Shown here piece by piece: positions 1-64,000 of a stretch of 64,000 nucleotides of DNA. Position 1 is the stretch's first letter, and every line of letters starts with the position of its first letter. The DNA is from Methylicorpusculum oleiharenae (GTDB taxonomy: Bacteria; Pseudomonadota; Gammaproteobacteria; Methylococcales; Methylomonadaceae), in assembly GCF_009828925.2 (NCBI RefSeq), contig NZ_WUTY02000001.1:682001-746000 (forward strand). The letters run 5' to 3'. The position numbers were made by a program, and so were the translations under genes. The notes beneath the pieces are model-generated. The model did not search any database and was not told the origin of the DNA. It saw only the letters and a list, made by a program, of their open reading frames with translations.

Positions 1-407
<407 letters not shown>

Positions 408-408
408 T

Positions 409-572
409 CAGCAATTCCCAATTTGATGACACAAAAGGGTAGGCGTAAACTTTGCGGGAATGTCGGCAGCAGGGATACTGCCGTCAAGCGCCATGGAGGG
501 GTCTACGACGTTCCTTGCAAGGCTTACACCTACCCTCAAGGCCGCATTATCAGTTCAAACTGGGAATTGCTG
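409..572. mobile_element. Repeat family A, copy 1 (MITE-like, with 9-bp target duplication)
   Basis: A 164-bp element is bounded by 18-bp inverted repeats that match at 17 of 18 positions (left arm CAGCAATTCCCAATTTGA). It is flanked by the perfect direct repeat GATCTTAGT at 400-408 and 573-581, the mark of transposition. There is no coding capacity. A second inner pair of inverted arms starts with GGGTAGG. The interior has a hairpin at 464-483 with stem CGGCAG and CCATGG at 491-496. Other copies lie near 1.3, 13.4, 38.8, 46.7 and 50.8 kb. I infer a non-autonomous miniature element mobilised in trans. Confidence 0.88.
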
Positions 573-611
573 GATCTTAGTTCTGAATTAAGATAGCGAA
601 TCAATACCAAT

Positions 612-640
612 TTGACAAATTAAGAGAATGGGGTTAAAAC
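612..640 (+). promoter_or_regulatory. Possible sigma-70 promoter of the P460 cytochrome gene
   Basis: A consensus -35 box TTGACA (612-617) is followed, after 17 bases, by TAAAAC (635-640), which matches four of six -10 positions. Transcription would begin near 647, inside the palindrome that follows. The spacing is ideal but the -10 box is weak, so this is a candidate only. Confidence 0.35.
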
Positions 641-671
641 ACTCAATAGTTTCGAAGCGAAACTATTGAGT
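641..671. promoter_or_regulatory. Perfect 14-bp inverted repeat upstream of the P460 cytochrome gene
   Basis: The arm ACTCAATAGTTTCG (641-654) is repeated exactly in inverted form at 658-671 with only AAG between. The palindrome ends 13 bases before the Shine-Dalgarno sequence GGGAG (685-690) and no T-run follows, so it is not a standard terminator. It could be a dimeric operator overlapping the transcription start or a 5'-leader hairpin. Both readings are inference. Confidence 0.6.
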
Positions 672-697
672 CAATCCACTTGATGGGAGATAACATC

Positions 698-1180
698 ATG
701 AAAAACAGTATTTTGACCCTCATCTCATGCACCTTATTTACTCTTTCAACCGCCGTATCTGCCCAGGAACAAAGCGTCCCATATCCCGAAGGCTACAGAA
801 ACTGGCTACATGCCAAATCCATGCTGATACAACCGGGCCATGCTCTGGAAAATCCATTTCAAGGCATCCACCACGTTTATGCGAACGCATTAGCTGAAAC
901 CGGACTAAAAACAGGCAAGTACGAAGACGGCGCCATACTCGTCTTCGATCTGCTCAATTATCAGGAAAAAGACAAGTCTATTCAGGAAGGCGAAAGAAAA
1001 CTGGTCGGCGTTATGCAAAAGAGTGCCAAAAAATATGCCGCAACCGGAGGCTGGGGATTTGAAGGTTTCTCCGGTGACAGCAAAACAGAACGTCTCGTTA
1101 AAGATGGCGGCGCGTCATGCTTTGCTTGCCACACCTCAGAAAAAGACAAGGACTATGTCTTTTCCGAATATCGAAAATAA
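698..1180 (+). CDS. Cytochrome P460-family monohaem c-type cytochrome
   Basis: A 160-residue secreted protein. I chose the ATG at 698 because GGGAG lies 7 bases upstream and a clean signal peptide follows (residues 1-22, cut after VSA). The single haem site CFACH is at 141-145, close to the C-terminus as in cytochrome P460. The mature region carries the family's YPEGYRNW opening and a TGKYEDG segment with Lys71 and Lys74, either of which could be the lysine that cross-links to haem in true P460. The family also includes cytochrome c'-beta, which lacks the cross-link and binds NO, and the sequence alone does not separate the two. In ammonia oxidisers and methanotrophs these proteins oxidise hydroxylamine or handle NO in the periplasm. 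It appears monocistronic, behind a large palindrome and ahead of a hairpin terminator. Confidence 0.85.
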   Translation: MKNSILTLISCTLFTLSTAVSAQEQSVPYPEGYRNWLHAKSMLIQPGHALENPFQGIHHVYANALAETGLKTGKYEDGAILVFDLLNYQEKDKSIQEGERKLVGVMQKSAKKYAATGGWGFEGFSGDSKTERLVKDGGASCFACHTSEKDKDYVFSEYRK

Positions 1181-1206
1181 CGGATTAAATTTAATTATCA
1201 AGCGTT

Positions 1207-1262
1207 TGACAAGCCGTTCTTGCTAAGCCCCCCTCAAGGCTTGAGCGGCTTGTCACCTTTCT
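1207..1262 (+). terminator. Probable terminator of the P460 cytochrome gene
   Basis: The arms TGACAAGCCG (1207-1216) and CGGCTTGTCA (1246-1255) pair perfectly over 10 bp, with a smaller AAGCC/GGCTT stem inside. The following T-stretch is short (CCTTTCT). It sits 26 bases after the stop codon. The weak U-tract lowers confidence. Confidence 0.5.
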
Positions 1263-1302
1263 AATGGCCTCGAAAGTCAGCAAGCATCTTTTCCAATCGT
1301 AA

Positions 1303-1999
1303 CAGCAATTCCCAATTTGACACTAAAGAAGGGTAAGGTGACAGGGTAAACGCATTAAAATAATTAATATATCAATATGTTACCGGTTACTTAGAACGAA
1401 TAGTCCATTTGGTTTAACTTGTGATGCCTCTCCCTGGGGCCCGTTAGGCCGCGCCGAGCACTGGCTATTTTGCAGAGAACAGCCCGCTAGGGGAGCGGCA
1501 GGGATGCCGCTCGTTTTCGGAGGGCTAGGGATAGCCCATCCGAAAACCCTCGGCAAAATCGTCAGCGCGCAGGATGCAGCGGCCTTCGGGTGTCTTTTCT
1601 TTTGGATACTTTTCTTTGGACAAGCAAAGACAAAATCGACGTGAACGATTTTGAACAGCTTTAGCTGGCCCGAAGGGCGAAACCCAAGGATGGGTTTCGT
1701 AGTAGTATCGCGGTTGTCGGTCCGCGAACCGATTCCACATAAACATCGCGATAGCGACACATAGCCTTTTTTAGGTTTCAAATCAACCGAGTCTTATAGT
1801 AAATCCGGAAAAAGGAATATTTTAACTATCTGATTTTCTATAGTGTTTTAATGCGTTTGCCCTGGGTAAGGTGAGTTTGGCGAGGATGTCGATAGCAGGA
1901 TTGCTATCGTCAAGTCCCCCATGGAAGGTTTCACGGCGTGCCTCGCCAGACTTGCCTTGCCCCTAAACGACGCTAAAATGCTCCAACCGGGTGGTACTG
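1303..1999. mobile_element. Repeat family A, copy 2, split by insertion of element F
   Basis: The left end CAGCAATTCCCAATTTGA (1303-1320) is identical to copy 1. The right end at 1982-1999 matches the family end at about 12 of 18 positions, so this is an older, diverged copy. Its interior is interrupted at 1332-1874 by element F together with F's target duplication. The hairpin at 1890-1909 has arms CGATAGC/GCTATCG where other copies have CGGCAGC/GCTGCCG, so two base pairs have changed on both sides. CCATGG lies at 1919-1924. No target duplication is recognisable around copy A2 itself. Confidence 0.75.
1342..1864. mobile_element. Element F: 523-bp non-autonomous transposable element with 10-bp target duplication
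   Basis: The ends are 19-bp inverted repeats with one mismatch: CAGGGTAAACGCATTAAAA at 1342-1360 and its complement at 1846-1864. The direct repeat GGTAAGGTGA flanks both sides perfectly (1332-1341 and 1865-1874). Open frames inside look non-coding, so this is a deletion derivative or MITE. It holds two strong hairpins with GGGA loops, at 1493-1512 (stem GAGCGGCA) and 1513-1547 (outer stem GTTTTCGGA, inner stem GGGCTA). A pyrimidine-rich tract near 1595-1640 resembles intergenic repeats common in gammaproteobacteria. A 10-bp duplication would suit an IS4-type transposase, which is inference. Confidence 0.85.
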
Positions 2000-2234
2000 A
2001 AACCATCAGAATCTGTTAGAGTATTAATCAGTGAACGGAGCTTGCCCTCACTAGTTAGCGACAAGAAAATCAACGAATTCGTAAAGTTTATTCGATTAAT
2101 AAATCATTTCTCACCACTAAGATCGGCCTTATTGGATAATTAACATTGTTTTTCTGGCTAAATGCTTGCTTCTTTCCCAACCCGATTCGATCAGGATCAA
2201 ATAAATTTCTGTTTAATTCAAACGTGGAGGAAAA

Positions 2235-2834
2235 ATGAAACTGCGTGAGAACTTTTCCAATTTGGAATATGCCGGAACCGATTGGCGCAGACTGCTGTTT
2301 CGGGGAATTGTCATGTTAATTGCCGGAACTCTTTTGGTATTCTCCACCTTATTTAAACCTGATGTAATAATCATGCAGATACGGGATTTCTCCTGGCTGC
2401 CTGTTTGTGGCGTAGTTATTTTTATTGTCGGTTGCCTGGAATGTTTCGATGCGGCTATTACTAAGGATTTGAGAAGTTTTTTTCTAAACCTGCAAAACGG
2501 TGTTTTGGATGTCGTGGTTTCCGGCTTGATCATATTCAGCATCGGAGACGACCCCATCAGACTGAGTCTTTTGATTGCAGCATTTTTAATGATCAAAGGG
2601 ATTTTTCGACTGACTCTGGCCTATGCCACACAGTTACCTAATGTGGTATCGACATCGGTAGGTGCCGGAGTATCTATTTTCCTCGGTCTGCTTATCTGGC
2701 TGGAGTGGCCGTCATCCGCCGTCTGGTTTCTTGCCTTATGCCTTAGCGCCGAAATCGGGTTGCGAGGATGGGCGGGCATAATGTTTGCCTATTGGGTTAA
2801 AGCCCACAATAACCAAGAGCCCGTGAACTCCTGA
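2235..2834 (+). CDS. HdeD/DUF308-family integral membrane protein
   Basis: A 199-residue inner-membrane protein with a strong ribosome-binding site (GGAGG, 2226-2230). About six hydrophobic segments are arranged as repeated helical pairs, the pattern of the HdeD/DUF308 family. One segment begins near residue 24 (LFRGIVMLIAGTLLVF) and the last is near residues 160-185. HdeD of E. coli is linked to acid resistance at high cell density, but the wider family has no defined biochemical role and I assign none here. The gene stands alone, between the nested repeats upstream and the convergent gatB downstream. Family placement is by hydrophobic pattern and length rather than a specific motif. Confidence 0.65.
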   Translation: MKLRENFSNLEYAGTDWRRLLFRGIVMLIAGTLLVFSTLFKPDVIIMQIRDFSWLPVCGVVIFIVGCLECFDAAITKDLRSFFLNLQNGVLDVVVSGLIIFSIGDDPIRLSLLIAAFLMIKGIFRLTLAYATQLPNVVSTSVGAGVSIFLGLLIWLEWPSSAVWFLALCLSAEIGLRGWAGIMFAYWVKAHNNQEPVNS

Positions 2835-2932
2835 TCGTTAGCGGTTATTATTCAGTGTAGAGTTGGGGCAGGCCCTACGAGCTAACCCAACCTAACCGAC
2901 TAATACAAAATGATTACCGGCAAAAAGACAAG

Positions 2933-4375
2933 CTAACCCTTTAACTTCGCCATCAGCATCTTATTGACTTCGGCAGGATTAGCCTTACCCTGGGTCTCCT
3001 TCATCACCTGTCCGACGAAAAACCCAAACACCTTATCTTTACCGCTGCGGAATTGTTCGACCTGACCCTGGTTATTGGCAATGATAGTATCGATGATAGC
3101 TTCGATCGCCCCCATGTCGGTGATTTGCACCAGACCATCCTGCTCGATGATGTCATCGGCTGTGGCAGTGCCGTTCCACAATTTATCGAATACCTGTTTG
3201 GCGATTTTGCCTGAAATGGTGTTGTCGGCAATGCGTTTGATCAGACCGGACAAGCGCTCAGGGCTGACCGGGCAATGACTGATATCCAAACCGGCTTTGT
3301 TGAGCGCACCCAGCACATCGCCGGTCATCCAGTTGGTAGCCAGTTTGGCTTGTCCACCTGATTGCTGAACCACTTGTTCGTAAAAATCGGCTAACTCGCG
3401 CGATGAAGTCAACGTAGTTGCGCTTTCATCATCCTGGGCGTATTGCTCGATAAAACGCTGCTTTTTAGCGCCCGGCAATTCCGGCAGAGTGGCTTTGATT
3501 TGTGTTTTTAATGCTTCGGAAATAGACACCGGCAGTAAGTCGGGGTCCGGAAAATAACGGTAATCGTTGGCTTCTTCCTTGCTGCGCATGGACCGCGTTT
3601 CATCTTTATTGGCATCGTATAGCCGGGTTTCCTGGACGACTCTACCGCCCATCTCAATCAAATCAATCTGCCTTTCAATTTCATGGTTGATGGCTTTTTC
3701 GACAAATTTAAACGAGTTGATATTTTTGATTTCGGCACGGGTTCCGAATTCACTTTGACCTTTTGGTCTTACCGAGACATTGGCATCGCAGCGGAAAGAG
3801 CCTTCCTGCATGTTACCGTCGCAAATTTCCAGATAACGCACCAATTCATGCAATTGACGCATATAAGCCACAGCCTCTTTGGCTGAGCGCATGTCCGGCT
3901 CTGAAACGATTTCCAGCAGCGGTGTGCCGGCTCGATTTAAATCGATTCCGGTCAAACCATGAAAATCCTCATGCAGCGATTTACCGGCATCTTCTTCCAA
4001 ATGTGCACGGGTTACCCCAATGCGTTTTTTGACACCGTCGACTTCTATATCCAGATAGCCCTTGCCGACGATAGGCAGTTCGAACTGACTGATCTGATAG
4101 CCTTTGGGCAAATCCGGGTAAAAATAATTTTTCCGCGCGAAAACCGAATAAGGCGCAATCTCGGCTTCAATGGCCAGACCGAATTTAACGGCCATCCTGA
4201 CCGCTTCTTCATTTAAAACCGGCAGCACACCGGGCAAGCCCAAATCAACGGCACAAGCTTGAACATTGGGCTCGGCGCCATAAGCGATGGGTGCTCCTGA
4301 AAAAATTTTGGATTGAGTTGCCAACTGGGTATGAATTTCCAGACCGATCACAACTTCCCATTTTTGATTGTCCAT
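2933..4375 (-). CDS. gatB: Aspartyl/glutamyl-tRNA amidotransferase subunit B
   Basis: GatB binds misacylated Asp-tRNA(Asn) or Glu-tRNA(Gln) and activates the side-chain carboxylate with ATP, using ammonia channelled from GatA. The 480-residue length is normal. The start [18 protein letters not shown] is the family's signature N-terminus, followed by the cradle domain (about 1-290, with [22 protein letters not shown]) and the helical plus YqeY-like tail that contacts the tRNA elbow. It is the last gene of gatC-gatA-gatB on the minus strand, only 9 bases after gatA, so it is very probably co-translated with it. Nothing unusual was seen. Confidence 0.97.
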
Positions 4376-4384
4376 GTGTTCTCC

Positions 4385-5836
4385 TTACTCAAAACCTTTA
4401 GGGGACCGCTGATGCCAATCGGTGACTTGCTGATAGTGATGCGCCACATTCAGCAAGCGATCCTCAGCGAAATACTGACCGATAATTTGCAAACCTACCG
4501 GCATCGCATTTAAAAACCCGGCCGGAATAGAAATGGCGGGAAGACCGGCCAAATTGATAGCAATGGTGTAAATGTCAGACAAATACATCTGAATCGGATC
4601 GCCGGTTTTTTCGCCCAGGCCAAACGCGGTAGACGGGGTAACCGGCCCCATGATGACATCGACTTCTGAAAAGGCCTTCTTAAAATCCTCGCTAATAAGC
4701 CGTCGCACCTTTTGGGCTTTTAGATAATAAGCGTCGTAATAACCGGCTGATAACGCATAAGTGCCTATCAAAATCCGCCGTTTTACTTCCTTGCCAAAGG
4801 CTTCGCCCCGTGATCGGGTGTAAAGATCGGTCAGGTCTGCCGGATTTTCACAGCGATAACCGAATCTGACCCCGTCAAAACGGGATAAATTAGCCGAACA
4901 CTCTGCTGGCGCAATGATGTAATAAGCCGGAATCGCATATTTCAGGTTGGGCATGGACACTTCTTTGACGGTTGCCCCAAGCCGACGGTATTCATCAACG
5001 GCAGCTTCGATAATTGCCGCAATCCCGGTATCAAGGCCTTCGCCAAAAAATTCCTTGGGCAAGCCGATGGTCAGTCCGTCCAGTTTCTGATTAATACTTG
5101 CCAGGTAATCCGGTACCGGCTTATCAACGCTGGTGGAATCTTTTTCATCAAATCCGGCCATGGTTTGCAACAAAATGGCCGCATCTTCAGCGGTTCTGGT
5201 CATAGGGCCGCCCTGATCCAGACTGGAGGCATAGGCGATCATGCCATAGCGAGACACCCGGCCATAGGTTGGTTTCAATCCGGTAATCCCGCACAATGCA
5301 GCGGGTTGCCGGATCGAACCGCCAGTATCGGTACCTGTTACGCCAGGGACCAGACGAGCGGCGACAGCAGCGGCAGAGCCACCCGATGAACCACCCGGCA
5401 CTGTCTTGGTATCCCAGGGATTAAGGACAGGACCGTAATAACTTGTTTCATTGGAAGAACCCATCGCAAACTCATCCATGTTTAATTTGCCCAGCATCAC
5501 TGCCCCGGCATCATTGAATTTGGTTACGACGGTTGCATCATAGGGGGCAATAAAGTTATCCAGCATTTTTGAACCGCAACTGGTTTTAATCCCATCCGTG
5601 CAAAATATGTCTTTTTGCGCAATGGGTATACCTGTCAGCAAACCGGAGGAACCTTCCGCCAACCTTTTATCAGCCGCTTCCGCTTGAGCCAAAGCTTGAT
5701 CCGGAGTTACCGTGACAAACGCATTGAGATTTTGGTGTTGGGTAATTCTGTCAAGAAAAATCCGGGTCAGTTCGACACTCGAAAATTCGCCGCTGCGTAA
5801 CCCTCTAGCCAGTTCGGCGATGGTTTTATTATGCAT
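4385..5836 (-). CDS. gatA: Aspartyl/glutamyl-tRNA amidotransferase subunit A
   Basis: GatA is the amidase subunit that releases ammonia from glutamine for the GatCAB complex. The amidase-signature triad is complete: a lysine in IPIAQKDIF (about residue 75), the cis-serine in the [10 protein letters not shown] loop (about 150) and the nucleophilic serine in DTGGSIRQP (about 174). This is the Lys-Ser-Ser spacing of the family. I prefer the ATG at 5836; a TTG two codons upstream is also in frame. At 483 residues it has the usual length. Unusually, a 174-base gap separates it from gatC upstream, while gatB follows after 9 bases. Confidence 0.97.
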
Positions 5837-6010
5837 GGTCAATATAATCTCGGTTATTTTTGATTGATTTTGTAACTGTTCAGCGTAAAGGTTTCATTAT
5901 CCTTTCTATAAGGATAGAGACAGCTTACGCGTTGAATGCAAGTTAGATTGTATTTGAAATGGATATAAAGAGTCCCGTCTGCACTACTTCGGACAACACT
6001 TTTAATCCTC

Positions 6011-6298
6011 TTATTCAATGACTTTGGGAACCAGGTAAAGACCTTCCTCAACCTGAGGCGCAATGGCCTGAAACTTTTCCCGTTGATTTTGTTCGGTCAC
6101 TTTATCAGGTCGCAAACGTTGTGATTGATCCATTGGGTGCGCCATGGGGAGTACTTCACAGGTATCAAGCGTACCCATTTGCACCATCAAATCCAGAATA
6201 CCGGATAGATCCTGGGCATAGTTGCCTTCATCTTGAGGGTTAATCCCCAAACGCGCCAAATGCGCGATTTTTTTTACATCATCAGCCGTTAACGACAC
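6011..6298 (-). CDS. gatC: Aspartyl/glutamyl-tRNA amidotransferase subunit C
   Basis: GatC is the small linker that wraps around the GatA-GatB interface. The protein begins MSLTADDVKKIAHLARLGI, the typical GatC opening, when read from the GTG at 6298. GGAG lies 8 bases before that GTG. A longer reading from 6328 has no ribosome-binding site and adds an atypical N-terminus. The C-terminal half carries the conserved MAHPMDQSQRLRPDKV segment. At 95 residues it has the standard size. It is the first gene of the gat group and is divergent from mreB, with about 110 bases between them for both promoters. Confidence 0.93.
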   Translation of the reverse strand: MSLTADDVKKIAHLARLGINPQDEGNYAQDLSGILDLMVQMGTLDTCEVLPMAHPMDQSQRLRPDKVTEQNQREKFQAIAPQVEEGLYLVPKVIE

Positions 6299-6371
6299 TT
6301 TACTTACTCCATTAACATTTAATAGCAATATGATACTTTATATCTTGCTCAAATACCCGCATGATTGATAA

Positions 6372-7451
<1,080 letters not shown>

Positions 7452-7620
7452 CCGGCATCCCGGCAATCAAATAAAAGCAGCGTTACTGATCAAAATCCGG
7501 CTTACTTTTATCCTCGCTCCGGAAGATAGCAGAGCGGAAAAAATCTAGTTGCCGGATTTTGAAATAAAAATTCTGTTATACGTTTTTCTATAAAATAATT
7601 GAAGCGGACCTAGGTCTTGC

Positions 7621-8538
7621 TTGTTGTCCTGTTTTTGCTCCCAGAGGCATTTCGCTATCAACCCACTATTTGCCACCGGCCCATCGCTTAACACACGCCT
7701 GCTGGTCGCGGTATTGTTATCCTTGACGCTCTTGATTACAGAGCACAGAGGAACGCGGCTTGAGAGCGCTCGTGCCGCTCTGTCAGTCCTAGTGTACCCT
7801 ATCCACAATTTGGTAGACGCGCCTATCCATCTGGTTTCTTCGACAGTTGAAACCGTGATGAACATGCACAAGTTAAAAGAAGAGAACGAAAAGCTCAAAC
7901 AGGACGAGTTGATTTATAAAACTCAGCTATTGAAATTTGCCGCACTGGAACGTGAAAATATCCGTTTGCGCGCTTTACTCGAAAAATCTTTCAAGTTGGG
8001 TGAACAGGTATTGGTAGCCGAACTGCTCTCGGTCAATCTGGCACCCTACGAACATGTGGTGCTGGTTAATAAAGGCTCACGCTTCGGTGTCCATCCGGAA
8101 CAACCGGTGCTTGATGCCTATGGTGTTGTCGGACAAATCATACGGGCTTTACCCTTTAGCTCTGAAGTCATGCTTATCACTGATCCTAGCCATGCCATAC
8201 CGGTTCAAGTCAACCGGAACGGCCTGCGAACCATTGCTGTGGGCAGCGGTCAGATCAACCGCATCAAACTGCCTTTTTTACCCAACAATTCGGATATCAA
8301 AAAAGGCGACTTACTGATAACGTCAGGATTGGGCGGAGCTTTTCCTCAAGGCTATCCGGTAGCTGTAGTTGACGAAATCAATTATCAACCCAATAAACCT
8401 TTTGCAGAAATTTTTGCAACCCCTAAGGCGCAACTCAACAAAAGCCGTGAATTACTGATTGTATGGAGCAACAGAGAACCTGTGCCCTTATTCAGCCAGG
8501 AAACGCCCGAAATAAGTATCGAGTCGAACCATGAATAA
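7621..8538 (+). CDS. mreC: Rod-shape determining protein MreC
   Basis: MreC is a bitopic inner-membrane protein that connects MreB filaments to PBP2 and RodA from the periplasm. A short cytoplasmic stretch leads into one transmembrane helix (RLLVAVLLSLTLLI, about residues 28-42). A dimerising coiled coil follows (about 80-120, NMHKLKEENEKLKQDELIYK region), then the beta-barrel domain with ITDPSHAIPVQVNRNG and ITSGLGGAFPQGYPV. There is no in-frame ATG upstream of the anchor. The possible starts are TTG at 7621 or 7624, both with a poor ribosome-binding site, so the exact start is uncertain and expression may be low. It overlaps mreD by 8 bases. Confidence 0.93.
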   Translation: MLSCFCSQRHFAINPLFATGPSLNTRLLVAVLLSLTLLITEHRGTRLESARAALSVLVYPIHNLVDAPIHLVSSTVETVMNMHKLKEENEKLKQDELIYKTQLLKFAALERENIRLRALLEKSFKLGEQVLVAELLSVNLAPYEHVVLVNKGSRFGVHPEQPVLDAYGVVGQIIRALPFSSEVMLITDPSHAIPVQVNRNGLRTIAVGSGQINRIKLPFLPNNSDIKKGDLLITSGLGGAFPQGYPVAVVDEINYQPNKPFAEIFATPKAQLNKSRELLIVWSNREPVPLFSQETPEISIESNHE

Positions 8539-9013
8539 CCCATCCAGCCTGCTCAGGCTCGTCCTCTCCATTATTCTCGCCATGTGCCTTAGAATTGCGC
8601 CGTGGCAGGAACCCTTAACGGCCTATAATCCTGACTGGATATTACTGACCGTCATTTATTGGTCTTTAGCCTCGCCTGAACGGCGCGGCATTTTTACAGG
8701 ACTGACGGTTGGCATCCTCACCGATATATTGACAGGGCGAATGCTGGGATTACATGCACTGACTTATTCCCTGGCTGCTTTTTTCAGCCTTAAACTGCAC
8801 AAACGGTTGCGTCAATACCCTCTGCCGCAGCAAGGTTTGTTTATTATGCTATGCCTGTTCTGTTCACAATTTCTGACATTTTGGCTGGAAAATCTGCATG
8901 CACCGCTCAGATTTCAGGCATCATTCTGGCTGCCAGTGTTAACAGGAACCGTTTGCTGGCCATTGGTTTACTCCTTTCTTCGGGTAGTTAGACTCCATAA
9001 TCGCTCCCGATAA
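8531..9013 (+). CDS. mreD: Rod-shape determining protein MreD
   Basis: A 160-residue, highly hydrophobic inner-membrane protein with about five transmembrane segments. It is of normal length for MreD and sits in the invariant position between mreC and the gene for PBP2. Recognisable features are the N-terminal VLSIILAMCLRIAP helix, the PDWILLTVIYWSLASPERRG segment and the GILTDILTGRMLGLHAL motif, which are typical of the family. MreD is a conserved partner of MreC and PBP2 in the elongasome. It overlaps mreC by 8 bases and is followed after 5 bases by mrdA, indicating tight translational coupling. Confidence 0.93.
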   Translation: MNNPSSLLRLVLSIILAMCLRIAPWQEPLTAYNPDWILLTVIYWSLASPERRGIFTGLTVGILTDILTGRMLGLHALTYSLAAFFSLKLHKRLRQYPLPQQGLFIMLCLFCSQFLTFWLENLHAPLRFQASFWLPVLTGTVCWPLVYSFLRVVRLHNRSR

Positions 9014-9018
9014 GCGCC

Positions 9019-10866
9019 ATGTCGAGATCGCACACCATAAAAAACACCCATGAAGAAAATCGCATTTTTGTCCGCCGGGCGGCAATTGCGCTAATTTTTA
9101 TCGGCTTGTTAAGTACAGGACTCATTGTCAGATTAATCTATCTGCAAATCATCGGTCACGATCATTACTCGACACTGGCTAATAACAACCACATCAAGAT
9201 AGCGCCGCTCCCCCCCACTCGCGGCATTATTTTCGATAGAAAAGGAAGAGTGCTTGCCGAGAACACACCTACATTCAGTCTGGAATTGATTCCCGAACAA
9301 ATTAAAGACATGGATGACACGCTTGCCCGCCTTCAAAAGCTGCTTGAAATTCCGGATGAAAAGATTGAGCTTTACCAGAAACTCAGAAAACGTGAAAAGC
9401 GCTTCACCAGCATCCCTTTATTGCTGCGCATGTCCGAAGAGGAAATAGCCCGATTTGCAACTGTCAGACCTTATTTTCCCGGCGTTGATATTCAAGCGCG
9501 GCTGGTCAGAAACTACCCTTACGATGTCTTGACATCTCATGTAATTGGTTATGTCGGCCGAATTAACGAAGAAGAACTGAAAAACTTACCCGCATCGGAA
9601 TACCGTGGCAGTCACCATATCGGTAAAGCAGGTATTGAACTGGCCTACGAAACAGCCTTGCATGGCAAATCAGGCTATGCAGAAATAGAAACCAACGCCC
9701 AATCCCGGCCTATCAGCACGATCAACACAATCGATCCGATAGCCGGGTCCAATCTGTACTTAAGCCTGGATATTGATTTACAAAAAACGGCTTATGATGC
9801 ACTGGATATCTACAACGGCGCAGTGGTTGCGATCGAAATTAAAACCGGCGGTGTTCTTGTCTTTGCCAGCCGTCCCGGATTCGATCCCAACCCCTTTGTC
9901 TACGGCATTGACAGCAACAGCTATAACGAACTGCAAACCTCAGATGCAAGGCCCATGTTCAACCGGGCACTGCGAGGACAATATCCTCCAGGATCAACCA
10001 TTAAGCCTTTTATGGCACTGGCCGGCCTGGAATACCAGGCTATCACACCGACACAAAGAAAGTTCTGCCCTGGCTACTTTCAATTACCGAATGTCAAGCA
10101 TAAATACCGAGACTGGAAAAAAGGCGGGCATGGCACGATAGATATGAACGCCGCAATTGTTCAATCCTGCGACGTTTATTTTTATGAACTTGCGTTGGCC
10201 CTGAGCATAGACAAGATTCATTCGTTTCTGACTGAATTTGGTTTTGGTGAATTGTCCGGCATCGATCTGGTCGGTGAAAAACCCGGCCTGCTCCCTTCCA
10301 AAAAATGGAAACGCAAAGCTCGGAATCAATCCTGGTACCCCGGCGAAACGGTCATCACCGGAATAGGACAAGGCTACACACAATTTACACCGTTGCAGCT
10401 GGCCAGAGGAACGGCAACGCTTGCCAACAAAGGCAATGTCGTCAATCCTCATTTAGTTGAACATTTGGTGACAAACGGTATTACTTCGCTGCCGACCGCT
10501 CCTAAGCCAAAAATGCTCCCGCTCAAACCGCAAAATGTTGACACGGTAACATCAGCCATGATCAGTGTTGTGCATGGAGCCCGAGGCACAGCCAAAGTTA
10601 TTAGCCGAGGCATAGATTATCAAATTGCCGGAAAAACCGGGACCGCTCAGGTTTTTACCGTTAAACAGGACGCCAAATACAATGAAAATCAAATCGACTT
10701 TAAACTACGCGACCACGCCTTGTTTATATCGTTTGCACCGGCACACGACCCGCAGATTGCTGTCGCCGTTGTTGTCGAAAATGGCGGTCATGGGGGCACC
10801 GTTGCGGCCCCCATTGCAGGACAAGTGATTCGTCAGTATTTGAAGGACAAAGCCAATGAAAACTGA
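9019..10866 (+). CDS. mrdA: Penicillin-binding protein 2, transpeptidase of the elongasome
   Basis: PBP2 cross-links new peptidoglycan during lateral growth in partnership with RodA. The 615-residue protein has one N-terminal membrane anchor (about 20-42), the PBP dimerisation/pedestal region starting with PPTRGIIFDRKG (about 65-76), and the transpeptidase domain. The catalytic SxxK is STIK at 326-329 (PPGSTIKPF). The second motif is SCD and the third is KTG in AGKTGTAQVF near 541. Length is standard. It overlaps rodA by 11 bases, the usual arrangement for this pair. Beta-lactams of the mecillinam type target this family. Confidence 0.97.
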   Translation: MSRSHTIKNTHEENRIFVRRAAIALIFIGLLSTGLIVRLIYLQIIGHDHYSTLANNNHIKIAPLPPTRGIIFDRKGRVLAENTPTFSLELIPEQIKDMDDTLARLQKLLEIPDEKIELYQKLRKREKRFTSIPLLLRMSEEEIARFATVRPYFPGVDIQARLVRNYPYDVLTSHVIGYVGRINEEELKNLPASEYRGSHHIGKAGIELAYETALHGKSGYAEIETNAQSRPISTINTIDPIAGSNLYLSLDIDLQKTAYDALDIYNGAVVAIEIKTGGVLVFASRPGFDPNPFVYGIDSNSYNELQTSDARPMFNRALRGQYPPGSTIKPFMALAGLEYQAITPTQRKFCPGYFQLPNVKHKYRDWKKGGHGTIDMNAAIVQSCDVYFYELALALSIDKIHSFLTEFGFGELSGIDLVGEKPGLLPSKKWKRKARNQSWYPGETVITGIGQGYTQFTPLQLARGTATLANKGNVVNPHLVEHLVTNGITSLPTAPKPKMLPLKPQNVDTVTSAMISVVHGARGTAKVISRGIDYQIAGKTGTAQVFTVKQDAKYNENQIDFKLRDHALFISFAPAHDPQIAVAVVVENGGHGGTVAAPIAGQVIRQYLKDKANEN

Positions 10867-11986
10867 ACTACGCAGCGAACAGCTGGACCCGCCTTCTCTA
10901 ATAGGCGATATTCTTAGAAAGCTTCATATTGACGTGCCATTACTTGCCGGACTTTTGATGGTCACCGGTCTGAGCTTTCTGGTGCTTTATAGCGCCAGCG
11001 GACAGGACATTCAGGTTCTCGTCCGCCAAGGTGCCCGCATCGGCGCGGCATTTGTTCTGATGACGGTTCTGGCTCACATCAACCCTTATCAATTTAAACG
11101 CCATTCGCTCTTACTCTACGGTATGGGTGTAGCCCTTCTGATCGCCGTTCTGATTATGGGCGAGATAGGCAAAGGTGCACAACGCTGGCTGGATTTGGGT
11201 TTTTTCCGGTTTCAGCCATCGGAAATGTTAAAAATCACAACACCCATGATGATCGCCTGGTATCTTTCCGAAACTGCGCTACCGCCCAGATGGAAACAAC
11301 TGGGCATAGCCGGTTTGTATATTCTTATTCCAACATTGCTCATAGCCAAACAACCCGATCTGGGCACGTCTATTCTGGTCGCCAGTTCCGGCGCTGCCGT
11401 CATTTATTTTGCCGGTCTATCCTGGAAGTTCATCATCTCGGTGAGCATAGTACTGGCCTCGTTAACACCGGTAATATGGCATTTCATGCGGGATTACCAG
11501 AGGGATCGTGTTTTGACGTTTCTAAACCCTGAAGCGGATCCCATGGGCAGGGGCTACCATATCATCCAGTCAAAAATTGCAATCGGTTCCGGCGGTCTCT
11601 ATGGCAAAGGCTGGCAGGGAAGCACTCAATCCCAGCTTGATTTTCTGCCCGAAAGCTCCACCGATTTTATTTTTGCCGTGTTTGCTGAAGAATTCGGTTT
11701 AATAGGCTGTATCGTTTTGCTGCTGATCTACCTTGCGATTATCTGCCGCTGTCTTTATATCGCATTGCAAGCCCAAGACACCTATTGCCGGCTGTTAGCG
11801 GGCAGTTTGTCATTTACCTTTTTTGTCTATGTTTTTGTTAACATGGGCATGGTAATTGGCATATTGCCCGTAGTCGGGGTCCCTCTCCCGCTCGTCAGTT
11901 ACGGCGGCACTTCGATGATTACACTACTGGCGGGATTTGGTATTCTCATGTCCATTCACACTCATAAAAAATTTTTAGCCTCTTGA
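10856..11986 (+). CDS. rodA: Peptidoglycan glycosyltransferase RodA (SEDS family)
   Basis: RodA polymerises lipid II into glycan strands during cell elongation. The 376-residue protein has about ten transmembrane helices and the SEDS signatures: KGAQRWLDLGFFRFQPSEMLK, KQPDLGTSIL (with the catalytic-region aspartate), and the C-terminal PLPLVSYGGTSMI motif. It overlaps mrdA by 11 bases at its start, so the glycosyltransferase and transpeptidase are translated as a unit. mltB begins 2 bases after its stop. Length and topology are normal for the family. Confidence 0.97.
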   Translation: MKTELRSEQLDPPSLIGDILRKLHIDVPLLAGLLMVTGLSFLVLYSASGQDIQVLVRQGARIGAAFVLMTVLAHINPYQFKRHSLLLYGMGVALLIAVLIMGEIGKGAQRWLDLGFFRFQPSEMLKITTPMMIAWYLSETALPPRWKQLGIAGLYILIPTLLIAKQPDLGTSILVASSGAAVIYFAGLSWKFIISVSIVLASLTPVIWHFMRDYQRDRVLTFLNPEADPMGRGYHIIQSKIAIGSGGLYGKGWQGSTQSQLDFLPESSTDFIFAVFAEEFGLIGCIVLLLIYLAIICRCLYIALQAQDTYCRLLAGSLSFTFFVYVFVNMGMVIGILPVVGVPLPLVSYGGTSMITLLAGFGILMSIHTHKKFLAS

Positions 11987-11988
11987 TC

Positions 11989-13110
11989 ATGATAAATAAA
12001 ATAAAAGTATCCTTACTGACAGGTATTACCGGTTTAATTCTATGCAGTTGTTCAACACTCCCTGACCGGACAAAAACAGCGGCAGCATCGCCTAGTCAGG
12101 AATCCGCACCGGTTGAACAAAAAACCACCGCAATCAAACCTCAGGCAGGCCAGCTCGAACAGGCCACTGTTACTCCTCTTGGAAATCCGGAGCAAGTCAA
12201 CGCCTTTATCAAAAAAATGGTAACGAAACATCACTTCGATGAACCGGCTTTAAATCAATTGTTTAACTCCGTGTCCATGCAATCCAAGATTATCGATGCC
12301 ATGAACAAGCCCGCTGAAGCGATGCCTTGGCACAAATACCGCAAGATTTTTATGACCGAAGCACGCATTGACGGCGGTCTGAAGTTTTGGCAGGCAAATA
12401 GCGAGACACTGAGAAGAGTTGAACAACAAACCGGAGTGCCGGCAGAAATCATTGTTGCCATTATCGGTGTCGAAACCCAATACGGCAGCAACAAAGGCAG
12501 CTACCGAGTTATTGATGCGTTATCAACCCTAGCTTTTCACTACCCAAAGCGCAGCCCCTTTTTTACCGGCGAGCTGGAACAGTTTTTACTGCTGTGCCGC
12601 GAAGAAAACATAGATCCGCTAAAGCCCGTTGGCTCTTACGCCGGTGCGATGGGTTTACCCCAGTTCATGCCCAGCAGTTACCGGTCTTTTGCAGCCGACT
12701 TTGAAAATGACCGCAGGCGGGATATATGGAATAACCCGGCTGATGCCATTGCCAGCGTCGCTAATTATTTTGCCAAACACAAATGGAAAGAAGGCCAGGC
12801 TATTGCTTATCAGGCAACGGCTAATGGTCAAAAACACAGAACCTTGTTAAACAGCGCACTTAAAACTGATACCACAGTTGGCAAACTTAAAGCATATCAA
12901 GTTCAGCCACTAGCCAGTTTACCTGCCAGTCTTCCGGTCAAGCTCCTGGCGTTTGAGCAAACGCATGGCGACGATTTATGGCTGGGCCTTGACAATTTCT
13001 TTGTCATTACCCGCTACAATCACAGTCCGCTTTATGCCATGGCCGTCTTTCAGCTGAGTCAGGCACTGACCAATCGCCAACAGGTGACCCGAGCCAAACC
13101 GCTCAGATAA
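11989..13110 (+). CDS. mltB: Membrane-bound lytic murein transglycosylase B
   Basis: MltB cleaves the glycan backbone of peptidoglycan with formation of 1,6-anhydromuramic acid. The ATG at 11989 gives a lipoprotein signal peptide (LILCSCS, with a plausible lipobox ending at Cys21) followed by a low-complexity linker. A TTG two codons upstream is also possible. The catalytic glutamate is E162 in AIIGVETQYGSNKG, followed by SYAGAMGLPQFMPSSYR, the MltB signature. At 373 residues it has the usual length. It completes the elongasome operon. In many gammaproteobacteria rlpA comes next before dacA; here that place is filled by 528 bases of repeats. Confidence 0.94.
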   Translation: MINKIKVSLLTGITGLILCSCSTLPDRTKTAAASPSQESAPVEQKTTAIKPQAGQLEQATVTPLGNPEQVNAFIKKMVTKHHFDEPALNQLFNSVSMQSKIIDAMNKPAEAMPWHKYRKIFMTEARIDGGLKFWQANSETLRRVEQQTGVPAEIIVAIIGVETQYGSNKGSYRVIDALSTLAFHYPKRSPFFTGELEQFLLLCREENIDPLKPVGSYAGAMGLPQFMPSSYRSFAADFENDRRRDIWNNPADAIASVANYFAKHKWKEGQAIAYQATANGQKHRTLLNSALKTDTTVGKLKAYQVQPLASLPASLPVKLLAFEQTHGDDLWLGLDNFFVITRYNHSPLYAMAVFQLSQALTNRQQVTRAKPLR

Positions 13111-13173
13111 ATGACAGGGTTGAGGTTCGTGAATTTATATCATCACAAACCTTAACCCTTGACTGAAATAAAA

Positions 13174-13334
13174 TAAACCTTTCGCTCTTCAAATTTCGGC
13201 AGTGCCTAAGGAGGCAACGGGTTGTTCGGCAAAGGCTTTGCCAGTATGGATGCTGGCATAGAGCCTACATGGATGTATTTACGGCGTCCATTGACGGGCG
13301 CCCCGGTGCCGAATTTCAATCTGCGATGGGTATA
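13174..13334. repeat. Repeat family B, copy 1 (full-length, with hairpin core)
   Basis: A 161-bp imperfect palindromic repeat lies between mltB and dacA. Its outer arms contain AAATTTCGGCAGTGCC on the left and GGTGCCGAATTTC on the right. The interior has a hairpin at 13240-13257 (GCCAGTA, loop TGGA, TGCTGGC), then CATGGATG (13268-13275) and ACGGCGTCC. A second copy near 21.9 kb is nearly identical outside a gap of about 25 bases. No clear target duplication is visible. Confidence 0.75.
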
Positions 13335-13393
13335 CTTTGATTATTTAGAGACTATTGAGCGTGTAAAACGCCGCATCAGCTAGACCCAATAAA

Positions 13394-13558
13394 CAGGAAT
13401 TCCCAGTTTGAACTTTTATGAAGTTTTGAGGGGAGTCGTAAGCATTGCAGGGAACGCCGTAAACCCATCCATGGGGGCTTGACGACAGCATCCCTGCTGC
13501 CGACATCCCCGCAAAGCTAACGACTCTCCCTTTTTTAACATCAAACCGGGAATGGCTG
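13394..13558. mobile_element. Repeat family A, copy 3 (inverted orientation)
   Basis: A 165-bp copy whose ends CAGGAATTCCCAGTTTGA (13394-13411) and TCAAACCGGGAATGGCTG (13541-13558) pair at 15 of 18 positions. The core hairpin (13483-13502) and CCATGG (13469-13474) appear in the opposite order to copy 1, so the element is reversed. No intact target duplication remains. It lies 80 bases upstream of dacA and may influence its promoter. Confidence 0.82.
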
Positions 13559-13638
13559 AAATGAAACTTGACCCGTCATTTCAGGCCAATCACTGGTACA
13601 ATAACGCAACCTTTCCAATAGCTTAAGTTTTTAAAAAG

Positions 13639-14823
13639 ATGACACTTTTACAGATAGACCGAGCCCTGTATTTATTTATCGTTGTCGCCTTCATGATGGC
13701 CTTTCCGCCTCTGACATTAGCCGCCGCCGAAGGGCAAGGTGAAGATAAAATCCTGATTCCGCCTCCACCGGCAATTGCCGCAACTGCGCATATTCTCCTT
13801 GATGCCAACAGCGGACGTGTTCTGGCCGAGAATAACGCCGACAGCAGACTGCCCCCAGCGAGTCTGACCAAAATCATGGCGGTCTATGTTGCGTTCAATG
13901 AGCTAACTAAGGGCCATCTGCAGCTGGATGAAAATGTTAATGTCAGCCCTAATGCCTGGCGTACGCCCGGTTCACGCATGTTTATTGAAGTCAATAAACA
14001 AGTCACGGTCAGTGAGCTACTGCATGGTGTGATCATTCAATCCGGTAATGATGCCAGCGTGGCGCTGGCGGAACATATCGCCGGAGATGAGTCCACCTTT
14101 GCGGAAATGATGAACCAGCAAGCAGCAAGACTCGGCATGACCAACACTCATTTTACCAACAGTATGGGACTACCTAACCCGGAGCACTATACCAGCGCCC
14201 GTGATCTGGGAATTTTGACCCGTACTCTTATCAAAGATTATCCTGAATATTACAAATGGTTCTCTTTGAAAGAATTTACGTATAACAAAATTACGCAACG
14301 TAACCGGAATAAATTGCTGTGGTCCGATGAAACGGTAGATGGCGTTAAAACCGGTCATACCGCAGAGGCCGGATTTTGTCTTGTCGCATCTGCTGTCCGC
14401 GACAATATGCGTTTGATATCGGTGGCTATGGGCACTCAAAGTGAGCGCGCGCGCACGGCTGAAAACCGCACATTACTGAATTACGGCTTTCGCTTTTATG
14501 AAACTCATCATCTGTATAAAGGTCATGAACCTCTCAAAGAGACCCGCGTTTGGAAAGGTAACGAAAAATTTCTTAACCTTGGACTGGCTGATGATTTGTA
14601 TGTCACCATTCCGCGTCGCAAATACAAAGACCTGAAAGCGGTCATGAACTTTGACCAGAGAATTTTTGCGCCTGTAAAAACAGGAGACGCCCTGGGATCA
14701 GTCAACGTGAGTTTGGCAGGCGAAGTGATAGCTGACCAAAAACTCATCGCCTTGTCTACAATCGAAAAAGGCAACCTCTTCCGAAGACTTTATGATGCCG
14801 CTATTTTATTGGTAAAAAAATGA
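13639..14823 (+). CDS. dacA: D-alanyl-D-alanine carboxypeptidase (PBP5/6 type)
   Basis: A low-molecular-weight penicillin-binding protein that trims the terminal D-Ala from peptidoglycan stem peptides in the periplasm. After a signal peptide (cut near residue 29), all three active-site motifs are present: SLTK at 75-78, SGN at 135-137 and KTG at 237-239 (GVKTGHTAEAG). The C-terminal beta domain ends with a positively charged amphipathic helix (GNLFRRLYDAAILLVKK), the membrane anchor of PBP5. The gene overlaps dat by 4 bases. The carboxypeptidase and the D-amino-acid aminotransferase are a recurring pair, consistent with D-alanine recycling. Confidence 0.95.
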   Translation: MTLLQIDRALYLFIVVAFMMAFPPLTLAAAEGQGEDKILIPPPPAIAATAHILLDANSGRVLAENNADSRLPPASLTKIMAVYVAFNELTKGHLQLDENVNVSPNAWRTPGSRMFIEVNKQVTVSELLHGVIIQSGNDASVALAEHIAGDESTFAEMMNQQAARLGMTNTHFTNSMGLPNPEHYTSARDLGILTRTLIKDYPEYYKWFSLKEFTYNKITQRNRNKLLWSDETVDGVKTGHTAEAGFCLVASAVRDNMRLISVAMGTQSERARTAENRTLLNYGFRFYETHHLYKGHEPLKETRVWKGNEKFLNLGLADDLYVTIPRRKYKDLKAVMNFDQRIFAPVKTGDALGSVNVSLAGEVIADQKLIALSTIEKGNLFRRLYDAAILLVKK

Positions 14824-15665
14824 TCATTGATACTAAAACTGTCTATCTGAATGGTGAATATCTTCCGCTGAACGAAGCAAAAGTCTCGGTTCTTGACCGT
14901 GGTTTTTTATTCGGCGACGGTATATACGAAGTCATCCCAGCCTATTCCGGCCGCTTGTTCCGCTTACAGGAACATCTGGAACGACTGGAAAACAGTCTTG
15001 ACAGCATCCGTCTGGCCAACCCGCACAGCCGTGAGCAGTGGTCACAAATATTACAGCCGTTACTGACGACGGATCAGGACCAATACATATACCTTCAGAT
15101 TACACGAGGTGTAGCGCCCAAACGCGATCATGCGTTCCCCAACCCTACTGTCCCAACCGTTTTTGCGATGAGCTCACCCATTGTTCCTTTGCCTAATCTG
15201 GAACAAGGTGTCAAAGCGATGACCGTTAAAGATAACCGCTGGGGACACTGCAACATAAAAGCCATTACTTTACTGGCCAATATTCTGCAAAGGCAGGCCG
15301 CTGTCGACCAAGGCTGCGCTGAAGCCATCCTGGTCAAAGAAGATTATGTGACTGAAGGTGCGGCCAGTAATATTTTTGTCGTGCTGGACGGTGTTTTAAT
15401 CACCCCCCCCAAAGGCCCTGAAATTTTACCCGGCATCACCCGTGATTTAATTCTTGAAATTGCCGAAACCAACGCCATATCCTTCTGTGAAGACATCATT
15501 GCATTCGAAGCGTTGAAATCTGCCAGTGAAATTTGGCTCACCAGTTCGACCCGGGAGATTATTCCTGTTGTTAATCTGGATGGCGCTGATATTGCCGACG
15601 GTAAACCCGGCCCACTGTGGCACAAAATGAATCAACTTTATCAAGCATTCAAAAAAGCACAATAA
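14820..15665 (+). CDS. dat: D-amino-acid (D-alanine) aminotransferase, class IV PLP enzyme
   Basis: This fold-type IV PLP enzyme interconverts D-alanine and D-glutamate with their keto acids, supplying or recycling D-amino acids for the cell wall. Evidence is the N-terminal VYLNGEYLPLNEAKVSVLDRGFLFGDGIYE motif region (the family hallmark), the PLP-binding lysine K147 in CNIKAITLLANIL, and EGAASNIFVV for phosphate and cofactor contacts. At 281 residues it has the standard length. It is translationally coupled to dacA (ATGA overlap) and to ybeD (TAATG overlap). An alternative substrate such as branched-chain amino acids cannot be excluded, but the dacA context favours D-alanine. Confidence 0.9.
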   Translation: MIIDTKTVYLNGEYLPLNEAKVSVLDRGFLFGDGIYEVIPAYSGRLFRLQEHLERLENSLDSIRLANPHSREQWSQILQPLLTTDQDQYIYLQITRGVAPKRDHAFPNPTVPTVFAMSSPIVPLPNLEQGVKAMTVKDNRWGHCNIKAITLLANILQRQAAVDQGCAEAILVKEDYVTEGAASNIFVVLDGVLITPPKGPEILPGITRDLILEIAETNAISFCEDIIAFEALKSASEIWLTSSTREIIPVVNLDGADIADGKPGPLWHKMNQLYQAFKKAQ

Positions 15666-15931
15666 TGAGCGAACAAGAATCCGTTTTACAATTTCCCTGC
15701 CAATTTCCCATTAAAGCAATGGGAACGAGTACGATTGAACTGGATTTGCATGTCGTGGAAATTGTACGCAGGCATGTAGAAAATATTCACGAAAATTCGG
15801 TTCAATCGCGTCCGAGTAAAGGTGGAAAATACACCGCCGTCACGGTTACGATTACTGCAACCAGTAAACAACAACTGGATGCGATCTATCAAGACCTCAC
15901 TGACTCGCCTCATGTGCTGATGGCACTCTGA
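15665..15931 (+). CDS. ybeD: YbeD-like DUF493 protein
   Basis: A small cytoplasmic protein of 88 residues in the DUF493/YbeD family. The ATG at 15665 overlaps the dat stop by one base. It has the characteristic FPCQFPIKAMG opening and the ferredoxin-like pattern with GKYTAVTVTITATSKQQLDAIYQ. E. coli YbeD sits between dacA and lipB, exactly the context seen here. Its structure resembles regulatory ACT-like domains, but its biochemical role is not established. It is probably part of the dacA-to-lipA operon. Confidence 0.93.
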   Translation: MSEQESVLQFPCQFPIKAMGTSTIELDLHVVEIVRRHVENIHENSVQSRPSKGGKYTAVTVTITATSKQQLDAIYQDLTDSPHVLMAL

Positions 15932-15944
15932 TTCGCGGTCCTGC

Positions 15945-16553
15945 ATGCAGCCCATACTCCGTTTTCTGGGTCAACAGCCTTATGAAGAGGTTTTTAAGGC
16001 CATGCAGGCATTCGCCTTGAATCGGAACCCGCTAGCAGCGGATGAGCTTTGGATTGTAGAACATTCGCCCGTTTATACTTTAGGTCTTAACGGCAAGCAG
16101 GAGCATGTGCTAGATCCGGGCGATATCCCGGTCATCCGCACTGACCGGGGCGGCCAAGTCACTTATCACGGACCCGGCCAGCTGATTCTCTATGCTTTGA
16201 TTGATACAAAACACCATTCAATGGCCGCTCGCCAGATGGTGACGCTGTTAGAGCAGGCAATCATCCATACCTTATCCCAGTACGGCATAGACGCTAACGC
16301 TAAACCCGAAGCGCCGGGCGTTTATATTGATGACAAAAAAATCGGCTCAATCGGTCTGCGCATCAAAAACAATTGCAGTTACCACGGACTCAGCCTGAAC
16401 AACCGGATGGACTTAAGTCCCTTCACGCGGATCAATCCCTGCGGCTATGCCGGCTTGACCGTAACCCAGCTAGCAGATTTCGGCGTAGACATCACAACGC
16501 AGGAACTTGCCATACCCGTTGCCCACTTCATTTCAGAGGCGCTGACATCATGA
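15945..16553 (+). CDS. lipB: Octanoyl-(acyl carrier protein):protein N-octanoyltransferase
   Basis: LipB moves the octanoyl chain from ACP to lipoyl domains of 2-oxoacid dehydrogenases and the glycine cleavage H protein. The conserved [13 protein letters not shown] motif is at about 68-80. The active-site lysine is in [10 protein letters not shown] (about 132) and the catalytic cysteine is C166 in INPCGYAGL. At 202 residues it has the usual length. It lies 13 bases after ybeD and overlaps lipA by 4 bases (ATGA), so the two steps of lipoate assembly are co-expressed. Confidence 0.96.
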
Positions 16554-17518
16554 CTTATCAAGCCCCCTCCCGGCTTACTCCGGAATCTCATCAACGCAAT
16601 ATAGAAAAGTTATCGAGAATCCCCATTAAAGTCGAACCGGCTGAAATAACTTTACGCAAACCAGACTGGATCAGAGTCTCGTTATCGGCTGGCGAAGAGG
16701 TCAATCGCATCAAGCAGCTGCTCAGAGAAAACAATCTGCATACGGTATGCGAAGAAGCCGCCTGCCCGAATCTCGCCGAATGTTTTAAACACGGCACAGC
16801 TACCTTCATGATCATGGGAGATCTTTGCACACGCCGCTGTCCGTTCTGCGATGTCGCGCACGGCAAGCCGTTGCCGCTGGACCAGGATGAACCGCAGCAT
16901 CTGGCCAAAACAATCAAAGCCATGGCCTTAAAATATGTGGTCATTACGTCCGTGGACAGAGATGATTTACGCGACGGCGGCGCGGGTCATTTTGCGAACT
17001 GTATCAAAGCCATAAGAGACCAGACCCCACACACCAAAATTGAAATTCTGGTGCCGGATTTTCGCGGACGTATTGCTAAAGCCATCGGCATCTTGAGCGA
17101 ACAACCCTGCGATGTGTTTAACCATAATCTGGAAACCGTACCCCGACTTTACAAACAGGCACGTCCCGGTGCGGACTATGCAGGCTCCCTGCAATTGCTC
17201 AAAGATTACAGAGAGGCCGCGCCAAACACACCCACTAAATCGGGACTGATGCTGGGCATTGGCGAAACGAAAGACGAGGTGATTCAGGTCATGCAGGACT
17301 TGATCGATCACAACTGTAGCATGCTGACACTTGGCCAATACCTGCCTCCCAGCAAATCACATCTGCCGGTGCAACGGTATTTGACCCCTCAGGAATTCGA
17401 TGAACTGGGTGAGCATGCAAAATCGCTGGGATTTAAAAATGTCGCCAGTGCGCCATTGGTTCGCTCTTCTTATCATGCGGACCAGCAGGCGAAAACTATT
17501 GTCGAGAATTCTGTCTAG
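16550..17518 (+). CDS. lipA: Lipoyl synthase
   Basis: A radical-SAM enzyme that inserts two sulfur atoms into the protein-bound octanoyl chain. It carries both iron-sulfur clusters: C67, C72 and C78 ([12 protein letters not shown]) for the auxiliary cluster and C93, C97, C100 (CTRRCPFC) for the radical-SAM cluster. The C-terminal RSSYHADQQ segment carries the serine that ligates the auxiliary cluster. The ATG at 16550 overlaps the lipB stop and gives 322 residues, the normal size. An upstream in-frame extension merely reads through lipB and is rejected. Confidence 0.97.
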
Positions 17519-17600
17519 CGCTAAGCTAGTCGTTGTTTAATGTTAAATCTGATGAACTTTATTTATTGTTGAAATTTTTCTTTCAAACACGGAGTAGATT

Positions 17601-18083
17601 ATGAAAAAACTAGCCCTAGTAACTATTTTGATAAGCGCTTCTTCATCCGCATTCGCTGACGCGCCCGGCGGACCCAACTGCGGCTGGGGCAATATGCTTT
17701 TTGAAGGCAAAGCCGGCGCAGGTTACCACTTTATGGCCTCGACTTTTAACAGTTCGTTGGGTAACAACACCTTTGGTATGACCAGCGGTACGAACGGCTG
17801 CTCAACTCGCGGACGGCTCACTTATTCAGGCAAAAATGCGATGACCGTATCGCAAATTATGACCGAATTCTCCGAAGATGTTGCTAAAGGCAACGGTGAA
17901 GCGCTGGATACAGTAGCGGTCGTATTCGGCATAGAAAAACAGGACCGTTCTGTTTTCGCTGAAATGGCTCACGCTAATTTTGAAAAATTATTCCCTTCTG
18001 AAAACGTAACCGCAGAGCACGTTGTAGACACACTTTTCGTCCTGATGAAAAACGATGCCCGCTTGGCCAAATACGCGGTTTAA
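17601..18083 (+). CDS. DUF3015-family exported protein
   Basis: A 160-residue protein with a clear signal peptide (residues 1-20, cut after AFA). The mature protein begins with the family's GGPNCGWGNMLFEGK segment and contains a second conserved cysteine in NGCSTRGRLTYSG. The two cysteines could form a disulfide in the periplasm. DUF3015 proteins occur in many proteobacteria and have no known function, so I assign none. The ribosome-binding site CGGAGTAG is good. It stands alone, followed by a hairpin at 18150. Confidence 0.85.
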   Translation: MKKLALVTILISASSSAFADAPGGPNCGWGNMLFEGKAGAGYHFMASTFNSSLGNNTFGMTSGTNGCSTRGRLTYSGKNAMTVSQIMTEFSEDVAKGNGEALDTVAVVFGIEKQDRSVFAEMAHANFEKLFPSENVTAEHVVDTLFVLMKNDARLAKYAV

Positions 18084-18149
18084 CCTGCAGCACCCGTTTC
18101 TCAAGCTTAGGTCCGGCACTCGTTTTTAGACAGCCTACAGACCAGACAA

Positions 18150-18176
18150 GCCGGGCTATTCACCGAATAACCCGGC
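18150..18176 (+). terminator. Hairpin after the DUF3015 gene, possible terminator
   Basis: Arms GCCGGGCTATT and AATAACCCGGC pair at 10 of 11 positions around a CACCG loop, 67 bases after the stop codon. There is no T-run, so it may be a processing or Rho-related structure rather than an intrinsic terminator. Confidence 0.35.
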
Positions 18177-18250
18177 CGCCTGAAGCAAGACTCATACGCC
18201 ATGAAGTCAATTACCAGCCCAGTATTAACTGAGAGGCTGCGACGCCTGAC

Positions 18251-20128
18251 ATGTTTCATTATTTAAACCCACTCGTCTTATCTGCTGCGATATGCCTGCT
18301 TTTCTGCGCTGGCTCGCAGGCCTACGCAGAAACAAATACACCCCCATCGCTAAAACAATTGGCTGAAAGCCCCGAATGGCTGGCGCTGATCCATTACCAA
18401 CGCAAACCATTGAGTGGCCAATGGCAAAGCTATGTCGATGATCCCGGTTTTTTTCTGGCACCGGACGGTAAACATAATCCCGCCGCTGAACTTTCGGCAA
18501 CCCTTTCCGCATTAACCGGTCCGGCGCAGCAAGGCGATCAACACGCCAGCTGCCGCTTTCCAGCCCGAATGCAATGGCTATCTAAAATACTGCCGCAAGA
18601 AGCACACGATTTCGCAAAAACTACCTGCCCAAACTTTGAAAAGTGGCGTAAGGAAATGAACTCCGAAAGCATCAGCCTGATCTTTGCTTCAGCTTATTTG
18701 AACAGCCCCTCTTCGATGTTCGGACATACCTTGATGAGGCTGGATCCGCCTGACAATCAAATCGATACGGATTGGCTGGCCTATGCGCTTAACTTTGGCG
18801 CGCTTGTCGATGAAAACGATAATTCTCTTTTTTATGCCTTCAAAGGTTTGGCGGGAGGTTACACCGGCTTGTTCCAGCTGATGCCTTTTTATCAAAAGAT
18901 CAAGGAATACAGCTTCATGGAAAATAGGGATTTATGGGAATACCATCTGAATTTAACACCTGACGAAACGCTTCGTTTACTGAATCACCTTTGGGAACTC
19001 CAGGACATCGAATTCGATTATTTTTATATCTCCGAAAACTGTTCCTTTCGCTTGCTGGAATTACTGGAAGTCGCAAGAACCGGCAGTCAGTTGACCGGAT
19101 CATTCTCATTCACAGCGATACCTTCAGAAATTGTTCAGGCCATTCATGACCGGGGATTCATTCAATCCGTTCATTACCGGCCATCCCAAACCGGTAAACT
19201 GAAAAGCCTTTTGAAGGCTATACCGCAGCAATACCAAACCCTGGTGGAACAGCTATCGCATGATATTGCTGTTGCCGATAACCCAAGCTTCACTCAAGCG
19301 CCTATCAGCCTTCAGAAACTTATGGTCTCTGCCGCCTATCAACTGATGAGCCAGCGAGCCATTGGTAAAGAGAGAACGGCGGAATCGGCCAAACGCCGCT
19401 ATAGCATGCTGAATCTATTGAACCGTTACCCTCAAGAAATTCAGACTGAGCCGGAAATAGCCGTCCCAAGCGCCCCACAAACCGGCCATAACTCGCAGCG
19501 TTTAATCCTGGGCGGCGGCATTGACAACGGCAAAGCCTATGCTGAGCTCGGTTACCGGCTTAATTACCATGACCTGCTTGATAACCCGGACGGCTATTTT
19601 AAAGGCGCAGCCATCAACTTTTTTGACCTGACCGCGCGCGCTTTCGAAGACAACCGTTACCGCTTACAAAAACTGGAACTGCTCAGTATTACTTCACTCA
19701 GCCCCCGTGATCTTTTTTTTCAGCCCATCTCCTGGCGCGTAGCAACAGGCCTGGCTTATCAAAATTACGGCGAGGATGAATTGTCAGGCTATCTTAACGG
19801 CGGTGCCGGATTGAGTTATGCGTGGTTAGATAACAGCCTGAGCTACGGCTTTATCAATGCCCATCTGGAACATAATGAGCACTTCGATCATCCTCTGCAA
19901 CCGGGCACGGGCATCAGTCTGGGTCAGCTTTATTATTCAAAATGGGGCACCAGCCAACTGGAATTTGATTCAAAAATTTTTATCGACGGCTCATACCTCT
20001 ATCATGCCGGCTTGGAACATAACTTTGTACTGAGTCAAAATCAGGGGTTACGGTTCTCGGTAAAACACTGTTGGAATAATCATGACGATTTCAACCAGGC
20101 GCAATTCAGTTATAGGCTGTATTTTTGA
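18251..20128 (+). CDS. DUF4105 (Lnb N-terminal domain-like) periplasmic protein with C-terminal barrel-like region
   Basis: A 625-residue exported protein with a signal peptide ending near residue 26 (AYA). The central DUF4105/Lnb-type domain (about 100-290) shows its expected His and Cys: H159 in SMFGHTLMRL and C264 in YISENCSFRL. In Lnb this domain is an NlpC/P60-like acyltransferase acting on lipoproteins. The C-terminal part (about 410-625) is rich in alternating short strands ending in an aromatic residue (YRLYF), which suggests an outer-membrane beta-barrel. The architecture is common among proteobacteria and mostly uncharacterised. Function as a transacylase or amidase on an envelope substrate is inference. 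Confidence 0.75.
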   Translation: MFHYLNPLVLSAAICLLFCAGSQAYAETNTPPSLKQLAESPEWLALIHYQRKPLSGQWQSYVDDPGFFLAPDGKHNPAAELSATLSALTGPAQQGDQHASCRFPARMQWLSKILPQEAHDFAKTTCPNFEKWRKEMNSESISLIFASAYLNSPSSMFGHTLMRLDPPDNQIDTDWLAYALNFGALVDENDNSLFYAFKGLAGGYTGLFQLMPFYQKIKEYSFMENRDLWEYHLNLTPDETLRLLNHLWELQDIEFDYFYISENCSFRLLELLEVARTGSQLTGSFSFTAIPSEIVQAIHDRGFIQSVHYRPSQTGKLKSLLKAIPQQYQTLVEQLSHDIAVADNPSFTQAPISLQKLMVSAAYQLMSQRAIGKERTAESAKRRYSMLNLLNRYPQEIQTEPEIAVPSAPQTGHNSQRLILGGGIDNGKAYAELGYRLNYHDLLDNPDGYFKGAAINFFDLTARAFEDNRYRLQKLELLSITSLSPRDLFFQPISWRVATGLAYQNYGEDELSGYLNGGAGLSYAWLDNSLSYGFINAHLEHNEHFDHPLQPGTGISLGQLYYSKWGTSQLEFDSKIFIDGSYLYHAGLEHNFVLSQNQGLRFSVKHCWNNHDDFNQAQFSYRLYF

Positions 20129-20545
20129 GTGAGCAACTCGGTATTCATGACCAGATCTTAAGCCGGAAATACTTGCAATTTAACGCGCCAATCATAAAGA
20201 TTTATGCACTAAAAAAGTGCAAATAGTGAGCACTCTAAGTAATTATTTTAAATAGTTTTCTACCCGATAATACACACTTTCAGATGGTCTTTTTTTATGC
20301 GACAATCGAGTGCACATGAGCCTTAATCCTCAATTTGACTCATGGTATATGTAGGACATTTCAGAAATTTCATCAAGAGGGGAGGTTATTAATTTACTGG
20401 GTTATCTTTTACTGCAATGCGGCATTGTTAGCTATGGAAAGCTTGATAAATCCCGATAAATTCATAACTAACGTAGGGTGAGGTTATGTATTTGAAGTGT
20501 TACGACATCATTTTAAATGTTGTAATTAACTAAAGAGATACGATA
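20129..20545. other. Intergenic region without a recognised gene (417 bases)
   Basis: AT-rich DNA between two envelope genes. It holds a short hairpin TGCACT-AAAAA-AGTGCA (20204-20220) with no T-run. An ATG-initiated 15-codon frame at 20486-20533, preceded by GGTGAGG only 2 bases from the ATG, is too short and too close to its Shine-Dalgarno to call. No repeat of families A-F was seen here. The promoter of the OmpA-type gene must lie in this stretch, but I see no convincing -35/-10 pair. Confidence 0.5.
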
Positions 20546-21730
20546 ATGAAAAAGACAAATCTTTTTACAGCCGCATTCATAAGCCTCCTGGCTTCCGGCT
20601 GTGCGACTCATACCAGCACATTTGAGGCATTTCAGGCTCAAGATCTAAATCCGATGGTGGCTTCCGGCCAATACATACAAAAAGCCGATAATTTCTTTGT
20701 TATCAATGATTCATCTTCTTCGATGAATGATGACTATCATGGCTCAATCTATGTCGCTCAGCCGACTCCTAACAAGTTTTCCGTCGAAAAGGAAATTCTG
20801 AACCGGATGAATTTGACGATTCCTAATCTGAAGATGACCACCAGTATTCGAAGCTTTGGCTATGGCGATTGTTTATCCTGGGGATTTACACAACTCAACT
20901 ACCCGCCCACCGATTATTCCCAGTCAACTTTTGATTCAGGCATCAATACGTTGAAATGCGCCAGCGGCGGTACGCCCATTTCCAGCGGGTTAAGCGGCAC
21001 AACAGAAGATCTGGCGGGCACATCCGGCAATATTGCTGTCGTCATCCTCAGCGATGGCCATAATCTGGATTCAAACGGCGTCGCCGAAGTCAAAGCGATG
21101 AAACAACGTTATGGCGACAGGCTTTGCGTCTACTCGGTTTGGGTTGGTAATCATAAAGAGAAATCAGGGCAACAGGTGTTGCAACAACTTTCCGATGTTG
21201 CCGGCTGCGGATTCAATACCAATGCAGAAACCATTGCCAGCGCTGACGGCATGGCTGACTTTGTCAAACAGGTTTTCCTGAAACAAGGAAATCCGGTTCC
21301 GGTTTGTACCACACTTGATTCCGATTCAGACGGCATCAACGATTGCGATGATAAATGTCCCAATACCTTACCCGGCACGCATGTCAACGAATACGGCTGC
21401 TGGATAGTCGATATCAAATTTGATAACGATTCAGCGGTGATCAAGCGTAAGTATTTCCATGAACTTGAAGATGTTGCGGCCGCTATCAAGCAGCATCCCA
21501 ATGTCAAAATAGAAGTTCAAGGCCATACCAGCAGCACCGGCTCGGCTCAACATAACATGGGATTGTCGATCAGAAGAGCGGAAGCGGTCAAAAACTTCCT
21601 GGTAGAAAAATCCCATTCATCCAATATTACGTCCAGGGGCTATGGCTTGAATAACCCCATGTACAGTAATGCAACGGAAGAAGGCCGCGCCAAAAATCGT
21701 CGCGTACAGCTGGAAATTATCAGTAAATAA
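20546..21730 (+). CDS. vWA-TSP3-OmpA outer-membrane lipoprotein
   Basis: A 394-residue lipoprotein: signal peptide with lipobox LLASGC (Cys19). A von Willebrand A domain (about 50-245) has an intact MIDAS metal site: D55-S57-S59 in NDSSSSM, T143 in GGTPI and D170 in ILSDGHN. A thrombospondin-type-3-like calcium repeat follows (about 256-286, DSDSDGINDCDDKCPN). The last part is an OmpA domain (about 290-394) with IEVQGHTSSTGS and NRRVQLEI, which binds diaminopimelate in peptidoglycan. The protein therefore links outer membrane, cell wall and a metal-dependent protein-binding module. Partner and role are unknown. The gene appears monocistronic. Confidence 0.85.
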   Translation: MKKTNLFTAAFISLLASGCATHTSTFEAFQAQDLNPMVASGQYIQKADNFFVINDSSSSMNDDYHGSIYVAQPTPNKFSVEKEILNRMNLTIPNLKMTTSIRSFGYGDCLSWGFTQLNYPPTDYSQSTFDSGINTLKCASGGTPISSGLSGTTEDLAGTSGNIAVVILSDGHNLDSNGVAEVKAMKQRYGDRLCVYSVWVGNHKEKSGQQVLQQLSDVAGCGFNTNAETIASADGMADFVKQVFLKQGNPVPVCTTLDSDSDGINDCDDKCPNTLPGTHVNEYGCWIVDIKFDNDSAVIKRKYFHELEDVAAAIKQHPNVKIEVQGHTSSTGSAQHNMGLSIRRAEAVKNFLVEKSHSSNITSRGYGLNNPMYSNATEEGRAKNRRVQLEIISK

Positions 21731-21807
21731 GTTGTAACGTAATTATTCAGCGTTGGTTGGATTGCCTGCTTTTCGCAACCCAACATACAACACCAGGGCT
21801 TTGAAAT

Positions 21808-21840
21808 GTTGGGTTGGCTATTGCCAACCGCAACCTACAC
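21808..21840. repeat. Repeat family E, copy 1 (GGTTGGC hairpin)
   Basis: The 33-base unit starting GTTGGGTTGGC forms a hairpin GGTTGGC-TATT-GCCAACC and ends CAACCTACAC. A reverse-complement copy with one or two changes is at 28602-28634. A looser relative lies just upstream (about 21755-21787) and a shorter one near 2866-2898. Such GTAGGTTGGGTT-type repeats are scattered in many proteobacterial genomes. Confidence 0.7.
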
Positions 21841-21885
21841 AGTGTTTGGCCTTTATGTTGTTGAGCCACTGAATAGATACGCAGT

Positions 21886-22021
21886 TATACCTTTCGCACT
21901 TCAAATTTCGGCAGTGCCTAAGGAGGCAACGGGTTGTTCGGCAAAGGCTTTGCCTCATGGATGTATTTACGGCGTCCTTTGACGGGCACCCCGGTGCCGA
22001 ATTTCGATCTACGAGGGTATA
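21886..22021. repeat. Repeat family B, copy 2 (lacks the hairpin core)
   Basis: A 136-bp copy nearly identical to the one at 13174, with outer arms TATACC and GGTATA. It lacks the block of about 25 bases that holds the hairpin in copy 1, between GCTTTGCC and CATGGATG. All flanking sequence in the element is conserved, so the difference is a clean internal deletion or insertion. Confidence 0.75.
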
Positions 22022-22025
22022 CATG

Positions 22026-22065
22026 AACTGGAAACTTCTTTTATTCAGGAGTTTCCAGTTTTTTT
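22026..22065 (+). terminator. Rho-independent terminator
   Basis: Arms AACTGGAAACT (22026-22036) and AGTTTCCAGTT (22050-22060) pair perfectly over 11 bp, followed by a run of seven T (22059-22065). It points rightward and would end transcripts of the OmpA-type gene after they read through repeat B. The complement has no T-tract, so it does not serve the minus-strand pseudogene. Confidence 0.8.
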
Positions 22066-22104
22066 AGCTGTTAAAAACAATCTCATAAAAACGCCAATCC
22101 GGCA

Positions 22105-22557
22105 TTACTTTTGAGTAATCTTTAATGGCTTGCTCAGTTTGGGTGAATAAATCAACAGATAAAGTTCATCCATCTCTATCCTTTCGGCCGTTCTCAACGC
22201 CTCCAGATAACGGCCTTCTTACGACGATACCGCCAGAAGGACACCTCATTTTTGTTGATGCAATCGTACCGTTGTTTTGAACCCGGAATTCCCCTTTTTC
22301 ATCGATCTCGACCGTGCCACTGTATTGATTACAGGAAGTCCGTCCAGAAATTTTATTTTTTTGTGGAATTTTAGCGCCTCCTGAACGCGATCCAGCTCAC
22401 CGTGCCCGCCCAGATCCTCCAGCAGCCATTCCCGTCCATTTAAAAACTCCACAGTTGCTATCGGGTTCGCTTTAGAAGCAGAATTCATTGCTCCGCACCC
22501 CGTAAACGCTGTAAACGCTAAAATGATTAGCGTCCGATTATTTCGATATGTTTTCAT
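22105..22557 (-). pseudogene. Frameshifted META-domain (HslJ-like) lipoprotein
   Basis: Read from the ATG at 22557 (GGGGAGATAACG upstream), the protein starts with a lipoprotein signal (FTGCGAMNS) and LNGREWLLEDLGG, the start of a META domain. Just after KFHKKIK the frame is lost at a run of seven A. In the next frame the domain continues with ISGRTSCNQYSGTVEI and NGTIASTKMRCPSGG, the CNxYxG and TxMxC hallmarks of META proteins. A second shift is needed after GGIVV to reach EGRYLEALRTAERIEMDELY and the stop at 22105. Two shifts point to a decayed gene. One extra A in the first tract would repair the first break, so a sequencing error there cannot be excluded. Confidence 0.75.
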
Positions 22558-22661
22558 CGTTATCTCCCCAATATTTTTTAAAAGATAATTAACGTACATA
22601 TCGTTATTCTTGGTTTAATTTAGGACATCCAACTGTTCCCGACTTATTCACCGCCGAGCAA

Positions 22662-22683
22662 AAAGTATAATTAAAGTATAATT
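22662..22683 (+). promoter_or_regulatory. Tandem perfect -10 boxes upstream of the cytochrome b gene
   Basis: The 11-mer AAAGTATAATT occurs twice head to tail, giving two consensus TATAAT boxes (22666-22671 and 22677-22682). No good -35 box was found at 16-18 bases. The cytochrome b gene starts about 250 bases downstream. The stretch between 22684 and 22930 shows no credible gene. Confidence 0.3.
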
Positions 22684-22930
22684 TTCATTTCCGCCGCCTG
22701 GAAACCGGATGCTGCTGTTAAAACCTTATTGTTGGCTTCACTTTGCTAATACCGATCTCTACGTGAGTTTCCGAACAGACTGCGGGGCGTGTCAGTTGCA
22801 TTATGAAATGATAATACTCCATGATAGACGTATCAACTGGCGGATCGCTATGCACTCCGCTGCGAAAACAGCAGAATGCTTCTTCTTAAATTTGTAAAAA
22901 ATATAGTGCTGATAACAATGGAGAATAGCT

Positions 22931-23674
22931 ATGTCTGAACTGAAAACCTATGCTGTTTGGGATGCCGGGACCCGATGGTTTCACTGGATCAATGTGCTCT
23001 GTTTCTCCGCCCTGGCCATTATCGGACTTATAATTCTGAATGCCGACGCGCTGGAATTGCCCACCGCAGGCAAATTGACACTTAAAACTATCCACGTATT
23101 AGCCGGTTACCTCTTTGCGTTGAACCTGCTCTGGCGAATCATCTGGGCCTTTTTCGGCAACCGCCATGCCCGATGGAGCGCTATCCTTCCTGGAGGCAAG
23201 GGCTATTTACTGGCGGTACGCAGCTATATTGCCGCCTTCATGGCCGGCCACCCCGAACAATACCTGGGCCATAACCCGCTTGGGCGATTGGGGGTAAGCC
23301 TATTGCTTCTTCTTATGACGATACAAGCGGTTACCGGTCTCCTTCTGGCGGGTACCGACCTCTTCTACCCTCCTCTCGGTCACTGGATCGCTGAGTGGGT
23401 TGCAGCACCCGGGATTGCTCCGGATTCATTGAAACCTTATTCACCCGAAATGTATGACTCGGCAGCCTATGAAAGCATGCGCGCATTCCGGAAACCCTTT
23501 GTCACAATCCATCAGTACAACTTTTATGCACTGATTTCGGTTGTGGCACTGCACGTTGCCTCGGTAATCATTACCGAGTTGAAAGAAGGCGGTAATATTA
23601 TTTCCGCAATGTTCACTGGACAAAAAATTATTAACGGCCTCGCAGTAGATGAAGATCGCGACATTCATCAATGA
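22931..23674 (+). CDS. Cytochrome b561-type (Ni,Fe-hydrogenase cytochrome b-like) membrane protein
   Basis: A 247-residue inner-membrane dihaem cytochrome b of the family that includes hydrogenase b subunits and small cytochrome b561 proteins. It has four main transmembrane helices with the expected histidines: RWFHWINVL in helix 1, TIHVLAGYLF in helix 2, and TIHQYNF plus ALHVASVI in the last two. GGAGAA precedes the ATG. It normally passes electrons between quinone and a periplasmic partner. No hydrogenase, diheme cytochrome c or other partner is encoded beside it, so its donor or acceptor is unknown. The insertion between helices 3 and 4 is long (SPEMYDSAAYESMR region). Confidence 0.82.
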   Translation: MSELKTYAVWDAGTRWFHWINVLCFSALAIIGLIILNADALELPTAGKLTLKTIHVLAGYLFALNLLWRIIWAFFGNRHARWSAILPGGKGYLLAVRSYIAAFMAGHPEQYLGHNPLGRLGVSLLLLLMTIQAVTGLLLAGTDLFYPPLGHWIAEWVAAPGIAPDSLKPYSPEMYDSAAYESMRAFRKPFVTIHQYNFYALISVVALHVASVIITELKEGGNIISAMFTGQKIINGLAVDEDRDIHQ

Positions 23675-23756
23675 GGAGGGCCGCCCTCCATTCCTCTAAC
23701 AGGAAGGAGAGATAAAGGCATTTGGGTTTAGCTGAGGCCTCTTATTAATAATCAGG

Positions 23757-23909
23757 GTAACTGCTCGCCCGCTTTGAGTTAAGGGTGTAGGTGCTTGATT
23801 TCAAAGGAAGCATCAATACGTCCCTGTAGCTCTCTGCAACATCCCTGTCGCAGAAGCCTTTTCAATCAACCACCTACACCCACTAAAATTGGAGGGGATG
23901 AGCAGATAC
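23757..23909. mobile_element. Repeat family C, copy 1 (with 8-bp target duplication)
   Basis: A 153-bp element with ends GTAACTGCTC (23757-23766) and GAGCAGATAC (23900-23909), which are inverted repeats with one mismatch. The direct repeat TAATCAGG flanks it perfectly at 23749-23756 and 23910-23917. The inner arms GTGTAGGTGCTTGAT and ATCAACCACCTACAC are also inverted. The interior hairpin at 23834-23853 (CTGCAACA, loop TCCC, TGTCGCAG) is, on the other strand, the GGGA-loop hairpin of the other families. It is non-coding. Confidence 0.82.
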
Positions 23910-23966
23910 TAATCAGGTATGATTTAATCGCATAATTTACTGTTTCCACTATTGAGGAGAAGAACT

Positions 23967-24506
23967 ATGTCAAAAAATAAGAATTATATGTCACTGTTGA
24001 TTTATTCGATTTTCACATTGATCACTTGCATTACCCTATCGAATTCAGCATCCGCAAATACCCGGCCTTGGTCTGGTGCTTTTGGTTTGATTGAGTCTGC
24101 CTGCCCATCCGGATCAGAGCAAAATCAGGAACTCAACCATCTGAAAAATACAATCGCCTCGTCCAAAACGCTTACTCAGGCCCAGACAATAGCGCTCGCA
24201 CCTACCGATGAAGCCATTAATGCACTAAAAAATGCGCGCACCATTATGCCATTCAGCGATGATCTTCTTATTGCAGAAACCCGGCTTAGCGAGGCCCGCT
24301 CACGCATTTTAGTGGCCTCTTCCCAGGAACAAGTCGCCGATGAATTTTCCGGAATGATGCTCGCCGGACTGGATGATGACAGTGCAGTTCGTGCCAGCGC
24401 CGGCAGTACATCTTGTAATTATTCATCAGGCGAGGTCATCGCGATTGTAGTCGGCTTGATTTTAGGTATTATTCCAGGACTGATTTTACTTTTCGTGCTT
24501 TGTTAA
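23967..24506 (+). CDS. Unrecognised exported or membrane protein
   Basis: A 179-residue protein. The ATG at 23967 follows GAGGAGAAG at ideal spacing and starts a signal peptide or anchor (about 8-30, SLLIYSIFTLITCITL then SASA). The mature region is helical and polar (about 35-145, ELNHLKNTIASSKTLTQAQ). The C-terminus is a second hydrophobic segment with glycine and proline (VIAIVVGLILGIIPGLILLF, about 157-176). I do not recognise the family. Topology would place the central helical part outside the cytoplasm with the tail anchored in the membrane. The upstream repeat C ends 57 bases before the gene. Confidence 0.6.
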   Translation: MSKNKNYMSLLIYSIFTLITCITLSNSASANTRPWSGAFGLIESACPSGSEQNQELNHLKNTIASSKTLTQAQTIALAPTDEAINALKNARTIMPFSDDLLIAETRLSEARSRILVASSQEQVADEFSGMMLAGLDDDSAVRASAGSTSCNYSSGEVIAIVVGLILGIIPGLILLFVLC

Positions 24507-24583
24507 GCGTAAATGCGGACGTGCAGCAAGGTCTACGACTAGTGAATGGAGAGCAATCTGCTTGATCAGACATAACATCATCG

Positions 24584-25462
24584 ATGAAGGCTTTTCCACC
24601 ACCCTATACCGAACATTTTAGTGTGATAAAAACAAGCCAGGTCTTATTGCTGCTTGCCATAATTAGTCTGATTACCGGATGCAGCCGTTTGCTCTTCTAC
24701 CCTTACAAAACCCATGTACGAACACCTGAACAGCTGGGCCTGACCTATACAGACATAAGCCTCACAACCCGCGACGGCATCAAGATTCACGGCTGGTTTC
24801 TGCCCGCACAAGGCCGGTTGAAAGCCAGTATTTATTTTTTGCACGGCAATGCCGAAAACGTCAGCACCCATATCATGAGTGTTGCGTGGCTTCCCGAGCA
24901 AGGCTATCAGGTGTTCATGATTGATTACCGGGGCTTTGGCTTGTCTGAGGGCGAGCCCGGCTTGCCGGATATTTTTATGGACATTGAAACAGGATTTGAC
25001 TGGCTTTCAGCCCGATCACAGAACAAACCGGTATTTTTATTAGGCCAAAGTTTAGGCGCGAGTCTGGGTATATTTTTTGCGGGCACTCGGCCAGCCGTCA
25101 AAAACCAGCTGGATGGCGTCATCAGTGATTCATCGTTTACCCGCTACAAAGACATTGTCCGGCATGCCGCCTCAACGACCTGGCTAACCTGGCCTTTACA
25201 ATATCCAGCCAGCTGGCTGATGGCTTATCCTTATGACCCCATTGATGTCATAGACCGGATTGCGCCTACGCCATTATTAATCGTGCACGGCACCGCTGAT
25301 ACCATTATTCCGTTTGAGCACGGTCAACGACTCTATGATAGGGCAGGCGAGCCTAAACAGCTTTTGAAAACTGCCGAAGGTCATATTCAGGCATTTATGC
25401 GGCCGGAGCAGCGGCTCAATGTTTTAGAGTTCTTAAACCGCATCGTAGCCAAAAGCCACTGA
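24584..25462 (+). CDS. Alpha/beta hydrolase lipoprotein (BEM46-like)
   Basis: A 292-residue alpha/beta hydrolase. The catalytic triad is visible: nucleophile serine in LLGQSLGASLG, aspartate in HGTADTIIP and histidine in AEGHIQAF. The oxyanion-side motif YFLHGNAENVS is present. The N-terminus has a lipobox LITGC. A GTG at 24623 would give a more compact lipoprotein signal peptide than the ATG at 24584, and neither has a clear ribosome-binding site. The protein resembles BEM46/YfhR-type serine hydrolases, whose substrate is unknown. Its 3' end overlaps the convergent GST gene by 30 bases. Confidence 0.85.
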   Translation: MKAFPPPYTEHFSVIKTSQVLLLLAIISLITGCSRLLFYPYKTHVRTPEQLGLTYTDISLTTRDGIKIHGWFLPAQGRLKASIYFLHGNAENVSTHIMSVAWLPEQGYQVFMIDYRGFGLSEGEPGLPDIFMDIETGFDWLSARSQNKPVFLLGQSLGASLGIFFAGTRPAVKNQLDGVISDSSFTRYKDIVRHAASTTWLTWPLQYPASWLMAYPYDPIDVIDRIAPTPLLIVHGTADTIIPFEHGQRLYDRAGEPKQLLKTAEGHIQAFMRPEQRLNVLEFLNRIVAKSH

Positions 25463-26080
25463 CGAGGAGCCAGGTTTCCAGGCTGCGTATCTGGACATCA
25501 CGGCATCGAACAATGGCAGGGTTAAAAATGCCGCCAACCAGCGCTTTAATGCCGGATAAGGCAATGTCTGAAACACGCGTTCATCAACCGCAGCAAATTG
25601 TCTGATAAACGGCGCAATGGCGGCATCGGCAATTGAAAAATAGCTGCCACATAGATACTGAGTCCGCATCAAACGGCTTTCCAGCTCAGCCAAAAACAAT
25701 TCGCCTTGTTGGCGATAAAATCCGGCAGGATGCTCAGGGTAACGTTCCGCATATTTGTAACGGTCCAAATTATATTTAAAGCTACTGTCATTGGTCTGAA
25801 TCAATGCTTCAAAATCATTAACCTGCAACCATTTACCCGGATCATTTTGCTGCAGAGCCCACAACATGATATCCAGACTTTCATCGATTACGGTGCCATC
25901 ACCCAAAACCAGAACAGGAACGGTGCCTTTTGGCGAGGCTTCCAGCATCTGCGCCGGTTTACTGCGCAATTCGATCTCCCGTAATTCAACCTTGATATTG
26001 GCATGACGAATGGCCAGGCGGGCGCGCATGGCATAGGGGCACCGGCGAAAACTATATAAAACAGGTAAGTCATGATTCAT
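25433..26080 (-). CDS. Glutathione S-transferase-like protein
   Basis: A 215-residue protein with the thioredoxin-fold N-terminal GST domain. It starts MNHDLPVLYSFRRCPYAMRARLAI, where CPYA replaces the usual active-site Ser/Cys motif of omega- and glutaredoxin-like GSTs. The cis-proline segment KGTVPVL and the glutathione-contact motif VIDESLDIM follow. The C-terminal helical domain ends in PALKRWLAAFLTLPLF. A TTG ten codons upstream is possible but the ATG at 26080 fits the family. Substrate is not predictable. The 3' ends of this gene and the hydrolase overlap tail to tail by 30 bases. Confidence 0.85.
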   Translation of the reverse strand: MNHDLPVLYSFRRCPYAMRARLAIRHANIKVELREIELRSKPAQMLEASPKGTVPVLVLGDGTVIDESLDIMLWALQQNDPGKWLQVNDFEALIQTNDSSFKYNLDRYKYAERYPEHPAGFYRQQGELFLAELESRLMRTQYLCGSYFSIADAAIAPFIRQFAAVDERVFQTLPYPALKRWLAAFLTLPLFDAVMSRYAAWKPGSSSVAFGYDAV

Positions 26081-26261
26081 AATAACGGTTACTATTTTGC
26101 ACTTGTTCAAGTCCGCAAAGTTTACTGCCAGCTCGTTAAAATGGAAAAATTTAATTTATTCCCCGCCCTTATCAGAAAATCTGATCGTGTGCCTTTGTCT
26201 GCTGCAGACATTAACACGGTAAAAAGGGATAATATCGTATCTTCTTAGAAGGCAAAACCAT

Positions 26262-26457
26262 TCCTGATTAGCAAGCTGTTTCAGCTAAATCCATAAGCGC
26301 CCGTCATGCCCGTCGGGAAACGGGCATCCAGTTCCATGGATGGTAAGCTCCGAGCTATCCATGTGACCTGGATTCGCTAACGCGGTCTGACGGCTCCGGC
26401 AATCCCTGCCGGAATGACGCGTCCGAATAGTTAGCTGAAACATCTTTATAATCAGGA
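26262..26457. mobile_element. Repeat family D, copy 1 (with 6-bp target duplication)
   Basis: A 196-bp element starting TCCTGATTA and ending TAATCAGGA, with terminal inverted repeats of about 27 bp that match at all but 3 positions. The direct repeat AACCAT flanks it at 26256-26261 and 26458-26463. The hairpin at 26306-26327 has an 8-bp stem (ATGCCCGT/ACGGGCAT) and is followed by CCATGGATGG from 26334. It is non-coding and lies between the GST and GH17 genes. Confidence 0.85.
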
Positions 26458-26545
26458 AACCATTTGGCCGGATAATCTGTCTTCCATTAAAAATCAGCTA
26501 GTTGCTGATCTTTTTAACTCACAATTTCTTTTATATACTGCATTT

Positions 26546-28252
26546 ATGAGATTTATAGTCATCACCGTCTTAGTTATTCTGTCCAACATTGGCATCAATT
26601 GGTTATTCAATCAGCCTCAGAACGTTGGCGAAGACGTACCTGAAGGAAAATTGAACAGTTTATCGTTCGCCCCCTTCAGGGAAGGCCAAAGTCCGCTTGA
26701 AGAAAAATTTGCTACCGAAGCGCAAATAGATGAAGACTTACGCTTACTGGCTGATAAAACGCACACCATCAGAACTTATTCCAGTGCTGAAAATATGCGC
26801 GTCACGCCCAAGCTTGCCGGGAAATACGGCCTCAACATGATACAGGGGGCCTGGCTGGGATATGGCAAAAAAGACAACAATGAGGAAATTGAGGCGCTTA
26901 TCCACGCCGCAAACACGTATCCCGATGTCATTAAGCGCGTCATTGTCGGTAATGAAGTGTTGTTGCGGGGTGATTTGAAACCAGAACAACTGCTGGACTA
27001 TATCCGCCGCGTCAAACAAGCGGTCAAGCAGCCCGTCTCATATGCCGATGTTTGGTCCATGTATCTGAAACATCCGGAACTGATCAATGAAGTCGACTTT
27101 ATCACCATTCATATTCTGCCTTATTGGGAAGACGAGCCTATTCCTGTCGAAGAGGCGCCCGGACATATTGAACGGATTTACAAGCAAGTTCGCGCAGAAG
27201 CCGATCAAATCAGCCCCGGAAAACCCATTCTAATTGGCGAATCCGGCTGGCCGGGCAAAGGACGGCAACGCGGATCGGCAGTGCCCAGTATTGTCAATGA
27301 AGCCATGTTTATCAGGGGGCTGATTAAAGTCGCAACGGAAAACGGTTTCGACTACAACATTGTGGAGGCTTTCAATCAGCCGTGGAAGAGCAACCTGGAA
27401 GGCGTGGTGGGTGCCAATTGGGGCTTGTATTCATCTGAACGCAAGGAAGTGTTCCCGCTTACCGGGCCCGTCTATGAAAATGATGATTGGTATGAGCGCT
27501 GTATTTTTTCGTCACTCTTTTTACTGATGGTCGCGTTTGCCTTTCGTAAACAGCTGCTCACTGTAAACTGGCAAATCGCCTTGGGTTATTTGGTTTTTGC
27601 CCAGCTTCTTGGCGTATTGCTGATCGTTCAGATCGACGAGCTGTTTTACACCAGCTATAGCCATTGGCAACGATTTATTACTTTAACCGGCGCGTTATTC
27701 AATGCTGCGCTCAGCGGTTTAATCTTATTCAAGCTGATTAATCAGTTAACACAAAACGCCATCCATCCTAAATTAGGCGATTGGCTGTACCGGATCTTCT
27801 TTGTATTTGGTGCATTTGCATTATACAAAACCTTGGGCCTGGCCATTAATGGCCGCTATATCAGCTTTCCGGTCGAATTGGCTGCAATCCCTGTCATCAG
27901 TTTAATAGCTCTGATTTTTACCCAATTTTGGGTATCAAAACAGCTTTCCATTAAATCAGTGTCTATCGAAAATCTCATCAGCACGGGCATCCATCGAATA
28001 AATCATGACACCTGGTTAGGCTACGCCTTGCTTGTCATGGCGCCTATTTTGATCATTGGCGAAACCTATGCGTTTGTCGTCGCACGGGACTTAATACAAG
28101 CTTATCCGGGCAATGCTGAACGTATCCGGGTTGCTCTGTCTTTCACTCTGGGCAATCAACAGTTGGTCATTTGGCTAATCTGCCTGCTGATTATTGCGCT
28201 TCCCTTTTTGTACCTACCGAACAGCGCAAAAGAGGAGATTACTCAACCTTAA
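26546..28252 (+). CDS. Membrane-anchored GH17-family glucan enzyme (NdvC-like)
   Basis: A 568-residue protein with one N-terminal transmembrane helix (1-20), a glycoside hydrolase family 17 domain (about 40-300) and about seven C-terminal transmembrane helices (from about 315). Both GH17 glutamates are present: the acid/base E137 in VGNEVLL and the nucleophile E232 in IGESGWPG. The family acts on beta-1,3-glucans and can transglycosylate. Bradyrhizobium NdvC, needed for beta-1,6 linkages in cyclic glucans, has this combination of domains and size. Synthesis or remodelling of a periplasmic glucan is therefore a reasonable inference. No glycosyltransferase is adjacent. A second, lipoprotein GH17 is encoded near 41 kb. 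Confidence 0.8.
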   Translation: MRFIVITVLVILSNIGINWLFNQPQNVGEDVPEGKLNSLSFAPFREGQSPLEEKFATEAQIDEDLRLLADKTHTIRTYSSAENMRVTPKLAGKYGLNMIQGAWLGYGKKDNNEEIEALIHAANTYPDVIKRVIVGNEVLLRGDLKPEQLLDYIRRVKQAVKQPVSYADVWSMYLKHPELINEVDFITIHILPYWEDEPIPVEEAPGHIERIYKQVRAEADQISPGKPILIGESGWPGKGRQRGSAVPSIVNEAMFIRGLIKVATENGFDYNIVEAFNQPWKSNLEGVVGANWGLYSSERKEVFPLTGPVYENDDWYERCIFSSLFLLMVAFAFRKQLLTVNWQIALGYLVFAQLLGVLLIVQIDELFYTSYSHWQRFITLTGALFNAALSGLILFKLINQLTQNAIHPKLGDWLYRIFFVFGAFALYKTLGLAINGRYISFPVELAAIPVISLIALIFTQFWVSKQLSIKSVSIENLISTGIHRINHDTWLGYALLVMAPILIIGETYAFVVARDLIQAYPGNAERIRVALSFTLGNQQLVIWLICLLIIALPFLYLPNSAKEEITQP

Positions 28253-28601
28253 AGGCGCACTTCATGGGTGTGTTTGATTTTAGTGTCACCCGGTTTCAAA
28301 AATCAGTGGCTGTCTTTAGCCATTTGCCGGGGAAAAATTACTTGCATTGCTGCAAAAAAAAAGAGCATGATCAAACACACACTTTTTAAGCTGTAAAGCC
28401 AAACGGCTTAAAAAAGATAAATGGGTTAAGCCAGGTTCGCAAATTAAAGGTTGATCTTTCCAACATTTACCAGACTTAGAAAGGCGCAGCCTCAAATGGC
28501 CTCTTTGAAAATCGGCAGTTATTTCACGATTAAGACTTTTAAGTATTACGATAAATTGATTGAAACTGTTCAGTGGAACCACAAAACAAAGTTGATGCAC
28601 T
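28253..28601. other. Intergenic region without a recognised gene (28253-28601)
   Basis: After the GH17 gene I see no coding sequence with family resemblance. A minus-strand frame of 111 codons crosses it and the repeats, but it is low-complexity and lacks a ribosome-binding site. Repeats E and C follow immediately. Confidence 0.5.
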
Positions 28602-28634
28602 GTGTAGGTTGCGGTTGGCGATAGCCAACCCAAC
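28602..28634. repeat. Repeat family E, copy 2
   Basis: The reverse complement of the unit at 21808-21840, beginning GTGTAGGTTGCGGTTGGC, with the same GGTTGGC/GCCAACC hairpin. It abuts repeat C copy 2. Confidence 0.7.
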
Positions 28635-28652
28635 CTACGCTGAACAATCAAA

Positions 28653-28770
28653 GTATCTGCTCACCCCTCCCATTTTATTGGTTGTAGGTACTTGATTTCA
28701 AAGGACGAATGAATACGTCCAGTAAATCCCTGCAACATCCCTGTTGTAGAAGCCTTTTCAACCACTTATT
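28653..28770. repeat. Repeat family C, copy 2 (3' truncated)
   Basis: It begins GTATCTGCTCACCCCTCC, which is the reverse complement of the right end of copy 1. It runs through the hairpin at 28730-28749 (CTGCAACA, TCCC, TGTTGTAG) and stops before the second terminus. The truncated edge lies about 20 bases from the ribosome-binding site of the next gene, so this repeat probably forms part of that gene's 5' leader or promoter region. Confidence 0.7.
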
Positions 28771-28791
28771 TATGACAGGAGGAGGTCAACG

Positions 28792-30777
28792 ATGAACATT
28801 TACCCCCCGCACATAGAGATCCTTGAAAAGGCCCCGTCCGGCATTCCAACCATAATTCAAGCACCTTGGTACCGCTCGCCCAGGTTGATTATTTTTTTGA
28901 TGATCTTTTTGTTCTCGGCCTCAATCAGCCTGATTTATAGTTACAGTCGCCCCGCCATTTATCAGAGTACAGCGACCTTACTCACCTCGGCAATGACGGC
29001 TATCGATCAAGCCAGCAAGGCCCCTGATGTAGAACATGTCGCTATTCAACGGCAAATATTGCTAAGTCAGGAATTACTGACTGAAACCATCAGGCGGCTT
29101 AAACTGAAAGACCCCGAAATAAAGATGGACATTACCCAGGTTCATCAAATCTTGCAGGTTCAACCCATTCGGGAAACGAACCTGATTCGAATGCTGGCCG
29201 AAGGCACTGAACCTGGACTCCTGCCTTTACTGATTAATACATGGATCGATGTTTATAGCGATGCGCGTGCGGAGGAAATTAAAAATAACAAAAGCGGGAC
29301 CACGCAAAAGCTAAAGGATGAGCTGCTGGCTTTAGAACAAAAAATCGAAGGGACCCGTTCGGCATTGACTCAATTCAGTAATCAGCATGACATTATCTCA
29401 ACCGGGCGCGATGAAAATGATGTCTTAGCCAGACTGAAAGGATTAACTACATCTCTTAATAACGCTAGTGAAGAAGAAGTTAAAGCCAAAGCTAAACTTG
29501 AAGCCATTAATAAAGCGATTGCCGAAGGTAAGGTTGTTGTGCCTAAACAGGACCAAGCCAATCTAGCAGCGCTTGAGCTTCGCTTGCAGCAACTAAAAGA
29601 AAAACTGGCCGAATTCCAACAGCGCTATACCCCAGGATTTATGGCGTTACAGCCTGCCATCAAACAGCTTCCCCAAGAAATCAAGAAACTTGAAAATGAA
29701 ATAGAAAGTAAGAGTCATTTTGGCAAACAAATAGTCCATTCAGACGCCGAACAGGAATATGCTGCCGCCCGTCAAACCGTGAATGTCATTAAGGAGCAAC
29801 TCCATACTCATAAAAAGTTAGCTGCCGATTTCAGCAACCGCTTCACGGAACACGAAAGGCTTAAAACCGATCTGGAAGGTTTGGAAAAAATTTACCGAGA
29901 AACTCAGGAACGGTATGTACAAATTGAGACTCAGCAGTATGAAAAATACCCGCAAGTTGAAATCGTCGAACGCGCGCGGTTACCGCTACAACCCATCAGT
30001 CCCGATTATCACCGCGATGCCCTGATAGCGGTGTCAGGCTCTCTGTTGTTAGGCCTGATCAGTGTCTGGCTTTTTGACTATTTAACCCGAACGCAACAGC
30101 ATCAACCCAGCGTCATAATATCCGGCTTCGGCATTCCTCAGGATAGTCGATTGAATCATCTGGACTATCAACAAACACCGTTAACTTCGCTGCAACCACA
30201 TCAAAATCCGGCGCAGATAATGGCGCAAGACCGAGAGCTTACTGATAGTGATTTAAAGGATTTACTTATTAACGCCGACAGCCTAACCCAAAGGTTAATC
30301 TGTCTGTTGCTTTGTGGACTTTCGCTTGATGAGACGGCTAACCTTAAACCTGATGATATTGACTTAGGCAAAAGCTCAATGGCACTGCGAGGCTCCATTC
30401 CGCGTATCATTAAACTCAGTGCAGCAACGAAAGACCTGATGGAAAAACTCGTGACATTCCCTGTGTTTAATGAACAGCAATCGCTAACCAATAATGAATT
30501 GTCCGCATTAATCTCACTGGCAGCTACTGATGCGGGTCTGACCCATCCTGAGGAAATCTCTGCAGAATCAATAAGACATACTTATATTGTTTACCTGGTA
30601 AAACAAGGTTTGCGGCTGGGTGAATTAGTGAACCAGGTAGGTTATCTTTCTAGCTCCGATTTACTCAATTACGCAAGATATTCTCCGCCTCGTCCTGGTT
30701 GTGGTATTGACCAAATCGAAACAGTTCACCCAGTACTGGCAGAATTTATAAATAACTTCAAAAAACAGTCTGTTTAA
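28792..30777 (+). CDS. Wzz/GumC-like polysaccharide co-polymerase fused to a degenerate tyrosine-recombinase-like domain
   Basis: 661 residues. The first 430 form a polysaccharide co-polymerase: transmembrane helix at about 32-50, periplasmic region with a long coiled coil (about 170-380), the PLQPISPDYHRDA proline-rich lead (398-410) and a second helix at about 410-428. Where BY-kinases carry an ATPase, this tail (about 480-632) follows the tyrosine-recombinase pattern: RELTDSDLKDLL, then LLLCGLSLDETANLKPDDID, then SIRHTY, VGY and a tyrosine. Aligned to integrase positions, Arg I is S511, the HxxR motif is ESIR (592-595), the His/Trp is Y618, and Y627 sits exactly nine residues later at the nucleophile position. 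Only one arginine and the tyrosine remain, so strand transfer is unlikely. The ribosome-binding site is AGGAGGAGG. A DNA- or protein-binding role is inference. Confidence 0.8.
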   Translation: MNIYPPHIEILEKAPSGIPTIIQAPWYRSPRLIIFLMIFLFSASISLIYSYSRPAIYQSTATLLTSAMTAIDQASKAPDVEHVAIQRQILLSQELLTETIRRLKLKDPEIKMDITQVHQILQVQPIRETNLIRMLAEGTEPGLLPLLINTWIDVYSDARAEEIKNNKSGTTQKLKDELLALEQKIEGTRSALTQFSNQHDIISTGRDENDVLARLKGLTTSLNNASEEEVKAKAKLEAINKAIAEGKVVVPKQDQANLAALELRLQQLKEKLAEFQQRYTPGFMALQPAIKQLPQEIKKLENEIESKSHFGKQIVHSDAEQEYAAARQTVNVIKEQLHTHKKLAADFSNRFTEHERLKTDLEGLEKIYRETQERYVQIETQQYEKYPQVEIVERARLPLQPISPDYHRDALIAVSGSLLLGLISVWLFDYLTRTQQHQPSVIISGFGIPQDSRLNHLDYQQTPLTSLQPHQNPAQIMAQDRELTDSDLKDLLINADSLTQRLICLLLCGLSLDETANLKPDDIDLGKSSMALRGSIPRIIKLSAATKDLMEKLVTFPVFNEQQSLTNNELSALISLAATDAGLTHPEEISAESIRHTYIVYLVKQGLRLGELVNQVGYLSSSDLLNYARYSPPRPGCGIDQIETVHPVLAEFINNFKKQSV

Positions 30778-30808
30778 GATTGCGGAAACAGAGGTAATGA
30801 TTTGTTGA

Positions 30809-31642
30809 TCAAATGGCAATCGCCCCCGTGTCTTTCAACGGATGGTCCCCCGATTCCTCAGTCAGGATCACCGATATATTCATCCGGTTAAGTTGCACCG
30901 CACCAAAAAAAGTGACGAAGGAAACATCGGCAGCATCTCGGCCTGTACTGATTCTGATAATGCCATCCAATGGCGCTCGTCTTGTGGGATCGAATAAATA
31001 CCAGCGATTGCCAAGATACGCTTCAAAACAAGCGTGAAAATCAGGCGGATCCAACTGATAGGCATAAGCAGAAACAAAACGGGCAGGAATATTTAAAGCT
31101 CGGCAGAAAGCAATGGCCAAATGAGCGAAATCACGGCAAACGCCAGCCCTCTGGGTAGCGGTATCATAGGCTGAAGTTTGGGAGTCACTGCTGCCGGATA
31201 TGTACCTGACTTTGTCATAGATCCAATTGCAAATGGCTGTAACCCGCGAATAGTCCCATGCTAAATTGCCAAATTCGGACATTGCCAATCCAAACAGCAA
31301 ATCCGACTGACAATAACGGCTAGGATAAAGATATCGCAGCGTTTCTACAGGGAGTTTTGTGGTGGGTGTTTCGTGTATCTCGAACGGATCAAACCAATCA
31401 GGGGAAACTTCCACTGTGGCGCTGTATTGAAATTGCATTTCACCTTCAGAAGGATTGACTCTAAAGCAGCGATTTCCTTCTAGCGGATCTATGAATTTTT
31501 CGGGTCGAATATAGGGGTCAATCTGAAGATTTTCATTAATCACCCTCTGAACTTTATTATCAAGTGGCTGAATATTAAACACCAAAGCAGCCGGTTCTAG
31601 CAGGTTGCAGCTGAGTTGACACAGCAAATCAAACTTTTTCAT
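30809..31642 (-). CDS. Transglutaminase-like cysteine protease-fold protein
   Basis: A 277-residue cytoplasmic protein with a bacterial transglutaminase core. The Cys-His-Asp triad is visible as AGVCRDFAH, DFHACFEAYL and LFDPTRRAP, with the IYDKVRYISGSS lead typical of the COG1305 family. The N-terminal third resembles the beta-rich domain that precedes the core in these proteins. I chose the ATG at 31642 (AGGAATAACT upstream) over a longer frame. Related proteins are often encoded with ATP-grasp or alpha-E partners, none of which is adjacent here. Substrate is unknown. It is convergent with the Wzz-like gene, with about 30 bases between. Confidence 0.82.
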   Translation of the reverse strand: MKKFDLLCQLSCNLLEPAALVFNIQPLDNKVQRVINENLQIDPYIRPEKFIDPLEGNRCFRVNPSEGEMQFQYSATVEVSPDWFDPFEIHETPTTKLPVETLRYLYPSRYCQSDLLFGLAMSEFGNLAWDYSRVTAICNWIYDKVRYISGSSDSQTSAYDTATQRAGVCRDFAHLAIAFCRALNIPARFVSAYAYQLDPPDFHACFEAYLGNRWYLFDPTRRAPLDGIIRISTGRDAADVSFVTFFGAVQLNRMNISVILTEESGDHPLKDTGAIAI

Positions 31643-31780
31643 AGTTATTCCTAGGGGGCTTGTCCGAGAATACAAAATCCGAAAAATCAACGCTTATGTC
31701 AAGTGTGTTAATAAATTTTATAACTCCATAAAAGGTAGCTTACGTGCGGAGTGTTCGTATTGCTGAGCTAATGATTGGAT

Positions 31781-31809
31781 GTTAACGGCAAACGGGGTTT
31801 ACCGTTAAC
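31781..31809. other. Strong inverted repeat between two minus-strand genes
   Basis: GTTAACGGCAAAC (31781-31793) and GTTTACCGTTAAC (31797-31809) pair at 12 of 13 positions around a GGG loop. There is no T-run on either side. It lies about 100 bases after the stop of the small exported protein gene and upstream of the transglutaminase gene, so it could be an operator or a mRNA-stabilising hairpin. Confidence 0.45.
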
Positions 31810-31906
31810 TCAACAAATCAGAGACTTGATGGTCATCACTATTTGTCTATATCCATTCAATCAGATAATTTCCTATAAAACAGCTGTCCCTTGGGTTTGC
31901 CAATAA

Positions 31907-32287
31907 TTAAAACCCGGCTTTGATTTCTTCGTAACCTTTAATTGCGTCAACTAAAGCCGCTTCAGCTGCTGCGTTGTCGCCTTTGTTAATCGCTATACGC
32001 GCATTTTTTAATTTTGCTGAGGCTTTGTTACGTTGAACATCAAGTCTGCCTACTTCAATTCTTTTTGAGTCCTGACGTGCAGCACCAATCAAATCCATAA
32101 TAGTTTCTTTGCTGTCGCCATTTTTTAACGCGGCTAATGCATCTTCAGAGTTTTTTAATGCGCTTGCAATTGATTCTTTTACTTGAGCGGGAGTAGCGTT
32201 CTCAATTTTTCCTGCTGCAAATGCAGTGGATAAAGTCCCCATAGAGAACATAACGATCACAGTAATAATTAATTTTTTTAAGTTCAT
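31907..32287 (-). CDS. Small exported helical protein of unknown function
   Basis: A 126-residue protein read from the ATG at 32287, which gives a clean signal peptide (MNLKKLIITVIVMFSMGTLSTAFA-A). The mature part is almost entirely helical, with regular lysine/alanine/glutamate spacing and no cysteine or histidine (KESIASALKNSEDALAALKNGDSK, then NKGDNAAAEAALVDAIKGYEEI). The pattern suggests a small antiparallel helical bundle in the periplasm. Longer upstream in-frame extensions lack a signal peptide. I do not recognise a named family. The gene appears monocistronic. Confidence 0.7.
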   Translation of the reverse strand: MNLKKLIITVIVMFSMGTLSTAFAAGKIENATPAQVKESIASALKNSEDALAALKNGDSKETIMDLIGAARQDSKRIEVGRLDVQRNKASAKLKNARIAINKGDNAAAEAALVDAIKGYEEIKAGF

Positions 32288-32461
32288 TGATTTAGATACC
32301 TTGTCTTTGAAAATTTGAATGTGAAATCCTTTATCAATAATGTATTGCATGGGACTTTACGAAATCCATACTACCACAGTCAGTATTTATTGGCTGAATT
32401 TTCCATTATTAAAGAGCCTCTGATGATAAAATATCTGCAATTTTAAAAACCGGTTCAAAAT

Positions 32462-33136
32462 ATGCTTGAATTTTATCTGGATACCGCGGATGTGGATGCA
32501 GTTGCTCGCTTCAATACCTGCCTGCCGGTAAGTGGGGTAACGACTAATCCGTCAATCCTCGCTAAAGCCGGTATAGGCATCAGCCGGATTTTGCCCGAAC
32601 TTGCTTCAATTTTAGCGGGTGATGCCCGTTTTTTTGTTCAGGTAGTCAGTCAAACGGTTGATGGGATGGTCGAAGAAGCCAGAAACATAGCAGCCCTGCC
32701 TTATGATCTGGTGGTAAAGGTGCCCGCTACAGAAACCGGCCTTGCCGCGATCAAACTCATTAAGGCTGAAAATATTCAGGTCCTGGCAACCGCGATCTAC
32801 ACCACCCATCAAGGTTTTTTAGCCGCTTTATCCGGAGCTGATTATTTGGCTCCTTATGTCAATCGCATTGACGTGATGGGTGCTGACGGCATCAAAGTCG
32901 TAGCTGATCTGCAATTACTGATCAATCAATACGGACTGAAAACCAAAATGCTGCCGGCCAGCTTTAAAAACTCAGGACAAGTGGTTGAGGTTTTGAAATT
33001 AGGCGTAGCGGCAATCACCCTGCCTGTCGATGTGACGGCGCAATTACTTGCTCATCCTGCTGTTCAACCGGCAGTCGATCAATTTGACGTTGATTGGCAT
33101 TGCGCATTTGGCAATCAATTATCTTTCGAAAGTTGA
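32462..33136 (+). CDS. fsa: Fructose-6-phosphate aldolase / transaldolase-like protein
   Basis: A 224-residue class I aldolase of the short transaldolase group. It begins with LEFYLDTADV, followed by VSGVTTNPSILAKAG. The Schiff-base lysine is in YDLVVKVPATETGLAA (about residue 86) and the substrate motif is APYVNRID. The glutamine of the FVQVVS segment matches the residue that distinguishes fructose-6-phosphate aldolase from transaldolase (which has Glu), so cleavage of fructose-6-phosphate to dihydroxyacetone and glyceraldehyde-3-phosphate is favoured. In a ribulose-monophosphate methanotroph, a route between C6 and C3 sugars would be relevant, but that is inference. It precedes lgt by 42 bases. 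Confidence 0.9.
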   Translation: MLEFYLDTADVDAVARFNTCLPVSGVTTNPSILAKAGIGISRILPELASILAGDARFFVQVVSQTVDGMVEEARNIAALPYDLVVKVPATETGLAAIKLIKAENIQVLATAIYTTHQGFLAALSGADYLAPYVNRIDVMGADGIKVVADLQLLINQYGLKTKMLPASFKNSGQVVEVLKLGVAAITLPVDVTAQLLAHPAVQPAVDQFDVDWHCAFGNQLSFES

Positions 33137-33178
33137 TACTTTCGACTTGACCGGATTTTTTATTTTGAAGAGAAAAAC

Positions 33179-33961
33179 ATGCTGAATTACCCTGCTATAG
33201 ACCCTGTCGCTATCAGCTTAGGACCAGTCAATATCCACTGGTACGGCCTGATGTACCTGATCGGTTTTGCCGGAGTCTGGATTTTGGGCAAAAAAAGGGC
33301 CGAAAAACCCGGCTCACCGGTAACGCCCGAAGCCATAGAAGACTTGGTGACCTATGGCGCACTTGGGGTCATTTTGGGTGGACGTTTGGGTTATATCCTG
33401 TTTTATAATTTCAACGAATTTATCAATGATCCTTCCGTAATTTATAAAATCTGGCAGGGCGGCATGTCATTCCATGGCGGTATGCTGGGCGTTTTTATTG
33501 CCATGTGGTTATTTGCCCGCAAACAACAATGCACAATGCTGCAACTGACCGATATTATTGCGCCACTAGCGCCTATCGGCTTGGGCGCCGGCCGTCTCGG
33601 CAACTTTATCAACGGCGAATTATGGGGCCGCACCACGGATGTACCCTGGTCGATGATATTCCCGGGCGGTGGTCCTTTGCCGCGTCATCCTTCGCAGCTG
33701 TACGAAGCGCTTTTGGAAGGCATCGTGCTGTTTATCATTTTATGGTGGTTTACCCAAAAACCCAGACCGGTCATGGCGCCTACTGGTCTCGCGGTCATGC
33801 TGTACGGATGCTTCCGGTTTTTTGTCGAATTTTTCCGTATGCCCGACGCTCACTTGGGCTATCTGGCTCTGGATTGGGTGACAATGGGACAAATATTATC
33901 CACTCCAATGATATTGATAGGCGGCTTAATGGTTTACTTTGCCTACAAACGAGACGCATGA
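33179..33961 (+). CDS. lgt: Phosphatidylglycerol:prolipoprotein diacylglyceryl transferase
   Basis: Lgt attaches diacylglycerol to the lipobox cysteine of prolipoproteins in the inner membrane. The 260-residue protein has about seven transmembrane helices and the signatures [32 protein letters not shown] and [16 protein letters not shown] with its essential arginine, plus the RHPSQLYEA segment. AAGAGAAA precedes the ATG. It overlaps thyA by 4 bases (ATGA), the classic lgt-thyA pair. The window encodes several lipoproteins that would be its substrates. Confidence 0.97.
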
Positions 33962-34791
33962 AACAGTATTTGGCATTATTGGAGACGATTCTCAACGAAG
34001 GCGCTCTGAAAGGCGATAGAACCGGCAGCGGGACGCGTTCGATCTTTGGACATCAGTTAAGGTTTGATTTAGCCTGTGGATTTCCGCTGGTAACAACCAA
34101 AAAAGTGCACTTCAAATCGATTGTTCACGAGTTGTTATGGTTTCTCAACGGCGATACGCAATTGGATTACCTGCATCAACATCATGTCACAATCTGGAAT
34201 GAATGGGCTGACGCATCAGGCAATTTAGGACCGATCTACGGACATCAATGGCGATCATGGCCCGCTAAGGACGACCGACAAATCGATCAGATTCAAACCG
34301 TGATCGAGCAATTACGAGCTATGCCCAACAGTCGGCGCATTATTGTTTCCGCCTGGAACGTGGCTGACTTGCCTGATGAATCAATGAGTCCGCAGCAAAA
34401 CGTCGCGAACGGCAAAATGGCGTTAGCCCCCTGTCATGCCCTGTTCCAATTTTATGTTGCTGACGGCAAGCTTTCTTGCCAGCTTTACCAACGCAGTTGC
34501 GATACCTTTCTGGGCTTGCCCTTCAATATTGCCAGCTATGCCTTATTGACTCATATGGTTGCTCAGCAATGCGATCTGGAAGTGGGCGAGTTTATCTGGA
34601 CCGGTGGTGACGTGCATCTTTATCTTAACCATACCGAACAGGCAAAACTGCAATTATCGCGAACGCCGGGGCAGCTTCCGATTTTGAAAATCAATCGCAG
34701 GCCCGAATCCATTTTTAACTACCGGTTTGAGGATTTTGAACTCGTCGGGTATGCGCCACAAGACCCCATTAAAGCCCCCATAGCCATTTAA
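33958..34791 (+). CDS. thyA: Thymidylate synthase
   Basis: ThyA methylates dUMP to dTMP using methylenetetrahydrofolate. Evidence includes [28 protein letters not shown], the phosphate-binding arginines in [11 protein letters not shown], and the catalytic cysteine in [12 protein letters not shown]. The cofactor and product motifs [24 protein letters not shown] and [10 protein letters not shown] also match. The ATG at 33958 overlaps the lgt stop and gives 277 residues, within the normal range. A longer in-frame extension only reads through lgt. A small perfect hairpin (TCCGCAA/TTGCGGA) follows about 20 bases after the stop. Confidence 0.97.
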
Positions 34792-34852
34792 AGTGTCGCT
34801 TAAAGGAGTGTTCCGCAATTTGCGGATAAGAAAATGAGAGGAAGAAAAGGAC

Positions 34853-34887
34853 GAAAAAAAACGCCCAAGGTTTAAGCCCTTGGACGT
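34853..34887 (-). terminator. Rho-independent terminator of the 57-residue membrane protein gene
   Basis: On the minus strand, ACGTCCAAGG pairs with CCTTGGGCGT at 9 of 10 positions around a six-base loop, followed by a run of eight T (34860-34853). It begins about 40 bases after the stop of the small gene at 34929. It may also limit readthrough from thyA. Confidence 0.75.
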
Positions 34888-34928
34888 TTCTTAAGAGATG
34901 GCTTCAATCAGCCTTTGAGTTGATGAGG

Positions 34929-35102
34929 CTATTTGCATGACAGGTGACCGGCATTACCCCGTTTACGGTTTAGGTTAACGTTGCTGGTAATAGCCGCTGC
35001 TGCAAACAGGGTCGATGAAATAATAAACTCGCCTGAAATAAAGCCAATCAGACCTGTTACAAACACCGCGCCAGTTAAAACATCTTTATAAAAGTCGTTC
35101 AT
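34929..35102 (-). CDS. 57-residue small membrane protein
   Basis: An ATG at 35102 is preceded at good spacing by AGAGGA. The frame encodes 57 residues: MNDFYKDVLTGAVFVTGLIG, then a second apolar stretch (FIISSTLFAAAAI, about 26-38) and a basic tail with NLNRKRG. Together residues 9-40 form a helical hairpin or one to two transmembrane helices. An intrinsic terminator follows at the proper distance. Ribosome-binding site, hydrophobic pattern and terminator together support a real gene, though I do not recognise a family. Confidence 0.65.
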   Translation of the reverse strand: MNDFYKDVLTGAVFVTGLIGFISGEFIISSTLFAAAAITSNVNLNRKRGNAGHLSCK

Positions 35103-35424
35103 GAGTAAATCCTCTGAGTTATTTGAAAAAATTTAAAACCTTTTTAGGTTGCCGTTCGGTTTTTGTGAAATAGAAAGTTTAGCCTTTCATAACATCCGAT
35201 ATTTTAAATCAGGGCATCTCTAAATCACGACTCAACTATATATGAGGCACATATCATTGACAATAACGCTTTATATAGATTTATTGTTTCCATATTATGA
35301 GCATATAATTCATAATCAATTCATATATCCGCAGTAAAACAGTAAAGATTAAACGCTTCAGATAAAATTCAGGTTTGCTGGACTAGACTTTAGCCTCCAA
35401 TTACAACTCCACATGGAGATGCCC
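35103..35424. other. Divergent promoter region between two small envelope genes
   Basis: Very AT-rich DNA separates the minus-strand small membrane protein from the plus-strand helical protein. A TATAAT box lies at 35304-35309 and a TTGACA at 35257-35262, but their spacing does not fit one promoter. No repeat or additional gene was seen. Confidence 0.45.
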
Positions 35425-35865
35425 ATGCAAATCAAAGCAATAATGATCACTTCACTTTTGTTAGCTTCAAGCTCTGCAATGGCGGGCTTGTTTGATAATG
35501 CGGCTAAACAACTGGCCACCGATGCCGCCAAATCTGCTGCACCGGAAGCCGTCAACAAGGCAACCCAAGCCACTGAGACTCTTGATAAAGCTAAAACACT
35601 GCAAGACAGTATTGGCAGCACTCCTGAAGTGCTAAAAGAGCAGGCTACAGAACAAGTCAAAGATGCTGCTCAGCAAAAACTTGAGCAATTGGCGCCAGCA
35701 GAAGCCAAAGAAAGATTAAAATCACTGGAAAGCGGCGCAAGTAAAGCTGAAGAATTAAAGGGACAAGTTGAAAGTCTGCCTAAATCAACCGATGCGGCAA
35801 CGGAAGCCGTAAAAGATAAAACCAAGACAAAAGCGTTAGAAAAAACATTTGATTTGATGCGCTAA
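35425..35865 (+). CDS. Small exported coiled-coil protein
   Basis: A 146-residue protein read from the ATG at 35425, with GGAG (35415-35418) at proper spacing. Two other ATGs lie a few codons upstream, the second inside the Shine-Dalgarno region. The signal peptide is MQIKAIMITSLLLASSSAMA. The mature protein is rich in Ala, Lys, Glu and Thr with strong heptad character (about 30-140) and no cysteine. It resembles alanine- and lysine-rich periplasmic helical proteins, but I assign no family. A strong terminator follows 28 bases after the stop. Confidence 0.7.
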   Translation: MQIKAIMITSLLLASSSAMAGLFDNAAKQLATDAAKSAAPEAVNKATQATETLDKAKTLQDSIGSTPEVLKEQATEQVKDAAQQKLEQLAPAEAKERLKSLESGASKAEELKGQVESLPKSTDAATEAVKDKTKTKALEKTFDLMR

Positions 35866-35892
35866 TTTTTTGTATTAACCCCGCAAAAATAC

Positions 35893-35920
35893 AAAAGGCC
35901 GGTTTAACCGGCCTTTTTTT
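35893..35920 (+). terminator. Rho-independent terminator, probably bidirectional
   Basis: A near-perfect palindrome with GGCCGGTT/AACCGGCC arms, flanked by AAAA and TTTTTTT. It sits between the convergent helical-protein and protease genes, and both strands present a T-run after the stem. Confidence 0.85.
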
Positions 35921-35956
35921 ATTAACACTGAAGTATTCACTTACCCTGTGTTAATC

Positions 35957-36649
35957 CTAATCAGATCTCTGGTTCCGAACAAAGGCGCCGTTCTCCCAAA
36001 AACTGAGTTGCTGAAACGCATGAACAGGCATAAATGGCTCATGCAGGGCTTTGGCTAACCATTCAGCCGGAATCGCATAAAAATGAAATTGTTTACCATC
36101 CCGACCCATAAAAGTCGTCAAACCCACGAGTTCACCTTTACCATTAAATATGCCACCGCCGCTGGCACCCTGCATAAATCCGGCATCTATTTCAATAACG
36201 GGATCTTCGCCGTGCCGGTGAAGGGCAACCACGGAACCCGTCATTGATCGCATCCCCAATGCATAAGGAAACCCGTAAAGATAAATCTCACTACCAATGG
36301 TTAAAGAATCCTTGTCAGCCAACGACGCATTCGGCAAAGGGAGCGCGGTTGACTCCAGAATACAGACATCATACTCAGGCAATGCCGCCTGCTTGATCAC
36401 CTTATAACTTTCTCCGGATTTAGTGACGGAAATGCGTGAAGCATCCCGGGTAACATGGCAGTTTGTCGCGATTTTATTGGGCGCAATAATCACCCCGGAA
36501 CCCATGTGATTTTTTCCGGCAGGGGTACTGGCTATTACCTTAACGACAGAAAGAGATAAGTGAACATCGGGTTGAATGGCAAGTACCTGACCGGCATAGA
36601 TACCGCACAGCGCTGGCAGATAGTGAAATACCGGGAATAAACCTTTCAT
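35957..36649 (-). CDS. Trypsin-like (S1 family) periplasmic serine protease
   Basis: A 230-residue exported protein. The ATG at 36649 lies 6 bases after GGGGAG; an ATG two codons upstream overlaps that Shine-Dalgarno. After a signal peptide, the S1 triad appears in order: His in IATNCHVT, Asp in EYDVCIL and Ser in QGASGGGIFN. There is no PDZ domain, unlike DegP/DegQ, so this is a stand-alone trypsin-like peptidase. Two cysteines lie next to His and Asp, which may form a disulfide. It is isolated, with 230 bases of featureless sequence upstream. Confidence 0.87.
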   Translation of the reverse strand: MKGLFPVFHYLPALCGIYAGQVLAIQPDVHLSLSVVKVIASTPAGKNHMGSGVIIAPNKIATNCHVTRDASRISVTKSGESYKVIKQAALPEYDVCILESTALPLPNASLADKDSLTIGSEIYLYGFPYALGMRSMTGSVVALHRHGEDPVIEIDAGFMQGASGGGIFNGKGELVGLTTFMGRDGKQFHFYAIPAEWLAKALHEPFMPVHAFQQLSFWENGAFVRNQRSD

Positions 36650-36879
36650 AATCATCTCCCCTACTGTAACCCTTGGTGAAAACCATCAAAAGGAACGACG
36701 CCGACGTTGTGGCTAATAACGCCAAACACAGCTAAATTCCAGTCAAAGGATCATTCATAAATACCAACTTTCATTCTACCCAGGCTTGACGGAATCGCAA
36801 GTGTTCAGAGGTAAAAGCAATTGAATTCGACGGTTTACGACCGAACAGAAGAGCGTAGCGTGTAAGTTCTTACAAAAAC

Positions 36880-37491
36880 TCAGGCGTCATTGTTCTTTTT
36901 AGGCCCTTTTTGCGTCCGGTTTCGGACAACGCCTCGGATGGTTAATAGAATCAAAAGAATGGAGGCATAGAAAAGAGGGTTAGTGATATCCGCTTTTTCG
37001 GACAAGGCAAAATGAAGAATACTCAACATGCCGATCACATAGACGGAAATATGCATTTTTTTCCAGGCCTTACCCAACTTGCGCATCATCTCGTTGGTTG
37101 ACGTCAACGCCAATGGAATCAGCAGAATGTAAGCGAGCAGTCCCACATCAACGATAGGACTGGTCAGGATATCTTCCAGGATATAACGGACACTGAAGCC
37201 GTGTTCAAATGCTAAAAAAATCAGGAAGTGGAGCGTGGCATAAAAGAAAGTGAACAAACCCAACATCCGACGGTATTTGATAATCCCTGACTTGGGATAG
37301 ATCATTTTTATCGGGGTCAAGGTCAGCGTTATCAGCAAAAAACGCAGAGTCCATAAACCGCTGAAATGCGTCATTGTTTCGACCGGATTTGGTCCCAGCG
37401 AGTTGCTGTAGGCGTTCCAGAGCATCACCATGAAAGGCGACACGCATATCGCAAAAACCATGCACTTGACTGTCAAAGTTGAAACTTTCAT
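36880..37491 (-). CDS. msrQ: MsrQ-like haem-binding membrane subunit of periplasmic methionine sulfoxide reductase
   Basis: A 203-residue inner-membrane protein with about six transmembrane helices of the ferric-reductase-like family. It contains the MsrQ signature SLGPNPVETMTHFSGLW and likely haem ligands in ATLHFLIF, KMHISVY and ILHFAL. MsrQ passes electrons from quinones to the molybdopterin enzyme MsrP. No msrP is next to it, which is unusual; MsrP may be encoded elsewhere. The start is uncertain: a GTG at 37503 and the ATG at 37491 both lack an ideal ribosome-binding site. Confidence 0.85.
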   Translation of the reverse strand: MKVSTLTVKCMVFAICVSPFMVMLWNAYSNSLGPNPVETMTHFSGLWTLRFLLITLTLTPIKMIYPKSGIIKYRRMLGLFTFFYATLHFLIFLAFEHGFSVRYILEDILTSPIVDVGLLAYILLIPLALTSTNEMMRKLGKAWKKMHISVYVIGMLSILHFALSEKADITNPLFYASILLILLTIRGVVRNRTQKGPKKNNDA

Positions 37492-37587
37492 CGTCCCTTT
37501 CACGCTTTCAATGGGTTGACAAAACAGCCGTTAAACCTGCGGCCGTCAAGATTCACTTTTTATAGTTTACCGCTCTATGGCCTCTTG

Positions 37588-38742
37588 TTAAGGCAGATAA
37601 CTGTCAATTCCTGATAACAACAGGTCATATTGCAATTCAATCCCTTCTTTTGCCACATAAGCAGGAAGACCGCTGATAATTGTTGCTTTTCGCGCGACCC
37701 AGCCGACCGCATCGCCGGGTCCCAAGCTCATCAAATAGCCGATATCCTGATGCATGTAAGGCAAGCAAAACCGGATAAGTCCGGCATGTAACAACAGGTT
37801 TTTAGCAACAGACCGGCCTTTTCTGAGTGCCGCTTGCGAGGTCATTCCGTTTGTCCCCATCTCATCAAAATGAGAACAATCGCCTGCCGTAAAGATGCGC
37901 GTCAACACCGCTTTGTTCAATACCACTTGTCCGGAACTGTTGGCATGCAACATTATGTCCGGGGCTTTGCCTAAAAACAAAAAAGTCAGCCCTTTGGGTA
38001 ATTCAGTCGGCTGATCAGTTTGGCGGTCTTTTAGTATGAGCACACCGCTTTGGATGCCTGAATAAAAGGCGTTGCTAAACAATTTGATATTTTTTTCAAC
38101 CAGCCGTTTTTGCACATAGTCGCCTACCGCACGAGGAAAAGCCTTCAATAAACGGGCATGACCATCGATTATATTCAGCTGATAATCGGCATGCACTTGT
38201 TTCAAAATATGATCGATTTCAAATACAAACTGAATCCCCGTTGGTCCGGCCCCCACAATGTTGATAACCGGCTTTTCAACAGACGGTTCAGCAATAAATT
38301 GTTCCAGACGCTGTGCGGCAGACTGCCGAGTCAGTTTGTTCAAATCAAAAATATCAGGATCATCATTTTCTGTGCCGGAGTTCGCCGCACCCACTGCAAT
38401 GATCAGATAATTAAAAGGCAGCTCGCCTGACTCCAGCTTAATGATTTGCTCATTCTGCCAATGCTGCAACAGACTCTCGTTGATACTCAGTGATTGCTGT
38501 ACATGCTCAAAATTAAAGCGTTTTGCCAATTCGGAATAAGCAATGCGAATGCTATCCAGCGGACGATGAACCGTTTCGTGTAAACGCGTGATGATCAGAT
38601 GATGGGGACGAGGGTCAATCAGCGTAATAACGGTATCCGGCGACTGCTTACGCAAAGTGATCAATGCCGATAAACCCGCATAACCGCCGCCCAGAATCAC
38701 GACTTTAAGCGGTTGAACGATGTGTTCCTTATTTTTTGTCAT
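37588..38742 (-). CDS. NDH-2-like FAD-dependent pyridine nucleotide oxidoreductase
   Basis: A 384-residue two-dinucleotide-binding-domain flavoprotein. The FAD motif GGGYAGLSAL begins at residue 18. The NAD(P) motif is VGAGPTGIQFVFEI, and the second FAD contact is IFTAGDCSHFDEMG. The pattern is that of type II NADH dehydrogenases and relatives such as sulfide:quinone oxidoreductase. The paired cysteines of sulfide:quinone oxidoreductases are not evident, so an NADH:quinone or NAD(P)H:acceptor activity is more likely. There is no clear C-terminal membrane helix. It lies upstream of msrQ on the same strand, about 95 bases apart. Confidence 0.85.
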   Translation of the reverse strand: MTKNKEHIVQPLKVVILGGGYAGLSALITLRKQSPDTVITLIDPRPHHLIITRLHETVHRPLDSIRIAYSELAKRFNFEHVQQSLSINESLLQHWQNEQIIKLESGELPFNYLIIAVGAANSGTENDDPDIFDLNKLTRQSAAQRLEQFIAEPSVEKPVINIVGAGPTGIQFVFEIDHILKQVHADYQLNIIDGHARLLKAFPRAVGDYVQKRLVEKNIKLFSNAFYSGIQSGVLILKDRQTDQPTELPKGLTFLFLGKAPDIMLHANSSGQVVLNKAVLTRIFTAGDCSHFDEMGTNGMTSQAALRKGRSVAKNLLLHAGLIRFCLPYMHQDIGYLMSLGPGDAVGWVARKATIISGLPAYVAKEGIELQYDLLLSGIDSYLP

Positions 38743-38821
38743 AGCAAGAGTCAGTCCGTATCCATAATCATCAGGGAGTATATCCGATTATTCTGAGTCA
38801 TTCGATAAAGGCTGTAAAATT

Positions 38822-38875
38822 CAGCAATTCCCAGCTTGATGATACAAAAAGAGGAGGCTTATGTTTTGCAGGCTT
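38822..38875. repeat. Repeat family A, fragment (left end only)
   Basis: CAGCAATTCCCAGCTTGA (38822-38839) matches the family A terminus, followed by a degenerate left arm (AGGCTTATGTTTTGCAGG). The core and the right end are absent, so this is a remnant. The adjoining plus-strand frame arises from it and is not a gene. Confidence 0.6.
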
Positions 38876-38910
38876 TCGTCAGCAATCAACTCATTAAAAA
38901 ATTCTCAGCC

Positions 38911-39399
38911 TCAATAAGATTGTATCCAGGCGACCTCAAGATGAAAAAAACCCTGTTTTTTATCGGCCAGCAAAAAACCCAGTTGTCTGATTTGCGCCGG
39001 GTCCAAAACCGGAGCAGTTGGCAGAATACGCCCCCTGAAGCTGGCTCGAAAGAGCGAGAAGGGTTGAGTCAGCGTTAACCATTGATTCGCATAGGTTGAA
39101 AACACCGAACGATAAGCGATACCGTCATACTGATCATCCGTTCTCACGCGTAATTGATAAGCCCGGCCGTCGCCTTTGACACGCAGCATAATTCCGCTGT
39201 AACCCGCCAAAGCGGCATGGGTCAACTGCCTGCGTACCGAAACAAAACCGCCATTATTATCCAGAGACAAATAACCTCTGAACAAAAGCATCTGGCTTTG
39301 CAAAAGCTCTATCCGCCCTTTTGACACACCGCCCATGACATTGTCATTGATCGTCAGCCAAAAGTATTTTTCATCAGCATCATTGAAATTCAATAACAT
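38911..39399 (-). CDS. CIA30-family (complex I intermediate-associated 30-like) protein
   Basis: A 162-residue protein with the galactose-binding-like fold of CIA30/NDUFAF1. Signatures are DEKYFWLTINDNVMGGVSKG near the start and the LSLDNNGGFVSVR and GIMLRVKGDGRAYQLRVRT segments. The C-terminal QLGFLLADKKQGFFHLEV also fits. The ATG at 39399 follows AGGA and starts MLLNFND, while a longer frame adds an unlikely basic leader. In mitochondria CIA30 helps assemble complex I; bacterial homologues are uncharacterised. It is divergent from the photolyase gene. Confidence 0.85.
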   Translation of the reverse strand: MLLNFNDADEKYFWLTINDNVMGGVSKGRIELLQSQMLLFRGYLSLDNNGGFVSVRRQLTHAALAGYSGIMLRVKGDGRAYQLRVRTDDQYDGIAYRSVFSTYANQWLTLTQPFSLFRASFRGRILPTAPVLDPAQIRQLGFLLADKKQGFFHLEVAWIQSY

Positions 39400-39580
39400 C
39401 CTATTTTTCCTGTGAACAAGCCGGAGATGGAAGAAAAAACAGGTTGTCATTTCCGCGTTAACCTTTATTTTTTAATCACACCGGATTAAAGCTGACTTGA
39501 CGGCGCTATTTTCGGCAGTATGTTCTTATGTTCTTTAAACAGCGATAAACTGAGCCTTCTCCTCTTTCTACTTTTCGATT

Positions 39581-40966
39581 ATGACAACAACCCGTTACCG
39601 CCATTCGCTTTTTATATTCCGCCGCGATTTAAGACTGGTTGACAATACCGCTCTTAACGCCGCACTGCAACAGTCGGCGTGTGTACTGCCCTGTTTTATC
39701 TTCGATCCTGCGCAAATTGAGCCTCACCCTTACCAAAGCCGGCCTGCCCTGCAATTTATGCTGCAAAGCCTTAAAGACTTGCAGGCACAATTCAGTGAAA
39801 AAGAGGCCGGATTATCGTTTTTTTATGGCTCGCCGCAGAGCATCGTTGAAACACTGATTCAGACCGCTGCCATCAATGCCGTTTTTATCAACCGTGATTA
39901 TTCTCCTTTCAGCCGTCAACGGGATGAAAAGCTCTACACCACTTGCCAAAACAACGGCATTGATCTTCATGTCTTGGCCGATGCCTTGTTAACAGAACCA
40001 GAAGAAGCGGTAAAACAGAATGGGGAAGCGTATAAAATATTTACACCTTTTTACAATAACGTCCGGCGATTCCCGGTGCCCTCGCCCAAGGCTTTAGCTC
40101 AGGGCTGTTTTTCAAAGTTTGTTGAAAACCCACCGAACTATTCATTCGAGTCATTGCTGGATAGCGCGGACAGTCCATCTCAAGCGGGCGGCAGAAAAGA
40201 GGCCCTGTCGATCCTGGAGCACCTCGCATCTCAAAAAAACTATCAGGAAACACGCGATTATCCGGGGTTACAGAGCACCAGCCTGCTTTCGGCTCATTTA
40301 AAATTCGGCACCTGTTCGGTCAGGGAAGCGCATCAAGCAATCAGCAGCGAATTGGGGGAAGAGCATCCGCTGATAAGGCAGTTATATTGGCGAGATTTTT
40401 TTACCCATATCGGTTATCACTACCCGAAAGTATTCGGCCATGCGTTCGTATCAAAATTTGACCACATACCCTGGCAAAACATTCTTGATCAGTTTAAAGC
40501 TTGGGCGGAAGGCAGAACCGGGTTTCCGATTGTCGATGCCGGCATGCGGGAACTCAACAACACCGGATTCATGCACAACCGCGTCAGGATGATTACGGCG
40601 TCCTTTCTGGTCAAAGACTTACGTATCAGCTGGCGGTGGGGTGAACGCTATTTCGCCCAGCATCTGGTTGATTATGACCCGTGTGTCAATAACGGCAATT
40701 GGCAGTGGGCCGCCTCCACCGGCTGTGACGCCCAGCCTTATTTCAGAATTTTCAATCCCTGGCTGCAACAACAAAAATTCGATCCGGATTGCCGCTATAT
40801 CTACCGCTGGATTCCTGAATTGAAATCCGTACCCGCCAAAATCATCCATGCCTGGGATAAAAAATACCTGTCCGGCACTTATCCCAAGCCCATGATTGAT
40901 CACGCTTATGAAACAACAATCACCAAACAGCTTTTCAAAAACTGTAGCGAAACAAACAGGGACTAA
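39581..40966 (+). CDS. phrB: Deoxyribodipyrimidine photolyase (class I CPD type)
   Basis: A 461-residue flavoenzyme that repairs cyclobutane pyrimidine dimers with blue light. The N-terminal antenna domain starts HSLFIFRRDLRLVDNTAL. The FAD-binding domain has the dense class I signature: QLYWRDFFTHIGYHYP, GRTGFPIVDAGMRELNNTG, MHNRVRMITASFLVKDL, then DYDPCVNNGNWQWAASTG and FRIFNPW. The length is typical. It is a single gene, divergent from CIA30. Its 3' end overlaps the convergent GH17 gene by 4 bases. Confidence 0.96.
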   Translation: MTTTRYRHSLFIFRRDLRLVDNTALNAALQQSACVLPCFIFDPAQIEPHPYQSRPALQFMLQSLKDLQAQFSEKEAGLSFFYGSPQSIVETLIQTAAINAVFINRDYSPFSRQRDEKLYTTCQNNGIDLHVLADALLTEPEEAVKQNGEAYKIFTPFYNNVRRFPVPSPKALAQGCFSKFVENPPNYSFESLLDSADSPSQAGGRKEALSILEHLASQKNYQETRDYPGLQSTSLLSAHLKFGTCSVREAHQAISSELGEEHPLIRQLYWRDFFTHIGYHYPKVFGHAFVSKFDHIPWQNILDQFKAWAEGRTGFPIVDAGMRELNNTGFMHNRVRMITASFLVKDLRISWRWGERYFAQHLVDYDPCVNNGNWQWAASTGCDAQPYFRIFNPWLQQQKFDPDCRYIYRWIPELKSVPAKIIHAWDKKYLSGTYPKPMIDHAYETTITKQLFKNCSETNRD

Positions 40967-41985
40967 CGCGGCACCTCCTGACTTTGTGCGGTGCTCTGCC
41001 AAAGCTTTCTGAGCGCTTTGAGCACCGGCTTGGGCTGACCGGCCTCAGTATAAAAGCCCCAATACCCTTCTTCAGGATGTGCACCTTTAAAATCGACCTT
41101 GGCGTTTTCCTCTTTCCAGGCATGATCAAAGCCTTCGAAATACGCCAAATTCAAACCCGGCGTACGGGGCATTTTTTGATAGAGTTCCACCCAAAAACCG
41201 GCTTGTTGCTCAGGACTGAAGCGGCTGCCTTTAGGACCGCTGGGTAAACCACTTTCTTTGATCAAAATAAGCTTATCGGATTTTTTGATCAGTAAATTCA
41301 TAACCTCGACGACAAAATTCACCCAGGATGCCGTATTACCTTGTTCAAACCAGGGCTGAAAAAGCGGGTGAATGCTGGGCAACAGAAAGTCCTGCTCGGC
41401 AATAAAATCAGCCGGTTCATCATTCAAGTAATAATAGAACGGCTCCGAAGTCGCAACCGGCGTACCGGGCAACTCGCTGCGTAATTTGCGCATGGCCTGT
41501 TTCAATTGATCCCAGTCATAACGTTTGGCCAGCAAGTTTTCATTGCCTACCGAGATACCGACAATCAGATCAGGAAATTGATTGACCAGTTTTTTGGCAT
41601 TCGTTAGTTCCACCTCGGACATCGGATCCCAAATGCCCAGGATAATCGCGGTAAAGCCCTGCGATTTCGCAATAGCCGGCAAGTGTTCCAGACCATCTGC
41701 GCAGGAATAGGTAATCAAGCCCCGAAAATCATTACGCAACACGGTTAAATCACGGGTAATCTGATCTTTGGAGGCCGGCTTGACCTGACCATAAATAATT
41801 TTCAGATCCGTAGGTGTATAGGCAACAAATCGAGTGGAGGCAAGAGCAGCGCGCAAAGGCTCACTATCGGTTTTCGCACAACCTGAAGACAAAAGCAGTG
41901 CTAAAAATACAACGCTGATACTTTTCCGATTCAGGATACGATAAGAAAAATGGGTTGGAAAAAGGCTTTTAAACGGCTGAAACAT
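40963..41985 (-). CDS. GH17-family glucan hydrolase/transglycosylase lipoprotein
   Basis: A 340-residue exported lipoprotein, read from the ATG at 41985, with lipobox LLLSSGCAK. The single domain is glycoside hydrolase family 17. The acid/base Glu is in ISVGNENLL and the nucleophile in LIKESGLPSG, and the AYTPTDLKIIYGQV start fits the first barrel strand. It is a soluble counterpart of the membrane GH17 enzyme at 26.5 kb, lacking the C-terminal membrane domain. Beta-1,3-glucan hydrolysis or remodelling at the inner face of the outer membrane is inferred. The start is uncertain because no ribosome-binding site is clear. Confidence 0.82.
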   Translation of the reverse strand: MFQPFKSLFPTHFSYRILNRKSISVVFLALLLSSGCAKTDSEPLRAALASTRFVAYTPTDLKIIYGQVKPASKDQITRDLTVLRNDFRGLITYSCADGLEHLPAIAKSQGFTAIILGIWDPMSEVELTNAKKLVNQFPDLIVGISVGNENLLAKRYDWDQLKQAMRKLRSELPGTPVATSEPFYYYLNDEPADFIAEQDFLLPSIHPLFQPWFEQGNTASWVNFVVEVMNLLIKKSDKLILIKESGLPSGPKGSRFSPEQQAGFWVELYQKMPRTPGLNLAYFEGFDHAWKEENAKVDFKGAHPEEGYWGFYTEAGQPKPVLKALRKLWQSTAQSQEVPR

Positions 41986-42212
41986 GGTGATTTGCTGTTT
42001 ATTGAAAATAATGAGCCTGTTGTAACACATTCATCACACCGGCCCAAGTCTTCCGGGCGTTAAAAACAGCTCTGCGCTAAAAAAACTGTTTAACCCCACT
42101 TTTACAGAATAAAGCCCCACTTTCCTGGGTGGGAAACCGAAACCACTCCTAACGAAATATTCATTAAGATATTATTTTGTATGCATATACCATTCGAAAC
42201 TGCCAAATTCCT

Positions 42213-42404
42213 TCCTGATTATAAAGATCAATCAGCTCAGTCAAAAACCGTCATCTCGGCACGGATTGCCGAGATCCAGACGCCATGGATGGCGAGCGCC
42301 GAACACATCCTTGTGGCCTGGATTCCGGCAATCCCCCGGCATTCCCTGTCCGGGGCAGGCTCTGCCGGAAAGACGTTGTTGCTGAAGCATCTTTATAATC
42401 AAGA
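42213..42404. mobile_element. Repeat family D, copy 2 (with 6-bp target duplication)
   Basis: A 192-bp copy beginning TCCTGATTATAAAGAT and ending with its complement. It is flanked by ATTCCT at 42207-42212 and 42405-42410. The hairpin at 42253-42275 has a 9-bp stem ATCTCGGCA/TGCCGAGAT, different in sequence from copy 1 but equally paired, followed by CCATGGATGG from 42283. It is non-coding. Confidence 0.85.
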
Positions 42405-42410
42405 ATTCCT

Positions 42411-42843
42411 TTATCGAAGCGGCTTCTAACTGCTTCTTCCGAGATGGGGACTGAGGGGGGTTGGACTGCCTCATTTATGATGGTCAGAATGACGCGGGCA
42501 CAAACGTCCTACCCACAACTGTCCAGCCTTAAGTGTGAAGCCATAGAAGCAGTAAAAATATGAAGCACAGCTATCAAGATAGGTTTGCTTCAATGGCGAA
42601 TTAACATTCCCGACCATAACCGGACCCTCGGGGGGTCGCTGTCCAATTTCGATAGTTAAGGCATCCTGTCACCCAGTTGACTGTCCGGTATTTGGCGAGC
42701 AAAATGATATTGATGAGTCACTACTAGCTATATGCTGTCAACATTTTGGTTTGACTTGTAATCCAGATACAGGGTACGCGGTTAGTACTTTCTGGCCTGA
42801 TGAAGTTAAAATAAAGTCAATTTAGCACGGAAAAAGTCACATT
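42411..42843. other. Intergenic stretch with possible gene remnants
   Basis: A plus-strand frame without an ATG ends at a TAG near 42826 and reads FGEQNDIDESLLAICCQHFG and STFWPDEVKIKSI. It has protein-like composition but no start, no ribosome-binding site and no family I recognise, so it may be the tail of a decayed gene. Nothing else was identified here. Confidence 0.3.
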
Positions 42844-43071
42844 ATGAACGAGCAAGTCGAGAGCCGAATCACCCATAACCCGTTACAATGCGGCGGCAAG
42901 CCTTGCATTCGCGGCATGAGAATACGGGTCAGTGATATCTTGCACATGCTGGCAGAGGGCGTCAGTAGTGAGAGAATTCTGCTCGACTACCCGGACCTAG
43001 AACTCGCTGACATCCAGGCCTGCCTTCTTTACGCAGCCCGACGAGCCAACCTTGAACGACTGGTCGCATGA
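42844..43071 (+). CDS. DUF433 antitoxin
   Basis: A 75-residue protein of the DUF433 (VapB45-like) family with a winged helix-turn-helix. The pattern is ITHNPLQCGGKPCIRGMRIRVSDIL, then LAEGVSSERILLDYPDLELADIQACLLYAA. It is immediately followed by, and overlaps by 4 bases, a DUF5615 PIN-like toxin gene. This is a known type II toxin-antitoxin arrangement in which the DUF433 protein neutralises the nuclease and represses the operon. The gene lies in an accessory stretch with repeats on both sides, consistent with horizontal acquisition. Confidence 0.9.
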   Translation: MNEQVESRITHNPLQCGGKPCIRGMRIRVSDILHMLAEGVSSERILLDYPDLELADIQACLLYAARRANLERLVA

Positions 43072-43409
43072 TTTTTTGGGTTGACGCCCAACTACCTCCC
43101 AATCTGGCCGATTGGCTGCGCTGGACATTCAAAGTTGAAGCGTATGCCCTACGGGAACTGGGTTTGCGTGATGCCAACGATCTAGAGATTTTCGAGCGCG
43201 CTCAACAAGAGGGTGTCGTTTTAATCAGTAAGGACAGTGATTTTGTCGAACTACTTCTACGTCAGCAACCACCACCACAATTACTTTGGGTCACCTGCGG
43301 TAATACTACTAACCAGCGGTTACAAGCATTGTTCACCGAAGTTTTTCCACAAGCCCTGCAATTATTGGATGAAGGTCATGTGGTTGTGGAATTGGCTGAT
43401 AAGTCGTGA
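43068..43409 (+). CDS. DUF5615 PIN-like toxin
   Basis: A 113-residue PIN-fold protein (Mut7-C/DUF5615 type) starting MIFWVDAQLPPNLADWL, with the first acidic metal ligand in VDAQLPP. The later LISKDSDFVELL carries the second acidic cluster, and the VTCGNTTNQRL segment is typical. Such toxins are predicted RNases. It begins 4 bases before the end of the DUF433 gene (ATGA), so translation is coupled with the antitoxin first. No nuclease residue appears to be missing, so the pair is probably active. Confidence 0.88.
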   Translation: MIFWVDAQLPPNLADWLRWTFKVEAYALRELGLRDANDLEIFERAQQEGVVLISKDSDFVELLLRQQPPPQLLWVTCGNTTNQRLQALFTEVFPQALQLLDEGHVVVELADKS

Positions 43410-43439
43410 CGTTATGTTTGTTTTATCAATGCTCGTCCC

Positions 43440-43499
43440 GGCCACTTTGAGACACCCACGGCCTCTATGCCAGCGACAAAAAACCGGCTCAAAGTGGCC
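43440..43499. repeat. Inverted repeat after the toxin-antitoxin pair
   Basis: GGCCACTTTGAG (43440-43451) is repeated exactly in inverted form at 43488-43499, with a 36-base spacer. It begins 30 bases after the toxin stop. It has no T-run and no attC core motif. It could be a transcription or mRNA structure or the scar of an element. Confidence 0.55.
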
Positions 43500-43669
43500 T
43501 GATAGTTTGGATGCAATCATCGTAAGCACTGTAGTCACGCCGTTTGATCAATTTTCGGATAAAGCTAACCGATAATTGTCATTAAAACTTCACAAAATAA
43601 AGTTAGAGTCATTTCACAATTTTTTCTAAATTCGCTTGCACTAACAAAGCGGCATGGAAGGCTCATTAG

Positions 43670-43709
43670 CCCTCAAGCCCTCAAGCCCTCAAGCCCTCAA
43701 GCCCTCAAG
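43670..43709. repeat. Tandem octamer repeat, CCCTCAAG x 5
   Basis: Five perfect head-to-tail copies of CCCTCAAG occupy 43670-43709, about 120 bases upstream of the VPLPA-CTERM gene. An 8-base unit in non-coding DNA is prone to slippage, so copy number may vary between strains. If it lies within the promoter spacing it could alter expression, which is inference. Confidence 0.9.
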
Positions 43710-43831
43710 CGATTGGGGTAATATCGTGCCTGAGTAAAAGTCAGGTAGCTGACGCAACCTGACCTACCAGCTTCAAGGCTGCATTGCTGTGCACGCATTT
43801 TATCTTTAGAATGAAACACGGAGAAATGAAA

Positions 43832-44551
43832 ATGAGTTTAACAACCACCAAACTGGCCCTGGGCCTTCTGTTCAGCTTGACTGCCCTCAACGCGCAGGCC
43901 GCTTTAACTTCTTACTATGCCGTCGGCAATATACCTGTGGTCTACAGCAGCGTAAGCAATGTCACCTGGACGCAAGACGCCAACCTGTTCAAAACGATGT
44001 ACGATGCCGACAATAGTCTTATCAGCCAGATTGCCAGTGTTACACCCAGCTATAACGACCCAGCCGATGGTTCACAAACCATCGAAGCCGGTCATTTCAG
44101 CATTTCAAGTGGTCGCATGACCTGGTGGGGCGGTCTTGCTTTCACCGACTACCTGAACAGCATCAACTACGGCGGCAGCAGTCAATGGCGCTTGCCGAGT
44201 GCCGGCGCTAATCCGCAACTTGGCTTCAACCAAACCGGAAGTGAACTAGGCCAATTGTTCTACAGCGAACTGGGCGGAACGGCATTCAACAGTATTCCTA
44301 ATACCCCCACTTTCAACAACGAGCAGTCCTATGCGTACTGGTTGGCTACGGAGTATCCGCCTGATCCTTATAACGCGTGGCTCTTCCTTACCTACAATGG
44401 TGGCCAGGACGACTTCAATAAGAGCAGTAAGAACTACGCATGGGCGGTCAGCCCCGGACAAGTGCCGGCCATACCAATACCCGGAGCGCTATGGCTGATG
44501 GGATCGGGGTTAATCGGATTGTTAAGCCTGAGAATGCGAATTCGTTACTGA
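43832..44551 (+). CDS. VPLPA-CTERM exported protein with DUF1566-like region
   Basis: A 239-residue exported protein. The ATG at 43832 lies 8 bases after GGAG; an ATG two codons upstream is too close to it. The signal peptide ends LNAQA. The body contains a DUF1566/Lcl-like segment (WRLPSAGANPQLG, YAYWLATEYPP, YAWAVSPG). The C-terminus IPIPGALWLMGSGLIGLL followed by RMRIRY is the VPLPA-CTERM sorting signal: motif, transmembrane helix and basic tail. Such tails are processed by exosortase systems linked to exopolysaccharide. No exosortase gene is present in this window. Function of the exported part is unknown. Confidence 0.85.
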   Translation: MSLTTTKLALGLLFSLTALNAQAALTSYYAVGNIPVVYSSVSNVTWTQDANLFKTMYDADNSLISQIASVTPSYNDPADGSQTIEAGHFSISSGRMTWWGGLAFTDYLNSINYGGSSQWRLPSAGANPQLGFNQTGSELGQLFYSELGGTAFNSIPNTPTFNNEQSYAYWLATEYPPDPYNAWLFLTYNGGQDDFNKSSKNYAWAVSPGQVPAIPIPGALWLMGSGLIGLLSLRMRIRY

Positions 44552-45021
44552 TTATCTAATAATGCCAATTATAGAATTAGCAATTGCTTATGTAACTATC
44601 CTCACTTTGTGATTAAATGATTTTGGTTGATACTATTTAGAAATAGTCCATCAGTTTAGATAGCGACTCGTTGGTCGCATTTTTTTGTTCGGAATGTTTG
44701 TGGAGCCGGTAACGGCCAACTTCAGCCGGTCAGTAGTACAAATTTTATGAAAGTTGAATGACTGTTATCCGCATCAAACCTGCCTTAGATTTTCTAGTAA
44801 TGATCCTAATAAAGAATTCGTACAAGTGCTAACTTCTCATAAAATCAATCAGTTATCAGTGTGTGTTCTATAGTGGAGACGATTTTGGGGAGGTCCGCTG
44901 ACTCAGATTTTGCCGGGTAGAGTGATCTTACGTAAAAACTGCTCTATAGTCGTTTGTAATCCTTAGTTACTAAGGAATTCTTAAAAAGATCTTGTTATTC
45001 TAATTATCTCTATAAATTCCT
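44552..45021. other. AT-rich intergenic region without a recognised gene
   Basis: 470 bases of low-GC sequence. A near-palindrome CCTTAGT-T-ACTAAGG lies near 44962-44976. No open frame resembles a protein and no copy of the repeat families was found. It may contain regulatory sequence for the gene at 45081. Confidence 0.5.
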
Positions 45022-45050
45022 TTGCGTATTAGAATTTTATGCTTTAGAAT
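45022..45050 (+). promoter_or_regulatory. Possible promoter of the gene at 45081
   Basis: TTGCGT (45022-45027) and TAGAAT (45045-45050, five of six -10 positions) are separated by 17 bases. Transcription would start near 45057, about 24 bases before the ATG, leaving room for AAGGTG as ribosome-binding site. Confidence 0.4.
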
Positions 45051-45080
45051 AATTCTGAATTTCTTAGAAAAAGGTGTGCC

Positions 45081-45818
45081 ATGCCAACTATTAATGTCTC
45101 GGATTCATTATTTGCAAGACTAGAAAAACACGCCGTCGGCTTCGCAACGCCTGAATCGGTGATTGAAATGTTACTCAATGAATATGAAGGAGTTGATGCA
45201 AGAAAAACATCAGTTCCTGATGCTGAAAATAATTTGGGCAATCGACGAATATTGAAAATACACGATGAGCTATTTCAATTTTTGAAGGAACGCGGTGTTA
45301 TTTTTATGCCTCGTCAAAAAGCGCACGAACGATTAAGCCAAGGCTATTGGTTTACCGGAAATGACAACTACCTATCGATTAGCTTTTACACTGGAGGTGA
45401 TACTTACGGCAAGACGCCCAACATTTGTTTTCATGTCTATCTAAGCGACCATTACCCGAACTCTTTGGGCAAATCGAATTCATCAATACCTTTGTGTTGC
45501 ATCCAGTTATCGAATATCTCGGGATCGGATAAATGGGAAACGAAAGAGCCTGTGATTACTAAAATCATAGAGGAGTTAAGCGGTTTTGAATGCAATCGGG
45601 TTGATGACGGCGTAGAAGGGCGTTGGAACCGTTATTATGAACACCGAAACTACAACAGTGCCGATTATCTGAAATGCCTAGAGGATTTTTTGACTAATGA
45701 TAAGCCAGTTATTGACGAGATCATTAGAACATCCAAAAACACAGAGATTTGTTTTTTGGACAAAGATAAATCTGATAGAAAAATAAACGCCATAGACAAA
45801 ATTCGGAATAAGCGTTAG
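45081..45818 (+). CDS. Unrecognised protein with ribbon-helix-helix-like N-terminus, ending at an amber codon
   Basis: 245 residues. The start MPTINVSDSLFARLEKHAVG plus PESVIEMLLNEYEG resembles the short SeqA/ribbon-helix-helix-type N-terminal domain placed before various effector domains. The rest (about 50-245) is a mixed alpha/beta region, with HDELFQFLKERGVIFMPRQKAHERLSQ and a GDTYGKTPNICFHVYLSDHYP stretch, and no active site I recognise. Base composition is AT-rich relative to neighbours, suggesting transfer. The next frame (45819-46199) continues directly in the same frame after the TAG stop, so this may be the first part of a 372-codon gene interrupted by one nonsense codon. Confidence 0.65.
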   Translation: MPTINVSDSLFARLEKHAVGFATPESVIEMLLNEYEGVDARKTSVPDAENNLGNRRILKIHDELFQFLKERGVIFMPRQKAHERLSQGYWFTGNDNYLSISFYTGGDTYGKTPNICFHVYLSDHYPNSLGKSNSSIPLCCIQLSNISGSDKWETKEPVITKIIEELSGFECNRVDDGVEGRWNRYYEHRNYNSADYLKCLEDFLTNDKPVIDEIIRTSKNTEICFLDKDKSDRKINAIDKIRNKR

Positions 45819-46199
45819 TTGGAAAACAGGAAAATTAGCCCCGCAACTGAACTTTTACTTGAAAGGATTTTTTATGATTGGATGCACATAAACGGGTCAG
45901 GTCTTGCAATCATGCATTTAAAAAATAGTTTGAAAGACCGCATTCCAAACAATTCATGTCACACTATTCACGAACATCTAGGACTGGATTGGGTCGATTG
46001 TTACCTGCGATCTTCTCAAACAATTGTCGGTTCGAATGTCAGGTATACAGTGTTTCAAAATTCGATAAGGCCCAGATTAAAGTTGGCTTTTCATTGGTTT
46101 CAACAAGGGATGGATTTTTTTATTCTGTCAAACTTTAACTTTTCAACATCCAATTCCGAATACCCAAAGAAAATAAGCAGCCCTGCATTGGCCTCTTAG
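45819..46199 (+). CDS. In-frame continuation after the amber stop (126 codons), start unclear
   Basis: This frame is open for 126 codons directly after the TAG at 45816-45818, in the same phase as the upstream gene. The only near start is TTG at 45819, without a ribosome-binding site. The first in-frame ATG is codon 22. The first 60 residues look protein-like (ATELLLERIFYDWMHINGSG, then HTIHEHLGLDWVDCYLR). The last 30 are less so. No family was recognised. It is either the C-terminal part of a broken or readthrough protein, or a fortuitous frame. Confidence 0.4.
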   Translation: MENRKISPATELLLERIFYDWMHINGSGLAIMHLKNSLKDRIPNNSCHTIHEHLGLDWVDCYLRSSQTIVGSNVRYTVFQNSIRPRLKLAFHWFQQGMDFFILSNFNFSTSNSEYPKKISSPALAS

Positions 46200-46328
46200 A
46201 ACAGGGAAAATCGTTGGACTGGCTGGCTATCAATTGTTTTAAGCATTGTATGGCTACCTGGAAAAAGCAGGCGCCAGATCCTGGAAAAAAGCGGTCGCTA
46301 GGTCCCTGGCCTGACGCCTTATCTTGAT

Positions 46329-46604
46329 TTAATCGTAACTGTAATGCTTACGCAATGGCTTAACCACTTCCCAATTGCTGTTGAGTCCTTCAGGGAAAAC
46401 AACCAAATCACCCGGCAAAATACGAACCGGCTCACCGCCCTCGGGAGTCACCAGAATTTCGCCTTCAAGAATATAAGCCGTTTCTGTTTCGTCGAAATCG
46501 ATCGTAAATGTAGACACTTCTTTTTCCCAAATGGCCCAACCGGCAACGCCTAATTCTTCCAAGCGTTCTTCACTGGGTTTATGTTCAATCGTAATTTGCG
46601 GCAT
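46329..46604 (-). CDS. Small cupin-domain protein (DUF861 type)
   Basis: A 91-residue single-domain cupin. It shows the two cupin motifs in shortened form: DETETAYILEGEILVTPEGG and RILPGDLVVFPEGLNSNWEV. It belongs to the cupin_3/DUF861 group, close to ureidoglycine-hydrolase-like and (S)-ureidoglycine aminohydrolase folds. The histidines typical of metal-binding cupins are mostly absent (Glu and Tyr occupy motif 1), so a metal-independent or binding function is possible. It stands alone on the minus strand. Confidence 0.85.
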   Translation of the reverse strand: MPQITIEHKPSEERLEELGVAGWAIWEKEVSTFTIDFDETETAYILEGEILVTPEGGEPVRILPGDLVVFPEGLNSNWEVVKPLRKHYSYD

Positions 46605-46680
46605 ATGATTCCTAAAACTTAAAATGATTCGAAGTGAAATTCTATCATTTTTTCGACCGCCCCCGGCTAGTGCTTAACAC

Positions 46681-46846
46681 CAGCAATTCCCAATTTGATG
46701 ATAAAAAAAAGGGGGGCGTAAGCTTTGCGAAGATGTCGGTAGCAGGGATGCTGCCGTCAAGCCCCCATGGATGGGTCTACGGTGTTCCTCGCAAGGCTTA
46801 CGACAACCCTCAATGCCAGATAAAAGTTCAAAAGGGGAAAATGCAG
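46681..46846. mobile_element. Repeat family A, copy 5 (with 9-bp target duplication)
   Basis: A 166-bp copy between the cupin and yedK genes. The left end CAGCAATTCCCAATTTGA is intact; the right end (46828-46846) is diverged. The flanks GCTTAACAC (46672-46680) and GCTTAAAAC (46847-46855) match at 8 of 9, consistent with the 9-bp duplication of copy 1. The hairpin is at 46737-46756 and CCATGG at 46765-46770, in the same order as copy 1. Confidence 0.85.
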
Positions 46847-46862
46847 GCTTAAAACAGTCTTA

Positions 46863-47525
46863 TCAGGATACTACAGCAATACAGCGTTTATCGTCATGGA
46901 CCGGATTATTGACCCAATCACTGACCGGAGTAACCGCCATCTTCTGATAAGCATCGTGTGCCAATAAGGCCTGAAGCAGGTCCGGCGGTTGCTGCTTGTC
47001 CAGCCAGTCATCATAGTGCTGCCGGCCAATAATGACGGGCATACGCTCGTGAATGGGTTGAATCAACGCATTGGCTGCCGTCGTGATAATGGTGCAGGAA
47101 TAGAGGATTTCCGCATCCTTTTCCCAATGCTCCCAAAGACCTGCTAACGCGAATAAGCCGTCATCAATCCGATGAATATGATGAGCCTGTTTACCCTGAT
47201 CCGTTTTGGCCCATTCATAAAATCCGTCAGCAGGAATCAGACAGCGCTTGCGCTGAAAGGCCGTTCTGAATGAGGGCTTTTCGGCCACAGTTTCCGCTCT
47301 TGCGTTAATCAGACGATGACCAATGATTGGGTCTTTCGCCCAGGGCGGAATGAGCCCCCAGAAAAGATTGACGGCTTTATGGCGGCCATCATCCAGCCGG
47401 ACGACCGCCAGAATTTTCTGACCGGGCGGGATGTTGTAACTGGTTTCGTAATTTGGCAAACGTTCCAGTTGAAACGCTTCAGTGATTAGTTCCGGCGTTG
47501 CCGTCAATGAAAATCTTCCGCACAT
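46863..47525 (-). CDS. yedK: SOS response-associated peptidase YedK (HMCES family)
   Basis: A 220-residue SRAP protein that forms a covalent thiazolidine link with abasic sites in single-stranded DNA through its N-terminal cysteine. Cys2 follows the initiator methionine (MCGRFSLTATPE). The other active-site residues are visible: Asn in RLINARAETV, Glu in GFYEW and His in PIHERMPVI. Full length for the family. The gene is convergent with nothing and has the family A repeat just beyond its 3' end. No LexA box was evident upstream. Confidence 0.95.
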   Translation of the reverse strand: MCGRFSLTATPELITEAFQLERLPNYETSYNIPPGQKILAVVRLDDGRHKAVNLFWGLIPPWAKDPIIGHRLINARAETVAEKPSFRTAFQRKRCLIPADGFYEWAKTDQGKQAHHIHRIDDGLFALAGLWEHWEKDAEILYSCTIITTAANALIQPIHERMPVIIGRQHYDDWLDKQQPPDLLQALLAHDAYQKMAVTPVSDWVNNPVHDDKRCIAVVS

Positions 47526-47707
47526 AAGATTCCCTGTGTTATTTGCGTAACAAGCTTACTTCCGGGAGCGCATGATAGACAAGAATTCTTTGCTTGGCTT
47601 TTACTCATAAGAAAGACGCCCTAGCAGTAAAACTAACAAAATGCAGGTAAAAACGGTTAAAATAGCCTGCTAACCATCCGCCCAATCCAATAGATCGATA
47701 TTTGACC

Positions 47708-48778
47708 ATGCATATTAAAAATAACACCGATGACTTGAGAATCAGTGAAATCAAAGAAGTCATTGCGCCTGTTACGGTTCATGATGAATACCCCATTACC
47801 GAGTTTGCAGCAGAAACCGTTGTAAAAACCCGGGCGGAGATTCACGATATTTTAACCGGGGATGATGATCGGCTCATGGTGGTGATCGGACCCTGCTCAA
47901 TTCACGACCCTAAAGCCGCGATTGAATATGGAAACCGTCTGAAAGCGGTTAAGGACGACCTAAGCAAGGATTTGCTGATTATCATGCGGGTTTATTTTGA
48001 AAAACCCAGAACAACTGTAGGCTGGAAAGGCTTGATCAACGATCCGGATCTGGATTCCAGTTTTGATATTAACAAGGGGTTACGCATCGCCCGGCGTTTG
48101 TTGCTGGATTTGAATAATCTGGGCATGCCGGCAGCGACTGAATACCTTGACTTGATTACGCCACAATACGTTTCCGATTTGATTTCATGGGGCGCAATCG
48201 GCGCGCGCACGACAGAAAGCCAGGTTCACCGCGAACTATCATCCGGCTTGTCGTGTGCAGTCGGCTTTAAAAATGCCACGGATGGGTCCATTAAAATTGC
48301 CATCGATGCCATCGGTGCTGCGATGAGTCCGCACCATTTTCTATCGTTAACCAAGGAAGGCCGTTCGGCTATTTTTTCAACGCGCGGCAATGAGGATGCG
48401 CATATCATCTTGCGCGGCGGCAATGGGGGCCCGAATTATGATGCCTTTAATGTTGCCAAAGTTGCCGAGGGTCTTGAGAATGCAAAATTAACACCCAATA
48501 TCATGATTGATTTCAGCCATGCCAACAGCCTGAAGCAGTACCAACGGCAGATGGTGGTCGGCGAGGATGTCGCCGAGCAGATTAGCGGGGGCGACAAACG
48601 CATTATCGGCGTGATGATAGAAAGCCACCTTAAACCGGGCAGCCAGAATGTCGTCCCGGGCAAACCGTTGAACTATGGACAAAGTATTACCGATGCCTGT
48701 CTGGGATGGAACGACTCGGTACAGCTATTAAACAATTTGGCCAAAGCCGTTCAGCAACGCAGAATGATCGAAAACTGA
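47708..48778 (+). CDS. aroG: 3-deoxy-7-phosphoheptulonate synthase (AroF/G/H type)
   Basis: DAHP synthase condenses phosphoenolpyruvate and erythrose-4-phosphate, the first step of aromatic amino-acid biosynthesis. The 356-residue protein has the type I-alpha signatures: [11 protein letters not shown] with the metal-binding cysteine, [46 protein letters not shown] and [10 protein letters not shown]. Residues near the N-terminus ([11 protein letters not shown]) belong to the feedback-binding region, but which aromatic acid inhibits it cannot be told. The ATG at 47708 is preferred over a TTG two codons upstream. It lies 11 bases before thiSG. Confidence 0.93.
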
Positions 48779-48789
48779 GGAGAAAGAGT

Positions 48790-49767
48790 GTGAATGTATT
48801 TGTAAATGGCGAAACCCTGACATACCCTGATGGAACGACGGTTGATCAGGTAGTTGCGGCGATGGGCTTAACCGGAAAACGCATTGCTGTTGAATTTAAC
48901 AAAGAAATCCTGCCGTTTGACAGTTACGCCAAGCAACATTTAAAAGAAGGGGACCGTCTGGAAATAGTTCATGCCATAGGCGGCGGGCAGGACGATTCTT
49001 TTACCGTCGCGGGCCGCAGCTTTCGCTCCCGTTTATTGGTGGGCACCGGAAAATATAAAGACATGGAAGAAACCCGACTGGCCATCGAGGCCAGCGGCGC
49101 AGAAATTGTAACGGTTGCGATACGCCGAACCAATATCGGCCAAAACCCCGGCGAACCCAATCTGCTGGATATCATTTCGCCCGATAAATATACGATTTTA
49201 CCTAACACGGCCGGTTGTTATACCGCAGATGATGCCGTGCGCACCTGCCGTTTGGGCCGGGAATTGCTGGGCGGCCATAATCTGGTCAAACTGGAAGTGT
49301 TGGCGGATCAAAAAACCCTGTTTCCCGATGTCGCTGAAACCTACAAAGCAGCTGAATTATTGGTTAAAGATGGCTTTGACGTCATGGTGTATACCAATGA
49401 CGATCCCATTGCCGCAAAGCGACTGGAAGAAATCGGCTGTGTCGCCGTAATGCCGCTGGCAGCACCCATAGGCTCAGGCCTTGGCATTCGCAACCCGTAT
49501 AACATATTGACTATCGTTGAAAACGCCTCAGTGCCGATTCTGGTAGATGCCGGCGTCGGCACTGCATCTGATGCCGCTATTGCCATGGAGTTAGGTTGCG
49601 CCGGCGTACTGATGAACACCGCGATTGCAGCCGCGCAAAATCCAGTGTTAATGGCCGAAGCGATGAAAAAAGGTATTGAAGCAGGTAGGCTTGCATTTTT
49701 GGCTGGCAGAATGCCCAGAAAGCGGTTTGCGTCAGCATCATCGCCCATAGACGGTTTGTTTTTGTAA
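48790..49767 (+). CDS. thiSG: Fused sulfur carrier ThiS - thiazole synthase ThiG
   Basis: One 325-residue chain joins two thiamine-biosynthesis proteins. Residues 1-67 are ThiS ([20 protein letters not shown] ... [14 protein letters not shown]), normally ending in the Gly-Gly that becomes a thiocarboxylate. Without a stop it runs into ThiG at about 70 ([19 protein letters not shown]). ThiG carries the usual PLPN-type motifs and EVTVAIRR-like segment with the Schiff-base lysine in LVKLEVLAD. The ThiS C-terminus is therefore not free, so processing or a different mechanism would be required. Such fusions are known in some proteobacteria. The GTG at 48790 follows GAGGAG at 7 bases. It sits between aroG and trmB. 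Confidence 0.9.
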
Positions 49768-49907
49768 ACTTTTACGCTGTGCCGGATTAAGCGACCACTT
49801 ACCCGGCCTGCGGTTACAAGACACCGCCATATCAACAGCATTTCTTTTTGCTTAAGACACTGTCATGACGCCTTTAGCATTAACCTATTTTTACTTTTAC
49901 ACGCATC

Positions 49908-50594
49908 ATGTTATCTGAGCCAACGGCCCCCCGAAGAATTCGCAGTTTTATTCGCAGACAAGGGCGTATTACTCCCGGCCAGGAACTCGCTTTGGCAAAC
50001 CATTGGGATACTTTTTGCCTGGATCCTGACGCAGAATGCTGTTTTGCTGAAGCGTTCGGACGAGAAGCGCCGACCGTTCTTGAAATCGGCTTCGGCAATG
50101 GCGAAAGTCTGGCACAAATGGCGGCGGATTCACCGGATACCAATTTTGTAGGTATTGAAGTACATAAACCCGGAGTTGGGCATTTATTGATGCTCACGGA
50201 ACAACTCGGCTTAACCAACCTCAGAATTTATTGCCATGATGCGGTTGAGATACTGGAACGCCGGATCAAAGACCACAGTCTGGACGGAATTCATCTTTTT
50301 TTTGCAGACCCCTGGCCTAAGAAAAAACACCACAAAAGAAGAATCGTCAGGCCCGAATTTATCAGCACGGTCGTCAAAAAATTGAAACCCGGCGGCTATT
50401 TTCATGCGGCAACCGATTGGGAAAATTATGCCCAGCATATGCTGGAAGTATTAAACGCCGAGCCTGAGCTCAGCAACAGCGGTTTGACCGGTGATTACTG
50501 CGAACGCCCCGAATACAGACCGGTAACCAAGTTTGAAAACCGTGGACTGCGTTTAGGTCATGGCGTATGGGATTTGATTTTTATCCGTAACTAA
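49908..50594 (+). CDS. trmB: tRNA (guanine-N7)-methyltransferase
   Basis: TrmB makes 7-methylguanosine at position 46 of tRNAs. The 228-residue Rossmann methyltransferase has the SAM-binding LEIGFGNGESLAQMA, the NFVGIEVHKPGVG strand, and the family-specific HLFFADPWPKKKHHKRR active-site loop. It ends PVTKFENRGLRLGHGVWDL, which is characteristic. It follows thiSG by 140 bases, a gene order also found in pseudomonads. It is probably transcribed with, or close to, the thiamine gene. Confidence 0.96.
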   Translation: MLSEPTAPRRIRSFIRRQGRITPGQELALANHWDTFCLDPDAECCFAEAFGREAPTVLEIGFGNGESLAQMAADSPDTNFVGIEVHKPGVGHLLMLTEQLGLTNLRIYCHDAVEILERRIKDHSLDGIHLFFADPWPKKKHHKRRIVRPEFISTVVKKLKPGGYFHAATDWENYAQHMLEVLNAEPELSNSGLTGDYCERPEYRPVTKFENRGLRLGHGVWDLIFIRN

Positions 50595-50829
50595 AAGATT
50601 TCCGCAAGAACAGGCTTGCCTCCGCTTTAACGTCGATAATTCAACACTTCCCGCTTCAATCAAAAATTTGCTGTACATCCATTTAAGTTTCAACGTGTTG
50701 AGTGCTGCCGCTGTCTGTCTCAATTGTGTTGACTTAAGAAATAAGGTTTGCCAATGTAGCAAGAAACCTTCAGGGCCTACCCGAAGTGGCTAAACTTTGC
50801 AGCACAGGGTTAATCCTATGGGTAAAATC
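50595..50829. other. Intergenic sequence without a recognised gene
   Basis: About 235 bases after trmB that contain no recognisable gene, terminator or promoter. Repeat family A copy 6 follows directly. Confidence 0.4.
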
Positions 50830-50994
50830 CTGCACTTCCCGGTTTGAACTTTTAATGTCGTTTTGAGGGTTGTCGTAAGCCTTGCCAGGAACGCCGTAAA
50901 CCCATCCATGGCGACTTGACGGCAGTATCCCTGCTGCCGACATCCGCGCAAAGCTTACGACGCCCCTTTTTTATCACCAAACTGGGAATTGCTG
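50830..50994. mobile_element. Repeat family A, copy 6 (inverted orientation)
   Basis: A 165-bp copy with ends CTGCACTTCCCGGTTTGA (50830-50847) and CCAAACTGGGAATTGCTG (50977-50994). The hairpin is at 50920-50939 and CCATGG at 50906-50911, in the reverse order to copy 1. No target duplication is detectable. It lies 45 bases before cbpA and could carry part of its promoter region. Confidence 0.82.
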
Positions 50995-51039
50995 TCAAAG
51001 GATCACTGTTTAACACTATCCATTGGTTAACCGCACGCT

Positions 51040-51993
51040 ATGAAATTTAAAGATTACTATCAAATTATGGGCGTTTCTCGCTCTGCGACTCAGGAAGAGA
51101 TCAAGCGGGCTTATCGTAAATTAGCGCGAAAATATCATCCCGATGTCAGCAAGGAAAAAAATGCCGAAGCTAAATTTAAAGAGTTAGGCGAAGCCTATGA
51201 GGTATTAAAAGACCCGGAAAAAAGAACGGCCTACGATAAATTGGGCGCTAACTGGAAAGCCGGACAGGATTTCAATCCTCCGCCCGATTGGGAACAAGCA
51301 TTTGAATTCAAGGGCGGAGGATTTACCAGTGACGAAGCCGGTGTCTACAGTGATTTCTTTGAGCAATTATTCGGCCATACGGGTTTCAGAAGTGCAGGCC
51401 GCGAACATTTCAACGTTCATAACCGAGGCCAGGATACGCATGCCAAAATCACAATTGACCTGGAAGAGAGCATCACCGGCGCAACAAAGACGATTATTTT
51501 CAACATCCCCGAGACCGATGCGAAAGGGTATTTGCAACTAAAACAAAGATCCCTGAATATCAAAATACCCAAAGGCATCAAACCGGGCCAGCATATCAGA
51601 CTTTCAGGCCAGGGTAGCCCTGGACTGGGCGGCGCGCAAGCCGGTGATTTATTACTCGAGGTCGCATTTAATCCACATCGGCTCTATCATGTCATCGATA
51701 CCGATATTTACCTGGATTTACCGGTGACGCCCTGGGAGGCTGCATTGGGCGCCAAAATCAAGGTACCCACGCCAGAAGGCCCTGTCGACCTGAGCATCCC
51801 TGCCAATTCCAGACAAGGCAGCAAACTGCGAATAAAAGGTCGAGGCTTACCCTCGAAAAATCCGGGCGATTTTTATGTTGTGCTGCAAATTACACTGCCA
51901 CCGGCCGATTCTGAAGCGGCTCGCTCGGTTTACCGGCAAATGCAAGTACAACTGGATTTTAATCCGCGTCAATCGCTAGGACTCAGCTTATGA
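51040..51993 (+). CDS. cbpA: Curved DNA-binding protein CbpA (DnaJ homologue)
   Basis: A 317-residue type II J-protein. The J domain (about 1-70) has the essential HPD tripeptide at 33-35 ([10 protein letters not shown]). A glycine/phenylalanine-rich linker follows (about 75-125, [23 protein letters not shown]). The C-terminal substrate-binding domains are present ([20 protein letters not shown] onwards, with [20 protein letters not shown]). There is no zinc-finger domain, as expected for CbpA. It overlaps the gene of its modulator CbpM by 4 bases, so this is the standard cbpA-cbpM pair. Confidence 0.93.
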
Positions 51994-52319
51994 AATCATC
52001 TGATTTGTTATTAGTGTATACCGGCACCGTGATTGAAGAAGACAGCCTGACATTGGGCCAGCTCTGCAAAGCCTGCGGCACCAATGCCGATATGATCATC
52101 AGTCTCGTCGAAGAGAGTATCATTGAACCCAGCGGCGAAAACATTCATGAATGGCTTTTTTCAGGTGCCAATCTGGTTCGCGCACGTTTTGCTCTGAGGC
52201 TGCAACGGGATTTGGGCATCAATCTGGCAGGAATTGCCCTGGTTCTGGATTTAATGGAAGAACGGGAGATGCTGCGTGCGCAAATTGCCGCGTCAGAACA
52301 CCGCCATTACCTGCGTTAA
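51990..52319 (+). CDS. cbpM: Chaperone modulator CbpM
   Basis: A 109-residue MerR-like HTH protein that binds the J domain of CbpA and inhibits its co-chaperone and DNA-binding activities. It begins with the ATGA overlap after cbpA. The [45 protein letters not shown] and [11 protein letters not shown] segments fit the CbpM pattern. Co-translation with cbpA sets the ratio of chaperone and inhibitor. Normal length. Confidence 0.92.
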
Positions 52320-52321
52320 TG

Positions 52322-52352
52322 GTAACTACTCGCCCACTTAGATTTGAGGATG
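52322..52352. repeat. Repeat family C, fragment
   Basis: GTAACTACTCGCCCACTT matches the left terminus of family C. The resemblance fades within about 30-40 bases and no right end is present. It lies in the short gap between cbpM and the ene-reductase gene. Confidence 0.5.
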
Positions 52353-52431
52353 CAGGTGATTGATTGAAAAATTACCTGATTAATCTTTATAGCCGATTGC
52401 ACTTTTTGTTTAATTCAACCCGGGAAGTACC

Positions 52432-53511
52432 ATGCCAACTAGTTTATTCACGCCGGTTATTGCCGGAAGTCTCTCATTAAAAAATCGAATCGTCATGGCG
52501 CCTTTGACCCGCAGCCGGTCAAAACAACCTGGCGATATTCCCTGGGAATTGAATGCCACGTATTACCGCCAGCGAGCTACCGCTGGATTAATCATTGCCG
52601 AAGCAACTCAAATCTCACCGCAAGGTAAAGGCTATGCCTATACGCCGGGCATTTACAGTGATGAACAGATCGAGGGCTGGCGGAAAGTAACCTCGGCCGT
52701 TCATGAAGAAGGCGGCCTGATTGTGTTGCAGCTTTGGCATGTTGGCCGCGTTTCACACCGCGACTTGCAACCGGGTCATCAACTGCCCGTTGCGCCATCG
52801 GCCATTAAAATTGAAGGCAACGCATTTACCGAGGATGGCTTTAAGCCCTACGAGACACCAAGAGCACTGGAACTATCCGAAATACCCATAATCATTGACC
52901 ACTATCGATCAGCAGCCATTAATGCACTTAAAGCGGGATTTGACGGTATTGAAGTGCATGCCGCCAATGGTTATTTACTGGATCAGTTCCTGCGCGATGG
53001 TTCCAACCTCAGAGCCGATGCCTATGGCGGATCTATCGAAAATCGTGCTCGCTTTTTGTTTGAGGTATTAGCGGCAGTATCTGAGGCAATAGGACCGGAT
53101 AAAGTAGGTTTGCGATTATCTCCGACCAATCCCTTTAACGACATGACGGACAGTGATCCCCAAACCCATTTTGCTTATGTCATTGAGCAGTTAAACCGAT
53201 TCAACTTAGCTTATCTTCACATCGTCGAACGTATGATTCCGGTTGAAGAGGATCATTCCACCTTTGATTTTGATGTGTTAAGACAGCATTTCAAAGGCGT
53301 TTATATTGCCAACGGCGGCTACACTTTGGCCAGCGCAAACGAGAGCATTGCCGCGAAGCGCTGCGATCTGGTGGCGTTCGGCAAGCCTTTTATCGCCAAT
53401 CCTGATTTGGTGGCGCGATTCAAAATCAATGCGCCCTTGAATGAGCCGGACTTTGATACGTTCTATGGCGGCGGGGAAAAAGGTTACACCGATTATCCCG
53501 CACTCAAATGA
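52432..53511 (+). CDS. nemA: Old-yellow-enzyme-family ene-reductase (NemA-like)
   Basis: A 359-residue FMN enzyme that reduces activated C=C bonds, N-ethylmaleimide and nitrate esters with NAD(P)H. Family motifs are MAPLTRSRSKQPGDIP near the start, QLWHVGRVSH, the substrate-orienting pair in GFDGIEVHAANGYLLDQFL (His-x-x-Asn), and FGKPFIANPDLV for FMN phosphate. GGAAG precedes the ATG. Usually part of an electrophile response with a TetR regulator NemR, which is not present here. The 3' end is only 5 bases from the convergent small gene. Confidence 0.92.
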   Translation: MPTSLFTPVIAGSLSLKNRIVMAPLTRSRSKQPGDIPWELNATYYRQRATAGLIIAEATQISPQGKGYAYTPGIYSDEQIEGWRKVTSAVHEEGGLIVLQLWHVGRVSHRDLQPGHQLPVAPSAIKIEGNAFTEDGFKPYETPRALELSEIPIIIDHYRSAAINALKAGFDGIEVHAANGYLLDQFLRDGSNLRADAYGGSIENRARFLFEVLAAVSEAIGPDKVGLRLSPTNPFNDMTDSDPQTHFAYVIEQLNRFNLAYLHIVERMIPVEEDHSTFDFDVLRQHFKGVYIANGGYTLASANESIAAKRCDLVAFGKPFIANPDLVARFKINAPLNEPDFDTFYGGGEKGYTDYPALK

Positions 53512-53516
53512 TGGCC

Positions 53517-53717
53517 TTATCGCCCTAAAGCGAGTTCATGTTCGTCAAGACTAAAAAACCGCGATGGCTCTGAACCCGCTGAAGGGGCCATTCTTTTGTT
53601 ATCGACCAGCAAATGCAATAAGGCTTGGTCGATAGCCGGCAAGAAGCTGACACAGACTTCGTCCATATCCAGCGGAAAAGTGTATTGAGCCGTTAGTGCG
53701 TTGCATCCATCATTCAT
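53517..53717 (-). CDS. Putative 66-residue protein of unknown function
   Basis: A small frame from the ATG at 53717 (GGAA six bases upstream) encoding a soluble 66-residue protein. It has two cysteines in its first half and acidic, hydrophobic composition (PLDMDEVCVSFLPAIDQALL, then RFFSLDEHELAL). It lies 143 bases after the ATP-grasp-like gene on the same strand and 5 bases from the end of nemA. The ribosome-binding site and codon character favour a real gene, but there is no recognised family. A role with the ATP-grasp protein, possibly as its substrate, is only a positional hint. Confidence 0.4.
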   Translation of the reverse strand: MNDGCNALTAQYTFPLDMDEVCVSFLPAIDQALLHLLVDNKRMAPSAGSEPSRFFSLDEHELALGR

Positions 53718-53804
53718 AAATAATTCCGGAAAAATAAAACTGAATTATCGCCGTTTGATATGACAGATTCGTGACATCTTAAAAAGGCCTACGGACAGTC
53801 CCAT

Positions 53805-53827
53805 CACCTTTCAGAAGGGTGTTTTTT
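53805..53827 (+). terminator. Possible terminator, plus strand
   Basis: CACCTTTCAGAAGGGTG folds into a short stem with one bulge and is followed by TTTTTT. It would end rightward transcripts reading past nemA. The stem is short, so support is moderate. Confidence 0.4.
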
Positions 53828-53860
53828 GAACACATCCCGACACAGGACACTGATTTTCGC

Positions 53861-55168
53861 TTAGACATCCGGAATCGCAACGACCTGGGCAAAGCCTCCT
53901 CCCGGCGTTCTAAAGTTGGTTGTTTGGCCTTGATATAAGCGGGCGCAGACCCATTGCACCTGACGCTGATAAACGTAATTACGCAGATCTACCTTAAAAT
54001 CCAGCTTTTCGTTGCCTATTTCAAGTTGCCGCTCGCTTGGCTGAACCAGCTTTTGAGCGACATAATCGTGCTGCAGAATTTCATCAAAAACGCGATGAGT
54101 CATTTTGTCGCCGCGATAAGCGGCTTTGCTGCCGTAACCTCTGGCGGGCTTGAAGAACAACTGTTTACGGTTTTTCCAAAGCCAGTCGGCATCATCGGCC
54201 TTCACCAGGCGCGTTTGTGCGATGCCTTGAAGCAACAAGGTACGGGTTGGCTCATCAATGTCTAATTCCAGCAGTGTTGTTTCATCCGTCAGCAACGCCA
54301 GATTTCTTTTATCGGCATAAAGCGCATGATTTCGGGGATGGGGCGTCAAGACAACGGCCGAATCAAGATAAGCGTCCCTAAGCTGATGATGCTCGGGCTG
54401 CATCAAGCCAAAGTCAGTGAGCCGATTGTAAATAAGGTCGATCTGCAAGTGACCATACCAGACATGGCCCTCCTTATAATCAAGTTCTGAGGGATCGGCA
54501 ATAACGGCAGTGATGCCGTTTCGCTCGAATAATTTTTGAAAAAGAATGAATTCAGGCAGCATGAATTGGGTTTGCGGCTGCGTATCAACAATCGCGATGG
54601 ATTTCAATGATCTTTGTGTATTTTCTGCCTGCCATTCCTGAAGAAACATGGCCATAAATGCCTGCTCGGCCTTGCATGAAGAAGTGATGCCGGGTTGCTT
54701 GCCCGCGGCAAGCTCGCAACAGGATAATTGGGCTTTAGCCAGCATGACATTGAGCATTGCCCCACCGGCGTTGGTGTTGATTTCAATCAGCTGGGGTCCT
54801 TCCGGACTTAAATGAAAATCAAAACCCAAAAAAACACCGCTGGCTTTAGGGATAAAATGTGCAGCCGAAGGCGCAAAACTTAGCACCAGCGCCTGGAACG
54901 CGGGTAAAGCAATCACGTTTTCAATCGCGACAATGATTTGCTGCTGTTTGGAAAGGCAGGATTCGGTGACAAAAACAGCCGATTCGGCAAAAAGGTGCGG
55001 CCTTTCTTCGGTAATCATTTTATAAAGATCCAGTTCCCTGGCTTGTTCTGATAATTGAGCCTGCATAGCCGACCTATCAAGTGATACACAATAACATTCT
55101 TTGTTCAGACGCTCCGGATTGCCGGCGTCTTGTTGATCGTGCAAGTCTTCCATCGATTTTGATTGCAT
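53861..55168 (-). CDS. ATP-grasp-like protein of unknown substrate
   Basis: A 435-residue cytoplasmic protein. Two segments point to an ATP-grasp fold: GFDFHLSPEGPQLIEINTNAGGAMLN, with the metal- and ATP-binding IEINTNAGG, and QLFFKPARGYGSKAAYRG with the glycine-rich phosphate-binding lysine region. YVAQKLVQPSER and the DLRNYVYQRQVQWVCARLYQGQ tail also fit, with the glutathionylspermidine- or circularly permuted-type order (Asn-rich motif first). It probably ligates a carboxylate to an amine using ATP, but the substrates are unknown. The start is chosen as the first ATG, with another at codon 6. Confidence 0.7.
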   Translation of the reverse strand: MQSKSMEDLHDQQDAGNPERLNKECYCVSLDRSAMQAQLSEQARELDLYKMITEERPHLFAESAVFVTESCLSKQQQIIVAIENVIALPAFQALVLSFAPSAAHFIPKASGVFLGFDFHLSPEGPQLIEINTNAGGAMLNVMLAKAQLSCCELAAGKQPGITSSCKAEQAFMAMFLQEWQAENTQRSLKSIAIVDTQPQTQFMLPEFILFQKLFERNGITAVIADPSELDYKEGHVWYGHLQIDLIYNRLTDFGLMQPEHHQLRDAYLDSAVVLTPHPRNHALYADKRNLALLTDETTLLELDIDEPTRTLLLQGIAQTRLVKADDADWLWKNRKQLFFKPARGYGSKAAYRGDKMTHRVFDEILQHDYVAQKLVQPSERQLEIGNEKLDFKVDLRNYVYQRQVQWVCARLYQGQTTNFRTPGGGFAQVVAIPDV

Positions 55169-55250
55169 TCAGATAATAACGGGTGAACCCTGAAAAAAAC
55201 GAAGACGTCCACTAAGCTGTTTTAATGAACGATGAATAGGGTGAGCATTT

Positions 55251-55382
55251 GTAACTACTCGCCCGCTTTGAATTAAGGCTGTAGGTGCTTGATCTCAAAC
55301 GACGCGTAAATTCGTCCTTGTTGCAGAAGCCTTTTCAATCAACCACCTACACCCACTAAAATTGGAGGGAGTGAGCAGATAC
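55251..55382. mobile_element. Repeat family C, copy 3
   Basis: A 132-bp copy with ends GTAACTACTC and GAGCAGATAC, upstream of the pentapeptide-protein gene. The flanks GAGCATTT (55243-55250) and GAGTATTT (55384-55391) match at 7 of 8 if one base is allowed at the right junction, echoing the 8-bp duplication of copy 1. The left half of the core hairpin is deleted, leaving TCCTTGTTGCAG. Confidence 0.7.
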
Positions 55383-55550
55383 GGAGTATTTTACAAGGTC
55401 CGGCCCCGTCTGACACGACGATTTTTATTTGCATCACTTTAAGCATGCCGATCATGGGCAGACCGGTCAGTTATTAAAAATTTGCGGTTAATACAGTTTA
55501 CCGATTATTCTCAATCACATTCTGTAATAACTTTAACGAGAGTGAGGCTT

Positions 55551-56339
55551 ATGAAACCATTTTTTGTGACCCGTTTGATTTGTTCAGCGTTATGCCTGTT
55601 TTTCGTCAATGAAGAAGGATGGGCAGCGGATTTGACCCGATCAGAAATTGAAGGGCTTTTAGCATCAGCGACGCAGTCCAAACCGGCTGATCTGCGGAGA
55701 AAGGATTTACGCGGACTCGATTTGTCACGACTGGATTTGCGCCATGCAGACTTATGGGGAGCAGATCTTAGGCAAGCGGATCTGAGTCATGCCAATTTAT
55801 CAGGACTGGTTCTGGATTTAACGGTGATGACCGGGATAAAGCTGACCCATGCCGATTTATCCAATGTGAGCATTTTCGGAGTGAGCCTGGTTAAAGCAGA
55901 CATGAGCAAGGCCAATCTTACCGGCAGCCGTGTCATTGCCATCATGGATGGCGCCAACCTCAGCTACGCGGACATCTCCAACGCCAATTGGGGCGCCGAT
56001 ATGAAAAATCAGCCTATGGGTTTAATGCGCGCGAGCTTGAAAGGCGCCAATTTGACCGGTGCCAATTTGTCAGGCGGTAATTTCGATAGAGCCATGCTGC
56101 GATTGGCAAATCTGACAAAAGCCAATCTGAGCAAAGCCACATTTTTTGCAGCCGATATGGCGGGAGCCAATCTAAGCAACACGGATTTGTCGGATGCCGA
56201 CTTGTCCAGCGCCAAACTGTTGGATGCCAATTTCACGGGTTCTTTAATCTCGGGGGCCAAGTTTAAAGGTATTAAAGAGGAGGCTGTTTTACTGCGGCTT
56301 GAAAAAGTCAAAGGCCGGGATACGGCTATTTTCGATTAA
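55551..56339 (+). CDS. Exported pentapeptide-repeat protein
   Basis: A 262-residue protein read from the ATG at 55551, preceded by GTGAGG, which gives a signal peptide ending GWAA. From about residue 50 the sequence is dominated by A(D/N)LxX pentapeptides, such as LRHADLWGADLRQADLSHAN and GANLTGANLSGGNFDRAML, for about 30 repeats in two blocks. These form a right-handed quadrilateral beta-helix. The secreted location separates it from cytoplasmic gyrase-protecting Qnr/MfpA proteins. Its role, perhaps structural or protein-binding, is unknown. Confidence 0.88.
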   Translation: MKPFFVTRLICSALCLFFVNEEGWAADLTRSEIEGLLASATQSKPADLRRKDLRGLDLSRLDLRHADLWGADLRQADLSHANLSGLVLDLTVMTGIKLTHADLSNVSIFGVSLVKADMSKANLTGSRVIAIMDGANLSYADISNANWGADMKNQPMGLMRASLKGANLTGANLSGGNFDRAMLRLANLTKANLSKATFFAADMAGANLSNTDLSDADLSSAKLLDANFTGSLISGAKFKGIKEEAVLLRLEKVKGRDTAIFD

Positions 56340-56408
56340 ATCGATTCCGTTAAATCCGGTCTTTCATAAAATGAATTTTCGTGTAAAATGCGCGTCTTCA
56401 AAACGAGT

Positions 56409-56484
56409 GGGTGCTTAGCTCAGCTGGGAGAGCATCGCCCTTACAAGGCGAGGGTCGGGGGTTCGAACCCCTCAGCACCCACCA
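56409..56484 (+). tRNA. tRNA-Val (anticodon UAC)
   Basis: A 76-base cloverleaf with encoded CCA (56482-56484). The acceptor arms GGGTGCT and AGCACCC pair perfectly. The D-loop AGCTCAGCTGGGAGAGC and the T-arm GGGGTTCGAACCCC are canonical. The anticodon arm TCGCC-CTTACAA-GGCGA gives anticodon TAC, reading GUA and related valine codons. It stands alone between convergent-flanking genes, with no second tRNA beside it. Confidence 0.97.
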
Positions 56485-56556
56485 ATTTGAATCTTCAATT
56501 TTACTATTTTGTTCTACCCGCCGAGTCAGCGAGATTGTTATTTCGGGTTATTAACT

Positions 56557-57189
56557 TTAAACAGGCTTTTCCTCTTCCGTATTGTCGTAATGCGCCTGGT
56601 AGTCGGCCATGGCCAGACGGATCACTTCATGAGCTTCGTCACGCCCGTAGACGTTGGTTATCTCGCAATGACTCGTTTCACCCGGCAAATTTTTGTACGT
56701 CAGAAAATAATGTTTCAGCCGGTTGATATAAGATGACGGGCAATCTGATACATCATTCCACTGACGATAAAACTCATCACCTTTCATAACCGCAATAATT
56801 TTGTCATCCGCTTCCCCTCTATCTAGCAGACGAAAGCCGCCGATCGGAATGGCTGGCAAAATGATATTGCCATGGGTAACTGCCCGCTCACTCAGAACAC
56901 AGATATCCAAAGGATCGCCATCCCCTTTGGCAACCGTTTTTCCCGACATCTTTTCGGCAAATTTGGCCACTTTTTCCGCGCAATAGGTCTGCGGAATAAA
57001 GCCATAGAGCGTCGGCACAGTATTTGAAAACTTCTGGGGCCGGTCTATCTTAAGATACCCTGTTGTTTTGTCGATTTCGTATTTCACGGTGTCGGAAGGG
57101 ACCATCTCTATAAAAGCCGTCACGACGGTAGGGGCTTGTTCACCAGGATGGATGCCATGCCAAGGATGCGCTTTGTAGGGTATATTCAT
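56557..57189 (-). CDS. ppa: Inorganic pyrophosphatase, family I
   Basis: A soluble cytoplasmic enzyme that hydrolyses pyrophosphate and drives biosynthetic reactions. The 210-residue protein has the metal site GDGDPLDICVL (the D-x-D-P-x-D signature), the substrate lysine/tyrosine segment YEIDKTTGYLKIDRPQKFS, and the late metal/phosphate motif YINRLKHYFLTYKNLP. It is about 30 residues longer than the 175-residue E. coli form, with an N-terminal extension NIPYKAHPWHGIHPGEQAP, and resembles the longer proteobacterial group. It is transcribed toward tRNA-Val. Confidence 0.92.
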   Translation of the reverse strand: MNIPYKAHPWHGIHPGEQAPTVVTAFIEMVPSDTVKYEIDKTTGYLKIDRPQKFSNTVPTLYGFIPQTYCAEKVAKFAEKMSGKTVAKGDGDPLDICVLSERAVTHGNIILPAIPIGGFRLLDRGEADDKIIAVMKGDEFYRQWNDVSDCPSSYINRLKHYFLTYKNLPGETSHCEITNVYGRDEAHEVIRLAMADYQAHYDNTEEEKPV

Positions 57190-57281
57190 TTTTTTGTGCA
57201 GATGGGTGATATAAGGAAAGTGGCTCGTTAGGTAAGCTTTGGCTTGAGTATTTTTAAGCGCCAGCCCTGAGGTCTATTCAT

Positions 57282-58019
57282 CTAACCTGCCGAATTATGA
57301 CTGTAATCAATTGAACTTCCTGAGCGACTTTCCATGCGCTGCTGGTTTTTCCAATCTCTATGTCTAATCATAATATCCAGCACTTCCTGAGGATCGTCAG
57401 TCAGCGTGATAAAATTCAGGTCCTCTTCTGATACGGTTTGGTATTCGATCAGTGTTGTCTTTATCCATTCCATTAGCCCTTGCCAAAAATCGGTACCGAA
57501 TAAAACCAGGGGTAATGGATAAATCTTTTTGGTTTGCATCAGGGTTAGCGATTCAAATAATTCGTCCAGCGTTCCAAAACCGCCCGGCATGCAGACATAT
57601 CCCATCGAATGCCTGACAAACATGACTTTACGTACAAAAAAATAACGGAAACCCAGGGATATATCCTGGTAGGGATTAGGCCTTTGCTCCATCGGCAACT
57701 CTATGTTGAGGCCGATTGAAGGCTGTCTATGGGAATGAGCCCCCTTGTTGGCGGCTTCCATAATGCCGGGACCACCACCGCTTATAATCGCAAAATCATG
57801 CTGGGCTAACAACCCGGCTATTTCTACCGTTTTTTGATAATAAGGATGATTGGGCGCCAAGCGGGCGGAACCGAAAATGGAAATGGCGTCACATAAATGG
57901 GATAGTCGGTCAAACCCCTCGGTAAATTCACTGATAATTCGAAAAATCCGCCAGGACTGGTCACCTTTGACGTCATCAATGGTGTTGAATGAGTTATTTT
58001 GTCTGTGATTACATTCCAT
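57282..58019 (-). CDS. LOG-family (TIGR00730-type) nucleotide 5'-monophosphate phosphoribohydrolase
   Basis: A 245-residue Rossmann-fold protein with the family's two motifs: SGGGPGIMEAANKGA and PGGFGTLDELFESLTLMQT. Family members release ribose-5-phosphate from cytokinin or ordinary nucleotides; several bacterial ones, such as E. coli PpnN, degrade purine nucleotides. The start is MECNHRQNN, with a leader of about 60 residues before the Rossmann core. It lies 5 bases before the next gene's stop on the same strand and may be co-transcribed with the small cytochrome and pyrC'. Substrate is not determined. Confidence 0.87.
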   Translation of the reverse strand: MECNHRQNNSFNTIDDVKGDQSWRIFRIISEFTEGFDRLSHLCDAISIFGSARLAPNHPYYQKTVEIAGLLAQHDFAIISGGGPGIMEAANKGAHSHRQPSIGLNIELPMEQRPNPYQDISLGFRYFFVRKVMFVRHSMGYVCMPGGFGTLDELFESLTLMQTKKIYPLPLVLFGTDFWQGLMEWIKTTLIEYQTVSEEDLNFITLTDDPQEVLDIMIRHRDWKNQQRMESRSGSSIDYSHNSAG

Positions 58020-58024
58020 ATATT

Positions 58025-58336
58025 TTATTTGCTGATGCTGTGAGCAAGTACATACGTGCTTAACGAATGCATTTTGCTTCCTTTGATGTTGGGAAATTTT
58101 GGCATTCGGATTGAACCTGTGTAAATTTTATGTTTAACGAATCCTGCGTTCATATTTTTTGGGTGCAGTTCAAACAGGACATCAGGAACATTTTCATCCA
58201 GAGGTTGATGACACTCCGCGCAGGCTGCCTGAAATATTTGCTCTCCCGAAGCGGAGGAGTCGGGTTTGAAATCACTGGTACAGCCATTGATGGCCAATGT
58301 GATGCACAGCGTGGAAAAGCGATAAGACTTCTTCAT
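58025..58336 (-). CDS. Small c-type cytochrome lipoprotein
   Basis: A 103-residue monohaem class I cytochrome. The N-terminus is a lipoprotein signal (LAINGC). The haem site is CAECH (about 39-43), and the sixth ligand is probably the methionine in SIRMPKFPNIKG. The compact size fits a small electron carrier anchored to the periplasmic side of a membrane. Its partner is unknown. It sits between the LOG gene (5 bases apart) and the pyrC' gene (10 bases apart), so it shares an operon whose other members have no obvious redox link. Confidence 0.85.
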   Translation of the reverse strand: MKKSYRFSTLCITLAINGCTSDFKPDSSASGEQIFQAACAECHQPLDENVPDVLFELHPKNMNAGFVKHKIYTGSIRMPKFPNIKGSKMHSLSTYVLAHSISK

Positions 58337-58346
58337 GGCAAACTCC

Positions 58347-59627
58347 TTAATTCAGAGAATAAATAATTTTGCCGGATTGAAGAGTGTGAGTAACGCGACC
58401 TGACAAAGTGCTCCCCCAAAACGGCGTGTTTAAACCTTTACTTTTCCACGTCGTAGAGTCGATCGTCCAGTTCATGTGGGCATCAAATACGCAAATATCG
58501 GCGATCATGCCGACGCTCAGAGATCCGCTGGGTAAGCGTAGTATTGAGGCGGGATTGCAGGTTAATGCAGCGATTCCTTGCGATAACGATATGGTTTTAT
58601 CATTGACCAGTTTAAGCATTAAAGATAGCAGAGTTTCAATGGATGCCATGCCGGGTTCGGTTTCGGGAAAGGCACCCAGCTTTGCATCCAGATCATGCGG
58701 CTGATGATCTGAACACAGCACTGTAATCACGCCTTGTGACAAGGCATCTCGCAGCGCCTGCTTATCCTGATCACTGCGTAGCGGAGGCAAAACATGATAA
58801 GCGCTATCAAACGGCTCCATGTCATTTTCGGTCAGATGCAACTGATGAATGGCGATATCGGCACTCACATCAAGGCCGTATTTTTTCGCTTGTTGAATTT
58901 TTATCAACGACCGTTTGCAGCTGATTTGTCCAAAATGGACCCGGCAACCCGTTTGTTCGGCGAGTTCCAGGCATTGAGCCAGCGCAATGGTTTCAGCCGT
59001 ATAGGGAATACCGGGTAGGCCATAGCGGGTAGCGACCGCTCCCTCATGTGCACAGCCTTTATTACCCAGGCTATGTTCATGAGGACGATAAATCAGCAAT
59101 AAATCATGGCTGGCGGCATATTCCATTGCACGTCTGAGTATCAAGAGGTTGGACACGGGTTTACCGGCATTGCCGACGGCAATGCATCCCGCCTGCTTGA
59201 GCGCCAGCATTGGACTGAGTTCTTGTCCTTCCAGTTTTTGGGTCAGGGCGCCTATGGTTACAATATTCGGATAGTCCGCTTTGTCCGCCAAATCTTTGAT
59301 CAATTCCAAAATGGCCGGGGTATCCGCGGCGGGCTTGGTATCCGCCTGCAACACCAGCGTCGTGACGCCGGCGCTGGCTGCAGCGCGTGTTTCACTTTTT
59401 ATGGTGGCTTTATGACTTTGACCGGGCTGGCGTAGCCGTGTGCTAATATCGATAAAGCCCGGGCAAACAATCTGATTTTGCGCATCAATGACAATATCCG
59501 GAGTAAAGTCCCCAGGCGTTTCGTTTACCGCGATAACATGGCCTTCCGCTATATACAACGAGCCAATACTATCGGTTTGATTGGCCGGGTCGATAATCCT
59601 GCCGTTTTCTATGGCTATTTTTTGCAT
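58347..59627 (-). CDS. pyrC': Non-catalytic dihydroorotase-like subunit (PyrC', partner of aspartate transcarbamoylase)
   Basis: A 426-residue protein of dihydroorotase length and fold (PGFIDISTRLRQPGQSHKATIKSETRAAASAGVTT in pieces). The metal-binding HxH of active dihydroorotase, in the DxHxHxR context, is replaced: the sequence reads IDISTRLRQPG, so Ser and Arg take the two histidine positions. The later CSDHQPHDL aspartate motif survives. This matches the inactive PyrC' of Pseudomonas, which assembles with PyrB into a dodecamer and is needed for its activity. The ATG overlaps the pyrB stop by one base. An active dihydroorotase must be encoded elsewhere. Confidence 0.88.
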   Translation of the reverse strand: MQKIAIENGRIIDPANQTDSIGSLYIAEGHVIAVNETPGDFTPDIVIDAQNQIVCPGFIDISTRLRQPGQSHKATIKSETRAAASAGVTTLVLQADTKPAADTPAILELIKDLADKADYPNIVTIGALTQKLEGQELSPMLALKQAGCIAVGNAGKPVSNLLILRRAMEYAASHDLLLIYRPHEHSLGNKGCAHEGAVATRYGLPGIPYTAETIALAQCLELAEQTGCRVHFGQISCKRSLIKIQQAKKYGLDVSADIAIHQLHLTENDMEPFDSAYHVLPPLRSDQDKQALRDALSQGVITVLCSDHQPHDLDAKLGAFPETEPGMASIETLLSLMLKLVNDKTISLSQGIAALTCNPASILRLPSGSLSVGMIADICVFDAHMNWTIDSTTWKSKGLNTPFWGSTLSGRVTHTLQSGKIIYSLN

Positions 59628-60589
59628 TATCCGTTCCCTCTTGCCTGCATGGCCATTGACATAACCGCCATACGCACGGCGATACCATTACTCACTTGTT
59701 GCAAAATTACGGATTGAGCGCCGTCGGCAACCCGTGTATCTATTTCAACACCGCGGTTAATAGGACCTGGATGCATTACAATCGCATCGGGCTTGGCGAT
59801 TTTTAATTTGGCCGGGGTCAGACCGAAACATTTAAAGTATTCACTTTCGCTGGGCAACAAAGCAGAGGTCATGCGCTCTTTTTGTAATCGCAGCATGATA
59901 ACCACATCAATATCTTTTAAACCTTCCGTCAAGTTATGGAAGACATTAACGCCCAAGGTCTCGACATGGGCCGGCAATAATGTTTTGGGAGCGATTACGC
60001 GTATCTCTGCTGCTCCCAGTGTATTTAGAGCAAGTATCTGGGAGCGGGCGACTCGAGAATGCAATATATCGCCGATGATGGCTACTCTTAACGGTGCAAA
60101 TTCTTTTTTTATTTGCCGGATGGTAAACATATCCAGCATCGCTTGAGTAGGATGACTATGCTGACCGTCACCGGCATTAATGACGCTGACATGAGGGGCG
60201 GTATGTTGGGCAATAAAATGAGCGGCGCCGCTGGTGGCGTGTCTGACGACAAACATATCCACGAACATGGCCTCCAGATTGCGGATGGTATCCAGCAGGC
60301 TTTCACCTTTGGAGGTAGCCGAGGTGGCAATATTCATGTTGATGACATCGGCAGACAAGCGGATGGCTGCCAGTTCAAATGTCGTACGGGTGCGGGTACT
60401 GTTTTCAAAAAACAGATTTACAATGGTTTTACCGCGTAACAAAGGCACTTTTTTTACCTGTTGCTCCGACATCCCTGCAAACGACTCTGCTGTATCAAGA
60501 ATTTCGGTCAATAAAGCTTTATCGAGGCCCTCAATCGTCAGAAAGTGTTTTAATTTACCGTCAGAATTTAATTGCAGGTTTTCCGTCAT
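59627..60589 (-). CDS. pyrB: Aspartate carbamoyltransferase catalytic subunit
   Basis: PyrB condenses carbamoyl phosphate and aspartate, the committed step of pyrimidine synthesis. The carbamoyl-phosphate site [16 protein letters not shown], the [12 protein letters not shown] segment and the [13 protein letters not shown] motif are intact over 320 residues. There is no pyrI regulatory gene. The companion pyrC' follows with a one-base overlap, as in pseudomonads. Regulation may involve PyrR, encoded directly upstream. Confidence 0.97.
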
Positions 60590-60594
60590 AGAAC

Positions 60595-61113
60595 TTAGGC
60601 TGCCTCGTTCATAGATTGAATATAAATGCTCAGTGGCTCAGGGCCGGTAAGCTTGATACGTTGGTTGTCCTGTAATGAAATGCGGGCACCGTAACAATCC
60701 GGTTTTAGCGGAATCTGCCGCCCATCCCGTTCTATCAGTACGGCAAGCACCACTTGATTAGGACGGCCGTAATCAAAAATTTCATTCAACGCGGCGCGAA
60801 TGGTGCGGCCGGTATAAAACACATCATCGATCAGGATGATATCGCGACCCTCTATCGTGGTAGGCAATTGACTGGGTTTGACATTTGGGTGTACGCCTAT
60901 CTGTGAAAAATCATCACGGTAAAACGAAATATCGAGCAAACCCAACGGCTCTTCAAAATTTAAACGTTGATGTAAACGTTCGGCAATCCAGACTCCGCCG
61001 GTGCGAATACCAATCATCAGCGGATTGCTTAATTTTCTTTCGTTTATCGTTTCTATCAACGAGTTTTCGAGGGTTGATAACAAAGCGGGAATTTGCAGAG
61101 GTGTGTTAATCAT
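60595..61113 (-). CDS. pyrR: PyrR bifunctional pyrimidine regulator / uracil phosphoribosyltransferase
   Basis: A 172-residue type I phosphoribosyltransferase. The PRPP-binding motif is [27 protein letters not shown], and the N-terminal [13 protein letters not shown] loop also fits. In Gram-positive bacteria PyrR binds pyr-mRNA; in gammaproteobacteria its role as uracil phosphoribosyltransferase or regulator is less settled. It lies 5 bases before pyrB and 6 bases after ruvX. I saw no PyrR-type anti-antiterminator hairpin in the short gaps of this operon. Confidence 0.95.
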
Positions 61114-61119
61114 TTTTTA

Positions 61120-61572
61120 TTATTTTGAGTTATTGAGCCAGGTTTGCAGAATAAGTTGAGCCGCCAGCTGGTCTTGAATTGCCCATAGTTTCTTTGCCTT
61201 GAGACGATGATCATCGAATAGCAACTGTTTGGCTTCAAAAGTAGTCAGGGTTTCGTCCTGCTGGTAAACCGGCAGATTATAGCGGCCTTCAAGTTGCCGG
61301 CAGAATTTCAGCATACGCGGCGTAATCAGATTGTCACTGCCGTCGAGTTGACGGGATATACCCACGACAAAACCGGCGGGCTGCCATTCCTTGATCAACC
61401 GGCTGATTGCAAGCCAATCGGGAGCCTGATTAATCGATTTGATGGTTTCCAGCGCGTTGGCTGTTCCGGTAACGGTTTGACCCACGGCTACACCGATTTT
61501 TTTATTACCGAAGTCGAAACCCAGAAAGGTATCCCGATTGATGGGGTTTGAAAGCGCGCTTCGATCAGCCAT
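61120..61572 (-). CDS. ruvX: Holliday junction resolvase-like protein RuvX (YqgF)
   Basis: A 150-residue RNase H-fold nuclease. Acidic residues expected for metal binding appear in FLGFDFGNKKIGVAVGQ and FVVGISRQLDGS, followed by YNLPVYQQDETLTTFEA. YqgF processes the 5' end of 16S rRNA and has been proposed as a resolvase. The start overlaps yqgE by 8 bases, which is the usual pairing in gammaproteobacteria. Normal length. Confidence 0.94.
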   Translation of the reverse strand: MADRSALSNPINRDTFLGFDFGNKKIGVAVGQTVTGTANALETIKSINQAPDWLAISRLIKEWQPAGFVVGISRQLDGSDNLITPRMLKFCRQLEGRYNLPVYQQDETLTTFEAKQLLFDDHRLKAKKLWAIQDQLAAQLILQTWLNNSK

Positions 61573-62140
61573 GTCCTGCCGGTGCGGTCAGTTTGTTGAT
61601 ATCGATCCCGATTTGATTTGCGGCCGCATACCAGCGTTGACTGACGGGCGTACTGAATAAAATGTCATTCCCGCTAGGCGTATTGAGCCAGGCATTGCTG
61701 ATAATCTCACGTTCCAGCTGTCCTTCCCCCCATCCTGCATAACCAAGTGCGACCAGATAATTTTGAGGCCCCTCACCTGCTGCGATGGCTTCCAGAATAT
61801 CCCGTGAGGTTGTCAACGCGATAATATCTGAAATCAGTAGCGAGGAATCCCATTCGCCTGTTGCTTCGTGGATGACAAAGCCTCTTTCCTGTTGAACGGG
61901 CCCGCCCGAAAATACCGGCGCGTCAATGGCGCTTTGAGATGAGGCTTTGATATCCATTTGAGTGAAAATTTCCCCCAGCTTCATGTCGATTAATCGATTA
62001 ATTACAATACCGAGAGCACCCTCGTCATTATGCTGACACAGATAGGTGACCGTATGGGAAAAACCAGGATCCGTCAGGTTGGGCATCGCTATCAGAAACT
62101 GGTTGTTTAAGTATGTCGCGCCGTTTTTGATATTTGGCAT
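61565..62140 (-). CDS. yqgE: YqgE/AlgH-family protein
   Basis: A 191-residue DUF179 protein with the family opening LNNQFLIAMPNLTDPGFSHTV and YLCQHNDEGALGIVINR, and VFSGGPVQQERGFVIH in the middle. It ends near residue 185 with the VSQRWYAAANQIGID segment. The family is widespread and soluble, and its function is unresolved; in Pseudomonas the homologue AlgH affects alginate. It lies between tonB and ruvX in the conserved gshB-tonB-yqgE-ruvX order. Confidence 0.94.
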   Translation of the reverse strand: MPNIKNGATYLNNQFLIAMPNLTDPGFSHTVTYLCQHNDEGALGIVINRLIDMKLGEIFTQMDIKASSQSAIDAPVFSGGPVQQERGFVIHEATGEWDSSLLISDIIALTTSRDILEAIAAGEGPQNYLVALGYAGWGEGQLEREIISNAWLNTPSGNDILFSTPVSQRWYAAANQIGIDINKLTAPAGHG

Positions 62141-62161
62141 CGGAATCTGCTATTAAATCGG

Positions 62162-63055
62162 TTATTGACTGGTCATGCCGGATTTGTCTGAAAATTGCCA
62201 GACACGTGTAATCACAAGCACATCTAATTCCTGAAGTAGATCTTTGGGCAAAGGCGGAAAAGGCTCGCTAATCCGGACGATTCTCTTAGCCGCTTCATCA
62301 AGGGCAACGTTGCCGGAAGATTGCTTGATACGGATATTGTAAATGGTACCGTCAGGTTTTATACCCACTTCCATAGTCAGTTTGCCGTAAAAGTTTTTTT
62401 TGCTGGCTTCTTCAGGATAGTTAAGGTTTCCGGTTCTTTCCACCTTGTTTTCCCAATCTTTCATGTATTGAGCCGCCACATATTTGTGCGTACTCACGGA
62501 GTTTACGTGCTTTATTTTGCTGAGATCCGTGCTTTGTTGTTTCTGCCGAATTTCAGTGCCCAGCTGGGTAATCTGTTGCTGAAGCTCCGCTGCTGAAATG
62601 TGCGGCGTAGGCGCGGGCGTGGCTTCCTCTTCTACTGGCGCTTCTTTTTGCGTGATTTTAACTTCAGCCGGTTTTGTCGTTGCTATGATTTTTTTGACCG
62701 TTGCCGCTTCTTTGGGTTGTGATTTGGGCGGCTTGGTTTTGACCGGCACAGGCGATGGCTTGACGGCCGGACTGCTAGCCAGTTTTTGCTTGGGCGGCAC
62801 CGGTTTGGTTATTTTCTCGCCTGCGCCAATTTGATTATCCTGCGCCAGAAAACTGGCTTTTTTCGGTGTCTTGGGCGCCGGTGTATTTGCCAATGTCACT
62901 TCAATCGTACGACTGACTTTCTCCGGCTTGGGCGACATAAAATTCGTTCCGAAGATAACCAGCGTGTGGAAAACCGCGGCAATAAACAAGGCAACCAACA
63001 AAGAATCATTTTCCGATGTGGCGGAAAATCTGCCCAAAGTCATTTGAGAGCTCAT
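62162..63055 (-). CDS. tonB: TonB-family energy transducer
   Basis: A 297-residue protein with one N-terminal transmembrane helix (about 20-37, LLVALFIAAVFHTLVIF), a Pro/Lys-rich periplasmic linker (about 60-140, PVPPKQKLASSPAVK and KTKPPKSQPKEAAT) and a C-terminal TonB domain. The latter shows YPEEASKKNFYGKLTMEVGI, IRIKQSSGNVALDEAA and the final WQF segment. It transmits proton-motive force to outer-membrane receptors, but no ExbB/ExbD or receptor is nearby. This housekeeping-type TonB sits invariably after gshB, with a 4-base overlap here. Confidence 0.9.
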   Translation of the reverse strand: MSSQMTLGRFSATSENDSLLVALFIAAVFHTLVIFGTNFMSPKPEKVSRTIEVTLANTPAPKTPKKASFLAQDNQIGAGEKITKPVPPKQKLASSPAVKPSPVPVKTKPPKSQPKEAATVKKIIATTKPAEVKITQKEAPVEEEATPAPTPHISAAELQQQITQLGTEIRQKQQSTDLSKIKHVNSVSTHKYVAAQYMKDWENKVERTGNLNYPEEASKKNFYGKLTMEVGIKPDGTIYNIRIKQSSGNVALDEAAKRIVRISEPFPPLPKDLLQELDVLVITRVWQFSDKSGMTSQ

Positions 63056-64000
63056 AGCGATTGCAGCTTCTCTTCAATGTGATCCATCAGTTGGCCCGCT
63101 ATATTAAGGCCAAATGCCTTATCCAGCTCCTGTACACAAGTGGGGCTGGTGACATTGATTTCGGTCAGGTAATCACCGATGACATCAATACCCACAAAGA
63201 CCAGCCCTTTCTCTTTTAACGTGGGACCAATCTGATTGGCTATCCACATATCGCGTTCCGTAATGATGCGCCCTTCAGATGAGCCTCCTGCCGCAAGATT
63301 GCCCCTCGATTCGCCTTGTGCGGGAATGCGGGCAAGCGCGTAAGGTACAACTTCTCCATTGACAATCAGTATGCGTTTGTCGCCATTTTTAATTTCAGGA
63401 AGGTATTTTTGTGCCATCACATAACGACCATTGTAATGGGTCATAGTTTCCAGAATCACACTCAAATTCGGATCATTTTGATGCACATAAAAGATCGATG
63501 TACCGCCCATTCCATCCAGTGGCTTTAAAATTATTTCTCCATGTTCATTGAGAAATTCACGTATTTTATTGCTGTCCCTGGCCACCAGGGTATCCGGGCA
63601 GCATTCAGGAAACCAGGCGGTAAATAATTTTTCATTGGCATCTCTGAGAGATTGGGGCTTATTGACGACATAAGTGCCGTTTGCCTCCGCTCTTTCGAGC
63701 AAATAGGTGGCATAAATATACTCCTGATCGAACGGAGGATCTTTGCGCATGATGATGACATCCAGCTCATCTAAAGCCAGATCTTGCTCGCCTTCAAAGC
63801 GAAACCACTGCAATTCGTTTCGCTCAACCGACAGTATCCGGGTTCTGGAGAAAGCCCTGCCATTGCGTAAATACAGGTCATTAAGTTCCATATAATGCAG
63901 TTCCCACCCTCTGTGCTGCGCTTCCAGCAACATGGCAAAGCTGGTGTCCTTTTTTATATTGATGCTTGCGATGGGGTCCATAACCATGCCAAGTTTTATG
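63052..64000 (-). CDS. gshB: Glutathione synthetase (5' end beyond the window)
   Basis: GshB ligates glycine to gamma-glutamylcysteine using ATP. The ATP-grasp motifs are intact: IILKPLDGMGGTSIFYV, the QKYLPEIKNGDKRILIVNGE strand and INVTSPTCVQELD near the C-terminus. At the right edge the frame remains open and reads IKLGMVMDPIASINIKKD, which matches the family start MIKLGxVMDP, so the true start codon lies just outside the window. It is the first gene of the gshB-to-pyrC' minus-strand cluster and overlaps tonB by 4 bases. At most a few residues are missing. Confidence 0.96.
   Translation of the reverse strand, partial: IKLGMVMDPIASINIKKDTSFAMLLEAQHRGWELHYMELNDLYLRNGRAFSRTRILSVERNELQWFRFEGEQDLALDELDVIIMRKDPPFDQEYIYATYLLERAEANGTYVVNKPQSLRDANEKLFTAWFPECCPDTLVARDSNKIREFLNEHGEIILKPLDGMGGTSIFYVHQNDPNLSVILETMTHYNGRYVMAQKYLPEIKNGDKRILIVNGEVVPYALARIPAQGESRGNLAAGGSSEGRIITERDMWIANQIGPTLKEKGLVFVGIDVIGDYLTEINVTSPTCVQELDKAFGLNIAGQLMDHIEEKLQSL

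Follow-up and report, generated by a model that had tools for sequence, protein, structure and literature searches.

A Polysaccharide Co-polymerase-Like Protein of Methane- and Ammonia-Oxidizing Bacteria With a Predicted Catalytically Dead Tyrosine-Recombinase Fold as Its Cytoplasmic Tail

Introduction

What might a recombinase domain do at the cytoplasmic end of a membrane protein for polysaccharide export? The question is raised by a gene in a 64,000-nucleotide window of Methylicorpusculum oleiharenae (contig NZ_WUTY02000001.1, positions 682,001 to 746,000, forward strand). The original prediction, made from the DNA letters, described a Wzz-like polysaccharide co-polymerase (PCP) whose tail is a decayed tyrosine-recombinase domain, recruited as a non-catalytic binding module at the place that a BY-kinase usually occupies. 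No description of a Wzz or PCP protein with an integrase or recombinase domain was found in the open-access literature, in agreement with the accompanying statement that no function had been described for such a fusion. In this article, the fusion protein is considered with regard to its structure, its active-site residues, its probable loss of DNA binding, its neighbors, and its relatives.

Organization of the Fusion Gene and Its Co-polymerase Half

The open reading frame is unbroken and encodes one protein of 661 codons (Table 1). The upstream gene, encoding a GH17-like membrane protein, ends approximately 540 bases before it and the next gene downstream lies on the other strand, and owing to this gap and orientation the fusion gene is probably its own transcription unit.

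Table 1. Features of the fusion gene and of the gene upstream, in window positions.
Feature	Positions	Strand	Basis or residues in the 86-row family alignment
GH17-like membrane protein, 568 aa	26546..28252		PF00332 just under cut-off
Ribosome-binding site AGGAGG, 6 bases 5′ of ATG	28780..28785	+	Read directly
Whole gene, PCP with recombinase-fold tail, 661 aa	28792..30777	+	Open reading frame; full-length relatives
Transmembrane helix 1, residues 30–52	28879..28947	+	Model helix 30–52; RSPR just before it (positive-inside)
Periplasmic part with long coiled coils, residues 53–405	28948..30006	+	Model; TIGR03007; Foldseek
Transmembrane helix 2, residues 406–432	30007..30087	+	Model helix 406–432
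Cytoplasmic linker, residues 433–480, mostly disordered	30088..30231	+	pLDDT <50 at 434–477; fast-evolving
Tyrosine-recombinase-fold domain, residues 481–633, predicted catalytically dead	30232..30690	+	Profiles, model, fold matches
S511, Arg I position	30322..30324	+	T46 S29 D6 L2 K2 N1; R in 0
E592, first catalytic His position (HxxR), His II	30565..30567	+	E41 D15 and others; H in 0
R595, Arg II, retained	30574..30576	+	R in 76/86
Y618, second His/Trp position, His III (LGH to VGY)	30643..30645	+	Y42 P12 H11 and others
Y627, nucleophile position	30670..30672	+	Y73 F6 L5 C2
C-terminal extension, residues 634–661, family motif IxxxHPxL	30691..30774	+	P647 in 85/86 rows

Such a frame might arise by sequencing error or by the chance joining of a PCP gene to an independent integrase gene, and recombinase genes abound in this genome, which has 65 matches to PF00589. 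However, the same fusion is found in two congeners (84–89% identical over the full length), at another locus of this genome (G000:C1:567929-569863, equivalent to L021:7921-9873; 42% identical), and in approximately 80 species, as diverged full-length relatives without stops that are mostly 33–53% identical. The join by error, which the original prediction had named as a way in which it could fail, is thereby refuted, and the probability left to it is negligible.

The first half of the protein is that of a PCP, as had been claimed. In the full-length model, two transmembrane helices flank a periplasmic coiled-coil domain, and Wzc is the top Foldseek match of this model (E 2.6e-9), with KpsE and WzzE also among the matches. 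The best curated match of the PCP half is the XrtA-system chain length determinant of NCBIfam, TIGR03007 (E 4.8e-23, residues 33–438), which at 81 of 279 bits stays far below its cut-off, and PF02706 reaches 18.5 of 25.5 bits, also under the curated cut-off. With curated matches that are significant or nearly so, yet below cut-off, the PCP half is classed by sequence as PCP-2-like and as a distinct subfamily of its own, and the polysaccharide role of the fusion protein is assigned by family membership. Unlike the fusion, the TIGR03007 member that the host genome itself possesses has a separate kinase gene. Three canonical PCP loci with BY-kinases are present elsewhere in this genome, besides the two fusions, and thus the fusion represents a separate kind of PCP. 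It resembles the Wzc-type PCP-2a proteins in its two transmembrane helices, large periplasmic coiled-coil part, and C-terminal cytoplasmic domain, whereas this last domain differs from theirs in having a recombinase fold and neither Walker motifs nor a tyrosine-rich tail.

Recombinase Fold of the Cytoplasmic Tail

The tail is folded over residues 485–661 in the full-length model, and its separate AlphaFold model has a pLDDT of 88 and a pTM of 0.86. With the tail model, Foldseek places XerA (5hxy) first (E 4.5e-7) and its leading matches are all tyrosine recombinases; in VIA, the top matches are again all tyrosine recombinases, with a Z of 15.7 and an rmsd of 3.6 over 159 residues against XerA (4a8e). 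Sequence profiles lead to the same fold. NCBIfam yields XerA_Arch (E 6.9e-9) and XerD (E 7.8e-6), a profile search of the PDB yields IntI4 (7.6e-12) and archaeal Xer (1.2e-11), and hhalign aligns the tail with the host genome’s own recombinases at 97.9% probability (E 3.7e-13). The Pfam search is divided: the window tail falls under the PF00589 cut-off (E 6.6e-4, 19.9 of 27.1 bits), whereas among 73 relatives, 51 have a tail that reaches E 0.01 or better against PF00589, the best at 9.8e-9. Since the profiles agree with the structure matches, the resemblance is homology rather than a chance pattern, and residues 481–633 are assigned, from model and profiles, to the tyrosine-recombinase catalytic fold. 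The tail thus bears out the recombinase likeness read from the letters.

The N-terminal core-binding domain of recombinases is absent, residues 434–477 ahead of the tail domain being predicted to be disordered in the full-length model. Furthermore, the Walker A pattern GxxxxGK[ST] is found in 0 of 86 tails, and the tyrosine-rich C-terminus is absent, with a mean of 0.65 Tyr after residue 633 in the same 86 tails. As judged by these motifs, kinase regulation in cis by the tail is excluded.

Loss of the Active Site

Catalytic positions were assigned by alignment to the host genome’s XerC/D-like protein (L115) and were followed through a family alignment of 86 rows, about 82 of them distinct because a few genomes were fetched twice. 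The alignment agrees with every residue call of the original prediction, namely S511, R595, Y627, and a change at both His positions. A survey of homologues for the same fusion and for loss of catalytic residues, which had been suggested along with these calls, found approximately 80 fused relatives and neither Arg I nor the first His in any of the 86 rows, for which reason the tail domain is classed, by its residues, as enzymatically dead. Arg II and the nucleophile Tyr are retained in most members, as they might be in a membrane-tethered active recombinase or topoisomerase; such activity is nevertheless extremely improbable with Arg I and the first His in 0/86, the second His in 11/86, and the Tyr lost in 13/86. 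G509, E514, R538, L602, and G617 are invariant in the family, and the nearly invariant C-terminal motif of Table 1 sits past the recombinase-aligned part.

The tail resembles XerA, XerC, and XerD in its catalytic-domain fold and sequence profile, although it differs from them in being membrane-anchored and in having neither Arg I nor the two His residues, no core-binding domain, and none of the basic character of the DNA-binding domain. This likeness could also be read functionally, the tail mimicking XerC/XerD and binding Xer or FtsK so as to couple export to division or chromosome segregation. The nearest folds and profiles are indeed Xer proteins, including the XerD–FtsK gamma complex (5dcf). 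However, closeness to Xer is expected of any member of the fold and the neighboring genes show no link to division, and we consider this reading very unlikely.

The tail has been kept under selection. In close pairs its dN/dS is 0.05–0.37, and this purifying selection indicates that it is no decaying pseudodomain; the word “decayed” in the original prediction therefore holds for catalysis, with Arg I and the first His gone, and not otherwise. In the window clade, which has the most relaxed tail, tail values are 0.26–0.37 vs. 0.10–0.12 for the PCP part, whereas the tail of the second copy, at 0.05–0.12, is more constrained than that of the window copy. Taken with the structure match and the disappearance of Arg I and the first His throughout the family, this selection upholds the view that a recombinase fold was recruited as a non-catalytic module at the usual place of the BY-kinase.

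Charge of the Tail and DNA Binding

A fold without catalysis may still bind DNA. MrpR of Bacillus phage SPbeta is a catalytically dead relative of recombinases that does so (PMC10516654), and MrpR/YopR share with the tail a tyrosine-recombinase fold, the loss of recombination, and a new role, although they act as soluble DNA-binding repressors and are not fused to a membrane protein (PMC10516654). In like manner, the tail might bind DNA without cutting it, tethering the export machinery to the nucleoid or serving as a regulator bound to the membrane. The tail model matches these repressors at Z 10–11 in VIA, and basic residues are conserved in the family: R538 is invariant, R595 is widely kept, and position 608 holds R or K in 85/86 rows. 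By contrast, an acidic tail core is found in almost every member, with a median pI of 5.0 and charge of −5 across the family and values of 4.8 and −6 in the window copy, whereas the matched parts of the true recombinase domains of the same genome have a pI of 9.5–10.5 and a charge of +4 to +11 over the longer alignments. Furthermore, the β2–β3 hairpin of the window copy (RGSIPR) is shorter than that of XerA and without Lys, some Lys being found there in 13/86 rows. The acidic core together with the missing core-binding domain makes DNA binding by the tail unlikely, and on composition, which is a proxy, DNA binding has probably been lost as well; the tether is an unlikely explanation. Nucleoid or protein partners had both been suggested for the module: the nucleoid is weakened by the acidic core and the lack of a core-binding domain, and protein partners are the likelier reading. 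The more general proposal for methane and ammonia oxidizers, in which a dead Xer-type domain under the export ring would couple envelope polysaccharide to the chromosome or division machinery through DNA, XerC/D, or FtsK, is quite doubtful.

Neighboring Genes

A conserved gene neighborhood was looked for, and none is common to all genera. The GH17-like gene is conserved upstream only in the window genus, and its product is possibly a β-glucan-modifying enzyme. In eight loci (L037, L039-L041, L050, L082, L083, and L086), the gene immediately upstream encodes a SNF2-type helicase. The second fusion of the host genome also adjoins a SNF2 helicase gene and lies approximately 9 kb from a pmoA/amoA-family gene (G000:C1:558154-558867). 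In several of the 10 Methylococcaceae loci in which a TIGR04283 family-2 glycosyltransferase gene is directly downstream, a fatty-acid hydroxylase-like gene and a TIGR04282 gene then follow, and an MsbA-like ABC exporter gene is directly downstream in most Methylothermaceae loci. No Wzx/Wzy cluster was found among the neighbors examined. The neighbors hint at sugar or lipid chemistry, without fixing a pathway.

The glycosyltransferase and the exporter would suit a tail that serves, instead of scaffolding PCP assembly, to dock a single dedicated protein of the cytoplasmic side, which might be a glycosyltransferase, an enzyme of lipid modification, or an exporter. However, the neighbor varies by clade, none of these genes is adjacent in Nitrosospira, Nitrosomonas, or the window genus, and TIGR04283/04282 carry annotations for arsenosugar synthesis and none for a polymer; we regard this explanation as rather unlikely.

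Apart from the fusion loci, the host genome contains many copies of tandem tyrosine-recombinase trios (G000:C1:119420-121772, C1:3420916-3423268, C2:422594-424946, and C3:56456-58808; also C1:2620604-2626483 and C2), and these repeated trios resemble recombinase-in-trio (RIT) elements.

Distribution and Evolution of the Fusion

A scan of 84,980 species genomes yielded 106 relatives, which is a lower bound in that the scan reaches only relatives sharing its patterns. The tail is present in all complete relatives among the 80 fetched. Carriers comprise Methylococcales, Nitrosospira, Nitrosomonas, Nitrosovibrio, Sedimenticola, and other beta- and gammaproteobacteria, and the fusion is conserved across methane- and ammonia-oxidizing bacteria. 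It is rare in even samples, with 6 of 369 genomes of the class and 3 of 398 of the phylum carrying it, all with the tail. A strict link with particulate methane/ammonia monooxygenase was considered and rejected: among the 369 class genomes, the AMO family occurs in 3 of the 6 carriers, and 8 AMO genomes are without the fusion. Co-occurrence amounts to a weak enrichment that is confounded by ancestry. One copy (L092) is from a metagenome-assembled genome labeled Polarisedimenticolaceae (Acidobacteriota); this copy and its downstream neighbors are nearly identical to those of a Sedimenticola metagenome-assembled genome (L090), so it is probably a binning error and does not truly extend the family to another phylum.

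PCP and tail identities are correlated (r 0.85 over 3655 pairs), and thus the halves have travelled together, as expected of one fusion. In the PCP tree, which is of a quick kind and unsure in its deep, long branches, the Nitrosospira/Nitrosovibrio copies (L046-L049, L052-L053, L055-L056, L059-L061, L064, L088, and L095) are nested within Methylobacter-type sequences with a support of 100, a nesting that points to transfer between methanotrophs and ammonia oxidizers; Nitrosomonas forms another clade. One relative (L034:8213-9727) has a full PCP part and no tail, and no separate tail gene was found downstream of it. It is sister to a fused protein with a support of 100, and the tail was therefore apparently lost secondarily; a tailless PCP as the pre-fusion ancestor was considered for L034 and L017 and is rejected for L034. 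In the host genome, no stand-alone tail gene was found: the tail profile retrieves the two fusions at 3.9e-65 and 1.4e-63, and its best value for a true recombinase is 4e-7.

A Proposed Scaffold Beneath the Export Ring

The catalytic domains of recombinases, including Cre, XerC/D, and lambda Int, form cyclic assemblies by handing a C-terminal segment to the neighboring protomer, and this habit would make the fold suited to ring formation. In the explanation that we prefer, with somewhat better than even chances, the tail would be a pseudo-enzyme scaffold in the place of the BY-kinase, lying beneath the PCP ring and organizing PCP assembly by protein–protein contacts. It would take over the role of the BY-kinase in the assembly or timing of the PCP oligomer, without phosphorylation, and cytoplasmic enzymes that transfer sugars or lipids may dock on it; the conserved HPxL motif at the C-terminus is a candidate contact for ring assembly. 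A precedent is EcpK of Myxococcus xanthus, a catalytically dead BY-kinase that has been proposed to be a scaffold for the PCP EpsV through contacts rather than phosphorylation (PMC12004946). Besides this precedent, a scaffold controlling PCP assembly is favored by the folds of both halves, the active site that is dead across the family, the acidic core, the lack of Walker A and of a tyrosine-rich end, the purifying selection on the tail, the correlated divergence of PCP and tail, and the canonical PCP systems with BY-kinases elsewhere in the genome. Both systems pair a co-polymerase with a dead enzyme fold for which a scaffold role is proposed, although EcpK is a separate protein of kinase fold, whereas a recombinase fold in one chain with the co-polymerase is found here. 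Three observations speak against the scaffold: neighbors vary by genus and, among those examined, include no Wzx/Wzy cluster, the most relaxed tail is that of the window’s own clade, and some lineages do without the tail, which is missing from at least one relative (L034).

Perspectives

Current understanding of PCPs is built largely on kinase cycles. If, throughout a conserved family, a dead enzyme of another fold stands in for the kinase, phosphorylation would prove not to be indispensable for the cytoplasmic part of a PCP to function, and unrelated folds would prove to be a possible source of that part. The family would also represent a bacterial domestication of a tyrosine recombinase for a seemingly non-DNA role. 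Both points may be tested in cultivable carriers, Methylotuvimicrobium buryatense 5G (L037) and Nitrosospira multiformis (L059).
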